Assembly: GCA_025464625.1 (NCBI GenBank)
Contig: JAOAUZ010000002.1
Span: forward strand, 124,001-188,000
DNA length: 64,000 nucleotides
Source: Rickettsiales bacterium
Lineage (GTDB): Bacteria > Pseudomonadota > Alphaproteobacteria > Rickettsiales > SXRF01
Direction: 5' to 3'
Shown here: positions 1-64,000 of the stretch, piece by piece
Layout of the letters: each line of letters opens with the position of its first letter
Numbering within the stretch: the stretch's first letter is position 1
Made by a program: the position numbers and the translations under genes
Notes under the pieces: model-generated
The model's input: the letters and a program-made list of their open reading frames with translations, nothing else
Told to the model about the DNA's origin: nothing
Database searches by the model: none

Positions 1-1286
1 GAAATAAAGGCAAGGCTATCAACACCAATTAATTTTGCCATAGAGGCAACGTCATGATTGGCTGCAAGCAACTGGTCACGAGTTGGCGTATCCACACCAT
101 AAAAACATGAGTGGGTGGTTGGCGGGCTGGCTATGCGCATGTGAACTTCTGTTGCTCCAGCTTCACGCACCATCGAAACAATTTTCTTGGATGTCGTCCC
201 ACGCACGATACTATCGTCCACTAATATGACACGCTTTCCTGCTAAAATCGCACGGTTGCCATTATGTTTTAATTTCACCCCGAGATGACGCACTTGATCC
301 GAAGGCTCAATAAATGTTCTGCCAACGTAATGATTGCGGATAATGCCAAGCTCAAACGGTATGCCTGATTCATTGGCATAACCAATAGCTCCCGGTATCC
401 CAGAATCTGGAACAGGAACAACCACATCAGCAGCAACTTTTGTTTCCCGCGCCAGCCACGCACCAATCCTCTTGCGGGTTTCATAAACATTGCGACCTTC
501 ACTGATAGAATCAGGACGCGAAAAATAAACATATTCAAAAATGCAAAAACGTTTTGGAGTTTTGGCAAATGGTTTAAGCGAACGAACACCTTCATCAGTA
601 ATAATTACGATTTCCCCCGGCTCAATATCACGCACATAACTAGCCCCAACAATATCCAGCGCGCAAGTTTCAGAAGCCAGAATATGGCTATCACCAAGTT
701 TGCCCATAACCAGCGGACGAACACCAAGAGGATCGCGCACACCGATTAGCGTATTATCAGCTATCACCACCAGCGAATAAGCACCCTCCACTCGTGAAAG
801 CGCATCATACAAACGATCTTCAACTGAAGCATGTTTAGAGAGCGCGATAAGGTGAATAATAACTTCTGTGTCTGATGTTGATTGGAACAAACAACCAATA
901 TCAATAAGCTGTTTACGCAGGGTCATGGCGTTAGTTAAGTTGCCATTATGCGCTACGCCCAGACCACCAAAACTAAAGTCACCAAATAGTGGTTGCACAT
1001 TACGCAACAAAGTTTCACCCGTTGTAGAATAACGGTTATGACCGATGGCGATATGACCTTTTAACTTACCAATTACATCCGCCGAATTAAAATTATCGCC
1101 AACCAACCCCAGCGCACGGTGAGTATAAAAATGTTTACCATCATGTGAAACAATTCCCGCCGCTTCCTGCCCGCGATGTTGCAACGCGTGCAGACCTAGC
1201 GCAGTCAGCGCAGAAGCCTCACCATGTCCGAATATTCCAAATATCCCACACTCTTCGTGCAGATGATCAGTGTCAAATGGTGTCAT
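1..1286 (-). CDS. purF: amidophosphoribosyltransferase (partial, C-terminus off window)
   Basis: PurF makes 5-phosphoribosylamine from PRPP and glutamine, the first committed step of purine synthesis. The reading frame begins MTPFDTDHLHEECGIFG, so Cys13 is the expected N-terminal nucleophile after a 12-residue propeptide of the Bacillus type. The Ntn-glutaminase signatures (HRGQEAAGI, GHNRYSTTG, HNGNLTN) follow. Near the window edge the PRPP-binding motif ILVDDSIVRGTTS (about base 220) and a DSLAFI segment can be read. About 428 codons are present, so perhaps 50-60 residues are missing at the left edge. The ATG overlaps the stop of the upstream membrane-protein gene as ATGA, which suggests translational coupling. 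It is the last visible gene of the radA-cvpA-DUF1189-purF operon; cvpA next to purF is a classical arrangement. Confidence 0.95.
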   Translation of the reverse strand, partial: MTPFDTDHLHEECGIFGIFGHGEASALTALGLHALQHRGQEAAGIVSHDGKHFYTHRALGLVGDNFNSADVIGKLKGHIAIGHNRYSTTGETLLRNVQPLFGDFSFGGLGVAHNGNLTNAMTLRKQLIDIGCLFQSTSDTEVIIHLIALSKHASVEDRLYDALSRVEGAYSLVVIADNTLIGVRDPLGVRPLVMGKLGDSHILASETCALDIVGASYVRDIEPGEIVIITDEGVRSLKPFAKTPKRFCIFEYVYFSRPDSISEGRNVYETRKRIGAWLARETKVAADVVVPVPDSGIPGAIGYANESGIPFELGIIRNHYVGRTFIEPSDQVRHLGVKLKHNGNRAILAGKRVILVDDSIVRGTTSKKIVSMVREAGATEVHMRIASPPTTHSCFYGVDTPTRDQLLAANHDVASMAKLIGVDSLAFI

Positions 1287-2077
1287 ATTTTATTCGCCCT
1301 TATCGCGCAGAATAGATACACCGTGTTAAGTGCAAAATAAGTCCACTCAGATATATGTATTGTCAGTATAATGCTTAAAGCAAATAACGCTATAGTTGCT
1401 GTAGTAGCAACAGATGCCAACCTCACACATTCAGTGTACGAAAAATCCATCTTAAGAATAAGATTTATTATTTTCCCTAAAATACCATAAAGAAACATTA
1501 TAACAATACGGCACACAAACCATAGCAAGATCATAAATGGTGTTAAAGCCAACACCCCTACCCAAGCATAATTCAAGAATTTAGTTACCCAACCGCGAAC
1601 AACATCACTAGTGACAACCATGTTCATATCATCAGGTAGATCATAGAGCCTTCTTTCTCCACCTTTAGGATTTTTGTTCACTAATATCTGGTTCTTACCA
1701 ATAATTGCTCCCACTTTATAATCTCGCATTTGCTGCGACCAATCAGTCACCGAACGGGTTGTATCAATTATCGCTAATGTGTGTCCCGTTTCTTTATCTC
1801 TAATATAATGAGGCATTGGAACTTTTGTCGATATTTGACCTTTTTCTATATTGAGTTCTGGAATTTGATTGATTACATAATTAGCATCATAAGGTTTATC
1901 AAGAGTTATGGTAAAAGAGTACAAAAGCGCAACAATAGCAATCGGCAGAACGAAAATACTGATAGCTACAAACAAATAGCCAAAGCCAAAACCCGACCAT
2001 TCACGCCCAACTTCATGATAAAAATCTCTAGAATAAAACGATTTAGGAATGCTTCCCAGCAATGAAGTCGTACGCAT
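1283..2077 (-). CDS. DUF1189-like membrane protein
   Basis: A 264-residue integral membrane protein with a hydrophobic segment near residues 32-55, a soluble, probably periplasmic region at about 60-165, and two or three further membrane segments at about 168-200 and 222-250. The FYSRDFY start, the early helix and the paired C-terminal helices resemble DUF1189, whose function is not known. A good Shine-Dalgarno (AGAGGA) lies about nine bases before the ATG. It sits 25 bases after cvpA and its TGA overlaps the purF ATG, so it is cotranscribed with purine genes. The family call is by general resemblance and needs a profile search. Confidence 0.7.
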   Translation of the reverse strand: MRTTSLLGSIPKSFYSRDFYHEVGREWSGFGFGYLFVAISIFVLPIAIVALLYSFTITLDKPYDANYVINQIPELNIEKGQISTKVPMPHYIRDKETGHTLAIIDTTRSVTDWSQQMRDYKVGAIIGKNQILVNKNPKGGERRLYDLPDDMNMVVTSDVVRGWVTKFLNYAWVGVLALTPFMILLWFVCRIVIMFLYGILGKIINLILKMDFSYTECVRLASVATTATIALFALSIILTIHISEWTYFALNTVYLFCAIRANKI

Positions 2078-2102
2078 AATATCTTCCTCTAATTAATTCT
2101 TA

Positions 2103-2837
2103 TTATTTTTTGCTCAGGTTCTTAAGTAAACTTTCAAAACTTCCGTCACTGCCTTCCCCGTCTCCTGCATCACCACCAAGCTCTGAAGCATTCGCTGGAC
2201 TTATAGTATTTTGATTAACCGAAGGTTCGCTATCACTCCCATTATCGTAAGTCGAACGATCAACATATACTTGACCTTCAATTCCTCTGATTCTTGAATC
2301 TTGCATTTTGTTCTTTGCTTTTTTCTCTAAGTTAGAAAGTTCATCTATATAAGCTGGAGCAATTTTAGCTAACATCAGCGCGCCTTTTTCAGCATATGGA
2401 CGAGTCACTGCCTTTTCCAACCATTCAGGCCTATTGTCATCTTTTATTACCACCGAAATCATCAAATAACTAAGAGAGACAATAAATGCACCACGCAATG
2501 CACCAAAAGCAAGTCCCAAAAGATTATCAAGCCACCCTATTTCACTACCAGACTTCAGAATTTTTATTATGATGCGGTTGAAAATTGCAAACCCAATAAG
2601 TGAACCAAGATAAAGTACAGCCGTCGCGCAAACAACCGCTGTAATCGGCTTTGCGAAATGCGGTTGCAATTTTTCAGCTAAACTTGGGAAAAAACGAACA
2701 GTGATATATGCAGCACCTACCCACGCAATAAGAGAAAGTATTTCTTTTACAAAACCACGGAAAAAGGCGAATATACACGACAAACACATTATGCCTATAA
2801 CCACCATATCAAAATAATTCAAATGCGCATCGACCAT
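2103..2837 (-). CDS. cvpA: CvpA family membrane protein
   Basis: A 244-residue protein with four predicted membrane helices in the first 130 residues, the FFRGFVKEILSLIAWVGAA segment typical of CvpA, and a hydrophilic C-terminal tail rich in Gly, Ser, Asp and Glu. CvpA was found as a colicin V production factor linked to purF and has been tied to envelope homeostasis; its molecular role is unsettled. The start MVDAH was chosen because GAGG lies eight bases upstream. A longer start at 2870 would overlap radA and has no such site. The radA stop codon lies inside this Shine-Dalgarno, a tight coupling. Confidence 0.88.
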   Translation of the reverse strand: MVDAHLNYFDMVVIGIMCLSCIFAFFRGFVKEILSLIAWVGAAYITVRFFPSLAEKLQPHFAKPITAVVCATAVLYLGSLIGFAIFNRIIIKILKSGSEIGWLDNLLGLAFGALRGAFIVSLSYLMISVVIKDDNRPEWLEKAVTRPYAEKGALMLAKIAPAYIDELSNLEKKAKNKMQDSRIRGIEGQVYVDRSTYDNGSDSEPSVNQNTISPANASELGGDAGDGEGSDGSFESLLKNLSKK

Positions 2838-2847
2838 TTTTATTTCC

Positions 2848-4212
2848 TCAATTTTTATTCCCAGTTCCAAATAACTGTCGTGCTAATCCCTGCACAGTTT
2901 CTACAGGTTTTATTTTAAGCGTCAAATCTTTAAGCGCATGATTTGGTGTATAGGCGATAGAAAAACCTAATTTTTCTGATTCTTTAAGGCGGGCATCCAT
3001 GCGTGAAACCGCTCGAACCTCACCAGAGAGTCCTATTTCGCCAAAAAATACCGCCCTATCAGGTAATGGTACATCATAAAGTGCGGAAAGCAAGGCAGCA
3101 GCCACTGCCATATCCGCTGCTGGCTCAGAGATTTTTATGCCGCCTGCAACATTCAGGTAAACTTCCTTATCAGAGAACCTAATACCACAGCGCGTTTCCA
3201 GCACCGCCAGAATCATGGCAAGGCGGTTAGAATCCCATCCCACCACAGCCCTGCGTGGTGACGACATATAAGACGGTGCAACCAATGCTTGAATTTCTAC
3301 CAACAAAGGACGTGTTCCCTCCATTCCTGCAAACACACATGCGCCACTAATTGCTGTGTCACGATTCGAAAGGAATAAAGCGGAAGGATTAGGTACTTCT
3401 TTAAGCCCGCCCTCCTGCATATCAAACACACCAATTTCATCTGTCCCACCAAAACGGTTTTTAACCGCGCGTAAGATTCGGAACTGATGCCCGCGCTCAC
3501 CCTCAAAATAAAGCACGGTGTCCACCATGTGTTCCAGCACCCTTGGGCCTGCAATCTGCCCGTCTTTAGTTACATGCCCTACTAAAAACAAAGTTATTCC
3601 ACGTTTTTTTGCCAGTTTTATGAGTTCGTGGCTGGCTGCCCGCACCTGCGAAACCGTTCCGGGTGCAGCTTCAATATTATCGATAAACATGGTCTGGATA
3701 GAATCAATAATAAGTACTTCTGGCGCATCTTTATCAATGCTTGCGATAATATCACGCACCGAAGTTGCCGATGCCATTAGAACTTTTTTGCTCTGCAAAC
3801 CAAGCCTACGCGCGCGTAAGCTAATTTGTGCTACTGATTCCTCACCTGAAATATAGGCACAGGAAAGCCCCAAACCAGCCAATGATACAACAGCTTGTAG
3901 TAATAATGTTGACTTACCAATACCGGGGTCACCGCCAATTAGCACTGCGCTACCTGCCACTAAACCACCACCCAGCACGCGGTCTAACTCACTAATTCCT
4001 GTTGATTGCCTGATTGCATCAGGTGAATCTGCGTCCATCGGAACAAAATCCACTTTGCGCCCTTTGCCACCAGCAGATAAGCCCTTAGGTGTAACTTCTA
4101 ATGCTTGTTCGGAAATACTGTTCCATTGCCCACAATCATCGCATTTCCCAGACCATTTGGGATGCACCGCACCACAAGAACTGCAAACGAATTGAGAAGT
4201 TGATTTTGCCAT
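2848..4212 (-). CDS. radA: DNA repair protein RadA
   Basis: RadA (Sms) is a RecA-like ATPase and DNA helicase that promotes branch migration during recombination repair. The 454 residues show the N-terminal zinc finger (Cys10, Cys13, Cys24, Cys27), a Walker A motif GGDPGIGKST, the RadA-specific KNRFG motif in RAVKNRFGGTDEIG, and a C-terminal Lon-protease-like domain, which is presumed to lack protease activity. The length is normal for the family. It is the first gene of the leftward operon and is divergent from an acetyltransferase gene 45 bases away. Its stop codon overlaps the ribosome-binding site of cvpA. Confidence 0.96.
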   Translation of the reverse strand: MAKSTSQFVCSSCGAVHPKWSGKCDDCGQWNSISEQALEVTPKGLSAGGKGRKVDFVPMDADSPDAIRQSTGISELDRVLGGGLVAGSAVLIGGDPGIGKSTLLLQAVVSLAGLGLSCAYISGEESVAQISLRARRLGLQSKKVLMASATSVRDIIASIDKDAPEVLIIDSIQTMFIDNIEAAPGTVSQVRAASHELIKLAKKRGITLFLVGHVTKDGQIAGPRVLEHMVDTVLYFEGERGHQFRILRAVKNRFGGTDEIGVFDMQEGGLKEVPNPSALFLSNRDTAISGACVFAGMEGTRPLLVEIQALVAPSYMSSPRRAVVGWDSNRLAMILAVLETRCGIRFSDKEVYLNVAGGIKISEPAADMAVAAALLSALYDVPLPDRAVFFGEIGLSGEVRAVSRMDARLKESEKLGFSIAYTPNHALKDLTLKIKPVETVQGLARQLFGTGNKN

Positions 4213-4238
4213 TTCTACAGCCTATCTTGGGCACTGCT

Positions 4239-4244
4239 TATAAT
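4239..4244 (+). promoter_or_regulatory. possible -10 box for the acetyltransferase gene
   Basis: A perfect TATAAT lies in the 45-base gap between radA and the divergent acetyltransferase gene. Transcription would start only a few bases before the ATG at 4258, giving a very short leader. No convincing -35 hexamer is present, so the call is weak. Confidence 0.3.
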
Positions 4245-4257
4245 CAATATTAATCAT

Positions 4258-4692
4258 ATGCCCATAATTGAACTTAAAACCTCCAAAGATTTTGCACCAG
4301 CCTATAAGTTAGTTATCCAAACCAACAAGGCACTCACCAAAAGTGAATTCAACAATAGGTTGAAAAAGATGCTTAAACAGGGATATCGCTGTATCGCCAT
4401 GGAAAAAGATGGTGAATATCTGGGAATTTGTGGGTTTTGGTGGGGTACTCGCTTCTGGTGTGGCGATTTTATTGACTTGGATAATGTGGTGGTTGATGAA
4501 AAATATAGAGGTAAAAATATCGGCAAAAAGCTGGTCGCTTGGGTAGAAGATTTAGCAAAAACACTTGGTTGCACACAAACTGGGCTTGATTGCTATGTCA
4601 CATTCAATGAAGCTCACCGCTTTTATTTCCGCGAAGGATATATTATAAAGGGCTATCATTTCATAAAACCGTTGCAGAAAATTGAAAAATAA
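4258..4692 (+). CDS. GNAT family N-acetyltransferase
   Basis: A 144-residue single-domain GNAT protein. Such enzymes move an acetyl group from acetyl-CoA to an amine. The acetyl-CoA pyrophosphate loop is visible in VVVDEKYRGKNIGKKLV (RGKNIG matches R/Q-x-x-G-x-G/A), followed by the helix and the C-terminal strand region NEAHRFYFREGY typical of small GNATs. The substrate cannot be inferred. The gene is divergent from radA and one base upstream of an unrelated membrane-protein ORF, with metH next, so the three probably share a transcript. Confidence 0.85.
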   Translation: MPIIELKTSKDFAPAYKLVIQTNKALTKSEFNNRLKKMLKQGYRCIAMEKDGEYLGICGFWWGTRFWCGDFIDLDNVVVDEKYRGKNIGKKLVAWVEDLAKTLGCTQTGLDCYVTFNEAHRFYFREGYIIKGYHFIKPLQKIEK

Positions 4693-4693
4693 A

Positions 4694-5209
4694 ATGTACC
4701 GCCCCCCAGATTTTATCAAAAAATATTTGCCCTATCAAAAGCTTGAACTATACAGCCCACTTACCGCTGATGAAGCTACGGCTAAGCTTGAGTCCAAGAT
4801 AAAACCTAAAAGCATAAATCCCCTCCGAATTGTAGACGGCAGTTTTAGGGGAGTGATAAAAAGCAATGAATTTATAATAGAACATGACACTCCAGAACAA
4901 AATGTTTTATATGTTGGTGGAATTCTTCCTAAATGTATGATTGATAATGAAATAAGAGTCCCCACAATAGAGGGCGTCATTGTTAATGACGGTCAAGGCA
5001 GCAGAATTAAGGTAACCATAAGACTAAACAAGATGATAGAATTATTGTGTAAATATTATATAATTCTTCTTGTAATTTTGATTATTACCTATCCATCCTT
5101 TGTTCCATTTCTGTTATTATTTTGGGCTTTTATGGTATATCCATTTTACTCAGAAGCACAAAAAGCAAAGAAATTTCTTTGTGATGCACTTGAAGCGAAA
5201 GAAATATAA
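4694..5209 (+). CDS. hypothetical membrane protein
   Basis: A 171-residue protein not assigned to a named family. The first 115 residues look soluble and mostly beta-strand. Two adjacent hydrophobic helices follow at about residues 118-150, then a short Lys-rich tail. The layout, a small soluble domain before a helical hairpin, is seen in many unannotated bacterial membrane proteins. The ATG at 4694 comes one base after the acetyltransferase stop; an in-frame TTG at 4682 would overlap that gene and is less likely. Its stop is three bases before the metH-like ATG. Confidence 0.65.
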   Translation: MYRPPDFIKKYLPYQKLELYSPLTADEATAKLESKIKPKSINPLRIVDGSFRGVIKSNEFIIEHDTPEQNVLYVGGILPKCMIDNEIRVPTIEGVIVNDGQGSRIKVTIRLNKMIELLCKYYIILLVILIITYPSFVPFLLLFWAFMVYPFYSEAQKAKKFLCDALEAKEI

Positions 5210-5212
5210 AAA

Positions 5213-7051
5213 ATGACCAATTTCCTAGAATTTATAGAATCACAAATATTGCTGCTTGATGGCGCTATGGGAACGCAGATCCAAGGTGCGGATCTCAAAG
5301 TTGAAGAGGATTACTGGGGGCAAGAAAACTGTTCAGAGATTCTCAATCTTTCCCGTCCTGATTTCATCCGTAATGTGCATATGAAATATTTTGCTGCTGG
5401 TGCGGATGCGGTTGAAACCAATACATTTGGCGGTTCGGTGCTTACGCTTGGCGAATTCGGGCTGGAAGAAAAAACTGTTGAGATAAACAAACGCGCCTGC
5501 GAGCTGGCACATGAAGCTATTGCTGAGTTTTCGCATGACGGGCGCAAGCGTTTTGTGGTTGGGTCAGTCGGGCCAGGAACGAAATTACCCAGCCTCGGGC
5601 ATGTGAGTTATGATGCGCTGGAAGCATCCTTTATTCCGCAGATAGAGGGGATGATCGCAGGGCGGGCAGACGCAATTTTAATTGAAACAGCGCAGGATGT
5701 TCTACAGATAAAAGCTGCCGTGAATGCCACAAAGATTGCTTGTGCTAAGGCTGGTGTGAAACTGCCGATTATGGCGCAAGTGACGATGGAAACCACAGGC
5801 ACTATGTTGGTGGGAACGGACATTGCAGCAGCAACTACTATACTTGACGCTATGGATGTGGATGTGATGGGCTTGAACTGCGCCACAGGCCCACAGGAAA
5901 TGTCGGAGCATATTCGCTATTTGGCAAAAAACTGGCGCAAGAAAATTTCCATTTTACCTAATGCTGGCTTGCCTGAATTGCATTGCGGAAAAGTTCATTT
6001 TCCGCTATCGCCAGATGAAATGGCACGCTGGTTGGAGCGTTTCTTAAAAGAAGACGGAATAAATATTGTTGGCGGTTGCTGCGGTACGAATGAAGAGCAT
6101 ATCGCCGCTATTAATGCTATGCTAGAACGACAAGAAGCTGGAAAACGCCGCCCTGCACCCGCAAAACGCAGTGTGAATTTTGTGCCATCTGTGGCTTCAC
6201 TGTTTAACTCGGTGGAGTTAAGGCAGGAAAATGCCATTCTCTCCATCGGCGAACGCTGCAACGCTAACGGCTCAAAAAAATTCCGTGTGGCACAGGAAAA
6301 CGAAGACTGGGAAACCTGCGTCGATATGGCGAAAGAGCAGGTGCGGGAAATGTCACACACGCTGGATATTTGCACGGCATTTGTCGGGCGCGATGAAGTG
6401 CGGGATATGAGCGAGATGATAACCCGCCTTCGTGGTTCAATCACGGCACCTTTGGTGTTTGATTCGACGGAATTAAACGTGCTGGAAGCGTCGCTAAAAC
6501 TTTATGGTGGTAAAGCGATCATCAATTCGCTGAATTTTGAAGATGGCGAAGTACCCGCCGTAAAACGTATGCAGCTTGCTAAAAAATATGGTGCAGCGAT
6601 GATTGCCCTGACCATTGATGAGCAAGGTATGGCAAAAACAGTGGATAGAAAATTAGAAATTGCCCACCGCCTTTATGATTTTTGTTGCAATAAACATGGT
6701 TTGCCACCCTCAGATCTAATGATTGACCCGCTGACTTTTACTATATGTACAGGTAATGAGGATGATAGAAAACTTGGCTTATGGACGCTGGAAGCAATAG
6801 AACGCATTTCCAAAGAACTGCCTGAAGTGCAAATCGTTCTTGGGCTTTCAAATATTTCTTTTGGGCTTAATCCTGCCGCTCGTCATGTGCTTAATTCGGT
6901 ATATTTGGATCACGCTCAGAAGCGGGGAATGACAGGCGCAATCATCCATGTTTCTAAAATCATGCCCCTACACAAAATCCCTAAACATGAGGTGGAAGCC
7001 GCAGAGGATTTGATTTTTGATAGACGAAGCCCGCTGGAGATGGTGGCTTAG
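5213..7051 (+). CDS. metH: methionine synthase, homocysteine and folate domains only
   Basis: MetH transfers a methyl group from methyltetrahydrofolate through cobalamin to homocysteine. This 612-residue protein contains the N-terminal homocysteine-binding barrel (LLDGAMGTQIQ start; zinc ligands in GLNCATGP near residue 222 and GGCCGTNEEH near 287). A pterin-binding barrel follows, beginning around ILSIGERCNANGSKKF and ending in EAAEDLIFDRRSPLEMV. It stops where the cobalamin-binding modules begin. Full-length MetH is about 1200 residues, so the B12 and reactivation domains are absent. No continuation exists in any frame before the next gene. This fits a split methionine synthase with the cobalamin half encoded elsewhere, or a truncated enzyme. 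Split forms are known in other alphaproteobacteria, often cut at different points. Confidence 0.88.
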   Translation: MTNFLEFIESQILLLDGAMGTQIQGADLKVEEDYWGQENCSEILNLSRPDFIRNVHMKYFAAGADAVETNTFGGSVLTLGEFGLEEKTVEINKRACELAHEAIAEFSHDGRKRFVVGSVGPGTKLPSLGHVSYDALEASFIPQIEGMIAGRADAILIETAQDVLQIKAAVNATKIACAKAGVKLPIMAQVTMETTGTMLVGTDIAAATTILDAMDVDVMGLNCATGPQEMSEHIRYLAKNWRKKISILPNAGLPELHCGKVHFPLSPDEMARWLERFLKEDGINIVGGCCGTNEEHIAAINAMLERQEAGKRRPAPAKRSVNFVPSVASLFNSVELRQENAILSIGERCNANGSKKFRVAQENEDWETCVDMAKEQVREMSHTLDICTAFVGRDEVRDMSEMITRLRGSITAPLVFDSTELNVLEASLKLYGGKAIINSLNFEDGEVPAVKRMQLAKKYGAAMIALTIDEQGMAKTVDRKLEIAHRLYDFCCNKHGLPPSDLMIDPLTFTICTGNEDDRKLGLWTLEAIERISKELPEVQIVLGLSNISFGLNPAARHVLNSVYLDHAQKRGMTGAIIHVSKIMPLHKIPKHEVEAAEDLIFDRRSPLEMVA

Positions 7052-7057
7052 AAACAA

Positions 7058-7125
7058 GTCATCGCGAGCGAAGTGTAATAAATTCATTCCCCTATCCACG
7101 GAGAGTCATTCTAGATTAACTAAGA
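7058..7125. repeat. possible fragment of a GTCATC-type intergenic repeat
   Basis: The gap after metH begins with GTCATCGCGAGCGAAG, which resembles the left end of the repeat at 41661 (GTCATCCCGAGCGTAGC). The rest does not match clearly and no clean inverted partner is visible, so this may be a decayed copy. Confidence 0.3.
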
Positions 7126-7142
7126 ATGTTTGCCTAATTTTT

Positions 7143-8834
7143 TTATTTTTGCCTATTTGGGACAAGCCATCCTCTATAATGGACTATTAATCCAATAAAT
7201 GGGTGATAAATTCTTACATTAAAATTAAAACGCCCATTTTCTTCATATTCGTACGCATCTCCCTGTGGAGCTAAAAACAAAGGCATCGGTATTCCTAAAA
7301 AATTCCACTTTCTTAGTGTAAGGTATAATTTTTTATCGTCTAGAACTAACGCAAGTCCAAAATGCATTGGACTAAATTTTTCATATAACAGCCTTTCGTA
7401 TTTTCCCGTTCCTTCCGATTGCCGTGAGACAAAAGTTTTTCCTGCAAAATTCCGAGTCCATATTTCTTCTCCACCCAGTTTCTTAAATGATACCTTTAAT
7501 GGGACATTTTTGCCTTCTTCTGGAAACCCTACACATTTCGCAATCAACCGTGACAATAATCCTTTCCCACGCTCAACGCTAGAAAGCCCTTCAGCTACCA
7601 TTTCATCCTTTAAGTCATGCAATGCTCTTATAGCTTCTGGCAACTGCCCCCAACTATCTCCCATAAGTCTTTGATAAAGTGGAGCGTTGTCGGACAAGCT
7701 ATCCATATCTCTAAAACCAGTATAAATAGTTCTGCATTTAAACAATTTATCATAATCCTCTAGCTCAATATCCCCAGTTGCTGGTCTTGCTCCTGATTCT
7801 GGGACTTTATTTTCAAGAATATTTCGCACTATAATTTCAATGCCCATAGAAGGAATAAAAGGACCATCATCGCCTTCTGCTAAAAGATGCCAAGAATGTT
7901 CCTTTTTTTTGCCGTCTTTTGTAATCCCATTCACGGATACAAACATACCGCCTCTATGCTCACCCCAACGAACTGTATTAATTACGAAATAAAATAATTC
8001 CGCAAAAGGCGATAAGCTTGGTAAAACCCGCATTTTTACTAGCCATGCCAGACCATTTAACATGCGATGCAATATTTCAGGAACTGGTCCAGCACCTACC
8101 CACACCTCATCTAATTCCGTCCATAATTTTGGGATAACCTGTAAATCTGGAACATCAACAAGTGAAAAACGTATATTGTGTAAAGGCTTTTTCCCTGATG
8201 GGGAGATAGTGTAGCGCATCGATTCCGCCATCCCGTATCCTATCGCTTTTTTTCCACCTCTTACTAGAGAAATAGGTTTTCCTGAATAATTAGCAATCGC
8301 TTTTATAACATTAAGCCCAACACCAGCATATGGAGATGGAGCAATTCCTGCTTTCACAGATTTTATATGGTCTAAACCTTGTGATAACTTTCTGATTACA
8401 GCTACAGTTAATACAGGAAAACTGCTAACTCCTGAGAGGATAAAAATATTCCGCTCTTTTGCATCTTTATCAAATTGGTTGATATGACCTACAAAATCAG
8501 ATGAATCAGCCAGATCCATATAATTAATTTGTAATTTAATACATGCTTTTACAACACCATATGGATCATTCCCATAATTTTGGAAAGGTCCGCTGGCATC
8601 AACCACTATGTCAGGATTTATTTTCCCAAGTTGTAATTCTATATCACTGTTACGATCAAATAACTCTGGTAGCAACTGTGCCTTTGACGGAAGATTACGG
8701 CAAAAATCTTCAGCCTTACCAATAGATCTTCCTGCTATTACAATTGTTAGTCTTTCTTCATCTGCAAGCAATTTGGCTAGCCGTCCACCAAACACGCCAT
8801 AACCACCTAAAATAAGAATCTTGATTTCATCCAT
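7143..8834 (-). CDS. saccharopine dehydrogenase-like / DUF4166 fusion protein
   Basis: A 563-residue two-part protein. Residues 1 to about 350 form a saccharopine-dehydrogenase-like oxidoreductase beginning with the Rossmann dinucleotide loop ILGGYGVFGGRLAKLL and a VVDASGPFQNYG strand-loop. The C-terminal 180 residues (from about LYQRLMGDSWGQLPEAIRALH) match the pattern of DUF4166. True saccharopine dehydrogenases carry no such domain, so lysine metabolism is unlikely; the substrate is not known. The ATG lies one base after the stop of the DCC-family gene, and the two form a leftward operon. Fusions of this kind have been seen next to DCC proteins, but I infer no specific reaction. Confidence 0.8.
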   Translation of the reverse strand: MDEIKILILGGYGVFGGRLAKLLADEERLTIVIAGRSIGKAEDFCRNLPSKAQLLPELFDRNSDIELQLGKINPDIVVDASGPFQNYGNDPYGVVKACIKLQINYMDLADSSDFVGHINQFDKDAKERNIFILSGVSSFPVLTVAVIRKLSQGLDHIKSVKAGIAPSPYAGVGLNVIKAIANYSGKPISLVRGGKKAIGYGMAESMRYTISPSGKKPLHNIRFSLVDVPDLQVIPKLWTELDEVWVGAGPVPEILHRMLNGLAWLVKMRVLPSLSPFAELFYFVINTVRWGEHRGGMFVSVNGITKDGKKKEHSWHLLAEGDDGPFIPSMGIEIIVRNILENKVPESGARPATGDIELEDYDKLFKCRTIYTGFRDMDSLSDNAPLYQRLMGDSWGQLPEAIRALHDLKDEMVAEGLSSVERGKGLLSRLIAKCVGFPEEGKNVPLKVSFKKLGGEEIWTRNFAGKTFVSRQSEGTGKYERLLYEKFSPMHFGLALVLDDKKLYLTLRKWNFLGIPMPLFLAPQGDAYEYEENGRFNFNVRIYHPFIGLIVHYRGWLVPNRQK

Positions 8835-8835
8835 A

Positions 8836-9255
8836 TCAAGTTTTTATATTATTTATCTGATCAACATTTTTGCACCACAGAGTAAAATTTCGTCCTGCCC
8901 TAAAAAATGGGTAGCAGATTTTTGATAAAAATTTTGAACGAAAGAAAAAACAATTTACCCTATTAAAAAAACCAGAATTCGTGCCAATCAAAGCCATTAC
9001 ATGCAATGCATCAACCCCATGGTAACAGGTGTCTTTAAATTTAATCACCATTCCATCATCCAGATTTAAGCCAAGCTTATTTATTTCTTGTATAACAGGA
9101 TGATTTTTCTCAGTTCGGGCATTTACCGTATTTAATCGCCCAACAGCTTCCTTTATCTTAAAGGCATTGGCAGCACCGTTGCATATTGGGCAATCACCAT
9201 CATAAACGAACCAAACATCGTTTTTTATTTTTTTTGATGTATTTGTAGCTGACAT
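8836..9255 (-). CDS. DCC family (DUF393) thiol protein
   Basis: A 139-residue protein with the family signature YDGDCPICNGAANAF near residue 18, giving a thioredoxin-like CxxC and the name DCC (Asp-Cys-Cys). The family is predicted to have a thioredoxin-like fold and thiol-disulfide activity, but physiological partners are mostly unknown. The middle of the protein (GVDALHVMAL) matches the conserved G-x-x-A segment after the active site. It is the first gene of a leftward pair with the saccharopine-dehydrogenase/DUF4166 fusion, one base apart, so the two probably act together. Confidence 0.83.
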   Translation of the reverse strand: MSATNTSKKIKNDVWFVYDGDCPICNGAANAFKIKEAVGRLNTVNARTEKNHPVIQEINKLGLNLDDGMVIKFKDTCYHGVDALHVMALIGTNSGFFNRVNCFFFRSKFLSKICYPFFRAGRNFTLWCKNVDQINNIKT

Positions 9256-9371
9256 AGTATTTTCTAATAATTTACATTAGCTTAGTGAATTTATAGATTA
9301 CAAAATAAGCTATATCTAGCATTTTCTGTATATTGACTCAAATAAACCATACACACATACACCCTAGCCCC

Positions 9372-9400
9372 TTGACACGCCTTGTCATCGCGCATAATAT
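9372..9400 (+). promoter_or_regulatory. sigma-70-type promoter for carA
   Basis: A perfect -35 TTGACA (9372-9377), a 17-base spacer and a -10 TAATAT (9395-9400, four of six consensus positions) lie upstream of carA. The predicted start near 9407 gives a leader of about 38 bases. No attenuator-like hairpin or pyrimidine tract is evident in that leader. Confidence 0.6.
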
Positions 9401-9444
9401 CCGCGAAATTTAACGAAAAATTAATAGTGAAATCACCTGAATAA

Positions 9445-10629
9445 ATGAGCAATAGACCTATTCCGCCGAATGCTACCGCCTGCTTGCTACTTGCAGATGG
9501 TAACATATTTTTTGGTGAGGGAATTGGTGCTGAAAACTCCTCCATCGGTGAAATTTGCTTCAATACAGGCATGGTGGGCTATCAGGAAACTCTCACCGAC
9601 CCTTCATATGCTGGGCAAATAATAACCTTTACCTTTCCCCATATCGGCAATGTCGGCTGCAATAAAAATGACATTGAAGCAACAAAAGTTTTCGCCAGCG
9701 GTCTGGTGCTGCGTGAACGCATAACTGAGCCTTCAAGCTTCCGCAGCGAAACACCGCTGAATAATTGGTTGATTGACAATGGGGTCGCAGGAGTTTGTGG
9801 GATAGATACTCGCGCCCTCACCCGCCATATCCGTAAGAATGGCGCGCAAAACGCAATGATATTCAGGTTCGAAGTTGCAGGAAAAAGGCTTGATGATAAG
9901 GAAATAAACCAACATATAAAAGATGCTCTTGAGGAGCTAAAAGCCTTCCCTAACATGAAAGGGTTGGATCTAGCAAAGACTGTCACCACCTCCAAACCTT
10001 ATGAATGGAACACTGGGAAATATTCTCTATCCCCGCAAAAATCAGAAGCAAAACAGAAAAAATTTAACGTGGTTGCCATAGATTATGGTGTTAAGCAAAA
10101 TATCTTACGCTGCCTCACTTCACATGGCTGTCAGGTCACTGCGGTTTCAGCAACGACCAGCGCGAAAGAAATCCTTGCTTATAAACCAGATGGTGTTTTT
10201 CTCTCTAACGGACCAGGGGATCCTGCTGCCACCAGCGAATATACCACTACAATCTTACAAGAATTAATCACTTCTGGCGTGCCGATTTTTGGCATTTGCT
10301 TGGGTCACCAGCTACTCGCACAGGCACTCGGTGGAAAAACTGCCAAAATGCAGCAAGGTCATCGCGGAGCAAACCACCCAGTAAAGAATCTGAAAACAGG
10401 CGCGGTGGAAATAACCAGCCAGAATCATGGCTTTGCTGTTCTTGCTGATAGCCTGCCTACTGGCGTTACTGTCACTCATGCGTCACTTTTTGACGGAAGC
10501 GTTGAAGGTTTACAAGTTGAAGGAAAACCGATTTTCTCGGTGCAATATCACCCTGAATCCAGCCCCGGCCCGCATGATAGCGCGTATCTGTTTGATGAAT
10601 TTGTGAAGAATATGGGAGCAAAAAAGTGA
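9445..10629 (+). CDS. carA: carbamoyl phosphate synthase small subunit
   Basis: CarA is the glutaminase subunit that supplies ammonia to CarB for carbamoyl phosphate, used in pyrimidine and arginine synthesis. The 394 residues contain the N-terminal CPSase domain (GEICFNTGMVGYQETLTDPSY) and a class I amidotransferase domain with the nucleophile Cys in GICLGHQLLAQALGG and the catalytic His/Glu region in VQYHPESSPGPHD. Length is normal. Its stop codon overlaps the GTG start of a nucleotidyltransferase gene (GTGA). carB follows only after that gene and its HEPN partner. Confidence 0.97.
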   Translation: MSNRPIPPNATACLLLADGNIFFGEGIGAENSSIGEICFNTGMVGYQETLTDPSYAGQIITFTFPHIGNVGCNKNDIEATKVFASGLVLRERITEPSSFRSETPLNNWLIDNGVAGVCGIDTRALTRHIRKNGAQNAMIFRFEVAGKRLDDKEINQHIKDALEELKAFPNMKGLDLAKTVTTSKPYEWNTGKYSLSPQKSEAKQKKFNVVAIDYGVKQNILRCLTSHGCQVTAVSATTSAKEILAYKPDGVFLSNGPGDPAATSEYTTTILQELITSGVPIFGICLGHQLLAQALGGKTAKMQQGHRGANHPVKNLKTGAVEITSQNHGFAVLADSLPTGVTVTHASLFDGSVEGLQVEGKPIFSVQYHPESSPGPHDSAYLFDEFVKNMGAKK

Positions 10630-10907
10630 ATTACCACTTCCTTGACCGAATAAAATCTTTTCCCTTCGTGGAGGCGATTTATTTATTTGGTTCAAGAGCG
10701 CGTGGAGATGCACATGAAAGATCGGATATTGACCTTGCTATAGTTTGCCCAAGTGCGGATATTAAGGATTGGTTGATTGTTCAGGAAATATTAGAAAATG
10801 CGCCAGTTCTTAATCAGATTGACGTAGTGCGCTATGACACATTAAAAGATGGTTTGTTTAAGCGCAAAATAGACGAAGATAAAAAGGTGCTTTATGCAAA
10901 AAATTGA
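10626..10907 (+). CDS. MNT-domain nucleotidyltransferase (MntA-like antitoxin)
   Basis: A 93-residue minimal nucleotidyltransferase. The signature G-S-x10-D-x-D is complete in GSRARGDAHERSDIDLAI, with a third acidic residue in NQIDVV, so the catalytic metal site looks intact. In type VII toxin-antitoxin systems such proteins (MntA) inactivate the HEPN partner by AMPylating its tyrosine; the older HI0073/HI0074 name covers the same pair. The GTG start overlaps the carA stop by four bases and the 3' end overlaps the HEPN gene by 14 bases, so all are on one transcript. The AMPylation role is inferred from the family and from the intact motif in the partner. Confidence 0.88.
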   Translation: MNYHFLDRIKSFPFVEAIYLFGSRARGDAHERSDIDLAIVCPSADIKDWLIVQEILENAPVLNQIDVVRYDTLKDGLFKRKIDEDKKVLYAKN

Positions 10908-11316
10908 TAAAGAAATATTTTATGAAAGGTTGGGCGCATATCGTGATGCGCTCATAACTTTTGATAAAATTCTTGCTGAGCCAAAAGACGATAATAATAT
11001 GTATTTGGATGCCAGTGCACATCGTTTTATTTATTGTTATGAGCTTACATGGAAAAGCCTGCGTAGATTGCTTAAGATGCGTGGTGTTATAGTAAATTCC
11101 CCAGTTTCAACTTTTCGCAATGCGTTTGCGGAAGGGTGGATAAGTGATAAAAAATTATATGAACAAATGATTGATGACCGTAATACCGTGACTCACGAAT
11201 ATTTTTATGAAAAGGCACTGGATGTATATAGTCGTTTGCCTGCCTATCTCGCCGAGATGCAGAAACTAAGTAAAAAAATCGAAGAAATATATAATCAAGA
11301 GCCAGATGGAATATAA
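10894..11316 (+). CDS. HEPN protein, HepT/HI0074 family (toxin candidate)
   Basis: A 140-residue helical protein of the HI0074/HepT type. The RNase signature R-x4-H-x-Y is present in RNTVTHEY near residues 104-111, including the Tyr that MntA-type enzymes AMPylate in characterised pairs. The helix HRFIYCYELTWKSLRRLL is typical of the family. In known pairs HepT is an RNA-cleaving toxin and the MNT protein its antitoxin. The gene overlaps the MNT gene by 14 bases and ends six bases before the carB ATG. Nothing appears truncated, so an active toxin is possible. Confidence 0.87.
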   Translation: MQKIDKEIFYERLGAYRDALITFDKILAEPKDDNNMYLDASAHRFIYCYELTWKSLRRLLKMRGVIVNSPVSTFRNAFAEGWISDKKLYEQMIDDRNTVTHEYFYEKALDVYSRLPAYLAEMQKLSKKIEEIYNQEPDGI

Positions 11317-11322
11317 ATAAAA

Positions 11323-14300
11323 ATGCCAAAAAGAACTGACATAAAATCTATTTTGATAATTGGTGCAGGACCGATTGTAATCGGGCAGGCCTGCGAATTT
11401 GACTATTCTGGTTCGCAAGCGTGCAAAGTGCTGAAGGCTGAAGGCTACCGCGTGGTGCTGGTTAATTCCAACCCCGCAACGATTATGACTGACCCTGATC
11501 TTGCCGATGCAACTTATATTGAACCAATAACGCCAGAGATGGTGGAAAAAATTATCGCCAAAGAAAAGCCAGATGCGCTGCTGCCCACCATGGGCGGGCA
11601 GACTGCTCTTAACTGCGCCAAAGCTCTCGCTGAAAATGGCGTGCTTAAAAAATATAATGTTGAATTAATCGGTGCAAAGCTGGAATCAATTAACAAGGCT
11701 GAAGATCGCCAGCTTTTTAATGATGCGATGAAAAAAATTGGGCTGGAAGTGCCGAAAAATGCAGTGGTTAAATCGCTGGATGAAGCGCGCGAAGCAATGA
11801 AATATGTTGGTCTTCCCGCCATTATCCGCCCATCATTTACTATGGGTGGTGCTGGTGGTGGCATTGCCTATAACCATGAAGAATTTGAGCAGATAATTAT
11901 CAGTGGGCTTGATGCTTCGCCAATTGGTGAGGTGCTGATTGATGAATCAGTACTCGGCTGGAAAGAATACGAAATGGAAGTGGTGCGCGACAAAGCCGAT
12001 AACTGCATCATCGTCTGCTCCATTGAAAATCTTGACCCAATGGGCGTACATACTGGTGATTCCATCACCGTTGCCCCAGCCCTTACCCTCACTGATAAAG
12101 AATATCAGCGGATGCGCGATGCAAGCTTTGCTGTACTTCGTGAAATTGGCGTTGATACTGGCGGTTCAAATGTGCAGTTTGCAGTAAACCCTGTCGATGG
12201 GCGAATGATTGTAATTGAGATGAATCCGCGTGTTTCGCGCAGCTCTGCCCTAGCTTCTAAAGCAACAGGTTTTCCTATCGCCAAAGTAGCTGCTAAACTG
12301 GCAGTTGGTTACACAATGGATGAGATTCTCAATGACGTTACTAAAGTAACACCTGCCTCGTTTGAACCAACCATTGACTATGTGGTGGTAAAAATTCCGC
12401 GCTTCACCTTTGAAAAATTCCAAGGAGCAGAACCAATACTCACCACCGCCATGAAATCCGTCGGTGAATCAATGGCGATGGGGCGTAACTTCCAAGAAGC
12501 ATTGCAGAAAGCATTGCGCTCGCTGGAAACAGGGCTTACTGGATTAAATGAAGTTGAGGTAAAAGATGCTGATGCTGCTCGCAGTGAACTTTCCCGCCCA
12601 ACACCAGACCGCTTGTTGGTTGCAGCACAGGCACTGCGGCTTGGTGTGAGCGTAGAAGAAATTTGTGCGATTGCTAAATATGATCCGTGGTTTGTACGTC
12701 AACTTGCGGAGATTATGGAAGCAGAGAAAGAAATAAAAGGGACAATGCCAAGACCTATTTCTGCTGAACAGTTGTGGCGTTGGAAGCGTATGGGTTTTTC
12801 TGATAAAAGAATTGCAGAATTAAATCACGTTGGTACTACGCCAAAGCATAGACATGAAGAAATTACAGATTTACGCAAAGAGCTAAACATCCACCCTGTC
12901 TATAAACGCGTGGACACTTGTGCGGCTGAATTTGATTCGGATACGCCATATATGTATTCCACTTATGAAGGCTTTAATGCCGAGTGCGAATCACGCCCAA
13001 CTGATAAAGAAAAAATTATTATACTTGGTGGTGGACCAAATCGTATTGGTCAGGGAATTGAATTTGATTATTGCTGTGTGCATGCGGCGTATGCTCTGCG
13101 TGACGCTGGCTTCGAAACCATAATGGTGAATTGCAATCCTGAAACAGTCTCCACTGATTACGACACTTCTGACCGTCTTTATTTTGAACCACTCACCGCC
13201 GAAGATGTGTTTGAAATAATCCACACCGAAAAGAAAAAAGGCAAAGTAAAAGGTGTGATTGTACAGTTTGGCGGGCAGACTCCGCTTAAACTAGCGCGTG
13301 CATTAGAAGATGAATTCGGTAAAGATATAATCATCGGCACATCACCAGATTCTATTGATCTTGCCGAAGATCGCGATCGTTTCCGTGAACTAGTTACAAA
13401 ACTGAAATTAAAACAACCAAAAAGTGGTATCGGGCGTAACATAGAAGAGGTATTGGCTCAGTCAGATGCTGTTGGTTTCCCATTGTTAGTGCGTCCATCT
13501 TATGTTCTGGGCGGACGCGCCATGAAGATTATTTATGATAAGCCATCGCTAGAACAATATGTCGGTGAAATCGTAAAAATGTTTGGCGATGGGCCAATTC
13601 TGATTGATTCATATCTACAAGACGCAACCGAGCTGGATGTGGATTGCCTGCGTGATACGAAAGGTAACACGTTCGTAGCAGGAATTATGCAACATATTGA
13701 AGAAGCAGGAATCCATTCTGGTGATTCTGCTTGCTCACTGCCAGCTTACTCACTTGATGATAAAATCATTGCAGAGATAAAACGCCAAACAGAAGCACTC
13801 GCACAAGAGCTAAAGGTCATAGGGCTGATGAATGTGCAATTTGCAGTAAAAGATGGGGAGATATATCTCATCGAGGTCAACCCACGCGCCAGCCGTACCG
13901 TTCCTTTTGTTGCTAAATCTATCGGTATTCCTATTGCTAAAATCGCTGCTCGCCTGATGGCGGGCGCATTGCTTAGCGATTTTGACATAAAACAAAAAGC
14001 TATTTCCCATGTCTGCGTCAAAGAAGCAGTGTTTCCTTTTGCACGCTTTGCAGGAGTTGATGTGATTCTTGGACCTGAAATGAAATCAACTGGTGAAGCA
14101 ATGGGAATTGACTCAGATTTCCCTCGTGCTTTTGCCAAATCACAGCTATCTGCTGGCAGCACCATTCCTAAAAGTGGGACTGTGTTTGTTTCCGTTAAAG
14201 AATCAGACAAAGCCTTAATCACACCTGCAATTCGTGAGCTTATATCGCTTGGTTTTTCAGTCATAGCTACTCGCGGAACAGCAAAACATCTAAGCGAACA

Positions 14301-14580
14301 AGGGCTTGAAGTAAGCGTGGTGAATAAGGTGCGCGAGGGTCGCCCGCACATTGTTGATATGCTGAAAGATGGGAAGATTGCCCTGGTAATTAACACCACT
14401 GAAGGTGGACAATCAGTTACCGATTCATTCGGCATTCGGCGCACGGCTTTGCTTGGAAAGATACCTTACTACACCACCATAGCTGGCGCAAAAGCTATCG
14501 CCAGTGCTATTTCTGCGATAAATACTGGTGGGGGGCTTGACGTGCGCTCCATTCAGTCGTACTTTAGTATAAATCACTAA
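11323..14580 (+). CDS. carB: carbamoyl phosphate synthase large subunit
   Basis: CarB makes carbamoyl phosphate from bicarbonate, ammonia and two ATP. The 1085-residue protein has both ATP-grasp halves: the first begins [23 protein letters not shown] and the second [19 protein letters not shown] near residue 560. The MGS-like allosteric domain at the C-terminus includes [14 protein letters not shown] and [12 protein letters not shown]. Length is usual for the family. It is separated from carA by the MNT/HEPN pair with a gap of only six bases to the HEPN gene, so its expression presumably depends on read-through of that pair. Confidence 0.98.
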
Positions 14581-14610
14581 AAATATTATTATAATCCTCG
14601 ATGCAAAAAA

Positions 14611-14641
14611 GGGATCATAGATTCCTTGTATTTTTGTTTTT
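14611..14641 (+). terminator. weak intrinsic terminator after carB
   Basis: GGGATC, a three-base loop and GATTCC can pair with one G-U, and are followed by a T-rich run (TTGTATTTTTGTTTTT). The stem is short, so termination may be partial. greA begins 31 bases later with a strong AAGGAG ribosome-binding site. Confidence 0.4.
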
Positions 14642-14671
14642 GCTGCTCTTGGAATAAATAAGGAGATAAAA

Positions 14672-15151
14672 ATGGAAAAATTCCCGATAACGGCAGCAGG
14701 ATATGCTCGCCTAGAAGCAGAACTGAAACAACGTAAATCCGTTGAACGTCCTGCAATTATTGAGGCGATTTCCGAGGCGCGCGCACATGGCGATTTGAAA
14801 GAAAATGCTGAATATCATGCCGCAAAGGAAAAACAGAGCTTTATTGAAGGGCGGATAAAAGAGTTGGAAGCCGTAATTTCCCGCGCCAATGTGATTGATG
14901 TGGTATCGCTACGCTGTGAAGTTATCAAATTCGGCGCAACTGTTAAATTAGTCGATGAAGATAGTGAAGAAGAAAGCACCTACCAAATTGTTGGTGAACA
15001 TGAAGCGGACATCAATATGTGCCTGATTTCTATCACCGCGCCAATCGCCCGCGCCCTCATCGGCAAACAAAAAGGCGATAGTGTGGAAGTAAAAACTCCA
15101 AAAGGCGGGAGAAGCTACGAGATTATAGAAATTCTCTATATTGAAGGCTAA
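14672..15151 (+). CDS. greA: transcription elongation factor GreA
   Basis: GreA rescues backtracked RNA polymerase by stimulating transcript cleavage. The 159 residues have the N-terminal coiled coil (with [18 protein letters not shown] carrying the acidic tip) and the C-terminal FKBP-like domain ending in [19 protein letters not shown] precedes the ATG at an ideal distance. The 3' end overlaps the convergent pterin dehydratase gene by four bases. Confidence 0.97.
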
Positions 15152-15501
15152 ATCTCATTTATCTTAGATGCCATGATGAAGTCATTTTTATGCAGCCCGC
15201 CAACATCGTGGGTCATTAGGCGTACTTTCACATATCCCCAACCAAAGCCAATATCAGGGTGGTGATTTTCCTTCTGGGCAATCGCTGCGATTTTATTTGC
15301 AAGTTCCAGCGCACTATCAAAATCCTTGAAAGTAAATTTACGGAAAATAGCCTTGCCACCATGCGCTAATGCCCAACCGCTCAACTGCCCCAACATAGCC
15401 TTTGCATCTTTTTCAGGAATGGCAATTTCTCCAGATTTAACGGCTACACAATTTTGTTTGGAAAGCATCTGTTCAACTCCTGTGGCATCATAATTGCTCA
15501 T
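15148..15501 (-). CDS. phhB: 4a-hydroxytetrahydrobiopterin dehydratase
   Basis: Pterin-4a-carbinolamine dehydratase recycles the pterin cofactor after aromatic amino acid hydroxylation. The 117 residues contain the family signature: [20 protein letters not shown] followed by GGLHKNDF. The two adjacent His and the TH pair form the active site. No phenylalanine hydroxylase is visible here, and many bacteria carry this protein without one, so the in vivo role is uncertain. The gene is convergent with greA and overlaps it by four bases. Confidence 0.93.
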
Positions 15502-15615
15502 AATTACATGTTAATTTGTTGGTGATAGTAACAACAAAAAAACATATGGCTATAAAAGAAAAAATAAGCTATGTTTTGGTCTAACTAGGTAATATTTACC
15601 CATTTGGTAGCAATT

Positions 15616-16026
15616 ATGAATTTTACAGATATACCGCTGTTTAACGTGATGAAGTCTAAGCTTGGCTATCTGTCTGAGCGGCAAAGTGTTCTCGCCCAGA
15701 ATATCGCCAATGCTGACACGCCAGACTATCAGGCGAAAGATGTTAAAATTCCAAGTTTCAAAAAGGCTCTTTCTAATTCGACTCAACAATTGCACCTAAG
15801 AAGCACCAATGAAAAGCATTTTGGAGGTTCAAATATGTCTTCTAGTAGTTCGCATGTAATCAGGCGTGATTCAACCTACGAGCGCAGCCCGACAGGTAAT
15901 AATGTTGTGATTGAAGAAGAAATGTCAAAAATCGCTGAGAATCAAGCTGAGTATCAGAAGGTTCTGAATTTATATCGCAAATCAGTTGATATGTTCAAAA
16001 CCGCTATCGGCAAAACCAATGGATAG
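15616..16026 (+). CDS. flgB: flagellar basal body rod protein FlgB
   Basis: FlgB is a proximal rod component of the flagellar basal body. The 136-residue sequence carries the rod-protein N-terminal motif RQSVLAQNIANADTPDYQAKDV, with the ANADTP signature, and a C-terminal helix (MSKIAENQAEYQKVLNLYRK) that packs in the rod. The ATG at 15616 was chosen over an in-frame TTG at 15604 because it gives the usual short N-terminus. It is the first gene of a rod/export group flgB-flgC-fliE-fliQ. Confidence 0.95.
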   Translation: MNFTDIPLFNVMKSKLGYLSERQSVLAQNIANADTPDYQAKDVKIPSFKKALSNSTQQLHLRSTNEKHFGGSNMSSSSSHVIRRDSTYERSPTGNNVVIEEEMSKIAENQAEYQKVLNLYRKSVDMFKTAIGKTNG

Positions 16027-16042
16027 TTAGAGGAAATAGCAT

Positions 16043-16450
16043 ATGCAACTTTCAGATTCACTAGCTATAGCCTCTTCGGGCATGAAAGCTCAGGGCGACC
16101 GCCTGCGCGTAGTTTCGGAAAATATTGCCAATGCTGATTCTACAGGCAAAACACCTAATGAAGAACCTTACCGTCGTAAAGTGGTTATTTTCCAAAATGC
16201 TCTGGATAAAGAACTCGGCATAAGTACTGTAAAAGTAGCAAAGCGCACCAATGACATGTCAGAATTTCGAAAGAAATATGACCCCACCCATCCTGCTGCT
16301 GACGCGCAAGGTTATGTGCTTTATCCCAACGTCAACAGCATCGTGGAAATGATGGATATGCGCGAAGCAAGAAGAGGCTATGAAGCTAATTTAAATGTAA
16401 TAGAAGTATCAAAATCGATGCTTTCACGCACACTTGATTTATTGAGATAA
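16043..16450 (+). CDS. flgC: flagellar basal body rod protein FlgC
   Basis: FlgC is a proximal rod protein. The 135 residues include the N-terminal rod motif RLRVVSENIANADSTGKTP and the C-terminal motif EMMDMREARRGYEANLNVIE. A strong AGAGGAA lies upstream of the ATG, and the gap from flgB is 16 bases. Length matches the family. Confidence 0.96.
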   Translation: MQLSDSLAIASSGMKAQGDRLRVVSENIANADSTGKTPNEEPYRRKVVIFQNALDKELGISTVKVAKRTNDMSEFRKKYDPTHPAADAQGYVLYPNVNSIVEMMDMREARRGYEANLNVIEVSKSMLSRTLDLLR

Positions 16451-16463
16451 GGAATAACTATAT

Positions 16464-16778
16464 ATGAGCATGAATCCTTTATCCGCAGCCAATGCCTACC
16501 GCAACCAACTCAAGCTGCAAAATGATATTGCTGATGCAACTTCACAGGAAGAATCAAACAAACCATCTTTTTCTAATATGGTAAAGGAAGGCTTGCAAAG
16601 CGCGGTTGATACCCAATATAAAACTGAATCCATGAAGATGGATGCGCTCACTGGCAAAGTTGATCTCAGCGATTTAGTGACTGCCGTTACCAACGCCGAA
16701 CTATCTCTGAATACTGTTATCGCCGTGCGTGATAAAGTAATCGGCGCGTATCAAGACATAATCAGAATGCCGATGTAG
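16464..16778 (+). CDS. fliE: flagellar hook-basal body protein FliE
   Basis: FliE links the MS ring and export gate to the rod. The 104-residue sequence ends in the conserved helix DLVTAVTNAELSLNTVIAVR followed by DKVIGAYQDIIRMPM, the standard FliE C-terminus. AAGGAAT precedes the start. A palindromic repeat lies between it and fliQ, an unusual interruption of this group. Confidence 0.95.
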   Translation: MSMNPLSAANAYRNQLKLQNDIADATSQEESNKPSFSNMVKEGLQSAVDTQYKTESMKMDALTGKVDLSDLVTAVTNAELSLNTVIAVRDKVIGAYQDIIRMPM

Positions 16779-16785
16779 AATTTCT

Positions 16786-16870
16786 GTCATCCCGTGCTTG
16801 ACACGGGATCTAGGGCGACAATCTCTAAAAGAATTTGTGGCTCTAGATCCCCGAATGAATCGGGGATGAC
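16786..16870. repeat. palindromic intergenic repeat (GTCATCCC type)
   Basis: An 85-bp element bounded by inverted GTCATCCC and GGGGATGAC. It contains two nested hairpins: CCCGTG-CTTGA-CACGGG on the left and ATCCCCGA-ATGA-ATCGGGGAT on the right. The inner ends, GATCTAG and CTAGATC, also pair. Similar GTCATCCCGTGCTTGACACGGGATC elements occur in many alphaproteobacterial intergenic regions. In the transcript it could form a stable structure between fliE and fliQ. Confidence 0.85.
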
Positions 16871-16918
16871 GAAAGTGCCTTATTGCAACTAACATTTTCT
16901 AGTGTATATGTGTAAAAC

Positions 16919-17185
16919 ATGGAAGCAGCTGAAGTATTAGAAGTAATCCGCGATAGTATTTATGTTCTGATTTTAATATCAGCACCAGTGATGATTACTG
17001 CGTTGGTGGTGGGTTTGATTATCGCCCTTATCCAAGCCCTCACCCAGATTCAAGAAGCAACACTCACCTTCGTTCCCAAAGTTCTTGCCATGTTGCTGGT
17101 ATTGGTACTCACCATGCCCTTTATGTTGGAACAACTGACTGGACTCAATAACCGTCTGTTTGAAAAAATCGTTCACATAGAATAG
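16919..17185 (+). CDS. fliQ: flagellar biosynthesis protein FliQ
   Basis: FliQ is a small subunit of the flagellar export gate. The 88 residues form two hydrophobic helices (residues 15-45 and 55-78) with the family sequence ISAPVMITALVVGLIIALIQ and the charged tail NNRLFEKIVHIE. fliR and flhB usually follow but are absent; rsmA comes next in the opposite direction, its stop directly abutting the fliQ stop. Confidence 0.95.
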   Translation: MEAAEVLEVIRDSIYVLILISAPVMITALVVGLIIALIQALTQIQEATLTFVPKVLAMLLVLVLTMPFMLEQLTGLNNRLFEKIVHIE

Positions 17186-18034
17186 CTACTTAATTTCTTC
17201 ATAAGCCTGTGTCAACCTACAAAAAGTTGCTACGTCCAACACTTCCGCGCGCAATGTTCCATCAATTCCTGCCCGTTCTAACAATTCTTCAACTGGCACG
17301 CCTAATTGTTTAAGTGCCGAGCGTAGCATCTTGCGCCGCTGCCCAAAAGCAGCAGCGACTACTTTTTCTAAAGAATTTTTGGCTACTGGAAAGAGCGGTT
17401 TCGGACGCGGAATTAATGTGATAACCGCAGAATGAACTTTTGGTGGTGGAGAAAATGCCTCAGGCGGAAGCTGAAAATCATATCTGCACTCGCACAAAAA
17501 CTGGCTGATTACCGATAGCCTTCCATATTCACTGGTGTCAGGAGCAGCAATAATGCGCTGCGCCACCTCATCCTGAAACATCAGCGTCATTGATTCATAA
17601 GCCCCTGCTCCATGCCCAGCAATATCATCCAGCCAGTGCAAAAGTAGCATAGTTCCAACATTATATGGGAGATTGGCAACTATTTTGCGCGGAGCTGGTA
17701 CTAGATCCAGCAAATTCACCTTCAGCGCATCACCATGTATGATTTTGAGTCTACCATCACCCCATGCAGCAGCCAGTTCCTCCATAATTGCAATACAGCG
17801 GCTATCTTTTTCCACCACCGTAAGGCTTTTTGCCCCCGCAGCCAATAGAGACCGAGTGAGTCCGCCTGGTCCAGACCCAATTTCTATTATGTTATAATCA
17901 GTTAAGCTACCAGCATATAACGATATTTTATCAGTTATACCACCATCCAACAGAAAATGCTGCCCCAGTGACTTGCGTGTAAACAGTCCGTGCTTGGTAA
18001 TCACATCTTTAAGATTTGGCAATGTATAATTCAT
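17186..18034 (-). CDS. rsmA: 16S rRNA dimethyladenosine transferase KsgA/RsmA
   Basis: RsmA dimethylates two adjacent adenosines near the 3' end of 16S rRNA during 30S maturation. The 282-residue form contains the SAM-binding motif EIGSGPGGLTRSLL, the catalytic NLPYNV motif and the C-terminal helical domain with FGQRRKMLRSAL. The start at 18034 was preferred over one at 18061 because AAAGGAA lies just upstream and the protein then begins MNYTLPNLKD. The N-terminal KSLGQHFLLD segment is typical of the family. Confidence 0.95.
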   Translation of the reverse strand: MNYTLPNLKDVITKHGLFTRKSLGQHFLLDGGITDKISLYAGSLTDYNIIEIGSGPGGLTRSLLAAGAKSLTVVEKDSRCIAIMEELAAAWGDGRLKIIHGDALKVNLLDLVPAPRKIVANLPYNVGTMLLLHWLDDIAGHGAGAYESMTLMFQDEVAQRIIAAPDTSEYGRLSVISQFLCECRYDFQLPPEAFSPPPKVHSAVITLIPRPKPLFPVAKNSLEKVVAAAFGQRRKMLRSALKQLGVPVEELLERAGIDGTLRAEVLDVATFCRLTQAYEEIK

Positions 18035-18105
18035 AATTCCTTTAGACTTTATTGTTATCATTACCAGCGGTTATAGAGTAAATCTACCTTTAGTATGAGT
18101 GTATT

Positions 18106-19041
18106 ATGGATAAAATATTATTAGTTGTTACAGCAATTGTTATTAGCACGATGATCGGCGGAGGATTGCTCAAGTTATTGACATTACTCAAAGCCTCACA
18201 CCTAATTGATTATCCAGCCAAGTTACTGCGTGATGTCGAACGCAAACTCAACCAAGGCAACCGTACTCCACAAGAGCTTAATGTTCGCGCTCGGTCACTT
18301 ACTGGTATAGTTATAGTGGTTAGCTTAGTAGCTGGATTTTTGTTCCCTCTAATTTTTAGCAACCCTATTTTTACGTTGGTTATCCTAATTATTTCACTTC
18401 CACTGGGTAGTAGCTGGAGTCGGGTTAATTCAATAAAAAACCAATTACAGGCAGGAAATTTACCAGCAGCCCGTGAGCAGTTAGACGGAACCGTCTTTCG
18501 TCATCACGCAATCATGGACGAGCCAGCACTGGCAAGAGCATCTATAGAATATCTGGCGATACAATTTTCTGAAAAAATAGTTGCTCCAATCTTTTGGTTT
18601 ATGCTGCTTGGTGTTGCTGGCTTATTTACCAGCCTTGCAGTGTGTTTACTACAAGAAACACTTGCAGGAGCAAGCAGCAAACCTACGCCATTCGGTAAAG
18701 CAGCGCGAGACTCACAATTCTTATTTAATTATGTTCCTGCACGACTTGCTGCTTTCTTATGGGTTGTGGCAATATTGTTTCTACCGAAAAGAAACTGGAA
18801 AGAAACAGTAGAAAAAATATCATCAGAAATAACTACTGCCACACCAAACAATCTAGCTCTTCTCTGCGCTGCATCAAGCCTGAATTTATCGCTAGGTGGA
18901 ACAACATCAAGCTATTGTAACGATAAATGGATAGGTGCTGGCAAAACAACCCCTAGCAATTCTGATATAACTCGCGCCCAATTTTTATTTATCGTTCTTT
19001 GCCTATTGCTTTTTCTTAGCCTTGGATTCTTTATTCAGTGA
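18106..19041 (+). CDS. degenerate CbiB/CobD-like membrane protein
   Basis: A 311-residue membrane protein with helices near residues 3-25, 67-100, 158-180, 212-230 and 290-310. Its middle follows the adenosylcobinamide-phosphate synthase pattern (CbiB/CobD): GNLPAAREQLDGTVFRH, then EPALARASIEYLA, VAPIFWFMLLG and FNYVPARLAAFLW. However, the usual SENxSDG loop before VAP reads AIQFSEK and the DD before NYxPAR reads DS. These positions are strongly conserved in true CbiB, so the protein may have lost the amidation reaction or act on something else. No other cobalamin-synthesis gene is nearby. It overlaps the convergent patatin gene by 39 bases. Confidence 0.65.
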   Translation: MDKILLVVTAIVISTMIGGGLLKLLTLLKASHLIDYPAKLLRDVERKLNQGNRTPQELNVRARSLTGIVIVVSLVAGFLFPLIFSNPIFTLVILIISLPLGSSWSRVNSIKNQLQAGNLPAAREQLDGTVFRHHAIMDEPALARASIEYLAIQFSEKIVAPIFWFMLLGVAGLFTSLAVCLLQETLAGASSKPTPFGKAARDSQFLFNYVPARLAAFLWVVAILFLPKRNWKETVEKISSEITTATPNNLALLCAASSLNLSLGGTTSSYCNDKWIGAGKTTPSNSDITRAQFLFIVLCLLLFLSLGFFIQ

Positions 19042-20100
19042 TTCCATTAGTGAAGACTTTTCTGCATACGAACTTCTCAAGAATTTTTGGTGAATATTAA
19101 GGGTTGATTTTTTGCCAATATCATCCCAATTCTTTTTCACCCACTCATCAGCAGAATTATAACCTATCTCGTGCAAATGCTGGAAAAAATCCCAATCCGC
19201 ATTTACCTTGCTGGAAGCATTCAAATGTTTCATTTCTTCTGGTGAATAAATCAAATGCATCCGCATATCTTTATATTTTTCTTTGGGAAGTTTGCCTTCA
19301 TTAACAAGTTTGGAAACAAACTCTATCGCCCGCATTTCAGCAGTTAAACTAGAGTTAAAAGTTATTTCATTCACACGGTTGATAATTTCACTGGCAGTTC
19401 GTGGCATAGCGTCTCTATGCAGCGGGTTTATCTGCACCAATACCACATCCTCTGAACCACAATTATAAATAAGCGGCCAAATGGCGGGATTTCCCATATA
19501 ACCACCGTCCCAATATTCTTCTCCGTCAATTTCCACAGCCTTAAATAAAAACGGTATGCAGGCAGAAGCCATAAGAACATCTACCGTAATTTCATCGCAG
19601 TGGAAAATCCTTGCCTGTCCGCTTCCAACATGGGTTGCCGCTATAAATAATTTAATAGTGCTGCACGCCTGCAATGCCTCAGGATCCAACATTTCTTCGA
19701 TTATCTCGCGCATAGGATTGTAATCCAACGGATTAAGTTCATATGGCGAAAAAACACGACTCAGCAAATCGAAAAAATGATAACTGGGCGATAAATCCAT
19801 GTTCCAGCCAGTTAGTATACGCTCCCATGGATTTTTGTGTAGTGGACTATAAGCTGCTGCATCACTGATGCGTCTCCAGAATTTTTCGAGCATATCCTTA
19901 GCACCAGCATTTCCACCCTGCATGTAACCATTCACCAGCACAGCGGCATTCATTGCGCCCGCGCTCGTTCCGCTTATCCCCTCAATAATCAGATTTTTTT
20001 CTTCTAGTAAGCGGTCAAGCACACCCCATGTGTAAGCACCATGCGAACCACCACCCTGTAGAGCCAAATTTATTTTTTTAGTTTGAATTACAGCAGCCAT
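19003..20100 (-). CDS. patatin-like phospholipase
   Basis: A 365-residue patatin-domain protein, probably a lipid acyl hydrolase. The three catalytic signatures are present: the oxyanion loop LQGGGSHGAYTWG, the nucleophile Ser in GISGTSAGAMNA and the aspartate in DGGYMGNPA. The last 100 residues are charged helices. It resembles RssA and other cytosolic bacterial patatins; no signal peptide is seen. The ATG at 20100 follows AGGGA; an in-frame TTG at 20106 is less likely. It follows a histidine kinase gene by 32 bases and could be cotranscribed with it. Confidence 0.88.
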   Translation of the reverse strand: MAAVIQTKKINLALQGGGSHGAYTWGVLDRLLEEKNLIIEGISGTSAGAMNAAVLVNGYMQGGNAGAKDMLEKFWRRISDAAAYSPLHKNPWERILTGWNMDLSPSYHFFDLLSRVFSPYELNPLDYNPMREIIEEMLDPEALQACSTIKLFIAATHVGSGQARIFHCDEITVDVLMASACIPFLFKAVEIDGEEYWDGGYMGNPAIWPLIYNCGSEDVVLVQINPLHRDAMPRTASEIINRVNEITFNSSLTAEMRAIEFVSKLVNEGKLPKEKYKDMRMHLIYSPEEMKHLNASSKVNADWDFFQHLHEIGYNSADEWVKKNWDDIGKKSTLNIHQKFLRSSYAEKSSLMESLNKESKAKKKQ

Positions 20101-20132
20101 ACTCAATATCCCTAAATTAGTAAAACTAATAT

Positions 20133-21527
20133 CTATTCATTATGGAATCGCAAACACACGCGCAGCCCTGGATGATTATCACTTAGCATAACGTCTGCAT
20201 TATGAATACGAGCAATTGCGTCCACCAAACTCAGTCCCAGCCCATTCCCTTTTGTATGACGACTTTGTTCAAGGCGGAAAAATTTCTCGAACACTTTGTC
20301 CATATAATCGTCAGGGATACCAACCCCGTTATCAGCAATAATTATATCGATAAACTCATCGTTCTTCTCACAGGAAATATCAATTTTTCCACCTTTTGGG
20401 GTAAATTTTATAGCATTATCCAGAATATTGGTAAATGCCTGTGTCAGAAGATTCTTTTCTCCATTTAATACAACCTTAGATTCTATATGATTAACAATCG
20501 CGATATCTTTTTCAGAAGCATAAGGCTCATAAAATTCGACCATATTCTCGATAATGTTTTGCAAATCACACGGTTGAAAATCACGAAATTCTGTATTCGC
20601 CTCCAGCTCGGATATTTTGAGTATGGAATTAAACGTACCGATCAATTCATGCATATCGGCAATATTTTTTTCTAATAAATCCCGTGCAGGATTATCATAA
20701 TCAATCTTTCGCAGCCCAGCATCTAATCTATTGATAATGCGGTTTAGGGGGCTACGCAAATCATGGGCAATATTATTAGCAAACTGCCCTAATGATTGAA
20801 GCAATGTCTCAATTTTATCCAACATCTTGTTAAGGTTAGAAGACAAATCATCAAATTCATCGCCACCTTTAGTAAATGGTATTCTAGTGTTCAGTTCACC
20901 ATGCATAATAGTATGGGCAGAACGATTTATAATATTGATACGGCTCATAACACTGCGAGTTATGACCAGCGCACCAACAAAAGCTATAACTAAGGTAACA
21001 AGCAAGCTCGCCCAGAATGTCTGCTCGATAATCTGTTCGATTTTTTCTGTGCTTTGCATAGTCTGCCCAACTAGCAAAGTCCTCCATTTTGATAGAGGAA
21101 CGGTGATTGCCCTTACCTCAATATTTTGGGGATTGTTGCGCGTGCCTTCAATATGAAAGCGCACCCAATTCCCATTTTTCTCAAACAATGATTCCTGCAC
21201 AGCGTTTGCTGGCCATTCGTTCAAGTTTCCAGCAAGCTTTTCATTTTTATTATTTATCAGAAGATATATTTCCGTGCCATCTTCATCCCCCGCTATCAGC
21301 TCTTTAATGCGCGCCTCCACACCAGCAGAACCATTTTGATGATATTCATTTGTCAGATAGCTATATTGCACCCGTACCGCATCGCTTACCTGCCCTTTCA
21401 CATACCCCATTGCGAAAGTGTAGATAAAACCAAAAAGTATGACTACGGACAGGCTGAAAAGCCCTATATAGACCGATGCCAAACGGAAAGTAAAAGTTTT
21501 AAAAAGACGCGCTAATTTTGATTCCAT
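20133..21527 (-). CDS. sensor histidine kinase
   Basis: A 464-residue membrane sensor kinase. A first helix near residues 15-40 and a second near 172-195 enclose a periplasmic sensor of about 130 residues. HAMP follows (residues about 195-248), then the dimerisation helix with the phosphoacceptor His in FANNIAHDLRSPLNR, the N box NILDNAIKFTPKGG, and the ATP lid DNGVGIPDDY with GNGLGLSLVDAI. All catalytic boxes are intact. No response regulator lies next to it, so it is an orphan in this window. A perfect 16-bp inverted repeat sits 22 bases upstream of the ATG. Confidence 0.92.
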   Translation of the reverse strand: MESKLARLFKTFTFRLASVYIGLFSLSVVILFGFIYTFAMGYVKGQVSDAVRVQYSYLTNEYHQNGSAGVEARIKELIAGDEDGTEIYLLINNKNEKLAGNLNEWPANAVQESLFEKNGNWVRFHIEGTRNNPQNIEVRAITVPLSKWRTLLVGQTMQSTEKIEQIIEQTFWASLLVTLVIAFVGALVITRSVMSRINIINRSAHTIMHGELNTRIPFTKGGDEFDDLSSNLNKMLDKIETLLQSLGQFANNIAHDLRSPLNRIINRLDAGLRKIDYDNPARDLLEKNIADMHELIGTFNSILKISELEANTEFRDFQPCDLQNIIENMVEFYEPYASEKDIAIVNHIESKVVLNGEKNLLTQAFTNILDNAIKFTPKGGKIDISCEKNDEFIDIIIADNGVGIPDDYMDKVFEKFFRLEQSRHTKGNGLGLSLVDAIARIHNADVMLSDNHPGLRVCLRFHNE

Positions 21528-21549
21528 ACGTCATAGCGTATAGCAGATT

Positions 21550-21586
21550 ATAGTCATAATGTATAAAAATTATACATTATGACTAT
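21550..21586. promoter_or_regulatory. perfect 16-bp palindrome upstream of the histidine kinase
   Basis: Two perfect 16-base arms (21550-21565 and 21571-21586) are separated by AAAAT. The arms are AT-rich (TATACATTATGACTAT read on the right). It lies between the pilU stop and the kinase ATG. There is no T-run after it on either side, so it is more like an operator or mRNA hairpin than an intrinsic terminator. A second 10-base inverted repeat (21638-21647 with 21654-21663) lies nearer to pilU. Confidence 0.6.
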
Positions 21587-21691
21587 GAAAATCGAATCCG
21601 AAAGATCTATTTTCCGCTGCGAAGCGAGCGCAACCGAAGATAAGAACTATATGGTTCTTATCTGATATAAATAATATTAGAAAAAAATACT

Positions 21692-22828
21692 CTAAAATTG
21701 TGGCTTATTAGGAAGATCCAATATCGGCATTGAGAAATTGGATTTAGAGCCACCCATTGCTCTGCCCATTTCATATTGCTTAATTATCAAACGCAAATTG
21801 GCTGGATTATCTGACTCAGCAATAGCAACCTGCTCGGTAATAATCCCACTAGTGTACAGCACAAACAGAGCCTGCTCAAAAGTCTGCATCCCAGTATCCT
21901 GACCTTTTTCAATATGTTCACGAATCTCCTTTATCCGTCCGTCAGCAACTAATTCACGGATAATACCATTATTTAGCATTATCTCCACTGCAATACTGCG
22001 CTCACCTTGCTTGTTTAGCACCAACCGCTGCGAGAGAATCGCTTTAAGATTTAATGATAGATTGAGTGAAATCTGTTTATGTTTTTCCTCAGGAAAAAAG
22101 TTCAAAACACGCTCTATCGCCTGATTGGCATTATTAGCATGCAGTGTCGCTACACATAGATGTCCAGTTTCTGAAAAAACAATCGCATGCTCCATTGTTT
22201 CGCGATCGCGTATCTCACCAATAACAATAACATCTGGTGATTGACGCAAGGTGTTTTTCAGAGCAATACCAAAAGAATAAGTGTCAATACCAACGTCACG
22301 CTGCGTGAATATACATTGATTATGCTCATGAATAAATTCAATAGGGTCTTCAATGGTTACAATATGCCCAGAGCCATTAACATTGCGATGTCCAAGCATA
22401 CCCGCAAGAGATGTGGATTTACCAGAACCAGTTGCACCAACCAATAAAATCAGCCCTCGTTTCTCTAAGATCAAGTCACCATAAATATTTGGTAACTCCA
22501 ATTGTTCAAGCGAAGGAATATCCGTACGGATACGGCGCAGAACGATACCAGTTTGTTTACGTTGGCGAAAAATATTCATACGAAATCGGGCATTGTTCCA
22601 AACTATTGCCGTATTGTATTCAAGAGTAGATTCAAATTCTAATATTGCATCTTCAGATAACAACTCCCGCAGTATAACATCAACATCATCCTGAGTTAAT
22701 ACGGCAAAATCTTGGCTTTTAATATCATGTCCAAAACGAAAATTAGGTGCTGCGCCCACGGTAAAATAACAGTCTGATGCACCAGTCTCTACAAATTTTG
22801 CAAGTATAGAATGTACATCTATCGGCAT
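21692..22828 (-). CDS. pilU: PilT/PilU-type twitching ATPase
   Basis: A 378-residue retraction-ATPase paralogue. The Walker A motif is in GATGSGKSTSLAGML; the Asp box is TIEDPIEFIHEH; Walker B is QSPDVIVIGEIRDRETMEHA; the His box is TGHLCVATLHANNA. Its long C-terminal tail and position after pilT match PilU, the accessory retraction motor of type IV pili. The gap from pilT is three bases. No pilus assembly genes (pilB, pilC, pilQ) are in the window. Confidence 0.88.
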   Translation of the reverse strand: MPIDVHSILAKFVETGASDCYFTVGAAPNFRFGHDIKSQDFAVLTQDDVDVILRELLSEDAILEFESTLEYNTAIVWNNARFRMNIFRQRKQTGIVLRRIRTDIPSLEQLELPNIYGDLILEKRGLILLVGATGSGKSTSLAGMLGHRNVNGSGHIVTIEDPIEFIHEHNQCIFTQRDVGIDTYSFGIALKNTLRQSPDVIVIGEIRDRETMEHAIVFSETGHLCVATLHANNANQAIERVLNFFPEEKHKQISLNLSLNLKAILSQRLVLNKQGERSIAVEIMLNNGIIRELVADGRIKEIREHIEKGQDTGMQTFEQALFVLYTSGIITEQVAIAESDNPANLRLIIKQYEMGRAMGGSKSNFSMPILDLPNKPQF

Positions 22829-22831
22829 TTT

Positions 22832-23950
22832 CTAAAATCCACTTTGCTTGTTTTTGGTCGTATTGCTTTGTATATGATCACCAACCTTACTTGCACGTTC
22901 CATGATATTTTCTGAATCATCGGAAGTGCTGGTGCTAAGAGCAGAACGAGCCGTTTCCTCAGAAATAATATTCTGGTTTAAAAGACCGTATATACAATCT
23001 TTCATAGTAGTCATTCCCAGCTTAGACCCCATTTGGATTAATGAATAAAGCTGCGAAATACGCGCTTCACGGATTAGGTTACGCACCGCTGGCGTTCCGA
23101 GCATAATCTCGTGTGCTGGCACTCTGCCACCATCTTTGTTTTTAAGCAGAGTTTGGGTAACCACCGCCTCAAGCGATATTGAAAGCATAGCCCTTACCAT
23201 TTCTTTATCCGCCGCCGCAAAAACGTCAATTATACGATCGATAGTTTTTGGTGCAGAGTTAGTATGCAAAGTTCCCATCACCAAATGCCCTGTTTCAGCA
23301 GCAGTGAGGGCAAGCTGGATAGTTTCCATATCACGCAACTCACCAACTAGGATAACGTCTGGGTCTTCACGCAGTGCGCTACGCAGAGCCTTAGCAAAAG
23401 AACGGGTGTTTTTTCCTACCTCACGCTGATTTATCAGCGATTTTCTCGATGTGTGGATAAACTCAACTGGATCTTCAATAGTGATTATATGTTTAGCATC
23501 ATGGGTATTAATATGGTTGATCATTGCGGCAAGGGTTGTAGATTTACCAGAACCAGTTGGTCCTGTAACCAGAATCAAACCTTTATGCAGCCCACATAGC
23601 TTTTTCAGAATTTCTGGCGCGCCTAGCTCTTCTAGGGTAAGCACACGGTTGGGAATACTTCTAAGAACCGCCGCCGCACCATTTAATGTATTAAACGCGT
23701 TGACGCGGAAACGTAAATCCTTGCCAAAGGAAATCGCAAAATCCAAATCCAAGTCTCTTTCATATTCGGCGCGCTGCTGCTCTGTCATAATGGAATAGAG
23801 CATCTGCTTGATACTATCTCCTGATAGGATCTCGCCCTTATATGAAATCATATCACCGTTAATGCGCAGAATTGGAGGATTGCCAGCAGATAAATGCAAA
23901 TCCGACGCTTTATTTTTTTGGGTAAAAATCAATAGATCCGTAATTTCCAC
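22832..23950 (-). CDS. pilT: type IV pilus retraction ATPase PilT
   Basis: PilT powers pilus retraction and twitching. The 372 residues start with the family segment KASDLHLSAGNPPILRINGD and show Walker A GPTGSGKSTTLAAMI, the Asp box TIEDPVEFIH, Walker B EDPDVILVGELRDMETIQLA and the His box TGHLVMGTLHTNSA. The gene starts with GTG and has a near-perfect AGGAGG five bases upstream. The C-terminus has a Ser/Asn-rich extension after the AIRNLIRE-like segment. Confidence 0.93.
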   Translation of the reverse strand: MEITDLLIFTQKNKASDLHLSAGNPPILRINGDMISYKGEILSGDSIKQMLYSIMTEQQRAEYERDLDLDFAISFGKDLRFRVNAFNTLNGAAAVLRSIPNRVLTLEELGAPEILKKLCGLHKGLILVTGPTGSGKSTTLAAMINHINTHDAKHIITIEDPVEFIHTSRKSLINQREVGKNTRSFAKALRSALREDPDVILVGELRDMETIQLALTAAETGHLVMGTLHTNSAPKTIDRIIDVFAAADKEMVRAMLSISLEAVVTQTLLKNKDGGRVPAHEIMLGTPAVRNLIREARISQLYSLIQMGSKLGMTTMKDCIYGLLNQNIISEETARSALSTSTSDDSENIMERASKVGDHIQSNTTKNKQSGF

Positions 23951-23997
23951 TAAAACCTCCTAAATGCCTCGAAAGCCATAATAGGAATAAAATGGCT

Positions 23998-25890
23998 CTA
24001 TGGTCTATTAGAGCTAATAAAGGTTAATCTTTGCTGAATATTGCTAATATTACCTGGAATTTTTTCACCACGCTCTGATGCTTCAATTAATTGACGGTAA
24101 AGCTTCGCCGCCTCATCATAATTCTTCTGTTTATCCAGCATGATAGCTAAATTATAACGATAGGTAAGATTCTCAGGGGCGAGGGAAACGGCACGGAACA
24201 TTTTTCCAATCGCCTTATCAGAATTACCAATTTTCTGATAAATAACAGCTATTTGCGCTGGAATGGTGCTAAACCCTGGATTTTGGTCTTCCAGCTTCTC
24301 AAGCTCGGCTAAAGCCTCAAGCGGAGCTTCATCCGCCAGCAATACCAGAAAATTATTAAATCCATCGCGATGTTGCGGATCAATGTTAAGCAACCGACCA
24401 TATAGTGGACGAGCTTTATCAAATTGACGCGCCCTATGGTAAAGAGTGGCAAGACCAAAAATAGCTTGCGTATTGTTCGGTGCGTTCTCCAATATATTCT
24501 GATATGTCCCCATAGCTGCTTCGCTCTGCCCAGAATTCAGCGCGTTGTATGCCTTCTCAAGTTCATAATCGATATTTAACTTTGGATTTTTATTTTCAAC
24601 TTTAACACCTAAAGATTCATGTTGAGGTCCAGCGGCTGGAAACTCATCTGCCTTGAACAAATCCTGCATGTCACGGGTGTGATTCATTTTCAATGGCTTC
24701 AAAGGTTTTTCTTTTTGTGGAGATGGTATAGACGGTTTAACTTTATCTAACAAATCTCTGCTTTGTGGTGATAAAGATTGAACTGGTTCTGATAAATCAC
24801 CACTGGCAACTGCTGCTGGCTCTGATAAAATTCCAGCAGGCTCTGGTACAATCTGCGGTTCAATTTTGGTAAGCTCAACCTTAGAAGGCTCGCTCTTCTT
24901 CGCCTGTTTTTTCTCTGGACTCTTAGCATTGTCTTTAATTGGTTGTTTTTTTACAGCCTTATCAGCAGGTTTTTTCTCTGATTTCTTTTCTTCTACAGGC
25001 TTTTCTTGTTTTGCTTCTTCCTTTACTTCCGCTTTTACCGCTTCTTTTACATCCTCTTTTATTTCCTTGAATTTGCTAGTTGAGTCTATTGGAGATACAG
25101 CAGCGTCAATACTCGCAACGGCTGGCGCAACTGGAGGGGCTTCTTTCTCACTAGGAATAGCCAGTGGCAAATCTTTTGATTCAACAACTTCAAGTTTTTT
25201 GGTCTCTTCTTTTTTTTCTGCATCCTTTGCATTTGTTTTTTCATCTGGCAGAACAATCAGAGGAACACTACCAATAACAGGTTTATCACCAATAATTCCA
25301 TCACCACCCGCTGCTGGTGCTAGCGCTGCTAAACGCGCTGGATTGTTGACACTCCTCGCATCTGGCGAAAAATACGCAAATATTTTACCAAGAAAAGACT
25401 GGCTATTTTTAGCCACTGCCCTTGAAGCAGGCTTGCGTGATTTTTCTTCCTCAACCGCCATGAATAATTCATTATCCATCATTTGCGCCTTAAAGCGATG
25501 GACAACTCCGTCTTTCATTCCATCCTTCAACTCAACTGCATCAGCAAATGTTACCCTCCCGTCAGGCGCGAGTATCGCCACATCACCACGCGCATTGACT
25601 GTCTCTTTAAGCTGATCATATTCTATGGCATCAGCTTTAACTATCGTGCCTTGTTGTTCCGCCTCAACATTCCCTCTAGCAACAAGAATAAACTCATCTG
25701 GATTATATTCCAGCTTGTCCATGGTAAAATAATTCAGAAAAGCAATAGCGTTCGGGATGTATACTTTTAGCGGTGCATTTTTAGTTTCATTACCAGCATA
25801 AACTTCATGGGAAACAAAGACGGCTATACTTCCGCAAATGATAAGTGAACTCAACAATTTGTGGTTTATATGTGGTCGCCTATACATCAT
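23998..25890 (-). CDS. secreted OstA-like / TPR fusion protein
   Basis: A 630-residue exported protein with three parts. A signal peptide (about residues 12-32, ending near VYAGNE) leads to an OstA/LptA-like beta domain at about 50-130, recognisable by YNPDEFILVARGNVEAEQ, VKADAIEYDQLKETVNARGD and a VTFADAVEL strand. Next come about 280 residues of Lys-, Glu-, Pro- and Ala-rich linker, probably disordered. From about residue 450 there are at least five tetratricopeptide repeats (for example YNALNSGQSEAAMGTYQNIL and PNNTQAIFGLATLYHRARQF). The combination suggests a periplasmic scaffold linked to LPS-transport-like folds, which is inference. It sits upstream of pilT with a 47-base gap. Confidence 0.75.
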   Translation of the reverse strand: MMYRRPHINHKLLSSLIICGSIAVFVSHEVYAGNETKNAPLKVYIPNAIAFLNYFTMDKLEYNPDEFILVARGNVEAEQQGTIVKADAIEYDQLKETVNARGDVAILAPDGRVTFADAVELKDGMKDGVVHRFKAQMMDNELFMAVEEEKSRKPASRAVAKNSQSFLGKIFAYFSPDARSVNNPARLAALAPAAGGDGIIGDKPVIGSVPLIVLPDEKTNAKDAEKKEETKKLEVVESKDLPLAIPSEKEAPPVAPAVASIDAAVSPIDSTSKFKEIKEDVKEAVKAEVKEEAKQEKPVEEKKSEKKPADKAVKKQPIKDNAKSPEKKQAKKSEPSKVELTKIEPQIVPEPAGILSEPAAVASGDLSEPVQSLSPQSRDLLDKVKPSIPSPQKEKPLKPLKMNHTRDMQDLFKADEFPAAGPQHESLGVKVENKNPKLNIDYELEKAYNALNSGQSEAAMGTYQNILENAPNNTQAIFGLATLYHRARQFDKARPLYGRLLNIDPQHRDGFNNFLVLLADEAPLEALAELEKLEDQNPGFSTIPAQIAVIYQKIGNSDKAIGKMFRAVSLAPENLTYRYNLAIMLDKQKNYDEAAKLYRQLIEASERGEKIPGNISNIQQRLTFISSNRP

Positions 25891-26082
25891 ACAGTTTCTA
25901 TTAAAGAAAAATTTAATACATATAGGTAATCTATTTACACGATGATTGCAGCAAAAAAAACAACAAAATTATGCGTCATATTTCTGCATAACATCTACTG
26001 GCACATTAATTGCTACTAATTACTAATTAATTGCTTCAGATAAAATTACCAAAAATAACTCCAAAATTATATTAAATCGCAT

Positions 26083-26421
26083 ATGAAATCACTTAAAATT
26101 ACACTGCCAATATTATTATTTTTGATGGCAAATAATTCTCTTGCATCAGGATCAACATATACGCCAACACAGCGCTTTGTGCCACTTCCACCGCCAATGA
26201 CAAACGCACGCAAACAACCAACCATCACTCCGCCAAACAAATTTTTTCCACTCACTCAATCGCGTTATCCAATGCCCATACGCAACGATGTAAAAATAAA
26301 AAATGCTGCAAAAAACGAGTCTTCACCGCCTGAGCCAACAAAAATATTTTCTAAAAATACGGCAAATATGTCACAGGAACAGGCAGAGCAACTCGTTTCT
26401 ATTTTTTCTTCAGCAAAATAA
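26083..26421 (+). CDS. small secreted proline-rich protein
   Basis: A 112-residue protein with a clear signal peptide (LKITLPILLFLMANNSLA, cut near SLASG). The mature part is rich in Pro, Asn and Lys with no recognised domain; a possible short helix lies at the C-terminus (SQEQAEQLVSIFSS). It is divergent from the OstA/TPR gene across 192 bases of AT-rich DNA and 38 bases upstream of pyrD. I cannot assign a function. Confidence 0.6.
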   Translation: MKSLKITLPILLFLMANNSLASGSTYTPTQRFVPLPPPMTNARKQPTITPPNKFFPLTQSRYPMPIRNDVKIKNAAKNESSPPEPTKIFSKNTANMSQEQAEQLVSIFSSAK

Positions 26422-26459
26422 TTTCTATAAATCAAATTTACATGTGGTAATAATGGATC

Positions 26460-27527
26460 ATGCTTGATTTATTTTCTTTAGCTCGTCCTTTGCTCCATGC
26501 TCTGCCTCCAGAGACAGCGCATAACATTGGTTTGAGCGCGCTGCGCTGCGGATTAGTGCCGCCACAAGAATTTCAGTCTAATAAAATTCTTACCCAGAAT
26601 ATTTTAGGAATGGAATTCAAGAACCCTGTTGGAATAGCCGCAGGCTTTGATAAAAACGCTGTCGCCATTAATCCACTCCTTATGCAAGGTTTTGGGTTTG
26701 TAGAGGCAGGGACAGTCACTCCCCTGCCCCAATCAGGCAATCCCAAACCAAGAATTTTTCGCCTTCCCGAAGATAAAGCCGTAATTAATCGCTTGGGGTT
26801 TAATAATAACGGTTTGGATTATTTTGTTCAAAATTTTTCCAAGCGCGATAAAATGCTCGGTATAGCTGGTGCAAATATAGGAAAAAACAAAGATACAGAA
26901 AATGCTGCGGAAGATTATGTGCGTGGGTTAAAGGCTGTTTATCCACATGCCGATTATATAACCATCAATATTTCTTCACCAAATACCAAAGGGCTGCGCG
27001 ATCTTCAACATCGCGAGGCACTTTCGGAACTTCTTTCTGAACTTTCAAAAGCAGGAAGTAATACGGCTCAAACTCATGGTAAAAAAATTCCCCTCTTCCT
27101 GAAAATTGCCCCAGATATTGATAAAAATGAATGCGAAGATATTGCTGAAACAATATTAAAACATGCCATTGATGGGCTAATAGTAAGCAACACAACCATA
27201 TCCCGACCGCAATCGCTAATTAATCAAAACCGTAGTGAAGCTGGTGGATTGAGTGGTGCACCACTTTTCCCTCTTTCTACCACTATACTTGCTGAAATGT
27301 ACAAATTTACTAAAGGCAAAATACCCATTATCGGAGTTGGTGGTATATCTTCGGCTGAAGATGCCTACATCAAAATCCGTGCTGGCGCTTCACTTATACA
27401 ACTCTATAGCGCGCTGATATATCAAGGTTTTGGATTGGTACGCTCTATTAATGAAAAATTACCTATTCTACTTTCGCAAGATGGCTTTTCGCATATAAGT
27501 GAAGCCATTGGAACTAGCGTTATTTAA
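26460..27527 (+). CDS. pyrD: dihydroorotate dehydrogenase (quinone), class 2
   Basis: PyrD oxidises dihydroorotate to orotate and passes electrons to the quinone pool at the inner membrane. The 355 residues have the N-terminal membrane-associating helices of class 2 (LFSLARPLLHALPPETAH), FMN-site motifs (NPVGIAAGFDKNA, FVEAGTVTPLPQSGNPKPR, NRLGFNNNG), the catalytic Ser loop in NISSPNTKGLRDLQ, and the phosphate-binding GVGGISSAEDAY. It ends eight bases inside the convergent DUF2155 gene. Confidence 0.96.
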   Translation: MLDLFSLARPLLHALPPETAHNIGLSALRCGLVPPQEFQSNKILTQNILGMEFKNPVGIAAGFDKNAVAINPLLMQGFGFVEAGTVTPLPQSGNPKPRIFRLPEDKAVINRLGFNNNGLDYFVQNFSKRDKMLGIAGANIGKNKDTENAAEDYVRGLKAVYPHADYITINISSPNTKGLRDLQHREALSELLSELSKAGSNTAQTHGKKIPLFLKIAPDIDKNECEDIAETILKHAIDGLIVSNTTISRPQSLINQNRSEAGGLSGAPLFPLSTTILAEMYKFTKGKIPIIGVGGISSAEDAYIKIRAGASLIQLYSALIYQGFGLVRSINEKLPILLSQDGFSHISEAIGTSVI

Positions 27528-28056
27528 TCTCTAAGTCCTTGCGATATTCACAGGATAGAACAGTAATGTCATAAACTGGGTGTTCAAGACCAGAAAGAGC
27601 AGGACTAGAAGAAAGCATCCAGCCAAGAAAAATCTGCTTGGGTTCTTCACCCGCTTTAACTTCACGAATTTCAAGCAGAGCAGTATTTTCAGGGCGCTCT
27701 TCAGGTAGAGATTTCGAGCATTTTCTTGCAATTATCTCTAAATTTTCAAACCTAACCAAAGTTCCAAGTGGAATTTCTAATGTGGAAACGCGCCCCATAA
27801 CCTTGTTCAATCCTTGCAAAACCACAACATTACTTTCAATTGGCTTATCAGCATCAACTTCTTGAATTGCAGCCTTTTCCTCGCCACGTTTTTTTAATTT
27901 GCGGTCAGAATTATCATCTAAATCAGGCTGCGGAGCACTCTCTTCTTCAGAAGATTCACTGGCAGGAATATCATCAACAGCACGAGCCGCACCCATAATA
28001 AATATAAGGGGGGATAAGGCGGTAAGCAGAACAAGAAACTGGCGTATCTGTATCAC
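27520..28056 (-). CDS. DUF2155 domain protein
   Basis: A 178-residue exported protein: a signal peptide (residues 1 to about 26, ending in GAARA), an acidic linker, then the DUF2155 domain from about residue 75 (VVVLQGLNKVMGRVSTLEIP to FLGWMLSSSPALSGLEHPVYD). DUF2155 is mainly alphaproteobacterial and commonly lies near the NDUFA12 and mlaD genes, as here; its function is unknown. It begins with GTG, five bases after the mlaD stop, with no strong ribosome-binding site, so it is probably translated by coupling. Confidence 0.87.
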   Translation of the reverse strand: MIQIRQFLVLLTALSPLIFIMGAARAVDDIPASESSEEESAPQPDLDDNSDRKLKKRGEEKAAIQEVDADKPIESNVVVLQGLNKVMGRVSTLEIPLGTLVRFENLEIIARKCSKSLPEERPENTALLEIREVKAGEEPKQIFLGWMLSSSPALSGLEHPVYDITVLSCEYRKDLEIK

Positions 28057-28061
28057 AGAAA

Positions 28062-28553
28062 TTACGGTGTGCCAGTATCAGTTGCAGGAGCAGAATTTTT
28101 GTTTTTATCAACTCCACCGCCACTAAACATGAATTTGCCAATCATTTCTTCCAGATTAACTGCTGATTGGGTGAATTCAATTTTATCATTATTGGCGAGC
28201 ATTTTATCTTCACCACCAGGGGTGATTTGAATAAATTTTTCACCAAGCAAACCGCTGCTTACAACTGACGCTGAAGAATCTTTAGGAAGTTTCGTAGCAC
28301 TGCGAATCTGCATGAAAACAACCGCTTCATAACTATTTGCATCCAAAGTTAAATCGGAAACTGTTCCAATTTTAATACCGCCTATACGAACATCGCTGCC
28401 GAGTGCAATCCCAGAGGCATTGGCAAAATTGGCCTTCACCACATAACCATTTTCAATCTGCATTCCGCTGCCTTTATAGGCAAACACAAAGAATACACCA
28501 GCTACAACAAGAACCACCGCACCCATCAAGGTTTCAATAATATTTTTTTGCAT
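28062..28553 (-). CDS. mlaD: MlaD-family lipid transport protein
   Basis: A 163-residue single MCE-domain protein: an N-terminal membrane anchor (residues 5-27) and the MCE core with VKANFANASGIALGSDVRIG, GIKIGTVSDLTLD, and the SSGLLGEKFIQITPGG loop. MlaD carries phospholipid between the outer membrane and the MlaFE transporter. No mlaEF genes are adjacent. TAGGAAA precedes the ATG. The Ser/Gly-rich end (MFSGGGVDKNKN) is a short tail. It leads the mlaD-DUF2155 pair. Confidence 0.9.
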   Translation of the reverse strand: MQKNIIETLMGAVVLVVAGVFFVFAYKGSGMQIENGYVVKANFANASGIALGSDVRIGGIKIGTVSDLTLDANSYEAVVFMQIRSATKLPKDSSASVVSSGLLGEKFIQITPGGEDKMLANNDKIEFTQSAVNLEEMIGKFMFSGGGVDKNKNSAPATDTGTP

Positions 28554-28617
28554 AATTTTTCCTAATTAGAATTCGAATGGAATATAGCCATATCAATTCA
28601 AAAAATCTACTGCCGAT

Positions 28618-29298
28618 TTACCACCGACCAGAACTACCTCCGCCACCGAAACCACCGCCGCCACCTCTGAATCCTCCGCCCCCTGAACGCCACCCCCCAA
28701 AGCCACCGCCACCACGCTTACCAAATCTAAATACCAAAATAAAAATTATTATAAAAATAACTATCAATAATTTAATAAGAAACGGCGGCTCTTCAGGGTT
28801 GTTAGCTATATTTGCAGGTGTTTTTCCTTCTAAAACACTTATGATTGCAACCGCACCATCTTTAATTCCCCCCACAAAATCCTTAGAACGAAATTTGGGA
28901 AGAATAATAGTTTGTATAATCTGGCTAGAAATCGCATCGGTCAGAGTTCCTTCAAGACCATAACCAACTTCTACCCGAACCCGCCTATCATTAGGCGCAA
29001 CAATAAGCAAAACACCATTATTTTTACCTTTCTGCCCTATACCCCAATTGCGCCCAAGCTGATAACCATATTCCTCTATCTCCAAACCTTGCAATGAAGA
29101 AACCGTAACCACAACTAGTTGGTTACTGGTTTTCTTTTCATGCTGCGCTAGGTTTTGTTCAATATTATTGATGTCATTTGGCGAAAGTATATGAGCTTCG
29201 TCAACAACGCGTCCTGTTAGCGCGGGAAAATGCACCGCTGCCAACACTGGCGAAAAAACTACCAGCAGCAACAGAAAAAATGGCAAATACAAGCGCAT
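28618..29298 (-). CDS. TPM-domain membrane protein (YgcG type)
   Basis: A 226-residue protein with a signal peptide (residues 1-20), a TPM domain (residues about 25-155; core GRVVDEAHILSPNDINNIEQ, NNGVLLIVAPNDRRVRVEVG and GLEGTLTDA), a membrane helix (about 178-195) and a Gly/Arg/Ser-rich tail ending GGGSSGRW. This is the classic layout of the YgcG family. The family is linked to membrane repair or photosystem maintenance in plants; its bacterial role is poorly defined. It follows lemA by nine bases, a common pairing. Confidence 0.9.
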   Translation of the reverse strand: MRLYLPFFLLLLVVFSPVLAAVHFPALTGRVVDEAHILSPNDINNIEQNLAQHEKKTSNQLVVVTVSSLQGLEIEEYGYQLGRNWGIGQKGKNNGVLLIVAPNDRRVRVEVGYGLEGTLTDAISSQIIQTIILPKFRSKDFVGGIKDGAVAIISVLEGKTPANIANNPEEPPFLIKLLIVIFIIIFILVFRFGKRGGGGFGGWRSGGGGFRGGGGGFGGGGSSGRW

Positions 29299-29307
29299 TT
29301 TTTACAC

Positions 29308-29889
29308 TTAGAATTTTACGGCAGGAACTTGCTCTGCACCAGTTGTCGCAGTAAAATTCGCCTTGGTCTGCGCGCCATAAATCCGCGCCCACAACATCCC
29401 TGGGAAAGTTCTGATATTGGTATTATATTGCTGTACAGATTCTATATAATCCCTGCGTGCCACCGAGATACGGTTTTCCGTACCTTCAAGCTGCGATTGA
29501 AGAGAAAGAAAGTTCTGATCAGCTTTCAAATTCGGATAACTCTCGGAAACCGCAAGAAGCCTAGACAACGCTGAACTTAGCTGCCCTTGTGCTTGCTCAA
29601 ATTTTGCAATAGCTGCGGGATCGTTCAGATCGCTGGCGTTAATTGTAACCTTAGTGGCATTCGCCCGCGCATCAGTCACCGCTTGAAGTGTAGAGCTTTC
29701 ATGCGCTGCATATCCCTTCACAGTGCTAACAAGGTTAGGAATAAGATCCATACGCCTTTGATATTGATTCTGCACCTGTGACCAATTGGCAGAAACTTTT
29801 TCATCCAACCTAGGAATTGAATTTATTCCGCTAATAACAAACACTGCAATTAGCGCAATCACACCCCATACTATATGTTTGGTTTGCAT
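29308..29889 (-). CDS. lemA: LemA family protein
   Basis: A 193-residue protein with an N-terminal membrane helix (residues 7-23) and a coiled helical body typical of LemA: NQYQRRMDLIPNLVSTVKGY, then LLAVSESYPNLKADQNFLSL and QLEGTENRISVARRDYIESV. LemA proteins are small membrane-tethered helical bundles of unknown function that often pair with TPM-domain proteins, as here. AAGGAGT lies nine bases before the ATG. Confidence 0.94.
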   Translation of the reverse strand: MQTKHIVWGVIALIAVFVISGINSIPRLDEKVSANWSQVQNQYQRRMDLIPNLVSTVKGYAAHESSTLQAVTDARANATKVTINASDLNDPAAIAKFEQAQGQLSSALSRLLAVSESYPNLKADQNFLSLQSQLEGTENRISVARRDYIESVQQYNTNIRTFPGMLWARIYGAQTKANFTATTGAEQVPAVKF

Positions 29890-29914
29890 AATAAATACTC
29901 CTTATCTACTCGGT

Positions 29915-30268
29915 TTATTTAGGTATCCACGCTTCATAACTGGCGGTAGATTTATCATGAATACCATCTCCTCGCAATGAGCCAGAGGGTGCATAGGCAT
30001 TTTTTGTTCCCGTCAGATTCGGCAAATGCGGCTTTTCCCATGAATATTTTTTTTCATTACCTCTCGGCACTACATCACTGATATAATGCATCCAGCTAAA
30101 CCACTGCGCGGGAATCTTGCTTGGCTCAGAAATTCCTTTGTAAATCACCCAGCGTTTTTTTCTGCCTGTTTTTGGAGATTTTTTTTCGGTAAAATAACGA
30201 TTTCCAAACTCATCTTCGCCAATCAGCGAACCGTTAAAGTAGGTATATAATCTAGTTGTGATGGTCAT
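29915..30268 (-). CDS. complex I accessory subunit, NDUFA12 family
   Basis: A 117-residue homologue of the mitochondrial B17.2/NDUFA12 subunit of NADH:ubiquinone oxidoreductase. Family segments seen are LIGEDEFGNRYFTEKK, RRWVIYKG-like KRWVIYKGISEPSKIP, WFSWMHY, and the C-terminal SYEAWIP. The family is restricted to alphaproteobacteria and mitochondria, so it is the strongest taxonomic marker in the window. The start is three bases after the rpoD stop, so it may be cotranscribed with rpoD. Confidence 0.93.
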   Translation of the reverse strand: MTITTRLYTYFNGSLIGEDEFGNRYFTEKKSPKTGRKKRWVIYKGISEPSKIPAQWFSWMHYISDVVPRGNEKKYSWEKPHLPNLTGTKNAYAPSGSLRGDGIHDKSTASYEAWIPK

Positions 30269-30271
30269 TTC

Positions 30272-32746
30272 CTAATAATCCAAAAAGCTGCGGAGTTTTC
30301 TTGAGCGTGATGGATGTTTGAGTTTACGCAGAGCCTTCGCTTCAATCTGACGGATACGTTCACGGGTCACCGAGAATTGCTGCCCCACTTCTTCCAAAGT
30401 GTGGTCGGTATTCATTCCAATACCGAAACGCATACGCAATACTCGTTCTTCACGCGGGGTAAGAGATGCTAAAATCCTTGTGGTGGTTTCGCGTAAATTG
30501 GATTGAATCGCAGCATCAAGCGGCAGAACAGCGTTTTTATCTTCAATAAAATCACCGAGATGCGAATCTTCCTCATCACCAATCGGTGTTTCGAGCGACA
30601 CTGGTTCTTTTGCAATTTTCATTACTTTGCGAACTTTATCCAGTGGCATAACCAAACGTTCAGCAAGCTCTTCAGGAGTTGGTTCACGACCGATTTCATG
30701 GAGCATCTGGCGTGAAGTACGCACAATTTTATTAATGGTTTCGATCATATGCACAGGAATACGGATAGTCCGCGCTTGGTCAGCTATGGAACGAGTAATA
30801 GCCTGACGAATCCACCAAGTTGCATAAGTTGAGAATTTATAACCACGGCGATATTCAAATTTATCAACAGCCTTCATCAAACCAATATTGCCTTCTTGAA
30901 TAAGATCCAAGAACTGCAAACCACGATTAGTGTATTTTTTAGCGATAGAAATTACCAAACGAAGATTGGCTTCAATCATTTCTTTTTTAGCACGATTTGT
31001 CTCGCGCTCACCTTTTTGTACCGCCATAATCATGCGCTTGAATTCACCTATATCAAGACCAGCAGAACCAGCAATTTTGGCAATCTCACTGCGGATCTCA
31101 TCAATTTCGGCAGCATCTTTGGTCACAAAATCTTTCCAGCCCTTATCCGTGCGCTTACTTATAGTAGGCAACCAATCAGGAGAAAGTTCGTTTCCTATAT
31201 AGCTTTCCAAAAACAATTTGCGGTTCACTTTGCGGTATTCAGCAAGACGCAACAAACGCCCTTCTAAAGTCATCAATTGCTTATTGATTTCGTACAGTTT
31301 TAAAATCAAGCTTTCCACGCGCAGGATAGTAAAGCGCACCCCGAGCATCAACTCCACCAATTCACGGTGTAGTTTCTGGTAAGTTTTTTCATCTTCCTTG
31401 CTATATTTGCCATCACCGAACGATTTATTCATGCGCTTTTCTTGCAGAACACGCATTTTTTTACTAATTTTGGCAAATTGATCGAGGGTTTCTAAAATTT
31501 GTGGCTTTAGTGCGCTTTCCATCGCCAGAAGTGAAACCGAACCATCATCTTCGTCATCGTCACTTTCATCAGAGCCGACAGATTCCTCTATTTCTTCTTC
31601 CTCGGATTCATCATCTTCTATTTCTTCTTCTTCTTCCTCTTCTTCTACCTCAACGACTTTAACCTGCGTTTTTGCTGCTGGCACCACAATGTTAGGCATT
31701 ACGCCACCAGTAAATTCGCCACTTTCATTACCAGCACCATAGGTTGCATCCAAATCAATAATATCACGCAGCAAAATAGTGCCTGCGTCCAGTTCATCAC
31801 GCCAAGAAAGAATTTCTTTCATCACCATAGGGCATTCGCAAAGCGCACTAATAACCACTTCACGACCAGACTCAATCCGTTTGGCTATTTCAATTTCGCC
31901 TTCACGCGAAAGCAATTCAACATTGCCCATCTCACGCAAATACATGCGAACTGGATCATCAGACCTGCCAACATTTTCTATTTCTTCTGCAGCCTCTGCA
32001 CCTTCAGGACGTTCCGCTGAGTCTGATGCGGCATCTTCTTCCACCACATTGATATCAGCCTGTGCCAGAGCGGCTATTGCTCCGTCTATTGCTTCTGGAG
32101 AAAACTCATCGGCTGGAAGAACTGAATTTAGTTCATCATAAGTAATAAAACCACGAGTCTTGCCCATAGACAGAAGTTTACGAACAACCGCCTGCTGCAA
32201 ATCTTCCTTACTTATTTGCTTGGTTTCTTTGGTTTTGGTTTCTTTGACTTCTTTTACTTTTAAATCTTTTTTAGTCTTATTTTTATCTATCATTTTAGAT
32301 GTTAATTTCTTTTCAGGTAATGGCTTGGTGAATAATTTAGTTTCCGCACGCGAAACCGTTTTTGATATAGCGGGCTTTTTTACTACCTTAGATGCTACCG
32401 ACTTTACAACGGTTTTTTTATTAGAAACTATTTTTTTATCTTTTGTCTTTTTAGCTATCACCGATTTTGATAGTATTTTTGCTTGCTTGAAGGCAGGCTT
32501 CTTTTTAGCAGATTGCTTGCTTACAGCCTTCTTTACCGCAGATTTATCCGCAGGCTTCCGCTTAATGTTTGCGCCAGATTTCGCAACAACCTTCACAGAT
32601 TTTTTCTGCGCTGTTTTCTGAGTAGTTTTAGAAACTGATTTTTTAGGGATTGGCTTTTTGGCTATCGCTTTTTTCTTGCTAGCATTTTTACTCATATCAG
32701 ATTTACTGCCTTTTTTATCTTTCGTATCCAACCACAACCACCACAT
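30272..32746 (-). CDS. rpoD: RNA polymerase primary sigma factor RpoD
   Basis: The housekeeping sigma-70 factor, 824 residues. Residues 1 to about 185 are an extremely Lys/Ala/Ser/Val-rich extension; region 1.1 follows ([20 protein letters not shown]). Region 1.2 is at [21 protein letters not shown] long acidic run lies near residues 370-410. Regions 2 ([19 protein letters not shown], then [20 protein letters not shown]), 3 and 4 ([40 protein letters not shown]) are complete. The start at 32746 is supported by AGGAG seven bases upstream; ATG at 32695 has no such site. dnaG, its usual operon partner, is separated by an inverted pilin gene. Confidence 0.96.
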
Positions 32747-33084
32747 ACGATCTCCTGCACGCTATAGTTGGTTTTAGCAAATCGACTGACGAATGGGGAC
32801 ATTAAAACACACGCCCAACGAAAAACAATCTTCTGGCGTGCCACCTAAACATCTTAGAGATAAGGCTTTTTTTATAAATTTCAATAGTTTTCTATAAATA
32901 AATATTATTGGTATAAAATTTTTAATGGATTATATGCCTAAATATGTTAAAAATCCCCTAAAATTGTAAATATATTTTTTTCCTTATTTATTGACATATA
33001 AGCATTTTTTACACATAATGACGGGAGCTGAACAAATCAGCGTATTTTGTAATTTGATAATTACTTACAGCGGAAGGTTAATTT
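32747..33084. other. 338-base AT-rich gap between rpoD and the Flp pilin gene
   Basis: This gap lies between the divergent starts of rpoD and the pilin. It holds the pilin promoter at 32991-33019 and must hold a promoter for rpoD, for which only weak hexamers are visible (a TTGTTT/TAATGT pair on the minus strand near 32795-32830). From 32870 to 33000 it is highly AT-rich. No further ORF or RNA gene was recognised. Confidence 0.6.
32991..33019 (+). promoter_or_regulatory. sigma-70-type promoter for the Flp pilin gene
   Basis: A perfect TTGACA (32991-32996), a 17-base spacer and CATAAT (33014-33019, five of six) lie 65 bases before the pilin ATG. GCGGAAGG, a good ribosome-binding site, lies just before the start. 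This is the best consensus promoter in the window. Confidence 0.7.
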
Positions 33085-33258
33085 ATGAAAACAATTATTC
33101 AACTTTTTAAGTCAGAAGACGGTGCCACCGCAATCGAGTACGCGCTCATCGCGGCTTTGGTTTCCATAGTTGCTATTTTGGCAATGGGTAGCGTTGGTAC
33201 TCAAGTAAGCAATACATTTAGCACGGTAGCAAGCTCTCTTACCTCTGCAAACCGCTAA
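33085..33258 (+). CDS. flp: Flp/Fap-type pilin subunit
   Basis: A 57-residue Flp-type pilin. The prepilin cleavage region EDGATAIEYALIAALVSIVA contains the Gly at -1, the conserved Glu at +5 with Tyr next to it, and the hydrophobic pilus-core helix. Ser/Thr-rich residues form the short C-terminus. Flp pilins build Tad pili for adhesion, but no tad/cpa genes are in this window. The gene has its own promoter and terminator and lies in reverse orientation between dnaG and rpoD. Confidence 0.93.
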   Translation: MKTIIQLFKSEDGATAIEYALIAALVSIVAILAMGSVGTQVSNTFSTVASSLTSANR

Positions 33259-33271
33259 TTTAAACTGCACA

Positions 33272-33312
33272 AAAAAAAGCCTCCAGTTTACAGCTGGGGG
33301 TTTTGTTTTTTG
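33272..33312. terminator. bidirectional terminator between flp and dnaG
   Basis: The stem CCTCCAG (33280-33286) pairs with CTGGGGG (33294-33300) with one G-U. On the plus strand it is followed by TTTTGTTTTTT; on the minus strand the run of A before it becomes eight T. It can therefore end both the pilin transcript and dnaG. Confidence 0.85.
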
Positions 33313-33331
33313 TGGTATATAAAAAAAATTC

Positions 33332-35182
33332 CTAAGCGACATCGGTCTCAGCGGGAGCAAAGGTTCGGCGCGCACGAGCCTTCTGCACAGCATTTTGCAG
33401 CTCAATCATACGTTCATAGCCTGCCTCATCCATCGACTGACTAATACGCTCCTGTAGTTCCTTAAATTCATATTCAAGATGAGCCACTTCATAAGTGGCG
33501 ATAGTTTCATTCCACATCAAAGTTGCATCATAATCCGTTATTGTTTCAGAAAATAAATCAGAGATATAATCATCATGCATTTGCTTACGAACATAAGCAA
33601 TAAACAATTCATGGTTATCGATATCAACATCACTAACCGACTGCAACAATACATTACGCAATGCGTTCGTATTAGAAGTACGAATATCAAGACGCGATAA
33701 AGCCTCTTCTACATTGCTTTTATGCAGCAATTTCGGAGATTGCAGCAAAATATTCAACAAACGTTGAGCGAGTAGCTCCAATGCAGCAGAATGATGCTGT
33801 GCAATCATATGCTCAATATGTGGTGAACGGATCTGAGCCTGATTACCTAATGATTGCTGACGCGAAGCTGTTTTGCCTGATTGTTTTTTATCGGGATATT
33901 TAAGCTGGGTTGTTTGCGTCCGTAATTGATTACGGAAATGGGTAAGATAATGCTGGCGCACGGTTTCATCTGTAATTTTCGCAGCAAGTTTCTGACACGC
34001 ATCATCCAAGGCCGCACGCCCCTCTGGCAGATCCAGCTTATATTGTGGCAATAACATATCCCACAAAATCTGCGACAAACGTCGTGATGAAAGCAAGATT
34101 TTTTCAAAGCCTGCCTTGCCCTGTTTCTGCACATATGAATCTGGATCTTCTCCTTGCGGAAGAACTGCATAACGCAGTGAATAGCTAGGCTTTAGCAATG
34201 GCAGAGCAATTTCTGATGCCCTAAGCATAGCACGCTTACCCGCCGCATCAGCATCCAAACATAAAATCGGCTCTTTGGCGAGTTGCCACAACATCCGTAA
34301 ATGTTCAGGTGTCACGGCTGTTCCCAATGTAGCAACACAATAAGAAATTCCAGCCTGCGCGCTCATAACTACATCCATATAACCTTCCATAACCACCACT
34401 ATATTGCCATCACGGGCAGGACGCTTGGCTTGGTCGAGGTTAAATAGAAGCTCTCCCTTTTTAAACAAAGGTGTTTCTGGCGAATTCAAGTATTTAGGCA
34501 GGCTTTTATTATTTTCATTGTTTGACATCAACCTTCCGCCGAATGCCACAACTTTTCCCGACACATTACGAATTGGAAATATAACCCGCCCACGGAAACG
34601 GTCATAAACACTACCGTTTTCCGATACGAAAATAAGCCCTGCTTCAGCTTGCATCGCCTGAGCATAACCTAATTTAATCAAGTGTTGATGTAGAGCTGTA
34701 CGATCTTCTGGTGCATAGCCAATACGAAACTGTCGAATGGTCTCTGCATGGACACCACGACGCTCAATATAGTCTTTCGCCATCATACCGCTAGGCGCGA
34801 GCAACTGCTTTTCAAACCACTGACAAGCTGCCTCTAAAACATCGTATAAAGTTTTTTCCTGCTCAACCTTACGCTGCTCCGCTGGCGTTGGTTTGGCTAT
34901 TTCAATGCCAGCCTCCCGCGCCAAACTCTCCACTGCCTCTGGATATGATAGACGATCAAAACGGCGAACAAACTCTATAGCGTCCCCATGCGCTGCACAG
35001 CCAAAGCAATGAAAGAATCCCTTTTCGTCATTAACAGTAAAAGACGGGCTTTTTTCATTGTGGAACGGACAGAGACCATGATATTCACGACCATGTTTCT
35101 TAATCTGCATACGTCTGCCGATAACTTCCGACATCAGAAAATGAGATCGTAAACGCTCTATCAAATTTGGACTAAATCGCAT
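33332..35182 (-). CDS. dnaG: DNA primase
   Basis: DnaG makes RNA primers for replication. The 616 residues show the CHC2 zinc finger (CPFHNEKSPSF and FHCFGC), the catalytic core RFRGRVIFPIRNVSGKVVAF with GGRLM, the TOPRIM acidic motifs (VVVMEGYMDVVMSAQAG and CLDADAAGKRA), and a helical DnaB-binding C-terminal region. Length is normal. The ATG is 13 bases from the start of a divergent metallopeptidase gene, so its promoter must lie within that gene or be nearly leaderless. Confidence 0.96.
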   Translation of the reverse strand: MRFSPNLIERLRSHFLMSEVIGRRMQIKKHGREYHGLCPFHNEKSPSFTVNDEKGFFHCFGCAAHGDAIEFVRRFDRLSYPEAVESLAREAGIEIAKPTPAEQRKVEQEKTLYDVLEAACQWFEKQLLAPSGMMAKDYIERRGVHAETIRQFRIGYAPEDRTALHQHLIKLGYAQAMQAEAGLIFVSENGSVYDRFRGRVIFPIRNVSGKVVAFGGRLMSNNENNKSLPKYLNSPETPLFKKGELLFNLDQAKRPARDGNIVVVMEGYMDVVMSAQAGISYCVATLGTAVTPEHLRMLWQLAKEPILCLDADAAGKRAMLRASEIALPLLKPSYSLRYAVLPQGEDPDSYVQKQGKAGFEKILLSSRRLSQILWDMLLPQYKLDLPEGRAALDDACQKLAAKITDETVRQHYLTHFRNQLRTQTTQLKYPDKKQSGKTASRQQSLGNQAQIRSPHIEHMIAQHHSAALELLAQRLLNILLQSPKLLHKSNVEEALSRLDIRTSNTNALRNVLLQSVSDVDIDNHELFIAYVRKQMHDDYISDLFSETITDYDATLMWNETIATYEVAHLEYEFKELQERISQSMDEAGYERMIELQNAVQKARARRTFAPAETDVA

Positions 35183-35195
35183 ATACTATCTAACC

Positions 35196-35903
35196 ATGAA
35201 ACCATTACTAAGTAGCCATTTTATAGATTTAGGTGAGCTTCGCTTACCTATACAAATCAAAAAACACCGCACTTCGCGCAGATTGATAGTACGTTATCAA
35301 CCGCTGCAACAATCCTTAAGCCTCACATTACCCCAAGCCACAAGCATTAAGCAAGGGTTACATTTTATAAATGATAAACGCGAATGGATTTTGCGTCAGG
35401 TGATGCAATATTCTCGAGCTACATCATTTTCTGACGGTCAGACAATCCCAGTTTTAGGAAAAAACTTTAGGCTAGAACATGTTGGCGGGCGTGGGCTGGT
35501 AAGCGAAACAGAAGATATATTACAAGTTCATGGTGACGCTGAATTTATGGCACGGAGAGTGCAAAACTGGCTCACCCAAAAATTGAGGTCAGAAATTATT
35601 CTACTGACACAAAATTTTTCTACAATTCTGAATGTAAAAGTCGGGGCTATAACCCTGCGTGACACCAGCTCACGCTGGGGCAGTTGCAGCTATGATGGTA
35701 ATTTATCTTTCTCGTGGCGTTTAGTATTTGCACCTTATGAAGTGATGGAATATGTGGTTGCCCACGAAGTAGCACATATTCGCGAACACAACCACAGCCC
35801 AGAATTTTGGAAATTAGTTGAGAGGCTCCACCCAGAATTGGGAGCTGCACAGAACTGGCTAAAAAGAAACGGAAAATTGCTATACCTATATGGTACTAAC
35901 TAG
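35196..35903 (+). CDS. SprT/YgjP-type zinc metallopeptidase (DUF45)
   Basis: A 235-residue protein with the zinc motif HEVAHIREHNHSPEFW near residue 190 (HExxH plus a downstream His), preceded by the family segment SSRWGSCSYDGNLSFSWRLV. These are diagnostic of the YgjP/DUF45 peptidase family. The cellular substrate is unknown. No signal peptide is present, so it is probably cytosolic. The gene is divergent from dnaG, and its 3' end overlaps the last short ORF of the oxidase cluster by eight bases. Confidence 0.88.
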   Translation: MKPLLSSHFIDLGELRLPIQIKKHRTSRRLIVRYQPLQQSLSLTLPQATSIKQGLHFINDKREWILRQVMQYSRATSFSDGQTIPVLGKNFRLEHVGGRGLVSETEDILQVHGDAEFMARRVQNWLTQKLRSEIILLTQNFSTILNVKVGAITLRDTSSRWGSCSYDGNLSFSWRLVFAPYEVMEYVVAHEVAHIREHNHSPEFWKLVERLHPELGAAQNWLKRNGKLLYLYGTN

Positions 35904-36003
35904 CACCGATACGCATCACAGCAATCGCGTAAAGCAAAGCAATCACCAGCAACAAAACCGCAAGCAATGCCAGATTTTTGTTTTTCTGCGGGTTATCTTT
36001 CAT
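35896..36003 (-). CDS. 35-residue membrane protein of the oxidase cluster (CoxF-like)
   Basis: A 35-residue ORF of the form MKDNPQKNKNLALLAVLLLV, with one membrane helix and the end AVMRIGAS. Short proteins ending in a V-R/K-M/I pattern are found after ctaB in alphaproteobacterial cytochrome c oxidase operons and are called CoxF or assembly proteins. The ATG overlaps the preceding 52-residue ORF by 11 bases, which supports translation. ctaG, which usually follows, is missing from this locus. Confidence 0.55.
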   Translation of the reverse strand: MKDNPQKNKNLALLAVLLLVIALLYAIAVMRIGAS

Positions 36004-36151
36004 TTTTATCGCGACGCACCCAATCCAATACCAGCAGGATAAATAGGGTGAACATACTGCCTATTACAAATGAACTTCCCATCAAATAAATAGTTTGCTG
36101 AGAAATATCAGATAAAATTTGCACCTTCTCTATAGTCGCCTGCTTATCCAT
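35993..36151 (-). CDS. 52-residue membrane protein of the oxidase cluster
   Basis: A short ORF (MDKQATIEKVQILSDISQQT start) with one hydrophobic helix at about residues 22-43 and a basic tail. It follows ctaB by 20 bases and overlaps the next short ORF by 11 bases, as expected of genuine genes in an operon. The family is not recognised; an oxidase assembly or accessory role is inference from position. Confidence 0.5.
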   Translation of the reverse strand: MDKQATIEKVQILSDISQQTIYLMGSSFVIGSMFTLFILLVLDWVRRDKNER

Positions 36152-36171
36152 AAATCACGCTCTTTTTTTGG

Positions 36172-37116
36172 TTAGTTTATTACTGGAATGAAAAACCATC
36201 CGTCCAGCATCATAGCAGTAAATAGCACAAATAAATACAAAATAGAAAAGAGAAATGTTTTTCTTGACCACTTATCACCATCATCAATTAAAGTTTTATG
36301 CACATGGTACAAAAAAACTACATCAAGCAATAATGCACAAACTGTATAAATCATACCTGACCTAAATATTAACGGCAGCAACAAAGTGCAGCCAGTCAGA
36401 ATATAGGTATAAAACAACATCTGCCATTTTGTATATTTCGCTCCAGCAACTACAGGCATCATCGGCACACCAGCGCGAGCATAATCAGAATTTTTATATA
36501 GTGCCAACGCCCAGAAATGTGGTGGTGTCCACAGAAAAATAATCATGAATAATAAAAACGATTGTAGTGATACATCCCCTGTAACAGCAGCCCAACCAAT
36601 CATCGGCGGAAAAGCACCAGCCGCACCACCTATAACGATATTTTGCGGTGTACGTCGCTTGAGCAAAATTGTGTAAATAACCACATAAAAAAATATCGCA
36701 AAGGCAAGAATAAATGCCGCAACCCAATTCAGTGCCAACCCCATCAACATCACCGAAAGAGCGGAAAGAAATAACCCAAAAGCGAGTGCATCATCAGCTG
36801 CAATTACACCAGCAGGAATGGGACGATTTTTAGTGCGCGTCATAATCGCGTCAATATCACGATCATACCACATATTCATTGCCGCCCCCGCGCCAGAAGC
36901 AAGAGCGATGCAAGCAAGAGTTAGTAATTGCTGAAATAAATTTATGTGACCAAACCCACCAAGCAGCGCAACCATCATCCCCGCCAACCCAGTAAACACC
37001 ACCAGCGACATAACACCCGGTTTGAGCAGAGTGATGAAGTCACGGACAGTGGATGTAGGATGATTAGATGACGAGATAACAGGATAACAAGATAAAGGAA
37101 TGGTTACGGATTGCAT
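36172..37116 (-). CDS. ctaB: protoheme IX farnesyltransferase (heme O synthase)
   Basis: CtaB farnesylates heme B to heme O for cytochrome oxidase. The 314-residue UbiA-type membrane protein has the first Asp-rich motif NMWYDRDIDAIMTRTKNRPI and the second region NSDYARAGVPMMPVVAG, within eight or nine helices. The conserved protein begins only at about residue 24 (VRDFITLLKPGVMS). The residues before it, including IPLSCYPVISSSNHPTS, are encoded by a repeat element and no alternative start codon exists between them. No convincing ribosome-binding site precedes the ATG. It follows ctaD by 33 bases. Confidence 0.92.
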   Translation of the reverse strand: MQSVTIPLSCYPVISSSNHPTSTVRDFITLLKPGVMSLVVFTGLAGMMVALLGGFGHINLFQQLLTLACIALASGAGAAMNMWYDRDIDAIMTRTKNRPIPAGVIAADDALAFGLFLSALSVMLMGLALNWVAAFILAFAIFFYVVIYTILLKRRTPQNIVIGGAAGAFPPMIGWAAVTGDVSLQSFLLFMIIFLWTPPHFWALALYKNSDYARAGVPMMPVVAGAKYTKWQMLFYTYILTGCTLLLPLIFRSGMIYTVCALLLDVVFLYHVHKTLIDDGDKWSRKTFLFSILYLFVLFTAMMLDGWFFIPVIN

Positions 37117-37149
37117 CTTATCATCTCGTTATCTTATCATCACGTTATC
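37055..37149. repeat. GATAAC/AGAT imperfect palindromic repeat, partly in ctaB
   Basis: The region between the ctaD stop and ctaB, and the first 50 coding bases of ctaB, consist of repeated GATAAC, GATGAT and AGATGA units. Read on the minus strand, units such as GATAACGAGATGATAAG lie upstream of the ATG and their near reverse complement (CTGTTATCTCGTCATC) lies inside the gene, giving an imperfect palindrome. A similar structure precedes kdsA at 62811. Confidence 0.6.
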
Positions 37150-39620
<2,471 letters not shown>

Positions 39621-39718
39621 CGCTCTATACTTCTATAACTAAATGATATATTTTTTTATGAACCAGATATTACAACAATGGGTTTTGTAATCTTTCCTTG
39701 CTAGATGTGCAAGAATTT

Positions 39719-39746
39719 TTGTAGAGTAACATCAAACAGATATAAT
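39719..39746 (+). promoter_or_regulatory. promoter-like sequence for tldD
   Basis: A perfect TATAAT (39741-39746) lies 11 bases before the tldD ATG, with TTGTAG 16 bases upstream as a weak -35. Transcription would begin very near the start codon, so the mRNA may be almost leaderless; no Shine-Dalgarno is visible. Confidence 0.4.
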
Positions 39747-39757
39747 ATTGTGCATAA

Positions 39758-41200
39758 ATGTTACACAACCCTACCATTGATGATATATTTTTTGCCCGAA
39801 CAGGGCTGGATAAGCCACGACTTTTAACTATTGTTGCTGACAGTTTGCTGGGCATGGATGATGGCGAATTATTCCTTGAATATAGCCAATCAGAAGCTCT
39901 TTCTTTTGATGATGGAAAATTAAAATCTGCCAGTTTTAATACCCAGCAAGGTTTTGGCCTGCGCTCGGTTCTTGGTGAAGCCAGTGCCTATGCCCATGCC
40001 TCTGATTTAAGTGAAGCAGCTATAATTCGTGCGGTGGACACTGCCCGTGCCGTTCGCCACGGACAAAAAAATATCCACGCTGATATAGCCCCACCATTTG
40101 GTACTAATTCACAGCTTTACACAGATATAAACCCACTAAAAGAAGTAGCGTTTGAAAGAAAAATTGAGCTGCTACAACAAATAGATTCCTACGTCCGTAG
40201 TCAGGATTCACGAGTTAAACAAGTTTCTGCTTCGCTTTCTGGGCAATGGCAGGCGGTGCAGATAATAAAACCAGATGGACAAATTACTGGCGATATTCGC
40301 CCGCTGGTACGTCTTAATGTTAGCGTAATCGTTGAACAAAACGGACGTATGGAGACTGGTTCAAGCGGTGCTGGTGGGCGGGTCGCTTACGCTGGTTACA
40401 TAACCGAAACGAACTGGAAAAAACTTGCTGATGAAGCTCTACGCCAAGCACTCATAAATCTGGAGGCAATTCCCGCCCCTGCTGGTGAAATGCAGGTGGT
40501 GCTTGGTTCTGGATGGTGTGGGGTATTACTCCATGAAGCAATCGGGCATGGCTTGGAAGGTGATTTTAACCGCAAAGGCACATCCGCTTTCTCAGGCTTA
40601 CTCGGCAAACAAGTGGCGAGCAAAGGCGTAACTGTAGTGGATGACGGCACATTGTTAGACCGCAGAGGTTCAATCTCTATTGATGACGAAGGAACTCCCA
40701 GCAGTCGCAACATATTGATTGAAAACGGTATTCTGACTGGATATATCCAAGACCGCCTCAATGCAAGGCTAATGGGTATGCGGGCAACTGGCAATGGCAG
40801 ACGCGAGAGTTTTGCCTGCCAACCTATGCCACGCATGACCAACACCTATATGCTGGGGGGTGATACCAAACGCGAAGATATAATATCTTCAGTAAAAAGA
40901 GGTATTTACACAGCGCATATGGGTGGCGGACAGGTTGATATTACCTCAGGAAAGTTCGTTTTTTCTGCTTCAGAGGCATATTTGGTAGAAAATGGCAAGA
41001 TAACCGCCCCCCTTAAAGGCGTAACTTTAATAGGAAACGGCCCTGACTGTCTGACCAAGGTAAAAGCCATCGGCAATGACATGGCTCTGGATGATGGCAT
41101 CGGAACTTGTGGAAAAGCTGGGCAATCTGTCCCTGTTGGAGTTGGGCAACCTACTCTTTTAATTGATTCTTTGACCGTTGGTGGTACGCAGGTAGCATAG
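39758..41200 (+). CDS. tldD: TldD family metalloprotease
   Basis: TldD is the zinc-bearing subunit of the TldD-TldE protease, which degrades unfolded peptides and matures certain ribosomal peptides. The 480-residue sequence has the metal motif LLHEAIGHGLEGDFNRKG (HExxxH) near residue 255, the core GAGGRVAYAGYI, and the conserved C-terminal CGKAGQSVPVGVGQPTLLID. No TldE partner is in the window. A peptide gene with CxxC and a Gly run lies 222 bases downstream on the same strand. Confidence 0.94.
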   Translation: MLHNPTIDDIFFARTGLDKPRLLTIVADSLLGMDDGELFLEYSQSEALSFDDGKLKSASFNTQQGFGLRSVLGEASAYAHASDLSEAAIIRAVDTARAVRHGQKNIHADIAPPFGTNSQLYTDINPLKEVAFERKIELLQQIDSYVRSQDSRVKQVSASLSGQWQAVQIIKPDGQITGDIRPLVRLNVSVIVEQNGRMETGSSGAGGRVAYAGYITETNWKKLADEALRQALINLEAIPAPAGEMQVVLGSGWCGVLLHEAIGHGLEGDFNRKGTSAFSGLLGKQVASKGVTVVDDGTLLDRRGSISIDDEGTPSSRNILIENGILTGYIQDRLNARLMGMRATGNGRRESFACQPMPRMTNTYMLGGDTKREDIISSVKRGIYTAHMGGGQVDITSGKFVFSASEAYLVENGKITAPLKGVTLIGNGPDCLTKVKAIGNDMALDDGIGTCGKAGQSVPVGVGQPTLLIDSLTVGGTQVA

Positions 41201-41261
41201 ATAAAATTTGATATAAATTTTGCTAAAATACCCCCTATTAATAATTCCATCTTTGGAATTG

Positions 41262-41289
41262 TTACAGTTGTGTTACAGAATGATTACAG
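41262..41289. promoter_or_regulatory. three TTACAG repeats with 11-bp phasing (Pho-box-like)
   Basis: TTACAG occurs at 41262, 41273 and 41284, exactly 11 bases apart. On the minus strand this reads CTGTAAT-CATT-CTGTAAC-ACAA-CTGTAAC, close to the Pho box CTGTCAT-N4-CTGTCA(T/C). Such phasing places response-regulator subunits on one face of DNA. It lies upstream of the peptide gene at 41423. The orientation is opposite to that of the gene. Confidence 0.5.
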
Positions 41290-41422
41290 AACTGTGAAAT
41301 TGCCTTTTTACTTGTCATTTATATTTGCTCATAGTATCGCTTTTAGATATCATTAACCTATGAACAAAGATTAGCGCAAAGCTAACGGCAACAAAAAAAC
41401 AACGTAAAATGGGGAATTATCT

Positions 41423-41593
41423 ATGAAATTTAGTGCAAACCATCCGATTGAAGTTTCAGGTTCAGCTACTCCTCTAGCTGCTAAAGTATGTGAGAGTTGT
41501 GCGGCTGGTATGGGTGGTGGAATGGATTCTCCTAGTGCTAATGTGCAGAGCGTGATTGCATCTGGTCGTAGCAATACTGAACGCAGTATATAG
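41423..41593 (+). CDS. 56-residue Cys/Gly-containing peptide, unknown
   Basis: A short ORF encoding 56 residues with a CESC motif at 23-26 followed by AAGMGGGMDSP and a Ser/Asn-rich end (ASGRSNTERSI). GGGGA lies before the ATG. The gene has its own strong terminator 30 bases after the stop and a 222-base upstream region with phased TTACAG repeats, and a possible TATCAT -10 near 41350. It has no signal peptide or membrane helix. It matches no family I recognise. The nearest gene, tldD, encodes a peptide-processing enzyme, but no link is shown. Coding is supported by these signals and by the absence of stops, not by homology. Confidence 0.5.
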   Translation: MKFSANHPIEVSGSATPLAAKVCESCAAGMGGGMDSPSANVQSVIASGRSNTERSI

Positions 41594-41623
41594 ACACAAT
41601 TTTTTATAATAAAAGAATTCAAG

Positions 41624-41651
41624 GGGAAGATTTATCTTCCCTTTTTCTTTT
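41624..41651 (+). terminator. strong intrinsic terminator after the peptide gene
   Basis: GGGAAGAT (41624-41631) and ATCTTCCC (41634-41641) form a perfect eight-pair stem with a two-base loop, followed by TTTTTCTTTTTC. It ends the transcript of the 56-residue peptide gene. Confidence 0.85.
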
Positions 41652-41660
41652 TCCGATATT

Positions 41661-41735
41661 GTCATCCCGAGCGTAGCCGAGGGATCTTAGCTTTGTAAGA
41701 ATAATGACAAGATTACTCATTACATTCGGAATGAC
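41661..41735. repeat. palindromic intergenic repeat (GTCATCCCGAGC type)
   Basis: A 75-bp element starting GTCATCCCGAGCGTAGCCGA and ending with CATTCGGAATGAC, with inverted ends GTCAT/ATGAC and an inner AGGGATC. It is related in sequence style to the element at 16786, lies just after the peptide terminator, and precedes the 3' end of lpdA. Confidence 0.7.
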
Positions 41736-41747
41736 AGTCTCTTTTGG

Positions 41748-43139
41748 CTAAACGTGGACTGCACGACCTAAAACAGCAAGAGCAGCTTCTTTTACCGCTT
41801 CATTGAGTGTTGGGTGCGCGTGACAAGTTCTAAAAATATCTTCGCTACTGCCACCGAATTCCATAATCGTCACTGCTTCAGCAATTAATGTCCCTGCATG
41901 AGGTCCTATTATATGTACTCCCAGCACCCTGTCTGTTGTTGCATCAGCAATAATTTTTACAAAACCATCGGTCTGCCCCACAGCGCGCCCACGACTATTA
42001 GCCATAAATGGAAATTTTCCAACTTTATAAGAAACGCCTGATGCTTTAATTTCTTCTTCGGTCTTACCAACACTCGCCACTTCTGGCCATGTGTAAACCA
42101 CACTCGGCACTAGATTATAATCAACATGCGTTTTCTGCCCTGCCATATTTTCCACCGCAGCAACGCCGTCTTCCTCTGCTTTGTGTGCAAGCATTGACCC
42201 TGCGATTACGTCACCAATTGCGTATATCCCCACCACATTGGTTTCAAAATGACCATTAACTGCAATACGCCCGCGATTATCAAGCTTAACACCAATTTTA
42301 TCCAACCCTAAACCTTCTGTGTATGGTTTGCGCCCAATAGACACTAACACCACATCACCTTCCAGCTTGGTTGCAAGTCCACCATTTGCTGGCTCAATGG
42401 TCAATACAACATTTTTGCCCTTGCTATCAGCAGAAACTACTTTACTGCCGAGCATGAAATTCATTCCCTGTTTTTCAAGCACGCGTTGGAATTGTTTGGC
42501 AACTTCAGAATCCATTGCTCCGCCAATGCTACCCAAAAATTCTACCACGGTAACTTTCGCACCAAGCCTGCGCCACACCGAGCCAAGTTCCAAACCAATA
42601 ACCCCACCGCCAACAACAATCAGGTGGGTTGGTACTTTATCAAGCGTCAGCGCACCCGTTGATGACACAATCCTTTTTTCATCAATCTCAACATTCGGCA
42701 GCTTCATAACTTCCGAACCAGTAGCAATCAATATGCGTTTTGTTTTGATAGTTTCTTTGCCAACAACAACTTCATTCGCGCTTCTTATTTCTCCGTGACC
42801 TACAACATAAGTAACTTTATTTTTCTTGAATAAACCTTCGATGCCTTTGGTGAGATCAAGCACAACTTTATCTTTACGAGTAAGCATGGTTTTTAGATCG
42901 AGATCCAATTTTGCCTTGATACCGTGCGCTGCGAAATTATGCGTTGCATCTTCAAATTTTTCGGAAGATTCAAGCAGAGCTTTAGAAGGAATGCAACCAA
43001 CATTGAGGCAAGTTCCACCAAGCGCACCGCGCTTTTCCACACAAGCTACTTTCATACCCAACTGCGCCGCACGAATCGCCGCCACATAACCACCTGGTCC
43101 ACCACCAATAACTACTAAATCAAATTGTTCTTCAGACAT
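41748..43139 (-). CDS. lpdA: dihydrolipoyl dehydrogenase (E3)
   Basis: E3 reoxidises the lipoyl arm of 2-oxo acid dehydrogenases and makes NADH. The 463 residues show the FAD fold VVIGGGPGGYVAAIRAAQLG, the redox disulfide GGTCLNVGCIPSK, the NAD site VVGGGVIGLELGSVW, and the dimer-interface HAHPTLNEAV with the catalytic His-Glu. TAGGAAT precedes the ATG. It follows odhB by 22 bases, so it belongs to the 2-oxoglutarate dehydrogenase complex operon, whose E1 gene is not in the window. Confidence 0.97.
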   Translation of the reverse strand: MSEEQFDLVVIGGGPGGYVAAIRAAQLGMKVACVEKRGALGGTCLNVGCIPSKALLESSEKFEDATHNFAAHGIKAKLDLDLKTMLTRKDKVVLDLTKGIEGLFKKNKVTYVVGHGEIRSANEVVVGKETIKTKRILIATGSEVMKLPNVEIDEKRIVSSTGALTLDKVPTHLIVVGGGVIGLELGSVWRRLGAKVTVVEFLGSIGGAMDSEVAKQFQRVLEKQGMNFMLGSKVVSADSKGKNVVLTIEPANGGLATKLEGDVVLVSIGRKPYTEGLGLDKIGVKLDNRGRIAVNGHFETNVVGIYAIGDVIAGSMLAHKAEEDGVAAVENMAGQKTHVDYNLVPSVVYTWPEVASVGKTEEEIKASGVSYKVGKFPFMANSRGRAVGQTDGFVKIIADATTDRVLGVHIIGPHAGTLIAEAVTIMEFGGSSEDIFRTCHAHPTLNEAVKEAALAVLGRAVHV

Positions 43140-43161
43140 TTTTTATTCCTATCTTCTTATA

Positions 43162-44343
43162 TTAAAGCCCCAGCAACAACCTGCGTGGGTCTTCAATTGC
43201 TTCTTTTACTTTCACGAGGAAGGTAACGGATTCTTTGCCGTCAATGATGCGGTGGTCATAAGAAAGTGCCACATACATCATCGGACGAATCACCACCTGC
43301 CCTTTAACCGCAATTGGGCGGTCTTCGGTTTTGTGCATTCCAAGAATGCCAGATTGTGGTGGATTGATAATCGGTGTGGACATTAGCGAGCCATATACAC
43401 CGCCGTTAGAAACGGTAAATGTTCCACCTGATAAATCGCTCATCGCCAGCGAACCAAGGCGGGCTTTTTCTGCCAAACGCGCAATTTCTTTTTCAATTTC
43501 GGCAAGTGATAGCAAGTCCGCATTGCGAACTACTGGTACAACTAAACCCTGCTCTGTGCCAACTGCTACGCCAATATCATAATGGTTTTTATAAACGATT
43601 TCATCACCCTGAATTTCTGCATTAACCGCAGGTATTTCTTTGAGCGCATTCACCGCTGCTTTTACAAACAGCGACATAAACCCCATGCGCACACCATGCT
43701 TTTTCTCAAACGCATCTTTATATTCCGCACGCAGAGCAATCACATTACTCATATCAATTTCGTTGAAGGTGGTAAGAATAGCTGCGGTGTTTTGTGAATC
43801 TTTCAGACGTTTTGCAATCACCTGACGCAGCTTGCTCATTTTCACGCGTTCTTCGCGTGCGCCTTGTGGCGCAGTGGCTAATGGCTGGTGGCTAGTGGCT
43901 GGCGAAGAAACAGCAGAAATTATATCACCTTTGGTAACGCGACCATCTTTGCCAGTACCTGCGATAGAAGAAGCTGGAATTCCAGTTTCATCAAGCATTT
44001 TGCGAGCTGCTGGTCCTGATTGTGGAGCAGAAGCAGAAACAACTGGAGCAGATGATGGTGCAGGAGCAGAAGAAGCAGCTTTAGGTGCAGAAACTGCGCC
44101 AGCAGCACCAACTTCAATAAGCCCAAGCAACGCGCCAACCGCAACGGTTTTTCCTTCTGGCACATTGATAGATTTCAGCGCACCACTGGCAGGAGCATTC
44201 ACTTCCATAGTCACCTTGTCGGTTTCAAGCTCAACCAAAGGCTCATCCGCCTTAACACTATCACCAACCTTTTTGAACCAGCGCGCAATAGTTGCTTCTG
44301 AAACAGACTCACCAAGCGAAGGAACAATAATTTCACCAGCCAT
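43162..44343 (-). CDS. odhB: dihydrolipoyl succinyltransferase (E2 of 2-oxoglutarate dehydrogenase)
   Basis: OdhB/SucB transfers succinyl groups to CoA in the citric acid cycle. The 393-residue form starts [20 protein letters not shown], has the lipoyl Lys in [13 protein letters not shown], an Ala/Pro-rich linker, the E3-binding segment [20 protein letters not shown] with [13 protein letters not shown], and the catalytic domain ending [17 protein letters not shown] with active-site His and Asp. The start at 44343 follows AAGGAT. The linker between the E3-binding and catalytic domains contains a tandem repeat ([12 protein letters not shown]). Confidence 0.96.
43874..43902. repeat. tandem GTGGCTA/GGCTGGT repeat in the odhB linker
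   Basis: GTGGCTAATGGCTGGTG is followed by GCTAGTGGCTGG, an imperfect tandem repeat of GTGGCTA and GGCTGGT units within the odhB coding sequence. It encodes part of the inter-domain linker ([12 protein letters not shown] on the gene strand). Confidence 0.55.
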
Positions 44344-44510
44344 GATTTTTATCCTTAAATTATTATGATGTTTTATAATAGAGAATTTCAATTCCCGCAT
44401 TGAACGCTAAACCAAGTGCTTTTTCAACATAAAAAAGGATATTTTTGCTATTAATAACAGTTAATTAATAATAAGAAACTTGCTAGAGATAATTGGATTT
44501 GCTAGGATTG

Positions 44511-46148
44511 ATGGCTTACCCAACAATTTTTTTGTACCAAATCATGACCAAAGAACAGCAAAAAGAAAAAATTTATTTATATGATTCCACGCTACGCGAT
44601 GGGGCGCAGTCTCGCGGTGTCGATTTTACCGTAGCTGATAAACAGGCAATCGCCCGTGAGCTGGACAAAATTGGTATTGATTATATCGAAGGCGGTTGGC
44701 CCGGTGCTAATCCTAATGATGATGCTTTTTTTGCCGAACCGCCAACTCTGCGCCACGCTAAACTCTCCGCTTTTGGGATGACGCGCAGAAGCGGGCGCAG
44801 CGCGGATAACGACCCTGCCCTAAATGACCTGCTTGAAAGCGGAGCAAAATCAATATGCCTTGTTGGTAAAAGCTGGGATAAACAAATAAAATCTACACTT
44901 AATGTTTCGCTTGCTGAAAACCTAAAAATGATAAGCGATTCAATCAAACATGTTGCAAAACATAAACGCGAAGCACTCTATGACGCAGAACATTTTTTTG
45001 ATGGTTATAAATCCAATCCAGAATTCGCAATTGATTGCTTAAAAGCCGCTTTTGATGCTGGCGCACGCTGGATTGTTCTATGCGACACTAACGGTGGCTC
45101 ACTGCCCTTTGATATTGAAAAAATTGTCGGCGAAGTTGTAAAACATATTCCGAACAAGAATCTTGGGATTCACTGTCATAATGATACTGATAACGCCGTT
45201 GCCAATTCACTTTCTGCGGTGCGTGCTGGAGTGCGTCAGGTGCAGGGGACAATTAACGGGATTGGTGAGCGTTGTGGTAATGCTAACTTGATTTCTATTA
45301 TTCCAAACCTCATGTTGAAAATGGGCTTTAGCACTGGTGTTACGACAGAAAAACTTTCCTCACTCACCCTTCTTTCTCACCTTCTCGATGAACGCCTCAA
45401 CCGCGCTTCTAATCAACATGCGCCTTATGTTGGCAGTGCTGCTTTTGCTCATAAAGGCGGGCTTCATGTTTCCGCAATGGCAAAAGATTCAACGAGCTAT
45501 GAACATATAAAACCAGAATTGGTTGGAAATAAACGCACCATTTTGGTTTCTGACAAGGCTGGAAAATCAAATATCGTAGATAGACTCACGCAATTTGGTA
45601 TCAAAGTAAAAGCTGATGATGAACGAGTCAGCGAGTTGGTGCATGAAGTAAAACAGCGTGAGAAACAAGGCTATGCCTATGAAGGAGCGGAAGCAAGTTT
45701 TGAGCTTCTGGCGCGCAGGATGCTTGGCACTGTTCCTGAATATTTTACGGTGGAAAGTTTCCGCGTGATTGGTGAGCGCAGGCAAACCGCAAAAGGGAAA
45801 TTGGAAAATATCTGCGAAGCAACCGTAAAACTAATTATTGACGGCAAGGAAACAATCAATGCCGCCGAAGGTAATGGTCCTGTAAATGCCCTTGATGGCG
45901 CGCTGCGCAAAAGCCTAATCTCACATTTCCCAAGCATCAAAGATTTGATCTTGACCGATTATAAAGTGCGTATCCTAACCCCGCAGGACGGTACAAAAGC
46001 TATCACCCGCGTTATGATTGAATCACGCGATAGCAAGGGAAATATTTGGAATACTATAGGTATTTCCGCTAACGTAATCGATGCCTCTTTTAATGCTCTG
46101 CATGATTCGGTGACATATAAATTGATGAAGGATGCAAGGAGAAAGTAA
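44511..46148 (+). CDS. cimA: (R)-citramalate synthase
   Basis: CimA condenses pyruvate and acetyl-CoA to citramalate, a threonine-independent entry to isoleucine. The 545-residue protein has the HMGL barrel (YLYDSTLRDGAQSRGVDF, with Arg-Asp-Gly, and LGIHCHNDTDNAVANSLSAV) and a C-terminal LeuA-type dimer/regulatory domain. The GVDF after DGAQ is typical of the CimA subgroup, not LeuA. The ATG at 44511 has AGGATTG just before it; the family alignment would suit MTKEQQ at 44544, which lacks such a site. trmJ begins at once after the stop. Confidence 0.88.
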   Translation: MAYPTIFLYQIMTKEQQKEKIYLYDSTLRDGAQSRGVDFTVADKQAIARELDKIGIDYIEGGWPGANPNDDAFFAEPPTLRHAKLSAFGMTRRSGRSADNDPALNDLLESGAKSICLVGKSWDKQIKSTLNVSLAENLKMISDSIKHVAKHKREALYDAEHFFDGYKSNPEFAIDCLKAAFDAGARWIVLCDTNGGSLPFDIEKIVGEVVKHIPNKNLGIHCHNDTDNAVANSLSAVRAGVRQVQGTINGIGERCGNANLISIIPNLMLKMGFSTGVTTEKLSSLTLLSHLLDERLNRASNQHAPYVGSAAFAHKGGLHVSAMAKDSTSYEHIKPELVGNKRTILVSDKAGKSNIVDRLTQFGIKVKADDERVSELVHEVKQREKQGYAYEGAEASFELLARRMLGTVPEYFTVESFRVIGERRQTAKGKLENICEATVKLIIDGKETINAAEGNGPVNALDGALRKSLISHFPSIKDLILTDYKVRILTPQDGTKAITRVMIESRDSKGNIWNTIGISANVIDASFNALHDSVTYKLMKDARRK

Positions 46149-46889
46149 TTGCCTCCAATAGTCATCCTCATTCGCCCGCAGATGGGTGAAAATATTGGCG
46201 CAGTGGCGCGGGCTATGAGTAATTTTGGACTTGAAGAACTGCGCATCGTCGCCCCGCGTGACGGCTGGCCGAACCCAAAAGCAACCGAAATGGCAGCAGG
46301 CGCAGAATCAATAATCACCAGTGCAAAAATATATGATAATTTTGCAAATGCTATGGCAGATATTCATTCCGCATACGCAACAACTGCTCGCCCCCGTGAT
46401 ATGAACAAGCGAGCAGTTTCACCAGAAATTGCAATGCAAGAAATTACTGCTTCTCTTGCCCCACATCCCTCATCCCCCACTCCTATCAAATGTGCGCTAG
46501 TATTTGGCCCTGAACGCGCTGGGTTGGAAAATGAAGAGATAACCTTATGCGATAATATAATCACCATTCCTACTGGTGAAAAAAATCGCTCACTGAATAT
46601 TGCCCAATCCTCAGTGATTATTGGCTATGAATGGTTGAAGGCAAGTAGTGAGTTAGAAGTTATGAGTGTTGAGAAACAAGTTCACAACCCAGCACCTATG
46701 ACCGACATGTTCGGGTTATTTGATCAACTGGAAGAATATTTGGATGAAAGCGAATATTTCCGCACACCACATAAAAAACCAATCATGTGGCAAAACCTGA
46801 AAAATATGCTGCTTAGAGGAAAATGGAGCGAACAGGAAATCCGTACATTCCGTGGAATGTTGCGTTCACTCTGGGAACGCAGCAAATAA
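46149..46889 (+). CDS. trmJ: tRNA (Cm32/Um32) methyltransferase TrmJ
   Basis: TrmJ 2'-O-methylates position 32 of several tRNAs. The 246 residues are a SPOUT enzyme: MGENIGAVARAMSNFGLEEL, the ALVFGPERAGLENEE knot and SLNIAQSSVIIGYEW. The start is TTG, directly after the cimA TAA, with a strong AAGGAG eight bases upstream that lies within the end of cimA. The first in-frame ATG would remove the first beta strand, so TTG is right. Confidence 0.9.
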   Translation: MPPIVILIRPQMGENIGAVARAMSNFGLEELRIVAPRDGWPNPKATEMAAGAESIITSAKIYDNFANAMADIHSAYATTARPRDMNKRAVSPEIAMQEITASLAPHPSSPTPIKCALVFGPERAGLENEEITLCDNIITIPTGEKNRSLNIAQSSVIIGYEWLKASSELEVMSVEKQVHNPAPMTDMFGLFDQLEEYLDESEYFRTPHKKPIMWQNLKNMLLRGKWSEQEIRTFRGMLRSLWERSK

Positions 46890-46909
46890 TTATTGCTAAT
46901 TCTTCTGTC

Positions 46910-46929
46910 ATTTTGCTGAAGAGCAAAAT
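46910..46929. other. hairpin between trmJ and the prepilin gene
   Basis: ATTTTGCT and AGCAAAAT form a perfect eight-pair stem with a GAAG loop between two converging genes. Only a short broken T-run (TCTTTT) follows, so it may be a weak terminator or a remnant of a GTCAT-type repeat, since GTCA precedes it. Confidence 0.4.
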
Positions 46930-46953
46930 CCATGTCTTTTAACGGAAGGATTG

Positions 46954-47781
46954 TTAGTTAATCTTTTTCCCTGCTGTTGCTCTACAATAAGTACTTGGGC
47001 TAGGATAGGCTGCTACGTTGGCAGCGCAGGATGAATCACCAGTTATAATGCCGAATTTCCCCTTGCTGGGACTGCCGTCGTCAATTTTTTCGTCTATTTG
47101 GCGGACAACATCCGCAGGAATGCCAATTGGATTTAAAGCAAGCCCTACTCCATAACCACCGTATGTAGCATATGCATTTGTTCCATAAGTTCCAATTGCG
47201 TACCCCACCCTTCCAACGCTAGTTGTAGCAGAACCCACTACAATAATATTCCCTGTGCGAAAAAACAATGGTGTCCATGTAGGATGCACTAGACTTGATA
47301 AGCAACTTATAAAAAAACCTGTAGTGTTGTCATAGGCTGTTGCTGTGTATTCAACACCAACTAGAGAGCTTCCGCCATTTAATCTACCATTAGCGGTATA
47401 TTTGCCTAGCCCTGTGGCGTTAAGCTGTAGCAGCAGTTGTGAAATTTCACCATAAACAGCTGGTTCAGTACATTCGCCAGCGTTGTATGGCGTAGCACCA
47501 GTATAAAGGCTGCGTATAATTCCATCGCCGTCACCATCTCGTACCGTATTTGCTCCAAAAGTTGTCCCTAAAAATTCGGTGGCATTAGAACAATCACCTG
47601 GAAGACAATTATATTTTACCTTAAAAGTGTTAATCTGGGTTTCAATATCGGAAATTTGAGTTATCTGTGCGCGAATCCTTCCCGATTCAATTAAATTCCG
47701 CCCCACCATTATTCCACCAACCACAAGTCCTATGACTACAAGAATGACTGATAGCTCAACTAATGTGAAAGCAGATTTCAC
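46954..47781 (-). CDS. prepilin-type cleavage/methylation protein
   Basis: A 275-residue type IV pilin or pseudopilin-like protein. It begins MKSAFTLVELSVILVVIG from a GTG: a very short leader, cleavage before Phe (Ala at -1), Glu at +5 and a single hydrophobic helix. The rest is a Gly/Thr/Tyr-rich domain with several Cys (for example CLPGDCSNATEFLG). Such single long prepilins occur in alphaproteobacteria, but their assembly partners are unclear. It starts 19 bases after the ftsZ stop, with no clear Shine-Dalgarno. The longer open frame upstream is only the ftsZ C-terminus in another frame. Confidence 0.75.
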   Translation of the reverse strand: MKSAFTLVELSVILVVIGLVVGGIMVGRNLIESGRIRAQITQISDIETQINTFKVKYNCLPGDCSNATEFLGTTFGANTVRDGDGDGIIRSLYTGATPYNAGECTEPAVYGEISQLLLQLNATGLGKYTANGRLNGGSSLVGVEYTATAYDNTTGFFISCLSSLVHPTWTPLFFRTGNIIVVGSATTSVGRVGYAIGTYGTNAYATYGGYGVGLALNPIGIPADVVRQIDEKIDDGSPSKGKFGIITGDSSCAANVAAYPSPSTYCRATAGKKIN

Positions 47782-47800
47782 TGTTTCATCATAAACAAAT

Positions 47801-49399
47801 TTAGTTTGCCTGACGACGCAGAAATGCGGGAATGTCCAGATATTGATCCTGATCTTGAGCTTTTGCTTGGCGATCCGATGATTCAGCAGTCTGCGATGTT
47901 TTCTGTACCACCTGTACGCGCGGTTCCTGATATTCTTTTTCACTATCGTAACGCGATGAAAGAGCGCGGCCAGCATCTGCCATTCTCTTAAAGAATCCGC
48001 GCGCTGAAGCAGCCGCTTCACGAATTGGCTCTGATGGTTCACGACGAGACGAAACAGAAGAAGGAACAACTCTCACCACAGGCTTATGGAATATTTGATT
48101 TTCTTGGGCAGCAGGCTGGGAAAAAACAGGCTCACGCAATACCGCACTAACATCTGGGATAGAATCTACATTTTGCTGACTATACTCATCTTCTTCTGCT
48201 TGCTCATATGCTTCCGCTGGTTTTTCAAAACGAACTGCTCCACCCAAACGCTGCTCAAACTGCGGGCGCGCAGGAGCTGCTGGCATATCACGAACATTAT
48301 CAAGCGGAGCAACGCGAGGAGATGCTTTAATTGGCTCTGGCTTTACGGGTGAACCGAAACTATATGGCTTTTTTATTTCAACAGGAGTTGTAATTTTGCT
48401 AACAACATTATTGCTTGCAGCACTCAGTGCTTGGGTATCAATACCCGTTGCAACAACCGATACTCGCATCTTGCCTTCCATCGCATCATTAAATGTCGAA
48501 CCGAAGATAATGTTAGCATCAGGATCAACTTCTTCACGAACGCGATTGAGTGCCTCATCAACTTCAAAAAGCGTCATGTCCAAACCACCAGTAACGTTGA
48601 TTAGCAATGCACGCGCACCTTTAAGCGATACATCGTCAAGCAGCGGATTAGAAATAGCTGATTCAGCAGCTTCAATAGCCCGACGATCGCCTGATGATTC
48701 ACCAGTTCCCATCATCGCCTTGCCCATCTCGCGCATCACCGTGCGGATGTCAGAAAAATCCAAATTTATAAGCCCCGGTTTAACCATCAAATCAGTAACG
48801 CCACGCACACCAGAATGAAGAACCTCATCTGCCATTTTGAAAGCATCAGCAAAAGTGGTGCGCTCATTAGCAATTCGGAAAAGATTCTGGTTAGGAATAA
48901 CAATCAGCGTGTCAACATAGCCCTGTAATTCTTTAAGCCCTTCTTCAGCAAGGCACATACGGTGCTTACCTTCAAATTGGAAAGGTTTAGTCACCACTGC
49001 AACAGTAAGCACACCCTGCTCTTTAGCAATTCGTGCCACCACTGATGCTGCGCCAGTTCCAGTACCACCGCCCATACCCGCGGTGATAAACACCATGTTG
49101 CTACCTTCAATGTAAGCTGCGATTTCTTCTTTCGCTTCTTCAGCTGCCTCACGTCCAACATTGGGATTCGCACCAGCACCAAGCCCTTTGGTTATCCCTG
49201 CACCTAACTGAATGGTGCGCTCTGTAAGTGAATGGTCAAGAGCCTGCGCATCAGTATTAGCTACCACAAAATTCACGCCCTCAAGATTTGAGGCAATCAT
49301 GTTATTGACCGCATTTCCACCTGCACCACCAACACCTATAACCGTGATAGTAGGACGCAAATGCTCAATTTTCGTTGGAATGTGAAGGTTGATTGTCAT
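47801..49399 (-). CDS. ftsZ: cell division protein FtsZ
   Basis: FtsZ forms the division ring. The 532 residues have the GTPase domain ([33 protein letters not shown], the tubulin signature [15 protein letters not shown], and NFDFADV-like [11 protein letters not shown]), then a long Pro/Ala/Glu-rich linker and a conserved end ([14 protein letters not shown]) that binds FtsA/ZipA. The extended C-terminus is usual for alphaproteobacteria. GGAG precedes the ATG. ftsA and ftsQ are not next to it; rpmE lies upstream in the same direction beyond a terminator. Confidence 0.97.
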
Positions 49400-49517
49400 G
49401 ACTTAAGCTCCAAAAAATATTTGCACCTGTGCATATATTGAACAATTTTATAAAATTTACCACTATATTTTGTAGGTAAACTCAAAAAAAATTACGTCCA
49501 TACAAATTTTAGCCCAC

Positions 49518-49553
49518 AAAAAAAGCCAGATTCATGAGAATCCAGCTTTTTTT
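49518..49553 (-). terminator. intrinsic terminator after rpmE
   Basis: AAAAAAAGC and GCTTTTTTT flank an imperfect stem (CAGATTC/GAATCCAG) with an ATGA loop. It lies about 20 bases past the rpmE stop, between rpmE and ftsZ. The T-runs on both strands would let it work in either direction. Confidence 0.65.
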
Positions 49554-49573
49554 AATAATACAATAAAGTGGAA

Positions 49574-49849
49574 CTAAGAAGCCTTCTTATCTTTCTTTTC
49601 TTCTTTTTTAGCAGCCTGAGTACCACCTGTAGTAGCCACAGAGAAGCTTGCAAAACGGTTCTGGAATTTTTCCATCTGACCAGTCTTACGCAAATTCACA
49701 CCACCAACCCATGCTGGATGAGTAAGCGGATCAACGTCTAGCTGCAAAACATCGCCTTCCTTGCCCCAAGTGGAGTAAGTATCATATTTTGTACCGTCAG
49801 TCATAACGACTGTAATTTTATGATATTCTGGGTGAATTCCTTGTTTCAT
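49574..49849 (-). CDS. rpmE: 50S ribosomal protein L31
   Basis: L31 is a large-subunit protein at the subunit interface. The 91-residue form begins [20 protein letters not shown], has [11 protein letters not shown] and ends in a Lys-rich tail ([11 protein letters not shown]). It has no cysteines, so it is the zinc-free type that is common in alphaproteobacteria. The start at 49849 is set by AGGA nine bases upstream and by family length; a longer open frame to 49918 lacks support. Confidence 0.93.
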
Positions 49850-50031
49850 AACGCCATATCCTAATTTAAATAACATTTTTGGAGGGTGACTTTTAACCCA
49901 AGCATGAAGCCATTGCAAGCAAAATAGTGGTTTTTTATGAACAATATAAAGATTTTGTAGAAAAAAGATTGAAAAGCAATTCGCTAGACACTAATCACTA
50001 TGCGTTATGCTTGCTTGAATATCTCAAAATT

Positions 50032-50107
50032 GGGGGGATAGCTCAGCGGTTAGAGCAGGGCGCTCATAACGCCTTGGTCGGGGGTTCAAATCCCTCTCCC
50101 CCCACCA
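50032..50107 (+). tRNA. tRNA with CAT anticodon (probably tRNA-Ile2, possibly tRNA-Met)
   Basis: A 76-base cloverleaf. The acceptor stem GGGGGGA pairs with TCCCCCC, the D stem is GCTC/GAGC, the anticodon stem GGGCG/CGCCT (one G-U) and the loop CTCATAA gives anticodon CAT at 50065-50067. The T arm has TTCAAAT and a five-pair stem, and CCA is encoded at 50105-50107. The eight-base D loop (AGCGGTTA) and the TTGGTCG region resemble tRNA-Ile with lysidine-modified CAU more than elongator tRNA-Met, but the identity is an inference. Confidence 0.93.
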
Positions 50108-50205
50108 CCCTACGCCTTCGGCTTCGGGTGGCGCAGCCGTCCGAACCGATCTTAGGCGTAGGAGTGTCCTCCAAAGCTCGCGTGCGAGCGAAGGATGGAC
50201 TAGTG
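50108..50205. repeat. GC-rich palindromic element after the tRNA
   Basis: CCTACGCCT (50109-50117) and AGGCGTAGG (50154-50162) are perfect nine-base arms around a GC-rich core with inner TTCGG repeats, followed by GCTCGC/GCGAGC. The GC content is far above that of the surroundings. It lies between the tRNA and the convergent desaturase gene and resembles a mobile repeat element, not a known terminator. Confidence 0.6.
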
Positions 50206-50243
50206 CTACAGGTTCTGAACGTATCTACCAGCTCCAACCATCA

Positions 50244-51317
50244 CTAACTTTTGAGATTGCTAAATCCCACCATTTGTTCTTGTTTTTCATCCCATAATGC
50301 TAGGCGAATATATTTAAGGCTCTGAAACAGGGTGATGCGCGTAGCATCCGATAGCTCTTTATTACTATCAAAACATTCCTGAAGTCGATAATTAGGGATC
50401 ATCGAGCATAGATGATGAATATGATGAAAGCCTATATTGCCAGTAAACCACTGGAGCAAAGGGGGCAGCGCATAATAAGAACTTCCTTGCAGTGCCGCCT
50501 TAGAAAAACTCCAGTTTTCATCATGCTCCCAATAGGTATCTTCAAATTGATGCTGAATAAAAAACAACCACTGCCCAACAAAAAATGCGCCTATTAAAAC
50601 TGGTAAATAAACCAGCACAACAGCATTCAAACCAAGAAAAATCGATAATGTTCCATAAAAAATAAAGAGCATTAAATTTAGTGTCATAACACTGCGCCAT
50701 GACTGAGCAGGAGATATTGGATTATAATATTGTAAAAAAGGAGCAGATTGCATGGGCGGAATACGCTGTAGAATAAGCATATAAACTGGTGGACCTAGCA
50801 AGAAAAGAGTAATTGGATTACGATACAAGCGGTAAAGAAAACGCCTGCCCGCTGAAAGAGATTGGTATTCTTTTACCGTCAACGTATCAACATCACCCGA
50901 TCCTCTACGAGTTAGGTTTCCAGAGTTTGCATGATGTTTATTATGTGCCCTCTTCCACAAATCATAGGGTATGAATGTGAGAATGCTAATGAGCCTGCCT
51001 GTCACATCATTAGCACGCCTAGAAGAAAAAAATGAGCCATGACCGCAATCATGCTGAATGATAAATAGCCTTATAAGAAATCCAACAGTTGGCAAAAACA
51101 AGGCAGCATATAACCAATATATCTCCCCGTAAATTGCCACAAACATAATTGCTATAGAAAGCGAAAAAAGAATCAGGGTGGTAGAAAGTTGGAGAATGCT
51201 ACGCTTTATATCTGAGCCTCTATATGAATAGCAATGATCCGTCAGTTCTTTGATGCGCTGCTTTTCTTCAAAATCGTCACAACCCAGCCCATCATTAGGA
51301 ATATTTTTGCTAGCCAT
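50244..51317 (-). CDS. fatty acid desaturase
   Basis: A 357-residue membrane di-iron desaturase, of the type that acts on acyl lipids. Its three His boxes are HDCGH (near residue 90), HNKHH (near 126) and HHIHH (near 295), with four to six helices between them. The substrate and bond position cannot be read from sequence; a delta-12 type is plausible. It is the last gene of the leftward polysaccharide operon, 19 bases after the pyruvyltransferase-family gene, an unusual partner for such a locus. Confidence 0.9.
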   Translation of the reverse strand: MASKNIPNDGLGCDDFEEKQRIKELTDHCYSYRGSDIKRSILQLSTTLILFSLSIAIMFVAIYGEIYWLYAALFLPTVGFLIRLFIIQHDCGHGSFFSSRRANDVTGRLISILTFIPYDLWKRAHNKHHANSGNLTRRGSGDVDTLTVKEYQSLSAGRRFLYRLYRNPITLFLLGPPVYMLILQRIPPMQSAPFLQYYNPISPAQSWRSVMTLNLMLFIFYGTLSIFLGLNAVVLVYLPVLIGAFFVGQWLFFIQHQFEDTYWEHDENWSFSKAALQGSSYYALPPLLQWFTGNIGFHHIHHLCSMIPNYRLQECFDSNKELSDATRITLFQSLKYIRLALWDEKQEQMVGFSNLKS

Positions 51318-51336
51318 AAATTAAATTAAGCAACCC

Positions 51337-52281
51337 CTAAAATTGTGATTTCCAACGAGCAATATTATCCCACGGAAGTGTTAAAACTGTTGGCGTTGTA
51401 GATTTTATCCAATTTTTGATACCTTCCACATCATCGCGCTTAATGGTGGGAAGTTTAGTATCACGCGCAATCTCCGTAGCGCGGTTATCAACTTCAATAA
51501 TCAGCGTCCGCCTTTTATGTTGTAAAGCGCGTATTCCACCATGCAGACGCGTTCCCAGAAAGTCAACGTCAAGAGTGGCAAGAGCATTGTCATATGCTGC
51601 GAGTGTCGGCTCTAATATCTCAATATTTTTTCCTAGATTCATGGCTTTCACATATTCATCGTCACCTTTCATTTGTGACCAGAGATAAATCTTCTCATAA
51701 TTTTCTGCCAACACCGTCAACCATTTTTTATCTAATTCGGGATCGTAACGATAAGCAGTAACTGTTGTAAGAACATGCGGAGCGCGCTGGCTAGGAATCG
51801 AGGCGCAATGTTCTGGCGTAAGCTTCCACATAGTGGGGCAGGCTGTGTTTATGACATTGTTTATGCCAATTATTCTGAGGCGTTGCTCGGTATAGCTGTC
51901 ACGAACAGAATGAATATATTTCTTAGAAAGTAATTTTCGCAAGAAAATAGCTGTTATAAAATCCGTCGGTCGCTGATAGAATTTCCAGCCAACACCCATC
52001 AGCACGGGCTTTGGTAAAGTCAAAGCATCGAAAATACCAACTTTCCATTGCGGGCGTAATAACCAATTGGCACAAAGCAAATTAGTTCCGCCAACAAAGG
52101 CAACATCGCTATCTGCTATATCTTTACGGTTTTTACTACTAAGCGGAATATGGCTGGGAACATTAACGAAACTATCCTGCGGATAGATTTCACGCAGATT
52201 TTTTGTAACTGCATCCATAATAATCCCATCCCCGAGATTATCAGACGCTATCGACGTATCAAATAAAGCTATTTTTTTCAT
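51337..52281 (-). CDS. polysaccharide pyruvyl transferase family protein
   Basis: A 314-residue protein with the family core: an N-terminal TSIASDNLGDGIIMDAV, DVAFVGGTNLL, and the late FLGTRLHGGIRALQHKRR (the conserved H in TRLHGG). Family members add ketal pyruvate to exopolysaccharides or move other groups. It sits in a glycosyltransferase operon, 37 bases after a family 2 enzyme, so it probably modifies the surface glycan. Confidence 0.87.
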   Translation of the reverse strand: MKKIALFDTSIASDNLGDGIIMDAVTKNLREIYPQDSFVNVPSHIPLSSKNRKDIADSDVAFVGGTNLLCANWLLRPQWKVGIFDALTLPKPVLMGVGWKFYQRPTDFITAIFLRKLLSKKYIHSVRDSYTEQRLRIIGINNVINTACPTMWKLTPEHCASIPSQRAPHVLTTVTAYRYDPELDKKWLTVLAENYEKIYLWSQMKGDDEYVKAMNLGKNIEILEPTLAAYDNALATLDVDFLGTRLHGGIRALQHKRRTLIIEVDNRATEIARDTKLPTIKRDDVEGIKNWIKSTTPTVLTLPWDNIARWKSQF

Positions 52282-52318
52282 CTGCCAACCTAATGTTATT
52301 TCCTAATTATAAGAAGTT

Positions 52319-53302
52319 CTAGTCTGATATTATATGTGGTGGCAAGCCAAAAATACTCTGCCAGATACGTTTAAGCGCACGCGAAACAATCATTTGCCAG
52401 AATTCAAAATTAGATTTCAGTAATAAGCCAAGTGCTAATTTTACATTTTTATGCCTCAACACCTCTCGTAATTCATAAAAACAAATAAGTGCCTCTATTT
52501 CGCGTGCGCGACGCAATAATTCAGACATTTGAACAGCAGAAAATTTATCACGAAAAAGATTCATAAAATATTGATTGGTCACTCTTTGCAGAACATGGTC
52601 GTAATGCTTGCGATCTTCCTGCTGCCCCTTACGCGACACATACCCAAATGGCTGCACATAGCTGTAATATGGAATATCAGTTAATATAGCCTTGCCACCA
52701 GCCGCAAAAAAACAGAGCGATATATAATAATCCTGTCCCATACGATCTGGAACATAATACTCAATAGAATGTTTACGAATAAAATCAGTACGAAATATCG
52801 GCTTAAACATTCCATAATCAAAATGTTTCGTGGCATTGGAATGTTTAAGAAAAACGTCTAAATCAATAATGCGCTTGCGTCCTTTATTAGGAAAGGCTGT
52901 ACCCACAATTTTGCCTGCTTTTTTATCAAAAAAATACTGGTTATCAGCAGAAAGTTCAACATTGGCAGAAACAGCATCATCTATCATATTTTTTAATCGA
53001 TTTTCTTCAAACCAATCATCGGCATCAAGCACCGCAATCCACTCACCTCGCGCTTTCTGCATAGCATAATTTCTGGCGTGCGACACACCATAATTTTTAT
53101 CCAATCTGAACACCCGCACCCGAGAATCTTTTTGCCCCAATTTACTAGCAATTTCGAAGCTATTATCTGGCGAGTAATCGTCAACAATAACCACTTCCAT
53201 GTTGTCCATTTGCAGTGCGGATTTAACTGCCTTTTCCAAAGTATCAGCAGATTTATACGCTGGGATTATGACGCTAACTAAAACTGCACCTGAATCTGTC
53301 AT
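52319..53302 (-). CDS. family 2 glycosyltransferase
   Basis: A 327-residue GT-A enzyme. The nucleotide-sugar site is VSVIIPAYKSADTLEKAVKS, the first acidic pair is VIVDDYSPDN, and the DxD-like metal motif is IAVLDADDWF. The C-terminal part is helical and lacks membrane spans. The ATG overlaps the stop of the upstream glycosyltransferase gene (ATGA). Donor and acceptor are unknown; it probably adds a sugar of the exopolysaccharide repeat unit. Confidence 0.9.
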   Translation of the reverse strand: MTDSGAVLVSVIIPAYKSADTLEKAVKSALQMDNMEVVIVDDYSPDNSFEIASKLGQKDSRVRVFRLDKNYGVSHARNYAMQKARGEWIAVLDADDWFEENRLKNMIDDAVSANVELSADNQYFFDKKAGKIVGTAFPNKGRKRIIDLDVFLKHSNATKHFDYGMFKPIFRTDFIRKHSIEYYVPDRMGQDYYISLCFFAAGGKAILTDIPYYSYVQPFGYVSRKGQQEDRKHYDHVLQRVTNQYFMNLFRDKFSAVQMSELLRRAREIEALICFYELREVLRHKNVKLALGLLLKSNFEFWQMIVSRALKRIWQSIFGLPPHIISD

Positions 53303-54519
53303 AAATCCATGACCTTATTATAAATTATCTTTAAATTTTCGATATGGTTAGCGCGGATAGGTGGCGATGCCCAAAATGAATTATACGCTTCAACCCCTGC
53401 CCTTGCCACCACATCATCATCACGAGTGATGCTTAGCAAGCGCGTTAAATCTTCCATATCACCAGAGCGCATATGCCAACCATTTTTGCCATTTTCAATT
53501 CTCTCAGATGCAGCGGAAACATCACTAACTATAGCAGGAACACCACGCGCTGCTGCCTCCGCTACCACCAAACCGTAAGTTTCATACCATAAGCTAGGAA
53601 ACACCAACGCCCGCGCCTTTGCCAGCTCTTCAACCACCTGCGCTGACGACACCCAACCAGTTACACGACAAAACGGATATGATTCTGCCAATTTACGCAA
53701 AGACCCATCCCCAACCAGCGTCAAAGAGATTCCTGCTTTTTTTGCTGCCTCCAATAATATTTCGATACCTTTTTCTGGATCAATCCTACCAACAACAACA
53801 ATAGATTTATTTTCCCTTACATTCACAAGCGGCAGATGCGGAACATCAATAGGGTTCTCCAACGGGAAATAATTTGCATCTTTAGGTAAATATGGGCGCA
53901 GCAAAGAAGCTGATTGTTTTGATAACGTAATATAATTTTTTACATCTTTAGGCAGACCACCAAATTTTTGCTGAATAAATGTCCGCACCACACGATATAA
54001 TTTATGAATATAATGACGCTTGTCACACTGAGTTTTTATGCAATCAAAAGACATAGCACGCTTAGGGCATGGCTTACATTTTATATAGTCAAACAGCGCA
54101 CCATTAGGGCAGGCTGGGAAAAAATCATGCAGCGTGCAAACAACTTTGAAACCAAGATTATTTGCCATGCGCACTGGGCTTGTGGTTAATGCTTTTGTAT
54201 AGCCATGAAGATGAATGATGGTTTCTGCTTTATCCATTTTTTTTAGCACACGATTCATCGCCTGCGCAGCTTTGAAATTCCACAACCCTTGCAGCATTAC
54301 CAAAGGATTTTTCCCCGCATTTATAAGCTCGGTTTGCCCGAGACAAATAACTTCTAACCGCGCGTTCTGAAGCTCTGGACAAATTGGCGCACATGCCCCG
54401 ATAAAAATCACCTTCACACCAGCTTCAGCAAGCCCAACAGCCTCATCAATAGCCACTTTGCTCGCCCCGCCATTAACGTGGCAATAATCATTAAGGATAA
54501 TGACGGTGTGATTATTCAT
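53299..54519 (-). CDS. family 4 glycosyltransferase
   Basis: A 406-residue GT-B enzyme. The N-terminal domain has NGGASKVAIDEAVGLAEAG; the C-terminal nucleotide-sugar domain has VVGRIDPEKGIEILLEAAKK and the acidic motif SLWYETYGLVVAEAAARGVP. A Cys-rich segment (CPNGALFDYIKCKPCPKR plus a further Cys pair) near residues 150-175 resembles the small insertions in some EPS glycosyltransferases. It follows the polymerase gene by 12 bases and overlaps the family 2 gene. Confidence 0.9.
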   Translation of the reverse strand: MNNHTVIILNDYCHVNGGASKVAIDEAVGLAEAGVKVIFIGACAPICPELQNARLEVICLGQTELINAGKNPLVMLQGLWNFKAAQAMNRVLKKMDKAETIIHLHGYTKALTTSPVRMANNLGFKVVCTLHDFFPACPNGALFDYIKCKPCPKRAMSFDCIKTQCDKRHYIHKLYRVVRTFIQQKFGGLPKDVKNYITLSKQSASLLRPYLPKDANYFPLENPIDVPHLPLVNVRENKSIVVVGRIDPEKGIEILLEAAKKAGISLTLVGDGSLRKLAESYPFCRVTGWVSSAQVVEELAKARALVFPSLWYETYGLVVAEAAARGVPAIVSDVSAASERIENGKNGWHMRSGDMEDLTRLLSITRDDDVVARAGVEAYNSFWASPPIRANHIENLKIIYNKVMDL

Positions 54520-54531
54520 GCTTCTGTTGAT

Positions 54532-55773
54532 TCAAATCGTGAATTTATGGTCTGCATCATATTTTAACTCTCGCCTCGTATGATTACTAGCAATACAAGC
54601 CGTGGCTGCGCCTAGAAATAACGTTACCATCTGATCCTCTATCATTGACATCGCTATGCCATAGAACACTATAAACGTAACTATACTTAAAGCATGTATT
54701 ACAGAAGAAGATTGTTTATCACTAACCCTCACACACCTCCACCATAACCACCCCATATAAACAAAGCTCAATAAACCAAAATAGGCATAAAGAAAAATAA
54801 ACATATTATCAGCTGGGCTGAAATATTCCTCAGAATAGAATCTTTGCGCTCCGCCAATCCCTCCTAATCCCACGCCGAATGGGAAAACCTCTTTACGTTC
54901 TATCCATAACCATGCCTTTGGCCACACATCTTCCACCCGCATATAAAACGACTTCAAACTAAAAACACCATAGTCGTTAGGCATAATAAATTGTGGTAAT
55001 AATATGGGTAAGACCACCATTAATATGAATGCAAAGCTTATCCCTATTTTTAGGGCAGGAATAGACCTCTTGTGAAAGGTAAGCAACAATCCACAAACAA
55101 AGGCAAAGGCAAGAATAGAGGCCTTTTGTGTTGAACAGTAAAGTATTATCGCAGTCATCAACATTATTATAATCCGCCCAAGCAAAGAACGTATATTAAA
55201 TAACAGGATAAAAGCCAACAACGGTGTAACAATAGCCACGTTTATTGAGGAACGCATCAAACCGCCAGCCCTTTTATCCGCTCCCGATATGTCCCAATCA
55301 CGGCTGATATCCACCTGTATCTCGCCCATAGTAGCCTTCAATCCTGCCCATGGATATTCAATAAAGTTATATTTATCAATAAGTACGCCAATGAAAGTGA
55401 TTATAAAAAGAGCTAAAACCGCCAAAACCACCTGCTTCGGTGGGTTCATCAAATAAGGCGCAAGAACAGCTCCAGCAAGGGCTGTAAATAATAGTTTTAT
55501 ACAATAAAATATTACAAAAAAACTTCCTATGTTCACCATGCTGATAAAACCATGCAGCAATATGATAATAGCAAAAATATAAAACGCTGGATGAAGTTTT
55601 TGCTTTAATCGCTGCCTTGTAATAATATCCACAGATAAAGCCACTACCAGCAACAAATCGCGAATAAAGATAAGGTAATCCGCCCCAATGGCATTAAGCC
55701 CATAACGTATTGGACCTTCAAACAGATAAAAGGAAAAATAAGTGGCCAGACATAAATATATCAATATGTGCAT
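54532..55773 (-). CDS. O-antigen ligase/polymerase-like membrane protein
   Basis: A 413-residue membrane protein with about ten to twelve helices and a periplasmic loop near residues 290-330 (VEDVWPKAWLWIERKEVFPF, then GVGLGGIGGAQRFYSEE) typical of the Wzy/WaaL (O-antigen ligase) superfamily. Such proteins polymerise or attach repeat units at the periplasmic face. Placement with glycosyltransferases and Wza/Wzc favours an exopolysaccharide polymerase. It is the first gene of the leftward operon; a 240-base divergent region separates it from wza. Confidence 0.78.
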   Translation of the reverse strand: MHILIYLCLATYFSFYLFEGPIRYGLNAIGADYLIFIRDLLLVVALSVDIITRQRLKQKLHPAFYIFAIIILLHGFISMVNIGSFFVIFYCIKLLFTALAGAVLAPYLMNPPKQVVLAVLALFIITFIGVLIDKYNFIEYPWAGLKATMGEIQVDISRDWDISGADKRAGGLMRSSINVAIVTPLLAFILLFNIRSLLGRIIIMLMTAIILYCSTQKASILAFAFVCGLLLTFHKRSIPALKIGISFAFILMVVLPILLPQFIMPNDYGVFSLKSFYMRVEDVWPKAWLWIERKEVFPFGVGLGGIGGAQRFYSEEYFSPADNMFIFLYAYFGLLSFVYMGWLWWRCVRVSDKQSSSVIHALSIVTFIVFYGIAMSMIEDQMVTLFLGAATACIASNHTRRELKYDADHKFTI

Positions 55774-55896
55774 AGTGTTTGTTCGCTATAATTAAAATAC
55801 TGCATTAATGCTATAAAAACTGGTATTAGTAACATAAAATCAAGCATTTGCCAAGTTATTGCTTTAAATCGTAAAAAATATTTTTAATGCGCTGAG

Positions 55897-55912
55897 TTAA
55901 CTAATATTTAAC
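55897..55912. promoter_or_regulatory. CtrA-like box TTAA-N7-TTAAC upstream of wza
   Basis: TTAA (55897-55900), seven bases, then TTAAC (55908-55912) matches the alphaproteobacterial CtrA consensus. It lies in the divergent region between the polymerase gene and wza. The region is AT-rich, so a chance match is possible. No promoter pair is obvious next to it. Confidence 0.45.
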
Positions 55913-56013
55913 ATTCATAGTGTAATTATTTGGTTGCATGAAACTTAAATTACATGTAACACGCATAACTCGTAAAAAGATTTTTTAACTAACCAAAGCA
56001 GAAAGTTAATCCA

Positions 56014-56904
56014 TTGGTCAAGCACAATTTTATCTCATTTACTGCTTTATGCACGCTTGCGTTGTTGGTTTCGAGCTGCTCCAAATCAACTTCTTCGTCA
56101 TCTCCTGCTAATAAAGAAGTTAAGGAGAGTAAATCGTCTTCCGAAGAACCAAAGTACAACTTCAATACTGAGTCTGTAGTTGGCAAAAACACTGGAGAAA
56201 ATCCAGCTGAAGAAACAGCTACAACACAAGATAATACTCCACCTACTGAGCAAAAAACTTCAACAATAACAAAGCTAAAGAATATCAAGGAAGCTCCACC
56301 AGTTGGCTCGTATCAATTGCAGATAGGCGATACTATGGATGTTAAAGTGCGCCTTAATCCTGAGCTAAATGAACAGGTTATAGTGCCGCCAGATGGGTTG
56401 GTTTCCACCACCATGGCGGAAGATGTTATGGCTTATGGGCGCACAGTGAAAGAATTGCGTAAAGATCTTACAAGGCAATATGCTAAAGAATTAAATGACC
56501 CTCGCCTTTCGGTAATTATGCGTTCATTTGCGCCTAACCGTGTTTATGTGACTGGAGAAGTAACTCTACCTGGCGAATTTGTAACGGTTGGACCTAGCCT
56601 TACTTTGCTTCAGGCAATTGCACGCGCTGGTGGACTAAAAAACTCAGCAGATCCAGATAATATCATAGTTATACGCCACAAAAATGGCGAGGCTCCAGTT
56701 GCCTACACCGTTGATTACGAAGCCGCCCAGAGTGGTGCTGACCCATCAAGTGACGCTAAACTCGCTGCGTATGACGTAGTGTTTGTACCGCGCAGCGATG
56801 TTGCAGATGTTTATGTGTATTTCCAACAGTTTGTGCAGCAGTTCCTGCCACCATCTTTTGGTATGTCATATCAACTTAATCCACAGAACAATATTAATAG
56901 ATAA
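56014..56904 (+). CDS. polysaccharide export lipoprotein (Wza type)
   Basis: A 296-residue outer-membrane export protein. The leader ALCTLALLVSSCSKS contains a lipobox (VSSC, Cys at about residue 22), followed by a low-complexity Ser/Glu/Thr stretch. The Poly_export domain starts at YQLQIGDTMDVKVRLNPELN and contains SLBB-like repeats (NRVYVTGEVTLPGEFVTV, TLLQAIARAGGLKNSADPDN). The start is TTG; no ATG precedes the leader. It is directly followed by the Wzc-like gene, the stop and start overlapping by one base. Confidence 0.88.
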   Translation: MVKHNFISFTALCTLALLVSSCSKSTSSSSPANKEVKESKSSSEEPKYNFNTESVVGKNTGENPAEETATTQDNTPPTEQKTSTITKLKNIKEAPPVGSYQLQIGDTMDVKVRLNPELNEQVIVPPDGLVSTTMAEDVMAYGRTVKELRKDLTRQYAKELNDPRLSVIMRSFAPNRVYVTGEVTLPGEFVTVGPSLTLLQAIARAGGLKNSADPDNIIVIRHKNGEAPVAYTVDYEAAQSGADPSSDAKLAAYDVVFVPRSDVADVYVYFQQFVQQFLPPSFGMSYQLNPQNNINR

Positions 56905-58607
56905 TGGAAGATACATTTAGTATACGCGACATAATAGCCGCATTCTTTCGCCAATTTAGAATATTTTTTCTAGTATTTTTAGGCGCGGTCTCGGTTGGGC
57001 TGTTGACTATAATTATTGCTACGCCCATGTATCAGGCATCTGGAAGCGTGCTAGTAAAGTTCGGGGCTGATGCCGATGCTAGGGTGAATAATCCTGCGGG
57101 AAATCAGTACACTTCAACGGTAGATCGTCGTGAGATTATGCAGTCTAATCTCGATATTCTCCAGAGTCATGATCTGCTTAAAATGGTAATGGAAAAAATA
57201 GGTATAGAGCGTATATATCCTGGCATTACGGAACAAGTTGGAAGTAACGATTCTCCGCTGGAAGTTGCGATTTATATGATGGAACGTAAACACTTAACCA
57301 TCAAATCAAGCCAACAAAGCAATGTTATTGACATTAGTGTACTTAATTCTAATCCAGAAATCGCCGCAGAAATTGTAAGTAATATACAAACCATTTTTAT
57401 TGCTCGCCAATTAGAGATATTCAACAAACCGCAAACAACCTTTTTACAAGAGCAAGTTACTCTCGCTGAAGAGCGTTTAAATAAATCTCAAAAAGCACTT
57501 CGTGATTTTAAGGCGTCTGTGGGTATGTCTTCAATCGAGGAAGAATTAAATGAGCTGTTAAAGCAAAAAAGCAGTGCTGCAAGCGTTGCCTTTCAGGCAG
57601 TTGATGATGCTCAAAATAAACTTGCTGAACTGCGCGATAAAGAAACAGAAATGCTTTCTACCTACAAATCAGACAGCGCTCCTCTAATCACTATAAGAAA
57701 ATCTATTGCTGAAGCTGAACGGCAATTGCGCGAACGGCAGGATAGCCTCAATTCTAAAAATGGCACGCTATCTGAACAAACATTGGGAATAAATAAACGT
57801 ATAACCAAGCTAGAAGAGCAACGTAATCGTTATAATGATTTGGTACGACAGGTACAGGTTGATGAAACTAGTTATAAAAATTATCTCGCACGCAGTGAGG
57901 AAGCTCGTGTAAATGAAAATCTTGGTGAGAAAAAAATTACTAGTATTTCAGTGGTGGATTCTCCTAGCATACCAGTCAAGCCGACTACTCCTCGTAAGAA
58001 GCTGACTTTACTTATCTCAATGCTCGCTGGCGGTGTGCTGGGTGTCATCTGTGTGTTAATTCGTGAAATATTTGATGAAAGTTTTAGAACTCCTAAACAG
58101 CTTAGTGAAACTCTTGGGCTGCCAGTCCTTACCAGTTTTCCAAAAAAAGATGGGGCAATGCAGCTTTTCAATAATATTGAACATTTGCTTGCTAACGTCC
58201 CTCAGCCTGTCATCCAGTTTGTTAGCAGCTATGAAGGTGAAGGGGTGGATGATATAGCTATTGATTTGGCGAATTTGGCAACGCAACAAGGAAAAAATGT
58301 GCTGCTGGTAAACACAGAAAAATTGCAAAAAGATTTTGCACAGATTCATTTTGAATTTACCAAAAACCACAATAACAGCTGGACGATTATTACAAGCTCT
58401 GGAATGCTGAACAGTGAATTAGGGCAATCACTCGCTAAACTGGCAAGTGGTAGTGTTATGGTGGTTGAGGCAGAACGTACGCGTGCGCCAGTGGCTAGTG
58501 AAGTAAAACGCTTGATCGAATCGTTAGGCGGAAAAGTAATAGGCGGCGTTCTAGTTAAAAGGCAGATGTATATCCCTGCGTGGATATATAACAGGCTCTA
58601 TAAATAA
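56904..58607 (+). CDS. Wzz/Wzc-like chain-length protein with degenerate ATPase
   Basis: A 567-residue inner-membrane protein. It has a Wzz domain with two helices (about residues 18-40 and 368-390), a long coiled-coil middle (about 160-330), a proline-rich transition (SIPVKPTTPRKKL) and a C-terminal domain with the fold of Wzc/BY-kinase. The Walker A position reads SSYEGEGVDDIAID where family members have EGKST, so Lys and Ser/Thr are lost, and no Tyr cluster is present at the end. It probably controls polymer length without kinase activity. The ATG overlaps the wza stop. Confidence 0.85.
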   Translation: MEDTFSIRDIIAAFFRQFRIFFLVFLGAVSVGLLTIIIATPMYQASGSVLVKFGADADARVNNPAGNQYTSTVDRREIMQSNLDILQSHDLLKMVMEKIGIERIYPGITEQVGSNDSPLEVAIYMMERKHLTIKSSQQSNVIDISVLNSNPEIAAEIVSNIQTIFIARQLEIFNKPQTTFLQEQVTLAEERLNKSQKALRDFKASVGMSSIEEELNELLKQKSSAASVAFQAVDDAQNKLAELRDKETEMLSTYKSDSAPLITIRKSIAEAERQLRERQDSLNSKNGTLSEQTLGINKRITKLEEQRNRYNDLVRQVQVDETSYKNYLARSEEARVNENLGEKKITSISVVDSPSIPVKPTTPRKKLTLLISMLAGGVLGVICVLIREIFDESFRTPKQLSETLGLPVLTSFPKKDGAMQLFNNIEHLLANVPQPVIQFVSSYEGEGVDDIAIDLANLATQQGKNVLLVNTEKLQKDFAQIHFEFTKNHNNSWTIITSSGMLNSELGQSLAKLASGSVMVVEAERTRAPVASEVKRLIESLGGKVIGGVLVKRQMYIPAWIYNRLYK

Positions 58608-58628
58608 TCATATTTCGTAGCATTCGTT

Positions 58629-59828
58629 ATGCACGTCCTTATTGCTAACAACATATACCCTCCAATCATGGCTGGTGGTGCCGAGCTAATAGTTGCGATG
58701 CTTGCTGAAAGACTTGTGCAACGCGGTCATCGTGTAACGGTGGTTTCTACCTGTTCACCAAATTCTGAACCATATCCTGTAGAAATCCGTAATGGCGTAG
58801 AAGTCATAAGGTTTTTCCCAAAAAATATTTATTGGCACTGGGAACGCGGTGACAGACGCGGTTATGAAAAAGCTCTCTGGCATTTGCGCGATGCTTGGAA
58901 CACAGATGCAGGAAACAGATTCAAGCAGATTCTTGCTGAACACAAACCTGATGTTCTGCACACCCATTTAATTGATGGTATGTCAGCCATATTATGGCGA
59001 AAAGCTAAACAGGCGGGAGTTCCTGTTATCCACACAGCCCATGATTATCACTTACTTTGCCCGCGCGCCTTACTGCTTACAAAATCACTAAAAATATGTA
59101 CTGATCCGCAGCTCGGATGCCGTATCTATCGTGGCTGGCATATTAGAACTACTAAAGATATCGATCTTTTCTGTAGCCCATCGCAATTTCTGATAAATAA
59201 ACATATTGAAGCTGGATTAATGGCAAAAGCAACAGCTGTTATGCGTAATGGAATTGTTCTGCCAACAAATATTGACAAAAAACAGACCGAAATAAAAATA
59301 AAAAAATTTATATTTGCGGCGAGGCTTACCATTGAAAAAGGTTGTGAAGTTTTGCTCGAGGCTCTGAAATTACTCCCTGCTGATTTGCAGTTTGAATTTT
59401 CTATTGCTGGCAAGGGTGATTATGCCGAAAAATTTATGAGTCTAGCTGCAAATGATAAACGCATCCGTTATATTGGCTATATAAGTGGCGAAGAAAAAGA
59501 TGCTGCTTTCAAAAATTCTGATTGGCTACTGATACCATCTTTGTGGTATGAAAATGCACCCGTAGTGATTGTCGAGGCGGCTGCTTATGGTATGGGAGTT
59601 ATAGGCAGCAATATTGGGGCAATCCCAGAATTTGTGCATCATGAAAAAACTGGATTATTATTTGAAGCAGGAAATGCAAGATCACTGGCAGATGCAATTA
59701 TTCGTGCAGTTAGCGATAAACAAATCCTACAAAATTTAGAGCAATACACTGCTCCACTTCTTGCTAACTCCAGTGTAGATAATATGGTGGACGGCTATCT
59801 GAAACATTATGAGAGCATAAGGAAATAA
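58629..59828 (+). CDS. family 4 glycosyltransferase
   Basis: A 399-residue GT-B enzyme. Signatures are NIYPPIMAGGAELIVAMLAE, the domain switch FIFAARLTIEKGCEVLLEAL and SLWYENAPVVIVEAAAYGMG. A Cys-containing segment (LLCPRALLLTKSLKICTDPQ) lies in the N-terminal domain. It lies 21 bases after the Wzc-like gene and two bases before galE, so it belongs to the rightward export operon. Confidence 0.9.
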   Translation: MHVLIANNIYPPIMAGGAELIVAMLAERLVQRGHRVTVVSTCSPNSEPYPVEIRNGVEVIRFFPKNIYWHWERGDRRGYEKALWHLRDAWNTDAGNRFKQILAEHKPDVLHTHLIDGMSAILWRKAKQAGVPVIHTAHDYHLLCPRALLLTKSLKICTDPQLGCRIYRGWHIRTTKDIDLFCSPSQFLINKHIEAGLMAKATAVMRNGIVLPTNIDKKQTEIKIKKFIFAARLTIEKGCEVLLEALKLLPADLQFEFSIAGKGDYAEKFMSLAANDKRIRYIGYISGEEKDAAFKNSDWLLIPSLWYENAPVVIVEAAAYGMGVIGSNIGAIPEFVHHEKTGLLFEAGNARSLADAIIRAVSDKQILQNLEQYTAPLLANSSVDNMVDGYLKHYESIRK

Positions 59829-59830
59829 TC

Positions 59831-60802
59831 ATGAAAAAATCTGTTCTGGTCGTAGGCGGTGCTGGATATATCGGTTCACATGTTTGTAAAACATTGGATG
59901 CTGCTGGCTACCACCCAGTGGTACTGGACAATCTCTGCACTGGTTATCGCCATTTTGTACGTTGGGGAGAACTGGTACAAGCATCGGTTTCAGATATCGA
60001 TATCGTGGCAAGTACTGTAAAAAAATATAATATCGAAGCCGTAATTGATTTGGCTGGTTCGATAGAAGTTGCAGAATCCGTTGCCAATCCAATAAAATAT
60101 TACGAGAACAATTTCGCCTGCAAACTATCTTTCCTGCAAGCATTAAAGCAAAATGGCGTTAAAGCTTTTGTGTTTTCCTCAACTGCTGCTGTATATGGCG
60201 AACCAGAGATAGTGCCAATCCCTGAATCACACAGAAAAAATCCTAAAAACCCTTATGGATGGTCAAAATTTTTATTTGAGCAACTGCTCTCTGATTTTTA
60301 TAATGCAGGTGGAATTCCTTGGATGGCGCTGCGCTATTTTAATGCTGCTGGCGCATCTTTCGATGGAGATATTGGTGAAAGCCATGAACCTGAATCACAT
60401 CTTATTCCTCGTGCCTGCTTCGCTGCACTAGGTAGGGCACCTGCGCTCGATGTTTACGGCAATGATTACCCAACACCAGATGGTACAGCAATTCGTGATT
60501 ATATTCATGTTATGGATCTAGCCAGCGCACATATTCTGGCATTCGAAGCTCTATTATCTGGAAAATCTCCAGCAGCCTATAATTTAGGAAATGGCGCAGG
60601 AAATTCTATTCAAGATATACTTGCTAGTTTTACTAAACTAGGACATCCTGTGCCACATTCTTTTAAACCACGACGTGCTGGTGACCCTGCACGATTAGTT
60701 GCTGATAATAGTTTAGCTAAAAAAGAACTAGGCTTCAAACCACTCTATGGTGACATAGACAAAATCATAGGTTCAGCCTACAGTTGGCATGAGAAAAATT
60801 GA
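59831..60802 (+). CDS. galE: UDP-glucose 4-epimerase
   Basis: GalE interconverts UDP-glucose and UDP-galactose for glycan synthesis. The 323-residue SDR protein has the NAD motif VVGGAGYIGSHVCKTL, the catalytic Ser/Tyr-x3-Lys in FSSTAAVYGEPE and NPYGWSKFLFEQLL, and the substrate loop RYFNAAGASFDGDIGE. DYIHVMDLASAHI and the C-terminal RAGDPARLVADNSLAK segment are typical. AAGGAAA precedes the ATG. It supplies the polysaccharide locus. Confidence 0.95.
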   Translation: MKKSVLVVGGAGYIGSHVCKTLDAAGYHPVVLDNLCTGYRHFVRWGELVQASVSDIDIVASTVKKYNIEAVIDLAGSIEVAESVANPIKYYENNFACKLSFLQALKQNGVKAFVFSSTAAVYGEPEIVPIPESHRKNPKNPYGWSKFLFEQLLSDFYNAGGIPWMALRYFNAAGASFDGDIGESHEPESHLIPRACFAALGRAPALDVYGNDYPTPDGTAIRDYIHVMDLASAHILAFEALLSGKSPAAYNLGNGAGNSIQDILASFTKLGHPVPHSFKPRRAGDPARLVADNSLAKKELGFKPLYGDIDKIIGSAYSWHEKN

Positions 60803-60936
60803 ATAAAAATTGATGTTTATTCAAGGCAAAAGCCGTAATTAATTTAATTTTAGTTAACATCTTTGTGCTTTAATGACACTATAAGTTAATATATATGTGC
60901 ATTCTTTGTTAAACATTTTAAAGCGTGAGAATATTT

Positions 60937-62172
60937 ATGACCATCATGAAAAAAACTAAACTTTCTTTACTTTCTCTTTCAGCATTGATGATAACCACTG
61001 CTACACCAGCTGCTGCTGTTCCCATTGTTCCAACAGAAAATGTTCTAAGGGGATATTTCGGTGTAAATTTACACATGGATAATTGCTGTGGTGATTATAC
61101 CGACGTAAATAAAGTAATAAGCAGGCTCCAATACATAGGTGCGCGCAGAGTTAGAGATTGGCCAAACAACGATGGTCTAGTTAATAAATGGCTTGCCATA
61201 CGCGCAGCAACTGGCGTTACATTCCACGCATCTATGTCACAATCATCACCAGATGGTCAGAGGAGAGCCCTCACTCGCACCCAAAATTGGATTAGAACCT
61301 ACCCTGGTCTTATTGACGTTATTGAAGGAACCAATGAACCAGATACAGCACCTGCTGCGGCAATTGGTGCATCACTTGCAGACTCAGCGCGCTTCCAAAC
61401 AGACGTATATAATGCTGGGGTCGGCTTGGGTGTAAAGGTTGACCAACTCAGCGTTGGGGCTGGATGGACAGCCCCACTATGGGAAGGAAATTACAAAAAT
61501 TTTGGAAAGCCTCCCGCTCAATTTGGCAATGCCCATACTTATCCAAACCCTGGTGTTATACCTTCTGCAGCACTTAAACGCATTGGGGATCTAGCTGCCT
61601 ATTCTGTAGATGGCAAGCCAGTTGATCACACTGAATTTGGTATTATGCAATCGACAAAGCAAACTGATGACGTAAACAGTGCCTTCATGCACATGGCTCC
61701 GTTCAGTGCCTATCTACTTGGTAGCGCAGGGCTATCTGTTTACGCACTAACAGATGATTCAACGAACGTGGTCGGATTTTACAAAATGGATGGTACGAAA
61801 AGAGCATTTGCTGATTACTGGCACTATACTACACAGCTCCTTTCCGATCCTAACGGTAAAAATCTTCATTCGGGAAATGTCAATATAACCTTTACTAACC
61901 AGAAAGCTGCTGGTGTAGCACCTGCTGGTATCAAAAACGTGGTTATGTATAAATCAAATAAGTCAATCTGGATTGCAACATATGACGAGGAAAAACCAGG
62001 AGCGGCAGCTGGGTCTCAAACCATAAAATTTAATAAAGCCTACCCATATGTAAGGGTATGGGACGGCCGCACTGGTCTGCTAGTAAATAGCTTCAGAAAT
62101 ATAAGTACCCTGAATATTAACCTACCTATAAACCATGTATTTCTTGTGGAATTATCAGGATCGGCATCATAA
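60937..62172 (+). CDS. secreted glycoside-hydrolase-like protein
   Basis: A 411-residue exported protein. The signal peptide (residues about 4-26, ending in PAAAVP) leads to a TIM-barrel of clan GH-A type: a likely acid/base Glu in VIEGTNEPDTA and a likely nucleophile Glu in VDHTEFGIMQS, with a Trp/Tyr-rich barrel (GARRVRDWPNNDG, FGNAHTYPNPG). A beta-sandwich-like end follows (KAYPYVRVWDGRTGLLVNSF). The GH family is not certain. It may trim or modify the exopolysaccharide made by the neighbours. The ATG at 60937 was preferred over an in-frame GTG at 60925. Confidence 0.7.
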   Translation: MTIMKKTKLSLLSLSALMITTATPAAAVPIVPTENVLRGYFGVNLHMDNCCGDYTDVNKVISRLQYIGARRVRDWPNNDGLVNKWLAIRAATGVTFHASMSQSSPDGQRRALTRTQNWIRTYPGLIDVIEGTNEPDTAPAAAIGASLADSARFQTDVYNAGVGLGVKVDQLSVGAGWTAPLWEGNYKNFGKPPAQFGNAHTYPNPGVIPSAALKRIGDLAAYSVDGKPVDHTEFGIMQSTKQTDDVNSAFMHMAPFSAYLLGSAGLSVYALTDDSTNVVGFYKMDGTKRAFADYWHYTTQLLSDPNGKNLHSGNVNITFTNQKAAGVAPAGIKNVVMYKSNKSIWIATYDEEKPGAAAGSQTIKFNKAYPYVRVWDGRTGLLVNSFRNISTLNINLPINHVFLVELSGSAS

Positions 62173-62266
62173 TTAAGTGAAACTTAGTGTTTGGTTTATT
62201 GTTGCTTAATGTTTGTATGGTTAAATAAACTACTGCCATACAAACATTATTCTCTTGGTTCACATT

Positions 62267-62812
62267 ATGAATATACAAATGAAAATTGAAAATTTTGGAG
62301 AACTACAGGCTCGTTACCAGATGCTGCCGATGGCTAACCGAGCATCGGCGGTAATTTCTGATTCCGAGCCAGTTCTTACTGCTGCGCAGCACATTCTAAC
62401 CAACCTGTCGAAGCAACCTAAATTGCAGCAGGCAATTTCTAATTTAAGAACCAATACAGCAACAATTTCTAGAATCCGTGTCTCTGAAGCAAAAACCGCA
62501 CTGCTGGATGATTCTGTCGATTTTATAAAGGTCGCCAGTCAAAAATTAGAGATATGGCGTAAAACACTAGAAAATATCGCAACAGGTGATGCGAAAGCCA
62601 CTCTTGTAAAGGACAAATTGCCAGAACATCATTCCGTTGCCAGTGGCAGCGGATATTTGTCTCTGATAAAATTGATTATCATGGAGCTATCCAGCATTGA
62701 TAAAGACAATACATCAACCTACGACTCCATGCTCACGGAAATTCGTCGCTGCACCACCATCCTCAGCGATTGCGAATGTGCCTCTGAATTAAATAATGTG
62801 GTATTGCATTAG
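62267..62812 (+). CDS. hypothetical protein
   Basis: A 181-residue, mainly helical, soluble protein with no recognised motif, signal peptide or membrane segment. It has a CDECAS-like DCECAS end and many Ser/Thr. Starts MNIQMKIENFGELQARYQML; an in-frame TTG at 62255 is possible but less likely. It stands between the glycoside-hydrolase gene and kdsA; the stop lies inside the repeat element that precedes kdsA. I cannot assign a function. Confidence 0.5.
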   Translation: MNIQMKIENFGELQARYQMLPMANRASAVISDSEPVLTAAQHILTNLSKQPKLQQAISNLRTNTATISRIRVSEAKTALLDDSVDFIKVASQKLEIWRKTLENIATGDAKATLVKDKLPEHHSVASGSGYLSLIKLIIMELSSIDKDNTSTYDSMLTEIRRCTTILSDCECASELNNVVLH

Positions 62813-62894
62813 ATAACTAGATGGCTTGATAACTAGATTACTAAGTGCTATTACACTTTGCTATAATCATGTCATCTTATTATCTAGTCATCTA
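62811..62894. repeat. GATAAC/AGAT imperfect palindromic repeat before kdsA
   Basis: AGATAACTAGATGG and TGATAACTAGATTAC on the left face TTATTATCTAGTCATCTA on the right as an imperfect inverted repeat of GATAAC and TAGAT units, ending at the kdsA ATG. It resembles the element within ctaB at 37055. No Shine-Dalgarno lies in front of kdsA. Confidence 0.6.
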
Positions 62895-63725
62895 ATGTCC
62901 ACTATCCGCCATATATCCGCAGGAAATGTAACTTTTGGTAATGATTTGCCTTTTGTCCTCATTGCTGGTCCATGCCAAGTAGAAACCCGCGACCATACGT
63001 TATTTATGGCAGAAAAGCTGATAGATATTGCTGGGAAACTTGATATCCCCTTTATCTATAAATCTTCTTATGACAAAGCCAATCGCACCAGTATTGGTGG
63101 AAAACGGGGCTTGGGATTGCTCAAAACCTTACCAATTTTTGAAGAAATCCGCCGTGATTTGGGAGTTGCTGTTCTTACTGATGTTCACACCGAAGAACAA
63201 TGCGAGATAGTCGCCCCTTATGTTGATATATTACAGATTCCTGCATTTTTGTGCCGTCAGACAGACATGCTCCTTGCCGCTGCAAAAACTGGGAAAGTCA
63301 TTAATATCAAAAAAGGGCAGTTTCTCGCTCCGTGGGACATGAAAAATGTTGTCGATAAGATGGATTATGCTGGTAACTCCAACGTTATACTCACCGAACG
63401 TGGTGTTAGTTTTGGCTATAACACTCTGGTCACTGATATGCGCGCACTACCTATTATGGCAGAAACTGGCTGTCCAATAGTAATAGATGCCACCCACAGC
63501 GTGCAACAACCTGGGGGACAGGGCAAAGCATCAGGCGGGGATCGGCGCTTCGTGCCGACTATTGCTAAAGCTGCTGTTGCAGTGGGTGTGGCTGGAGTAT
63601 TCATGGAAACCCACCAAGACCCAGACAACGCGCCATCCGACGGCCCTAACATGGTCAAGCTGGAAGATATGGAAACTCTGCTGAAGCAACTGAAAGAGTA
63701 CGATAAGATAGCCAAGGTTTTATAA
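62895..63725 (+). CDS. kdsA: 3-deoxy-8-phosphooctulonate (KDO-8-P) synthase
   Basis: KdsA condenses arabinose 5-phosphate and PEP to KDO-8-P for lipopolysaccharide. The 276-residue form has the class I/II DAHP-synthase fold with [45 protein letters not shown] and [20 protein letters not shown], and the C-terminal [17 protein letters not shown]. The open frame continues upstream through a repeat element ([12 protein letters not shown]) to a TTG at 62826; the ATG at 62895 gives the usual length. The lack of a ribosome-binding site makes the start uncertain. Confidence 0.93.
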
Positions 63726-64000
63726 CTACACTTCTTTAGGCTGGAGTTTCTGAATCGAGCTATACATAAACCAAAATAACACTATTTGGGCGAAGGCTTG
63801 GCTTACGCTGTAAATCAATATTCCCTGTTCTGGCTCAAGTTTATACACATAGCTGAATAAAAACCCGCCAGTTATCAGAACAAATCTTCCGAATTCCCAT
63901 ATTGCCGTCAGCAACTGTTTTTCCATAATCTGCAAGGTATGTTGAACCGCAACGATAACCATTTGTGGAAGGTAGCAGATGCTGAGGATATTTATATAAA
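63726..64000 (-). CDS. flippase/polysaccharide biosynthesis-like protein (C-terminal part)
   Basis: The frame is open to the right edge, so only the last 91 residues are present. They include three hydrophobic helices (for example LITGGFLFSYVY and AFAQIVLFWFMY) separated by charged loops (QIMEKQLLTAIWEFGR). This pattern fits the C-terminal helices of MOP-type polysaccharide flippases (Wzx). An in-frame ATG at 63962 is probably internal. The stop abuts the convergent kdsA gene. Confidence 0.55.
   Translation of the reverse strand, partial: YINILSICYLPQMVIVAVQHTLQIMEKQLLTAIWEFGRFVLITGGFLFSYVYKLEPEQGILIYSVSQAFAQIVLFWFMYSSIQKLQPKEV

Follow-up and report, generated by a model that had tools for sequence, protein, structure and literature searches.

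A Rickettsiales genome carries palindromes that are each built from head-to-head arrays of an 8-bp unit, GATRAYNN, and that lie in short gaps at gene starts. At the ctaD-ctaB junction one copy supplies the start codon and the first residues of heme o synthase (CtaB), which shows concretely how non-coding repeat DNA can come to encode the start and the N-terminus of a conserved enzyme. The palindromes are probably copies of a non-autonomous DNA element that is restricted to one bacterial family and is gained in short gaps at gene starts.

Two palindromes share one 8-bp unit

We analyzed a window of 64,000 nucleotides (G000:C5:124001-188000) from a 1.90-Mb genome in 7 contigs. The ctaB region and the kdsA region each contain an imperfect palindrome whose arms consist of one common 8-bp unit. 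The palindrome at the ctaD-ctaB junction occupies positions 37055-37153 (arms 37055-37093 and 37115-37153, 21-nt loop), and the one in the gap before kdsA occupies 62807-62897 (arms 62807-62840 and 62864-62897, 23-nt loop); as palindromes, neither is assigned to a strand. The general architecture is about 4-5 head-to-tail units, a loop, and an inverted set of units, spanning roughly 80 bp overall. When the window was scanned for palindromes, the ctaB element ranked first (score 22), and the kdsA element (score 18) tied for second along with two other hairpins; three Markov versions of the window, used as a control, gave maxima of 17, 15 and 15. When folded as single-stranded DNA, the ctaB element has a z-score of -3.34 (1 of 200 shuffles was as good) and the kdsA element -3.57 (0 of 200). 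At gathering score, tRNA was the sole Rfam match in the window, and neither element was matched.

The GATAAC hexamer by itself is frequent in the window (23 + 19 occurrences); the exceptional feature is the phased 8-bp array, not the lone hexamer. Arrays of three units with at most one mismatch match the genome 35 times, compared with 0 times for the reversed pattern, and the elements they mark lie at 10 places. This genome-wide search had been proposed in the initial annotation, which also took the repeats at ctaB and kdsA to be related. That view is borne out, because a single unit builds both palindromes. Elsewhere in the window, an intergenic gap contains an almost perfect 19-bp hairpin with a 3-nt loop (TTATAGTCATAATGTATAA, positions 21548-21588).

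The element forms the 5' end of ctaB and fills the gap before kdsA

The element at the ctaD-ctaB junction overlaps the stop codon of ctaD together with the start and 5' codons of ctaB. The first unit comes immediately after the stop codon of ctaD (cytochrome c oxidase subunit I, 37150-38724, minus strand), and the ATG of ctaB (36172-37116, minus strand) lies at the loop edge, at 37114-37116. The second arm is translated in the ctaB open reading frame (ORF) as its first ~20 residues, MQSVTIPLSCYPVISSSNHP, and the match to TIGR01473 begins at residue 25. From this first ATG (37116-37114) to the conserved stretch KPGVM there is no further in-frame ATG, GTG or TTG, and judging from the sequence it is the sole usable ctaB start ahead of the conserved region. 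The earlier description of a translated repeat with the conserved protein beginning after it is thus correct. Replacement of the CtaB N-terminus would be tolerable because the N-termini ahead of the core are short and variable across the whole family. Relatives G001 and G003 carry the element at this junction in diverged form, each with its own ATG at the loop, and in G008 and G014 ctaD and ctaB are separated by 4 nt or overlap, with no palindrome. In another genus (G007), a GATRAY element lies directly behind the ctaD stop codon (L193:1-72) on a contig that ends within the element, and ctaB is elsewhere in that genome.

Before kdsA (3-deoxy-8-phosphooctulonate synthase, 62895-63725, plus strand), the upstream ORF (62255-62812, plus strand, no family match) ends inside the element, its TAG stop lying at the outer edge, and the element abuts the kdsA ATG. 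The kdsA orthologues in the same-genus genomes G001, G002 and G003 begin at the ATG equivalent to 62895-62897, directly after the element, and G001 carries this element in diverged form, its loop being similar. A longer kdsA frame through the element opens only from an internal TTG, and an N-terminal extension of KdsA is rejected on the basis of where the orthologues begin. The suggestion that the element had invaded the 5' coding end of kdsA therefore has to be dropped; it only fills the gap. We also reject conservation of a peptide between ctaB and kdsA, which had been seen as an echo of one peptide in the other. Since 8 and 3 are coprime, the frame returns after 24 nt, and every open frame through an inverted arm gives one and the same 8-residue cycle. 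The echo is a by-product of the unit, with no need for a common coding origin.

Both genes had been said to lack a ribosome-binding site, which holds for kdsA (anti-Shine-Dalgarno energy +0.8 kcal/mol) and not for ctaB, whose value of -3.5 is ordinary to weak (the mean of 341 ORFs is -3.03). Among 30 starts located within 30 nt of an element–a set that excludes dapA (52 nt), pdhA (106 nt) and elements with no clear start–13 are at a distance of -2 to 6 nt and the remainder at 12-28 nt. The 19 starts within 15 nt have weak anti-Shine-Dalgarno energies (mean -1.87, P = 0.09 versus the 341 ORFs), and the 11 starts at 16-28 nt retain strong ones (mean -5.06, P = 0.02). Loss of the Shine-Dalgarno sequence near elements is not significant as a general rule at P = 0.09.

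Copies in this genome and its relatives

The 10 copies in this genome are located before metK, pth, a DUF3576 lipoprotein-like gene, motA, yebC, a glycosyltransferase gene, parE/pdhA, dapA, ctaB and kdsA. Seven are in co-directional gaps, three in divergent gaps and none in convergent gaps; nine lie between genes, one (ctaB) runs into a 5' coding end, and none is gene-internal. One further lone array match, inside a parB-like ORF, is probably due to chance. There is no obvious common pathway among the genes next to the elements.

Exact 3-unit arrays are present in 8 of the 16 genomes of the family (the relatives' named records being metagenome-assembled genomes), with 40 matches in G007, 16 in G002, 15 in the genome studied here (G000), 5 in G009, 2 each in G001 and G005, and 1 each in G013 and G015; in G005, G013 and G015, with their 1-2 matches each, no GATRAYNN palindrome was seen and none is claimed. 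None of the 39 genomes from elsewhere in the order has such an array. Of 384 other genomes in the class, only one shares the exact 4-unit array with this genome, and there the match is a simple GATAATTA repeat. Among the genomes searched, GATRAYNN palindromes are seen only in their own family.

We described the anatomy from 35 two-armed elements (10 from G000, 13 from G007, 8 from G002 and 4 from G009), leaving aside 3 of 38 copies that are single-armed or cut by a contig end. They have a median length of 83 bp and carry about 4.1 units in one arm and 4.6 in the other, and both unit number and loop vary. A profile of 155 unconditioned middle units, chosen solely by their neighbours, is G.96, A.98, T.95, [G.60 A.27 T.13], A.95, [C.65 T.26], N, [A.56 G.31]; position 4 is G, A or T and never C, position 6 is mostly C or T, and positions 7-8 are free or purine-rich. 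The two arms are equally good in their units (A at position 5 in 96/108 and 120/125 units, Y at position 6 in 93/108 and 102/125). They differ in coding capacity: reading inwards, stop codons occur in 195 of 210 frames through the first 32 nt and in 69 of 210 through the last 32 nt, compared with 39% for random window sequence. This asymmetry between left and right arms explains why a ctaB start within the element is tolerated.

Origin of the elements

Comparison of orthologous sites points to gain by copying. In G000 the metK element sits between a conserved leader and the Shine-Dalgarno sequence, and the site is empty in G002 and G003. The yebC element is present in G000 alone of four genomes, with an empty site in G001, G002 and G003. 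In G007, an identical 13-bp loop stretch occurs in two elements in opposite orientations, and these share 79 of 108 aligned bases, so from the empty sites and this copied loop we infer that copies have been gained by copying. Likewise, G009 and G007 each have an element before a histidine-phosphatase gene, and the two resemble each other. The metK leader itself (L002:1397-1460, also L213 and L217) is conserved and structured in three species (GGTGGGGATTTG...ACCACC...CTCAAATCCCC). It has no Rfam match at gathering score, and the SAM-II long loop model scores 19.5 bits (gathering 44) at the right place; the leader is possibly a divergent SAM riboswitch.

Copies within a genome are dissimilar. 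None of 157 same-genome element pairs reaches 85% identity over 60 bp, and 5 reach 80%. Most loops look unrelated, the mean score of 38 same-genome loop pairs being 6.7, compared with 6.1 after shuffling (maxima 17 and 12). Such low identity and seemingly unrelated loops are a poor fit to a recently active transposon. A MITE of a DDE transposase would have a fixed target-site duplication and conserved terminal repeats around related interiors; element ends are often TAGAT...ATCTA with variable right-hand flanks, in which no consistent TA target duplication was apparent by eye. The analysis found neither a transposase nor a target duplication nor a binding protein for the elements. In G001 the dapA copy no longer has a recognisable left arm.

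These observations suggest the following scenario. The element would be acquired in short gaps, right after a stop codon and right before a start codon. In the first arm read inwards, the TAA or TGA in the unit stops nearly every frame and so ends reading from upstream, and the last arm is mostly open, allowing the downstream gene to start in the loop and read out through the arm. Translated copies may be tolerated because the unit gives stops going in and an open frame going out. A putative protein binding GATnAY arrays might serve either movement of the element or control of the downstream gene, and occasional copying of whole elements would be followed by fast change of everything except the GATnA core.

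Conservation of that core is visible at five orthologous loci (dapA, the glycosyltransferase gene, pdhA, kdsA and the histidine-phosphatase gene), where unit positions 1, 2, 3 and 5 are the same in 152 of 189 comparisons, compared with 111 of 189 for the remaining positions (Fisher P = 7 x 10−6); these alignments were drawn to GAT matches, a possible bias, and core identity is only 80%. The core's persistence bears on a less likely account of the family, in which degenerate short-tandem-repeat palindromes arise in place by slipped-strand and hairpin-templated copying, with rare cross-seeding and no binding protein. Growth in place would readily account for the variable unit numbers and loops, for the other 6-7 bp unit families in the same genomes, for junctions that carry different units in different species, and for the single-arm copies between prs and rplY in G001 (G000 has none there) and at motA in G002. 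This account is harder to reconcile with one consensus, composed of fixed and free positions, that recurs at 10 unlinked sites in this genome and extends to three or more other lineages of genus level, or with a GATnA core that outlasts the other positions in orthologous copies.

A probable constraint on the double-stranded unit

A rival reading, an mRNA-leader hairpin that regulates translation or stability as a REP-like structure or a translational operator, would require pairing between the arms to be under selection. Its attraction is that the single-strand folds of the ctaB and kdsA elements beat their shuffles and that elements lie within 30 nt of start codons, with the ctaB start codon at the loop. 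The pairing evidence makes this quite unlikely. Mismatches between the arms of the 27 co-directional elements are as often of the A-C type (49) as of the G-U type (46), among 596 matches, and an element's own arms match each other no better than they match arms of other elements in the same genome (mean match 17.1 versus 16.6, Wilcoxon P = 0.23). At variable positions, own arms match at 244 of 412 and other arms at 2127 of 3356. A simpler permutation did show an excess of pairing (0.59 versus 0.50, 0 of 2000 permutations), in a register that had been chosen to maximise matches, and we replaced it by the comparison of own and other arms. Moreover, 7 of the 35 elements occupy divergent gaps. Selection for an RNA hairpin is therefore not supported: the arms do not co-evolve and their mismatches have no G·U bias. 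Because there is neither this bias nor an excess of own-arm matches, because the arms are equally good in their units, and because the GATnA core outlasts the other positions, the sequences suggest that constraint acts on the double-stranded unit, most likely through a putative protein binding GATnAY arrays, and not on an RNA hairpin.

Comparison with known repeats

We searched the literature at the level of titles and the beginnings of abstracts and found no description of a GATRAYNN palindrome family, which is not proof of its absence from print. The nearest descriptions are of TAACTGA heptamer arrays and of the heptamer hairpins of Nostoc trnL introns. As presented in the relevant portions of MacGregor (2015; PMC4679880), TAACTGA forms direct-repeat arrays in marine Beggiatoaceae, cyanobacteria and some Bacteroidetes. 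These are mostly intergenic, often a few nucleotides before a start codon, where they replace the Shine-Dalgarno sequence; the unit contains stop codons, the mobilising mechanism is described there as not known, and a protein-binding role is suggested. The GATRAYNN elements resemble them in having short, mostly intergenic tandem units at gene starts and stop codons in the unit, the closest 13 of the 30 starts mentioned above lying at -2 to 6 nt. They differ in their unit, which is 8 bp long, combines fixed with free positions, is almost always found in inverted pairs and is confined to an alphaproteobacterial family, whereas TAACTGA is a near-invariant 7-bp unit in direct repeats, with one indirect repeat reported in those portions (PMC4679880). 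The GATRAYNN elements are not TAACTGA direct repeats, their unit being an 8-bp one in inverted arrays. The stems of the P6b hairpin in the Nostoc trnL intron consist of heptanucleotides of Class I (TDNGATT) or Class II (NNTGAGT), according to the part of PMC4476775 that describes them. There, too, degenerate short units form both arms, and unrelated classes of unit swap at one site; those repeats lie within one intron and are given a structural role, whereas GATRAYNN elements are dispersed before protein genes, have an 8-bp unit in their main family and carry no sign of selection on pairing.

Repetitive extragenic palindromes (REPs) of the REP/RAYT type are also small and extragenic, but in PMC3733652 they are described as 20-40 bp long with GTAG/CGTC tags. 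The Y1_Tnp domain (PF01797) is absent (0 matches) from G000, G001, G003 and G007, the last having the most array matches; it is present only in G002 and G009 (2 of 16 family genomes) and in 5 of 14 control genomes. We thus rejected a RAYT transposase as the mover, as it is missing where copies are most numerous (G007).

The initial annotation had likened the repeats to Rickettsia palindromic elements (RPEs), mobile elements that insert in frame into genes. Part of the likeness is real: RPEs are dispersed palindromes in Alphaproteobacteria, some translated with their host genes (PMC10969869, in the sections on them), and ours is a dispersed palindromic family with one copy translated at the CtaB N-terminus. 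Yet 9 of the 10 copies are between genes, none is gene-internal, and the kdsA element stops at the start codon, whereas in those sections many RPEs lie within ORFs. The median length is 83 bp, compared with ~150 bp for RPEs, and those sections of the review do not mention a tandem-unit architecture. Membership of the RPEs is not shown, and an element of that type is a highly improbable identity for the family; we file the GATRAYNN elements with short-unit repeat arrays at gene starts and not with RPEs or REPs, RPEs having been compared and set apart by description and not by sequence. Chance or an assembly artefact, finally, is negligible as an explanation, given 0 control matches and independent copies in separately assembled relatives.

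Unrelated palindromes at the same gene junctions

A palindrome whose right arm lies in the ctaB ORF is present in seven of the nine genomes that have a ctaD-ctaB junction; G008 and G014 have none. In these seven, 0, 1, 1, 2, 0, 0 and 0 of 100 shuffles were as good, with G004 marginal (2/100). Their units, named by eye, differ among genera: GATRAY-like in one genus (G000, G001, G003), GTGCTGA-like heptamers in two others (G005, G015), GGC-type in a fourth (G004) and a non-tandem hairpin in a fifth (G006). Similarly, the rplY-pth gap has GATRAY units in G000, a TCATGAG-type in G001 and a GTGTCGG-type in G002 (0/100 shuffles each), and a weaker palindrome in G003 that is not significant (6/100). 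Outside the genus, the ctaD-ctaB palindrome reaches z >= 5 in 3 of 6 syntenic genomes, and in ordinary gaps z >= 4 is reached in 16/148, 7/133 and 5/129. The probability of at least 3 of 6 is 0.002 at a 5% baseline, 0.02 at 11% and 0.07 at 17%, in a comparison that was made post hoc.

This post hoc evidence for a ctaD-ctaB palindrome hotspot and for class switching is suggestive. It raises the tentative possibility that unrelated short-unit palindromes land or arise again and again at some gene junctions, with the architecture kept and the sequence replaced. If this is true, either the palindromes, selfish or self-templated, repeatedly rewrite protein N-termini, or a hairpin at the start codon is required at the junction, whatever its sequence. 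Should the pattern hold, such junctions would form a comparative system for how unrelated short-unit palindromes spread and cluster at translation starts, something still to be explained for the TAACTGA and Nostoc repeats.

In 464 kb sampled, a strict rule (which missed the ctaB element) found 5 tandem-unit palindromes of other families, compared with 0 in a Markov control. Palindromes made of other 7-bp units are located at L258:11017-11097, L252:10543-10625 and L245:19519-19593 (GAGTNTN, GTGRNNG and TTCGTAA types). G000 also contains longer intergenic palindromic repeats, at L247:11059-11200, L241:17936-18084, L241:11199-11381, L242:6939-7105 and L258:784-954, among which are the types GTCATTGCGAGCGAATGCGAAGCAATCC, GTCATTTCGAGTG...GAGAAATCTTTGC, GTCATCCCCGCGTAGGCGGGGATC and CCCTCTCCC.
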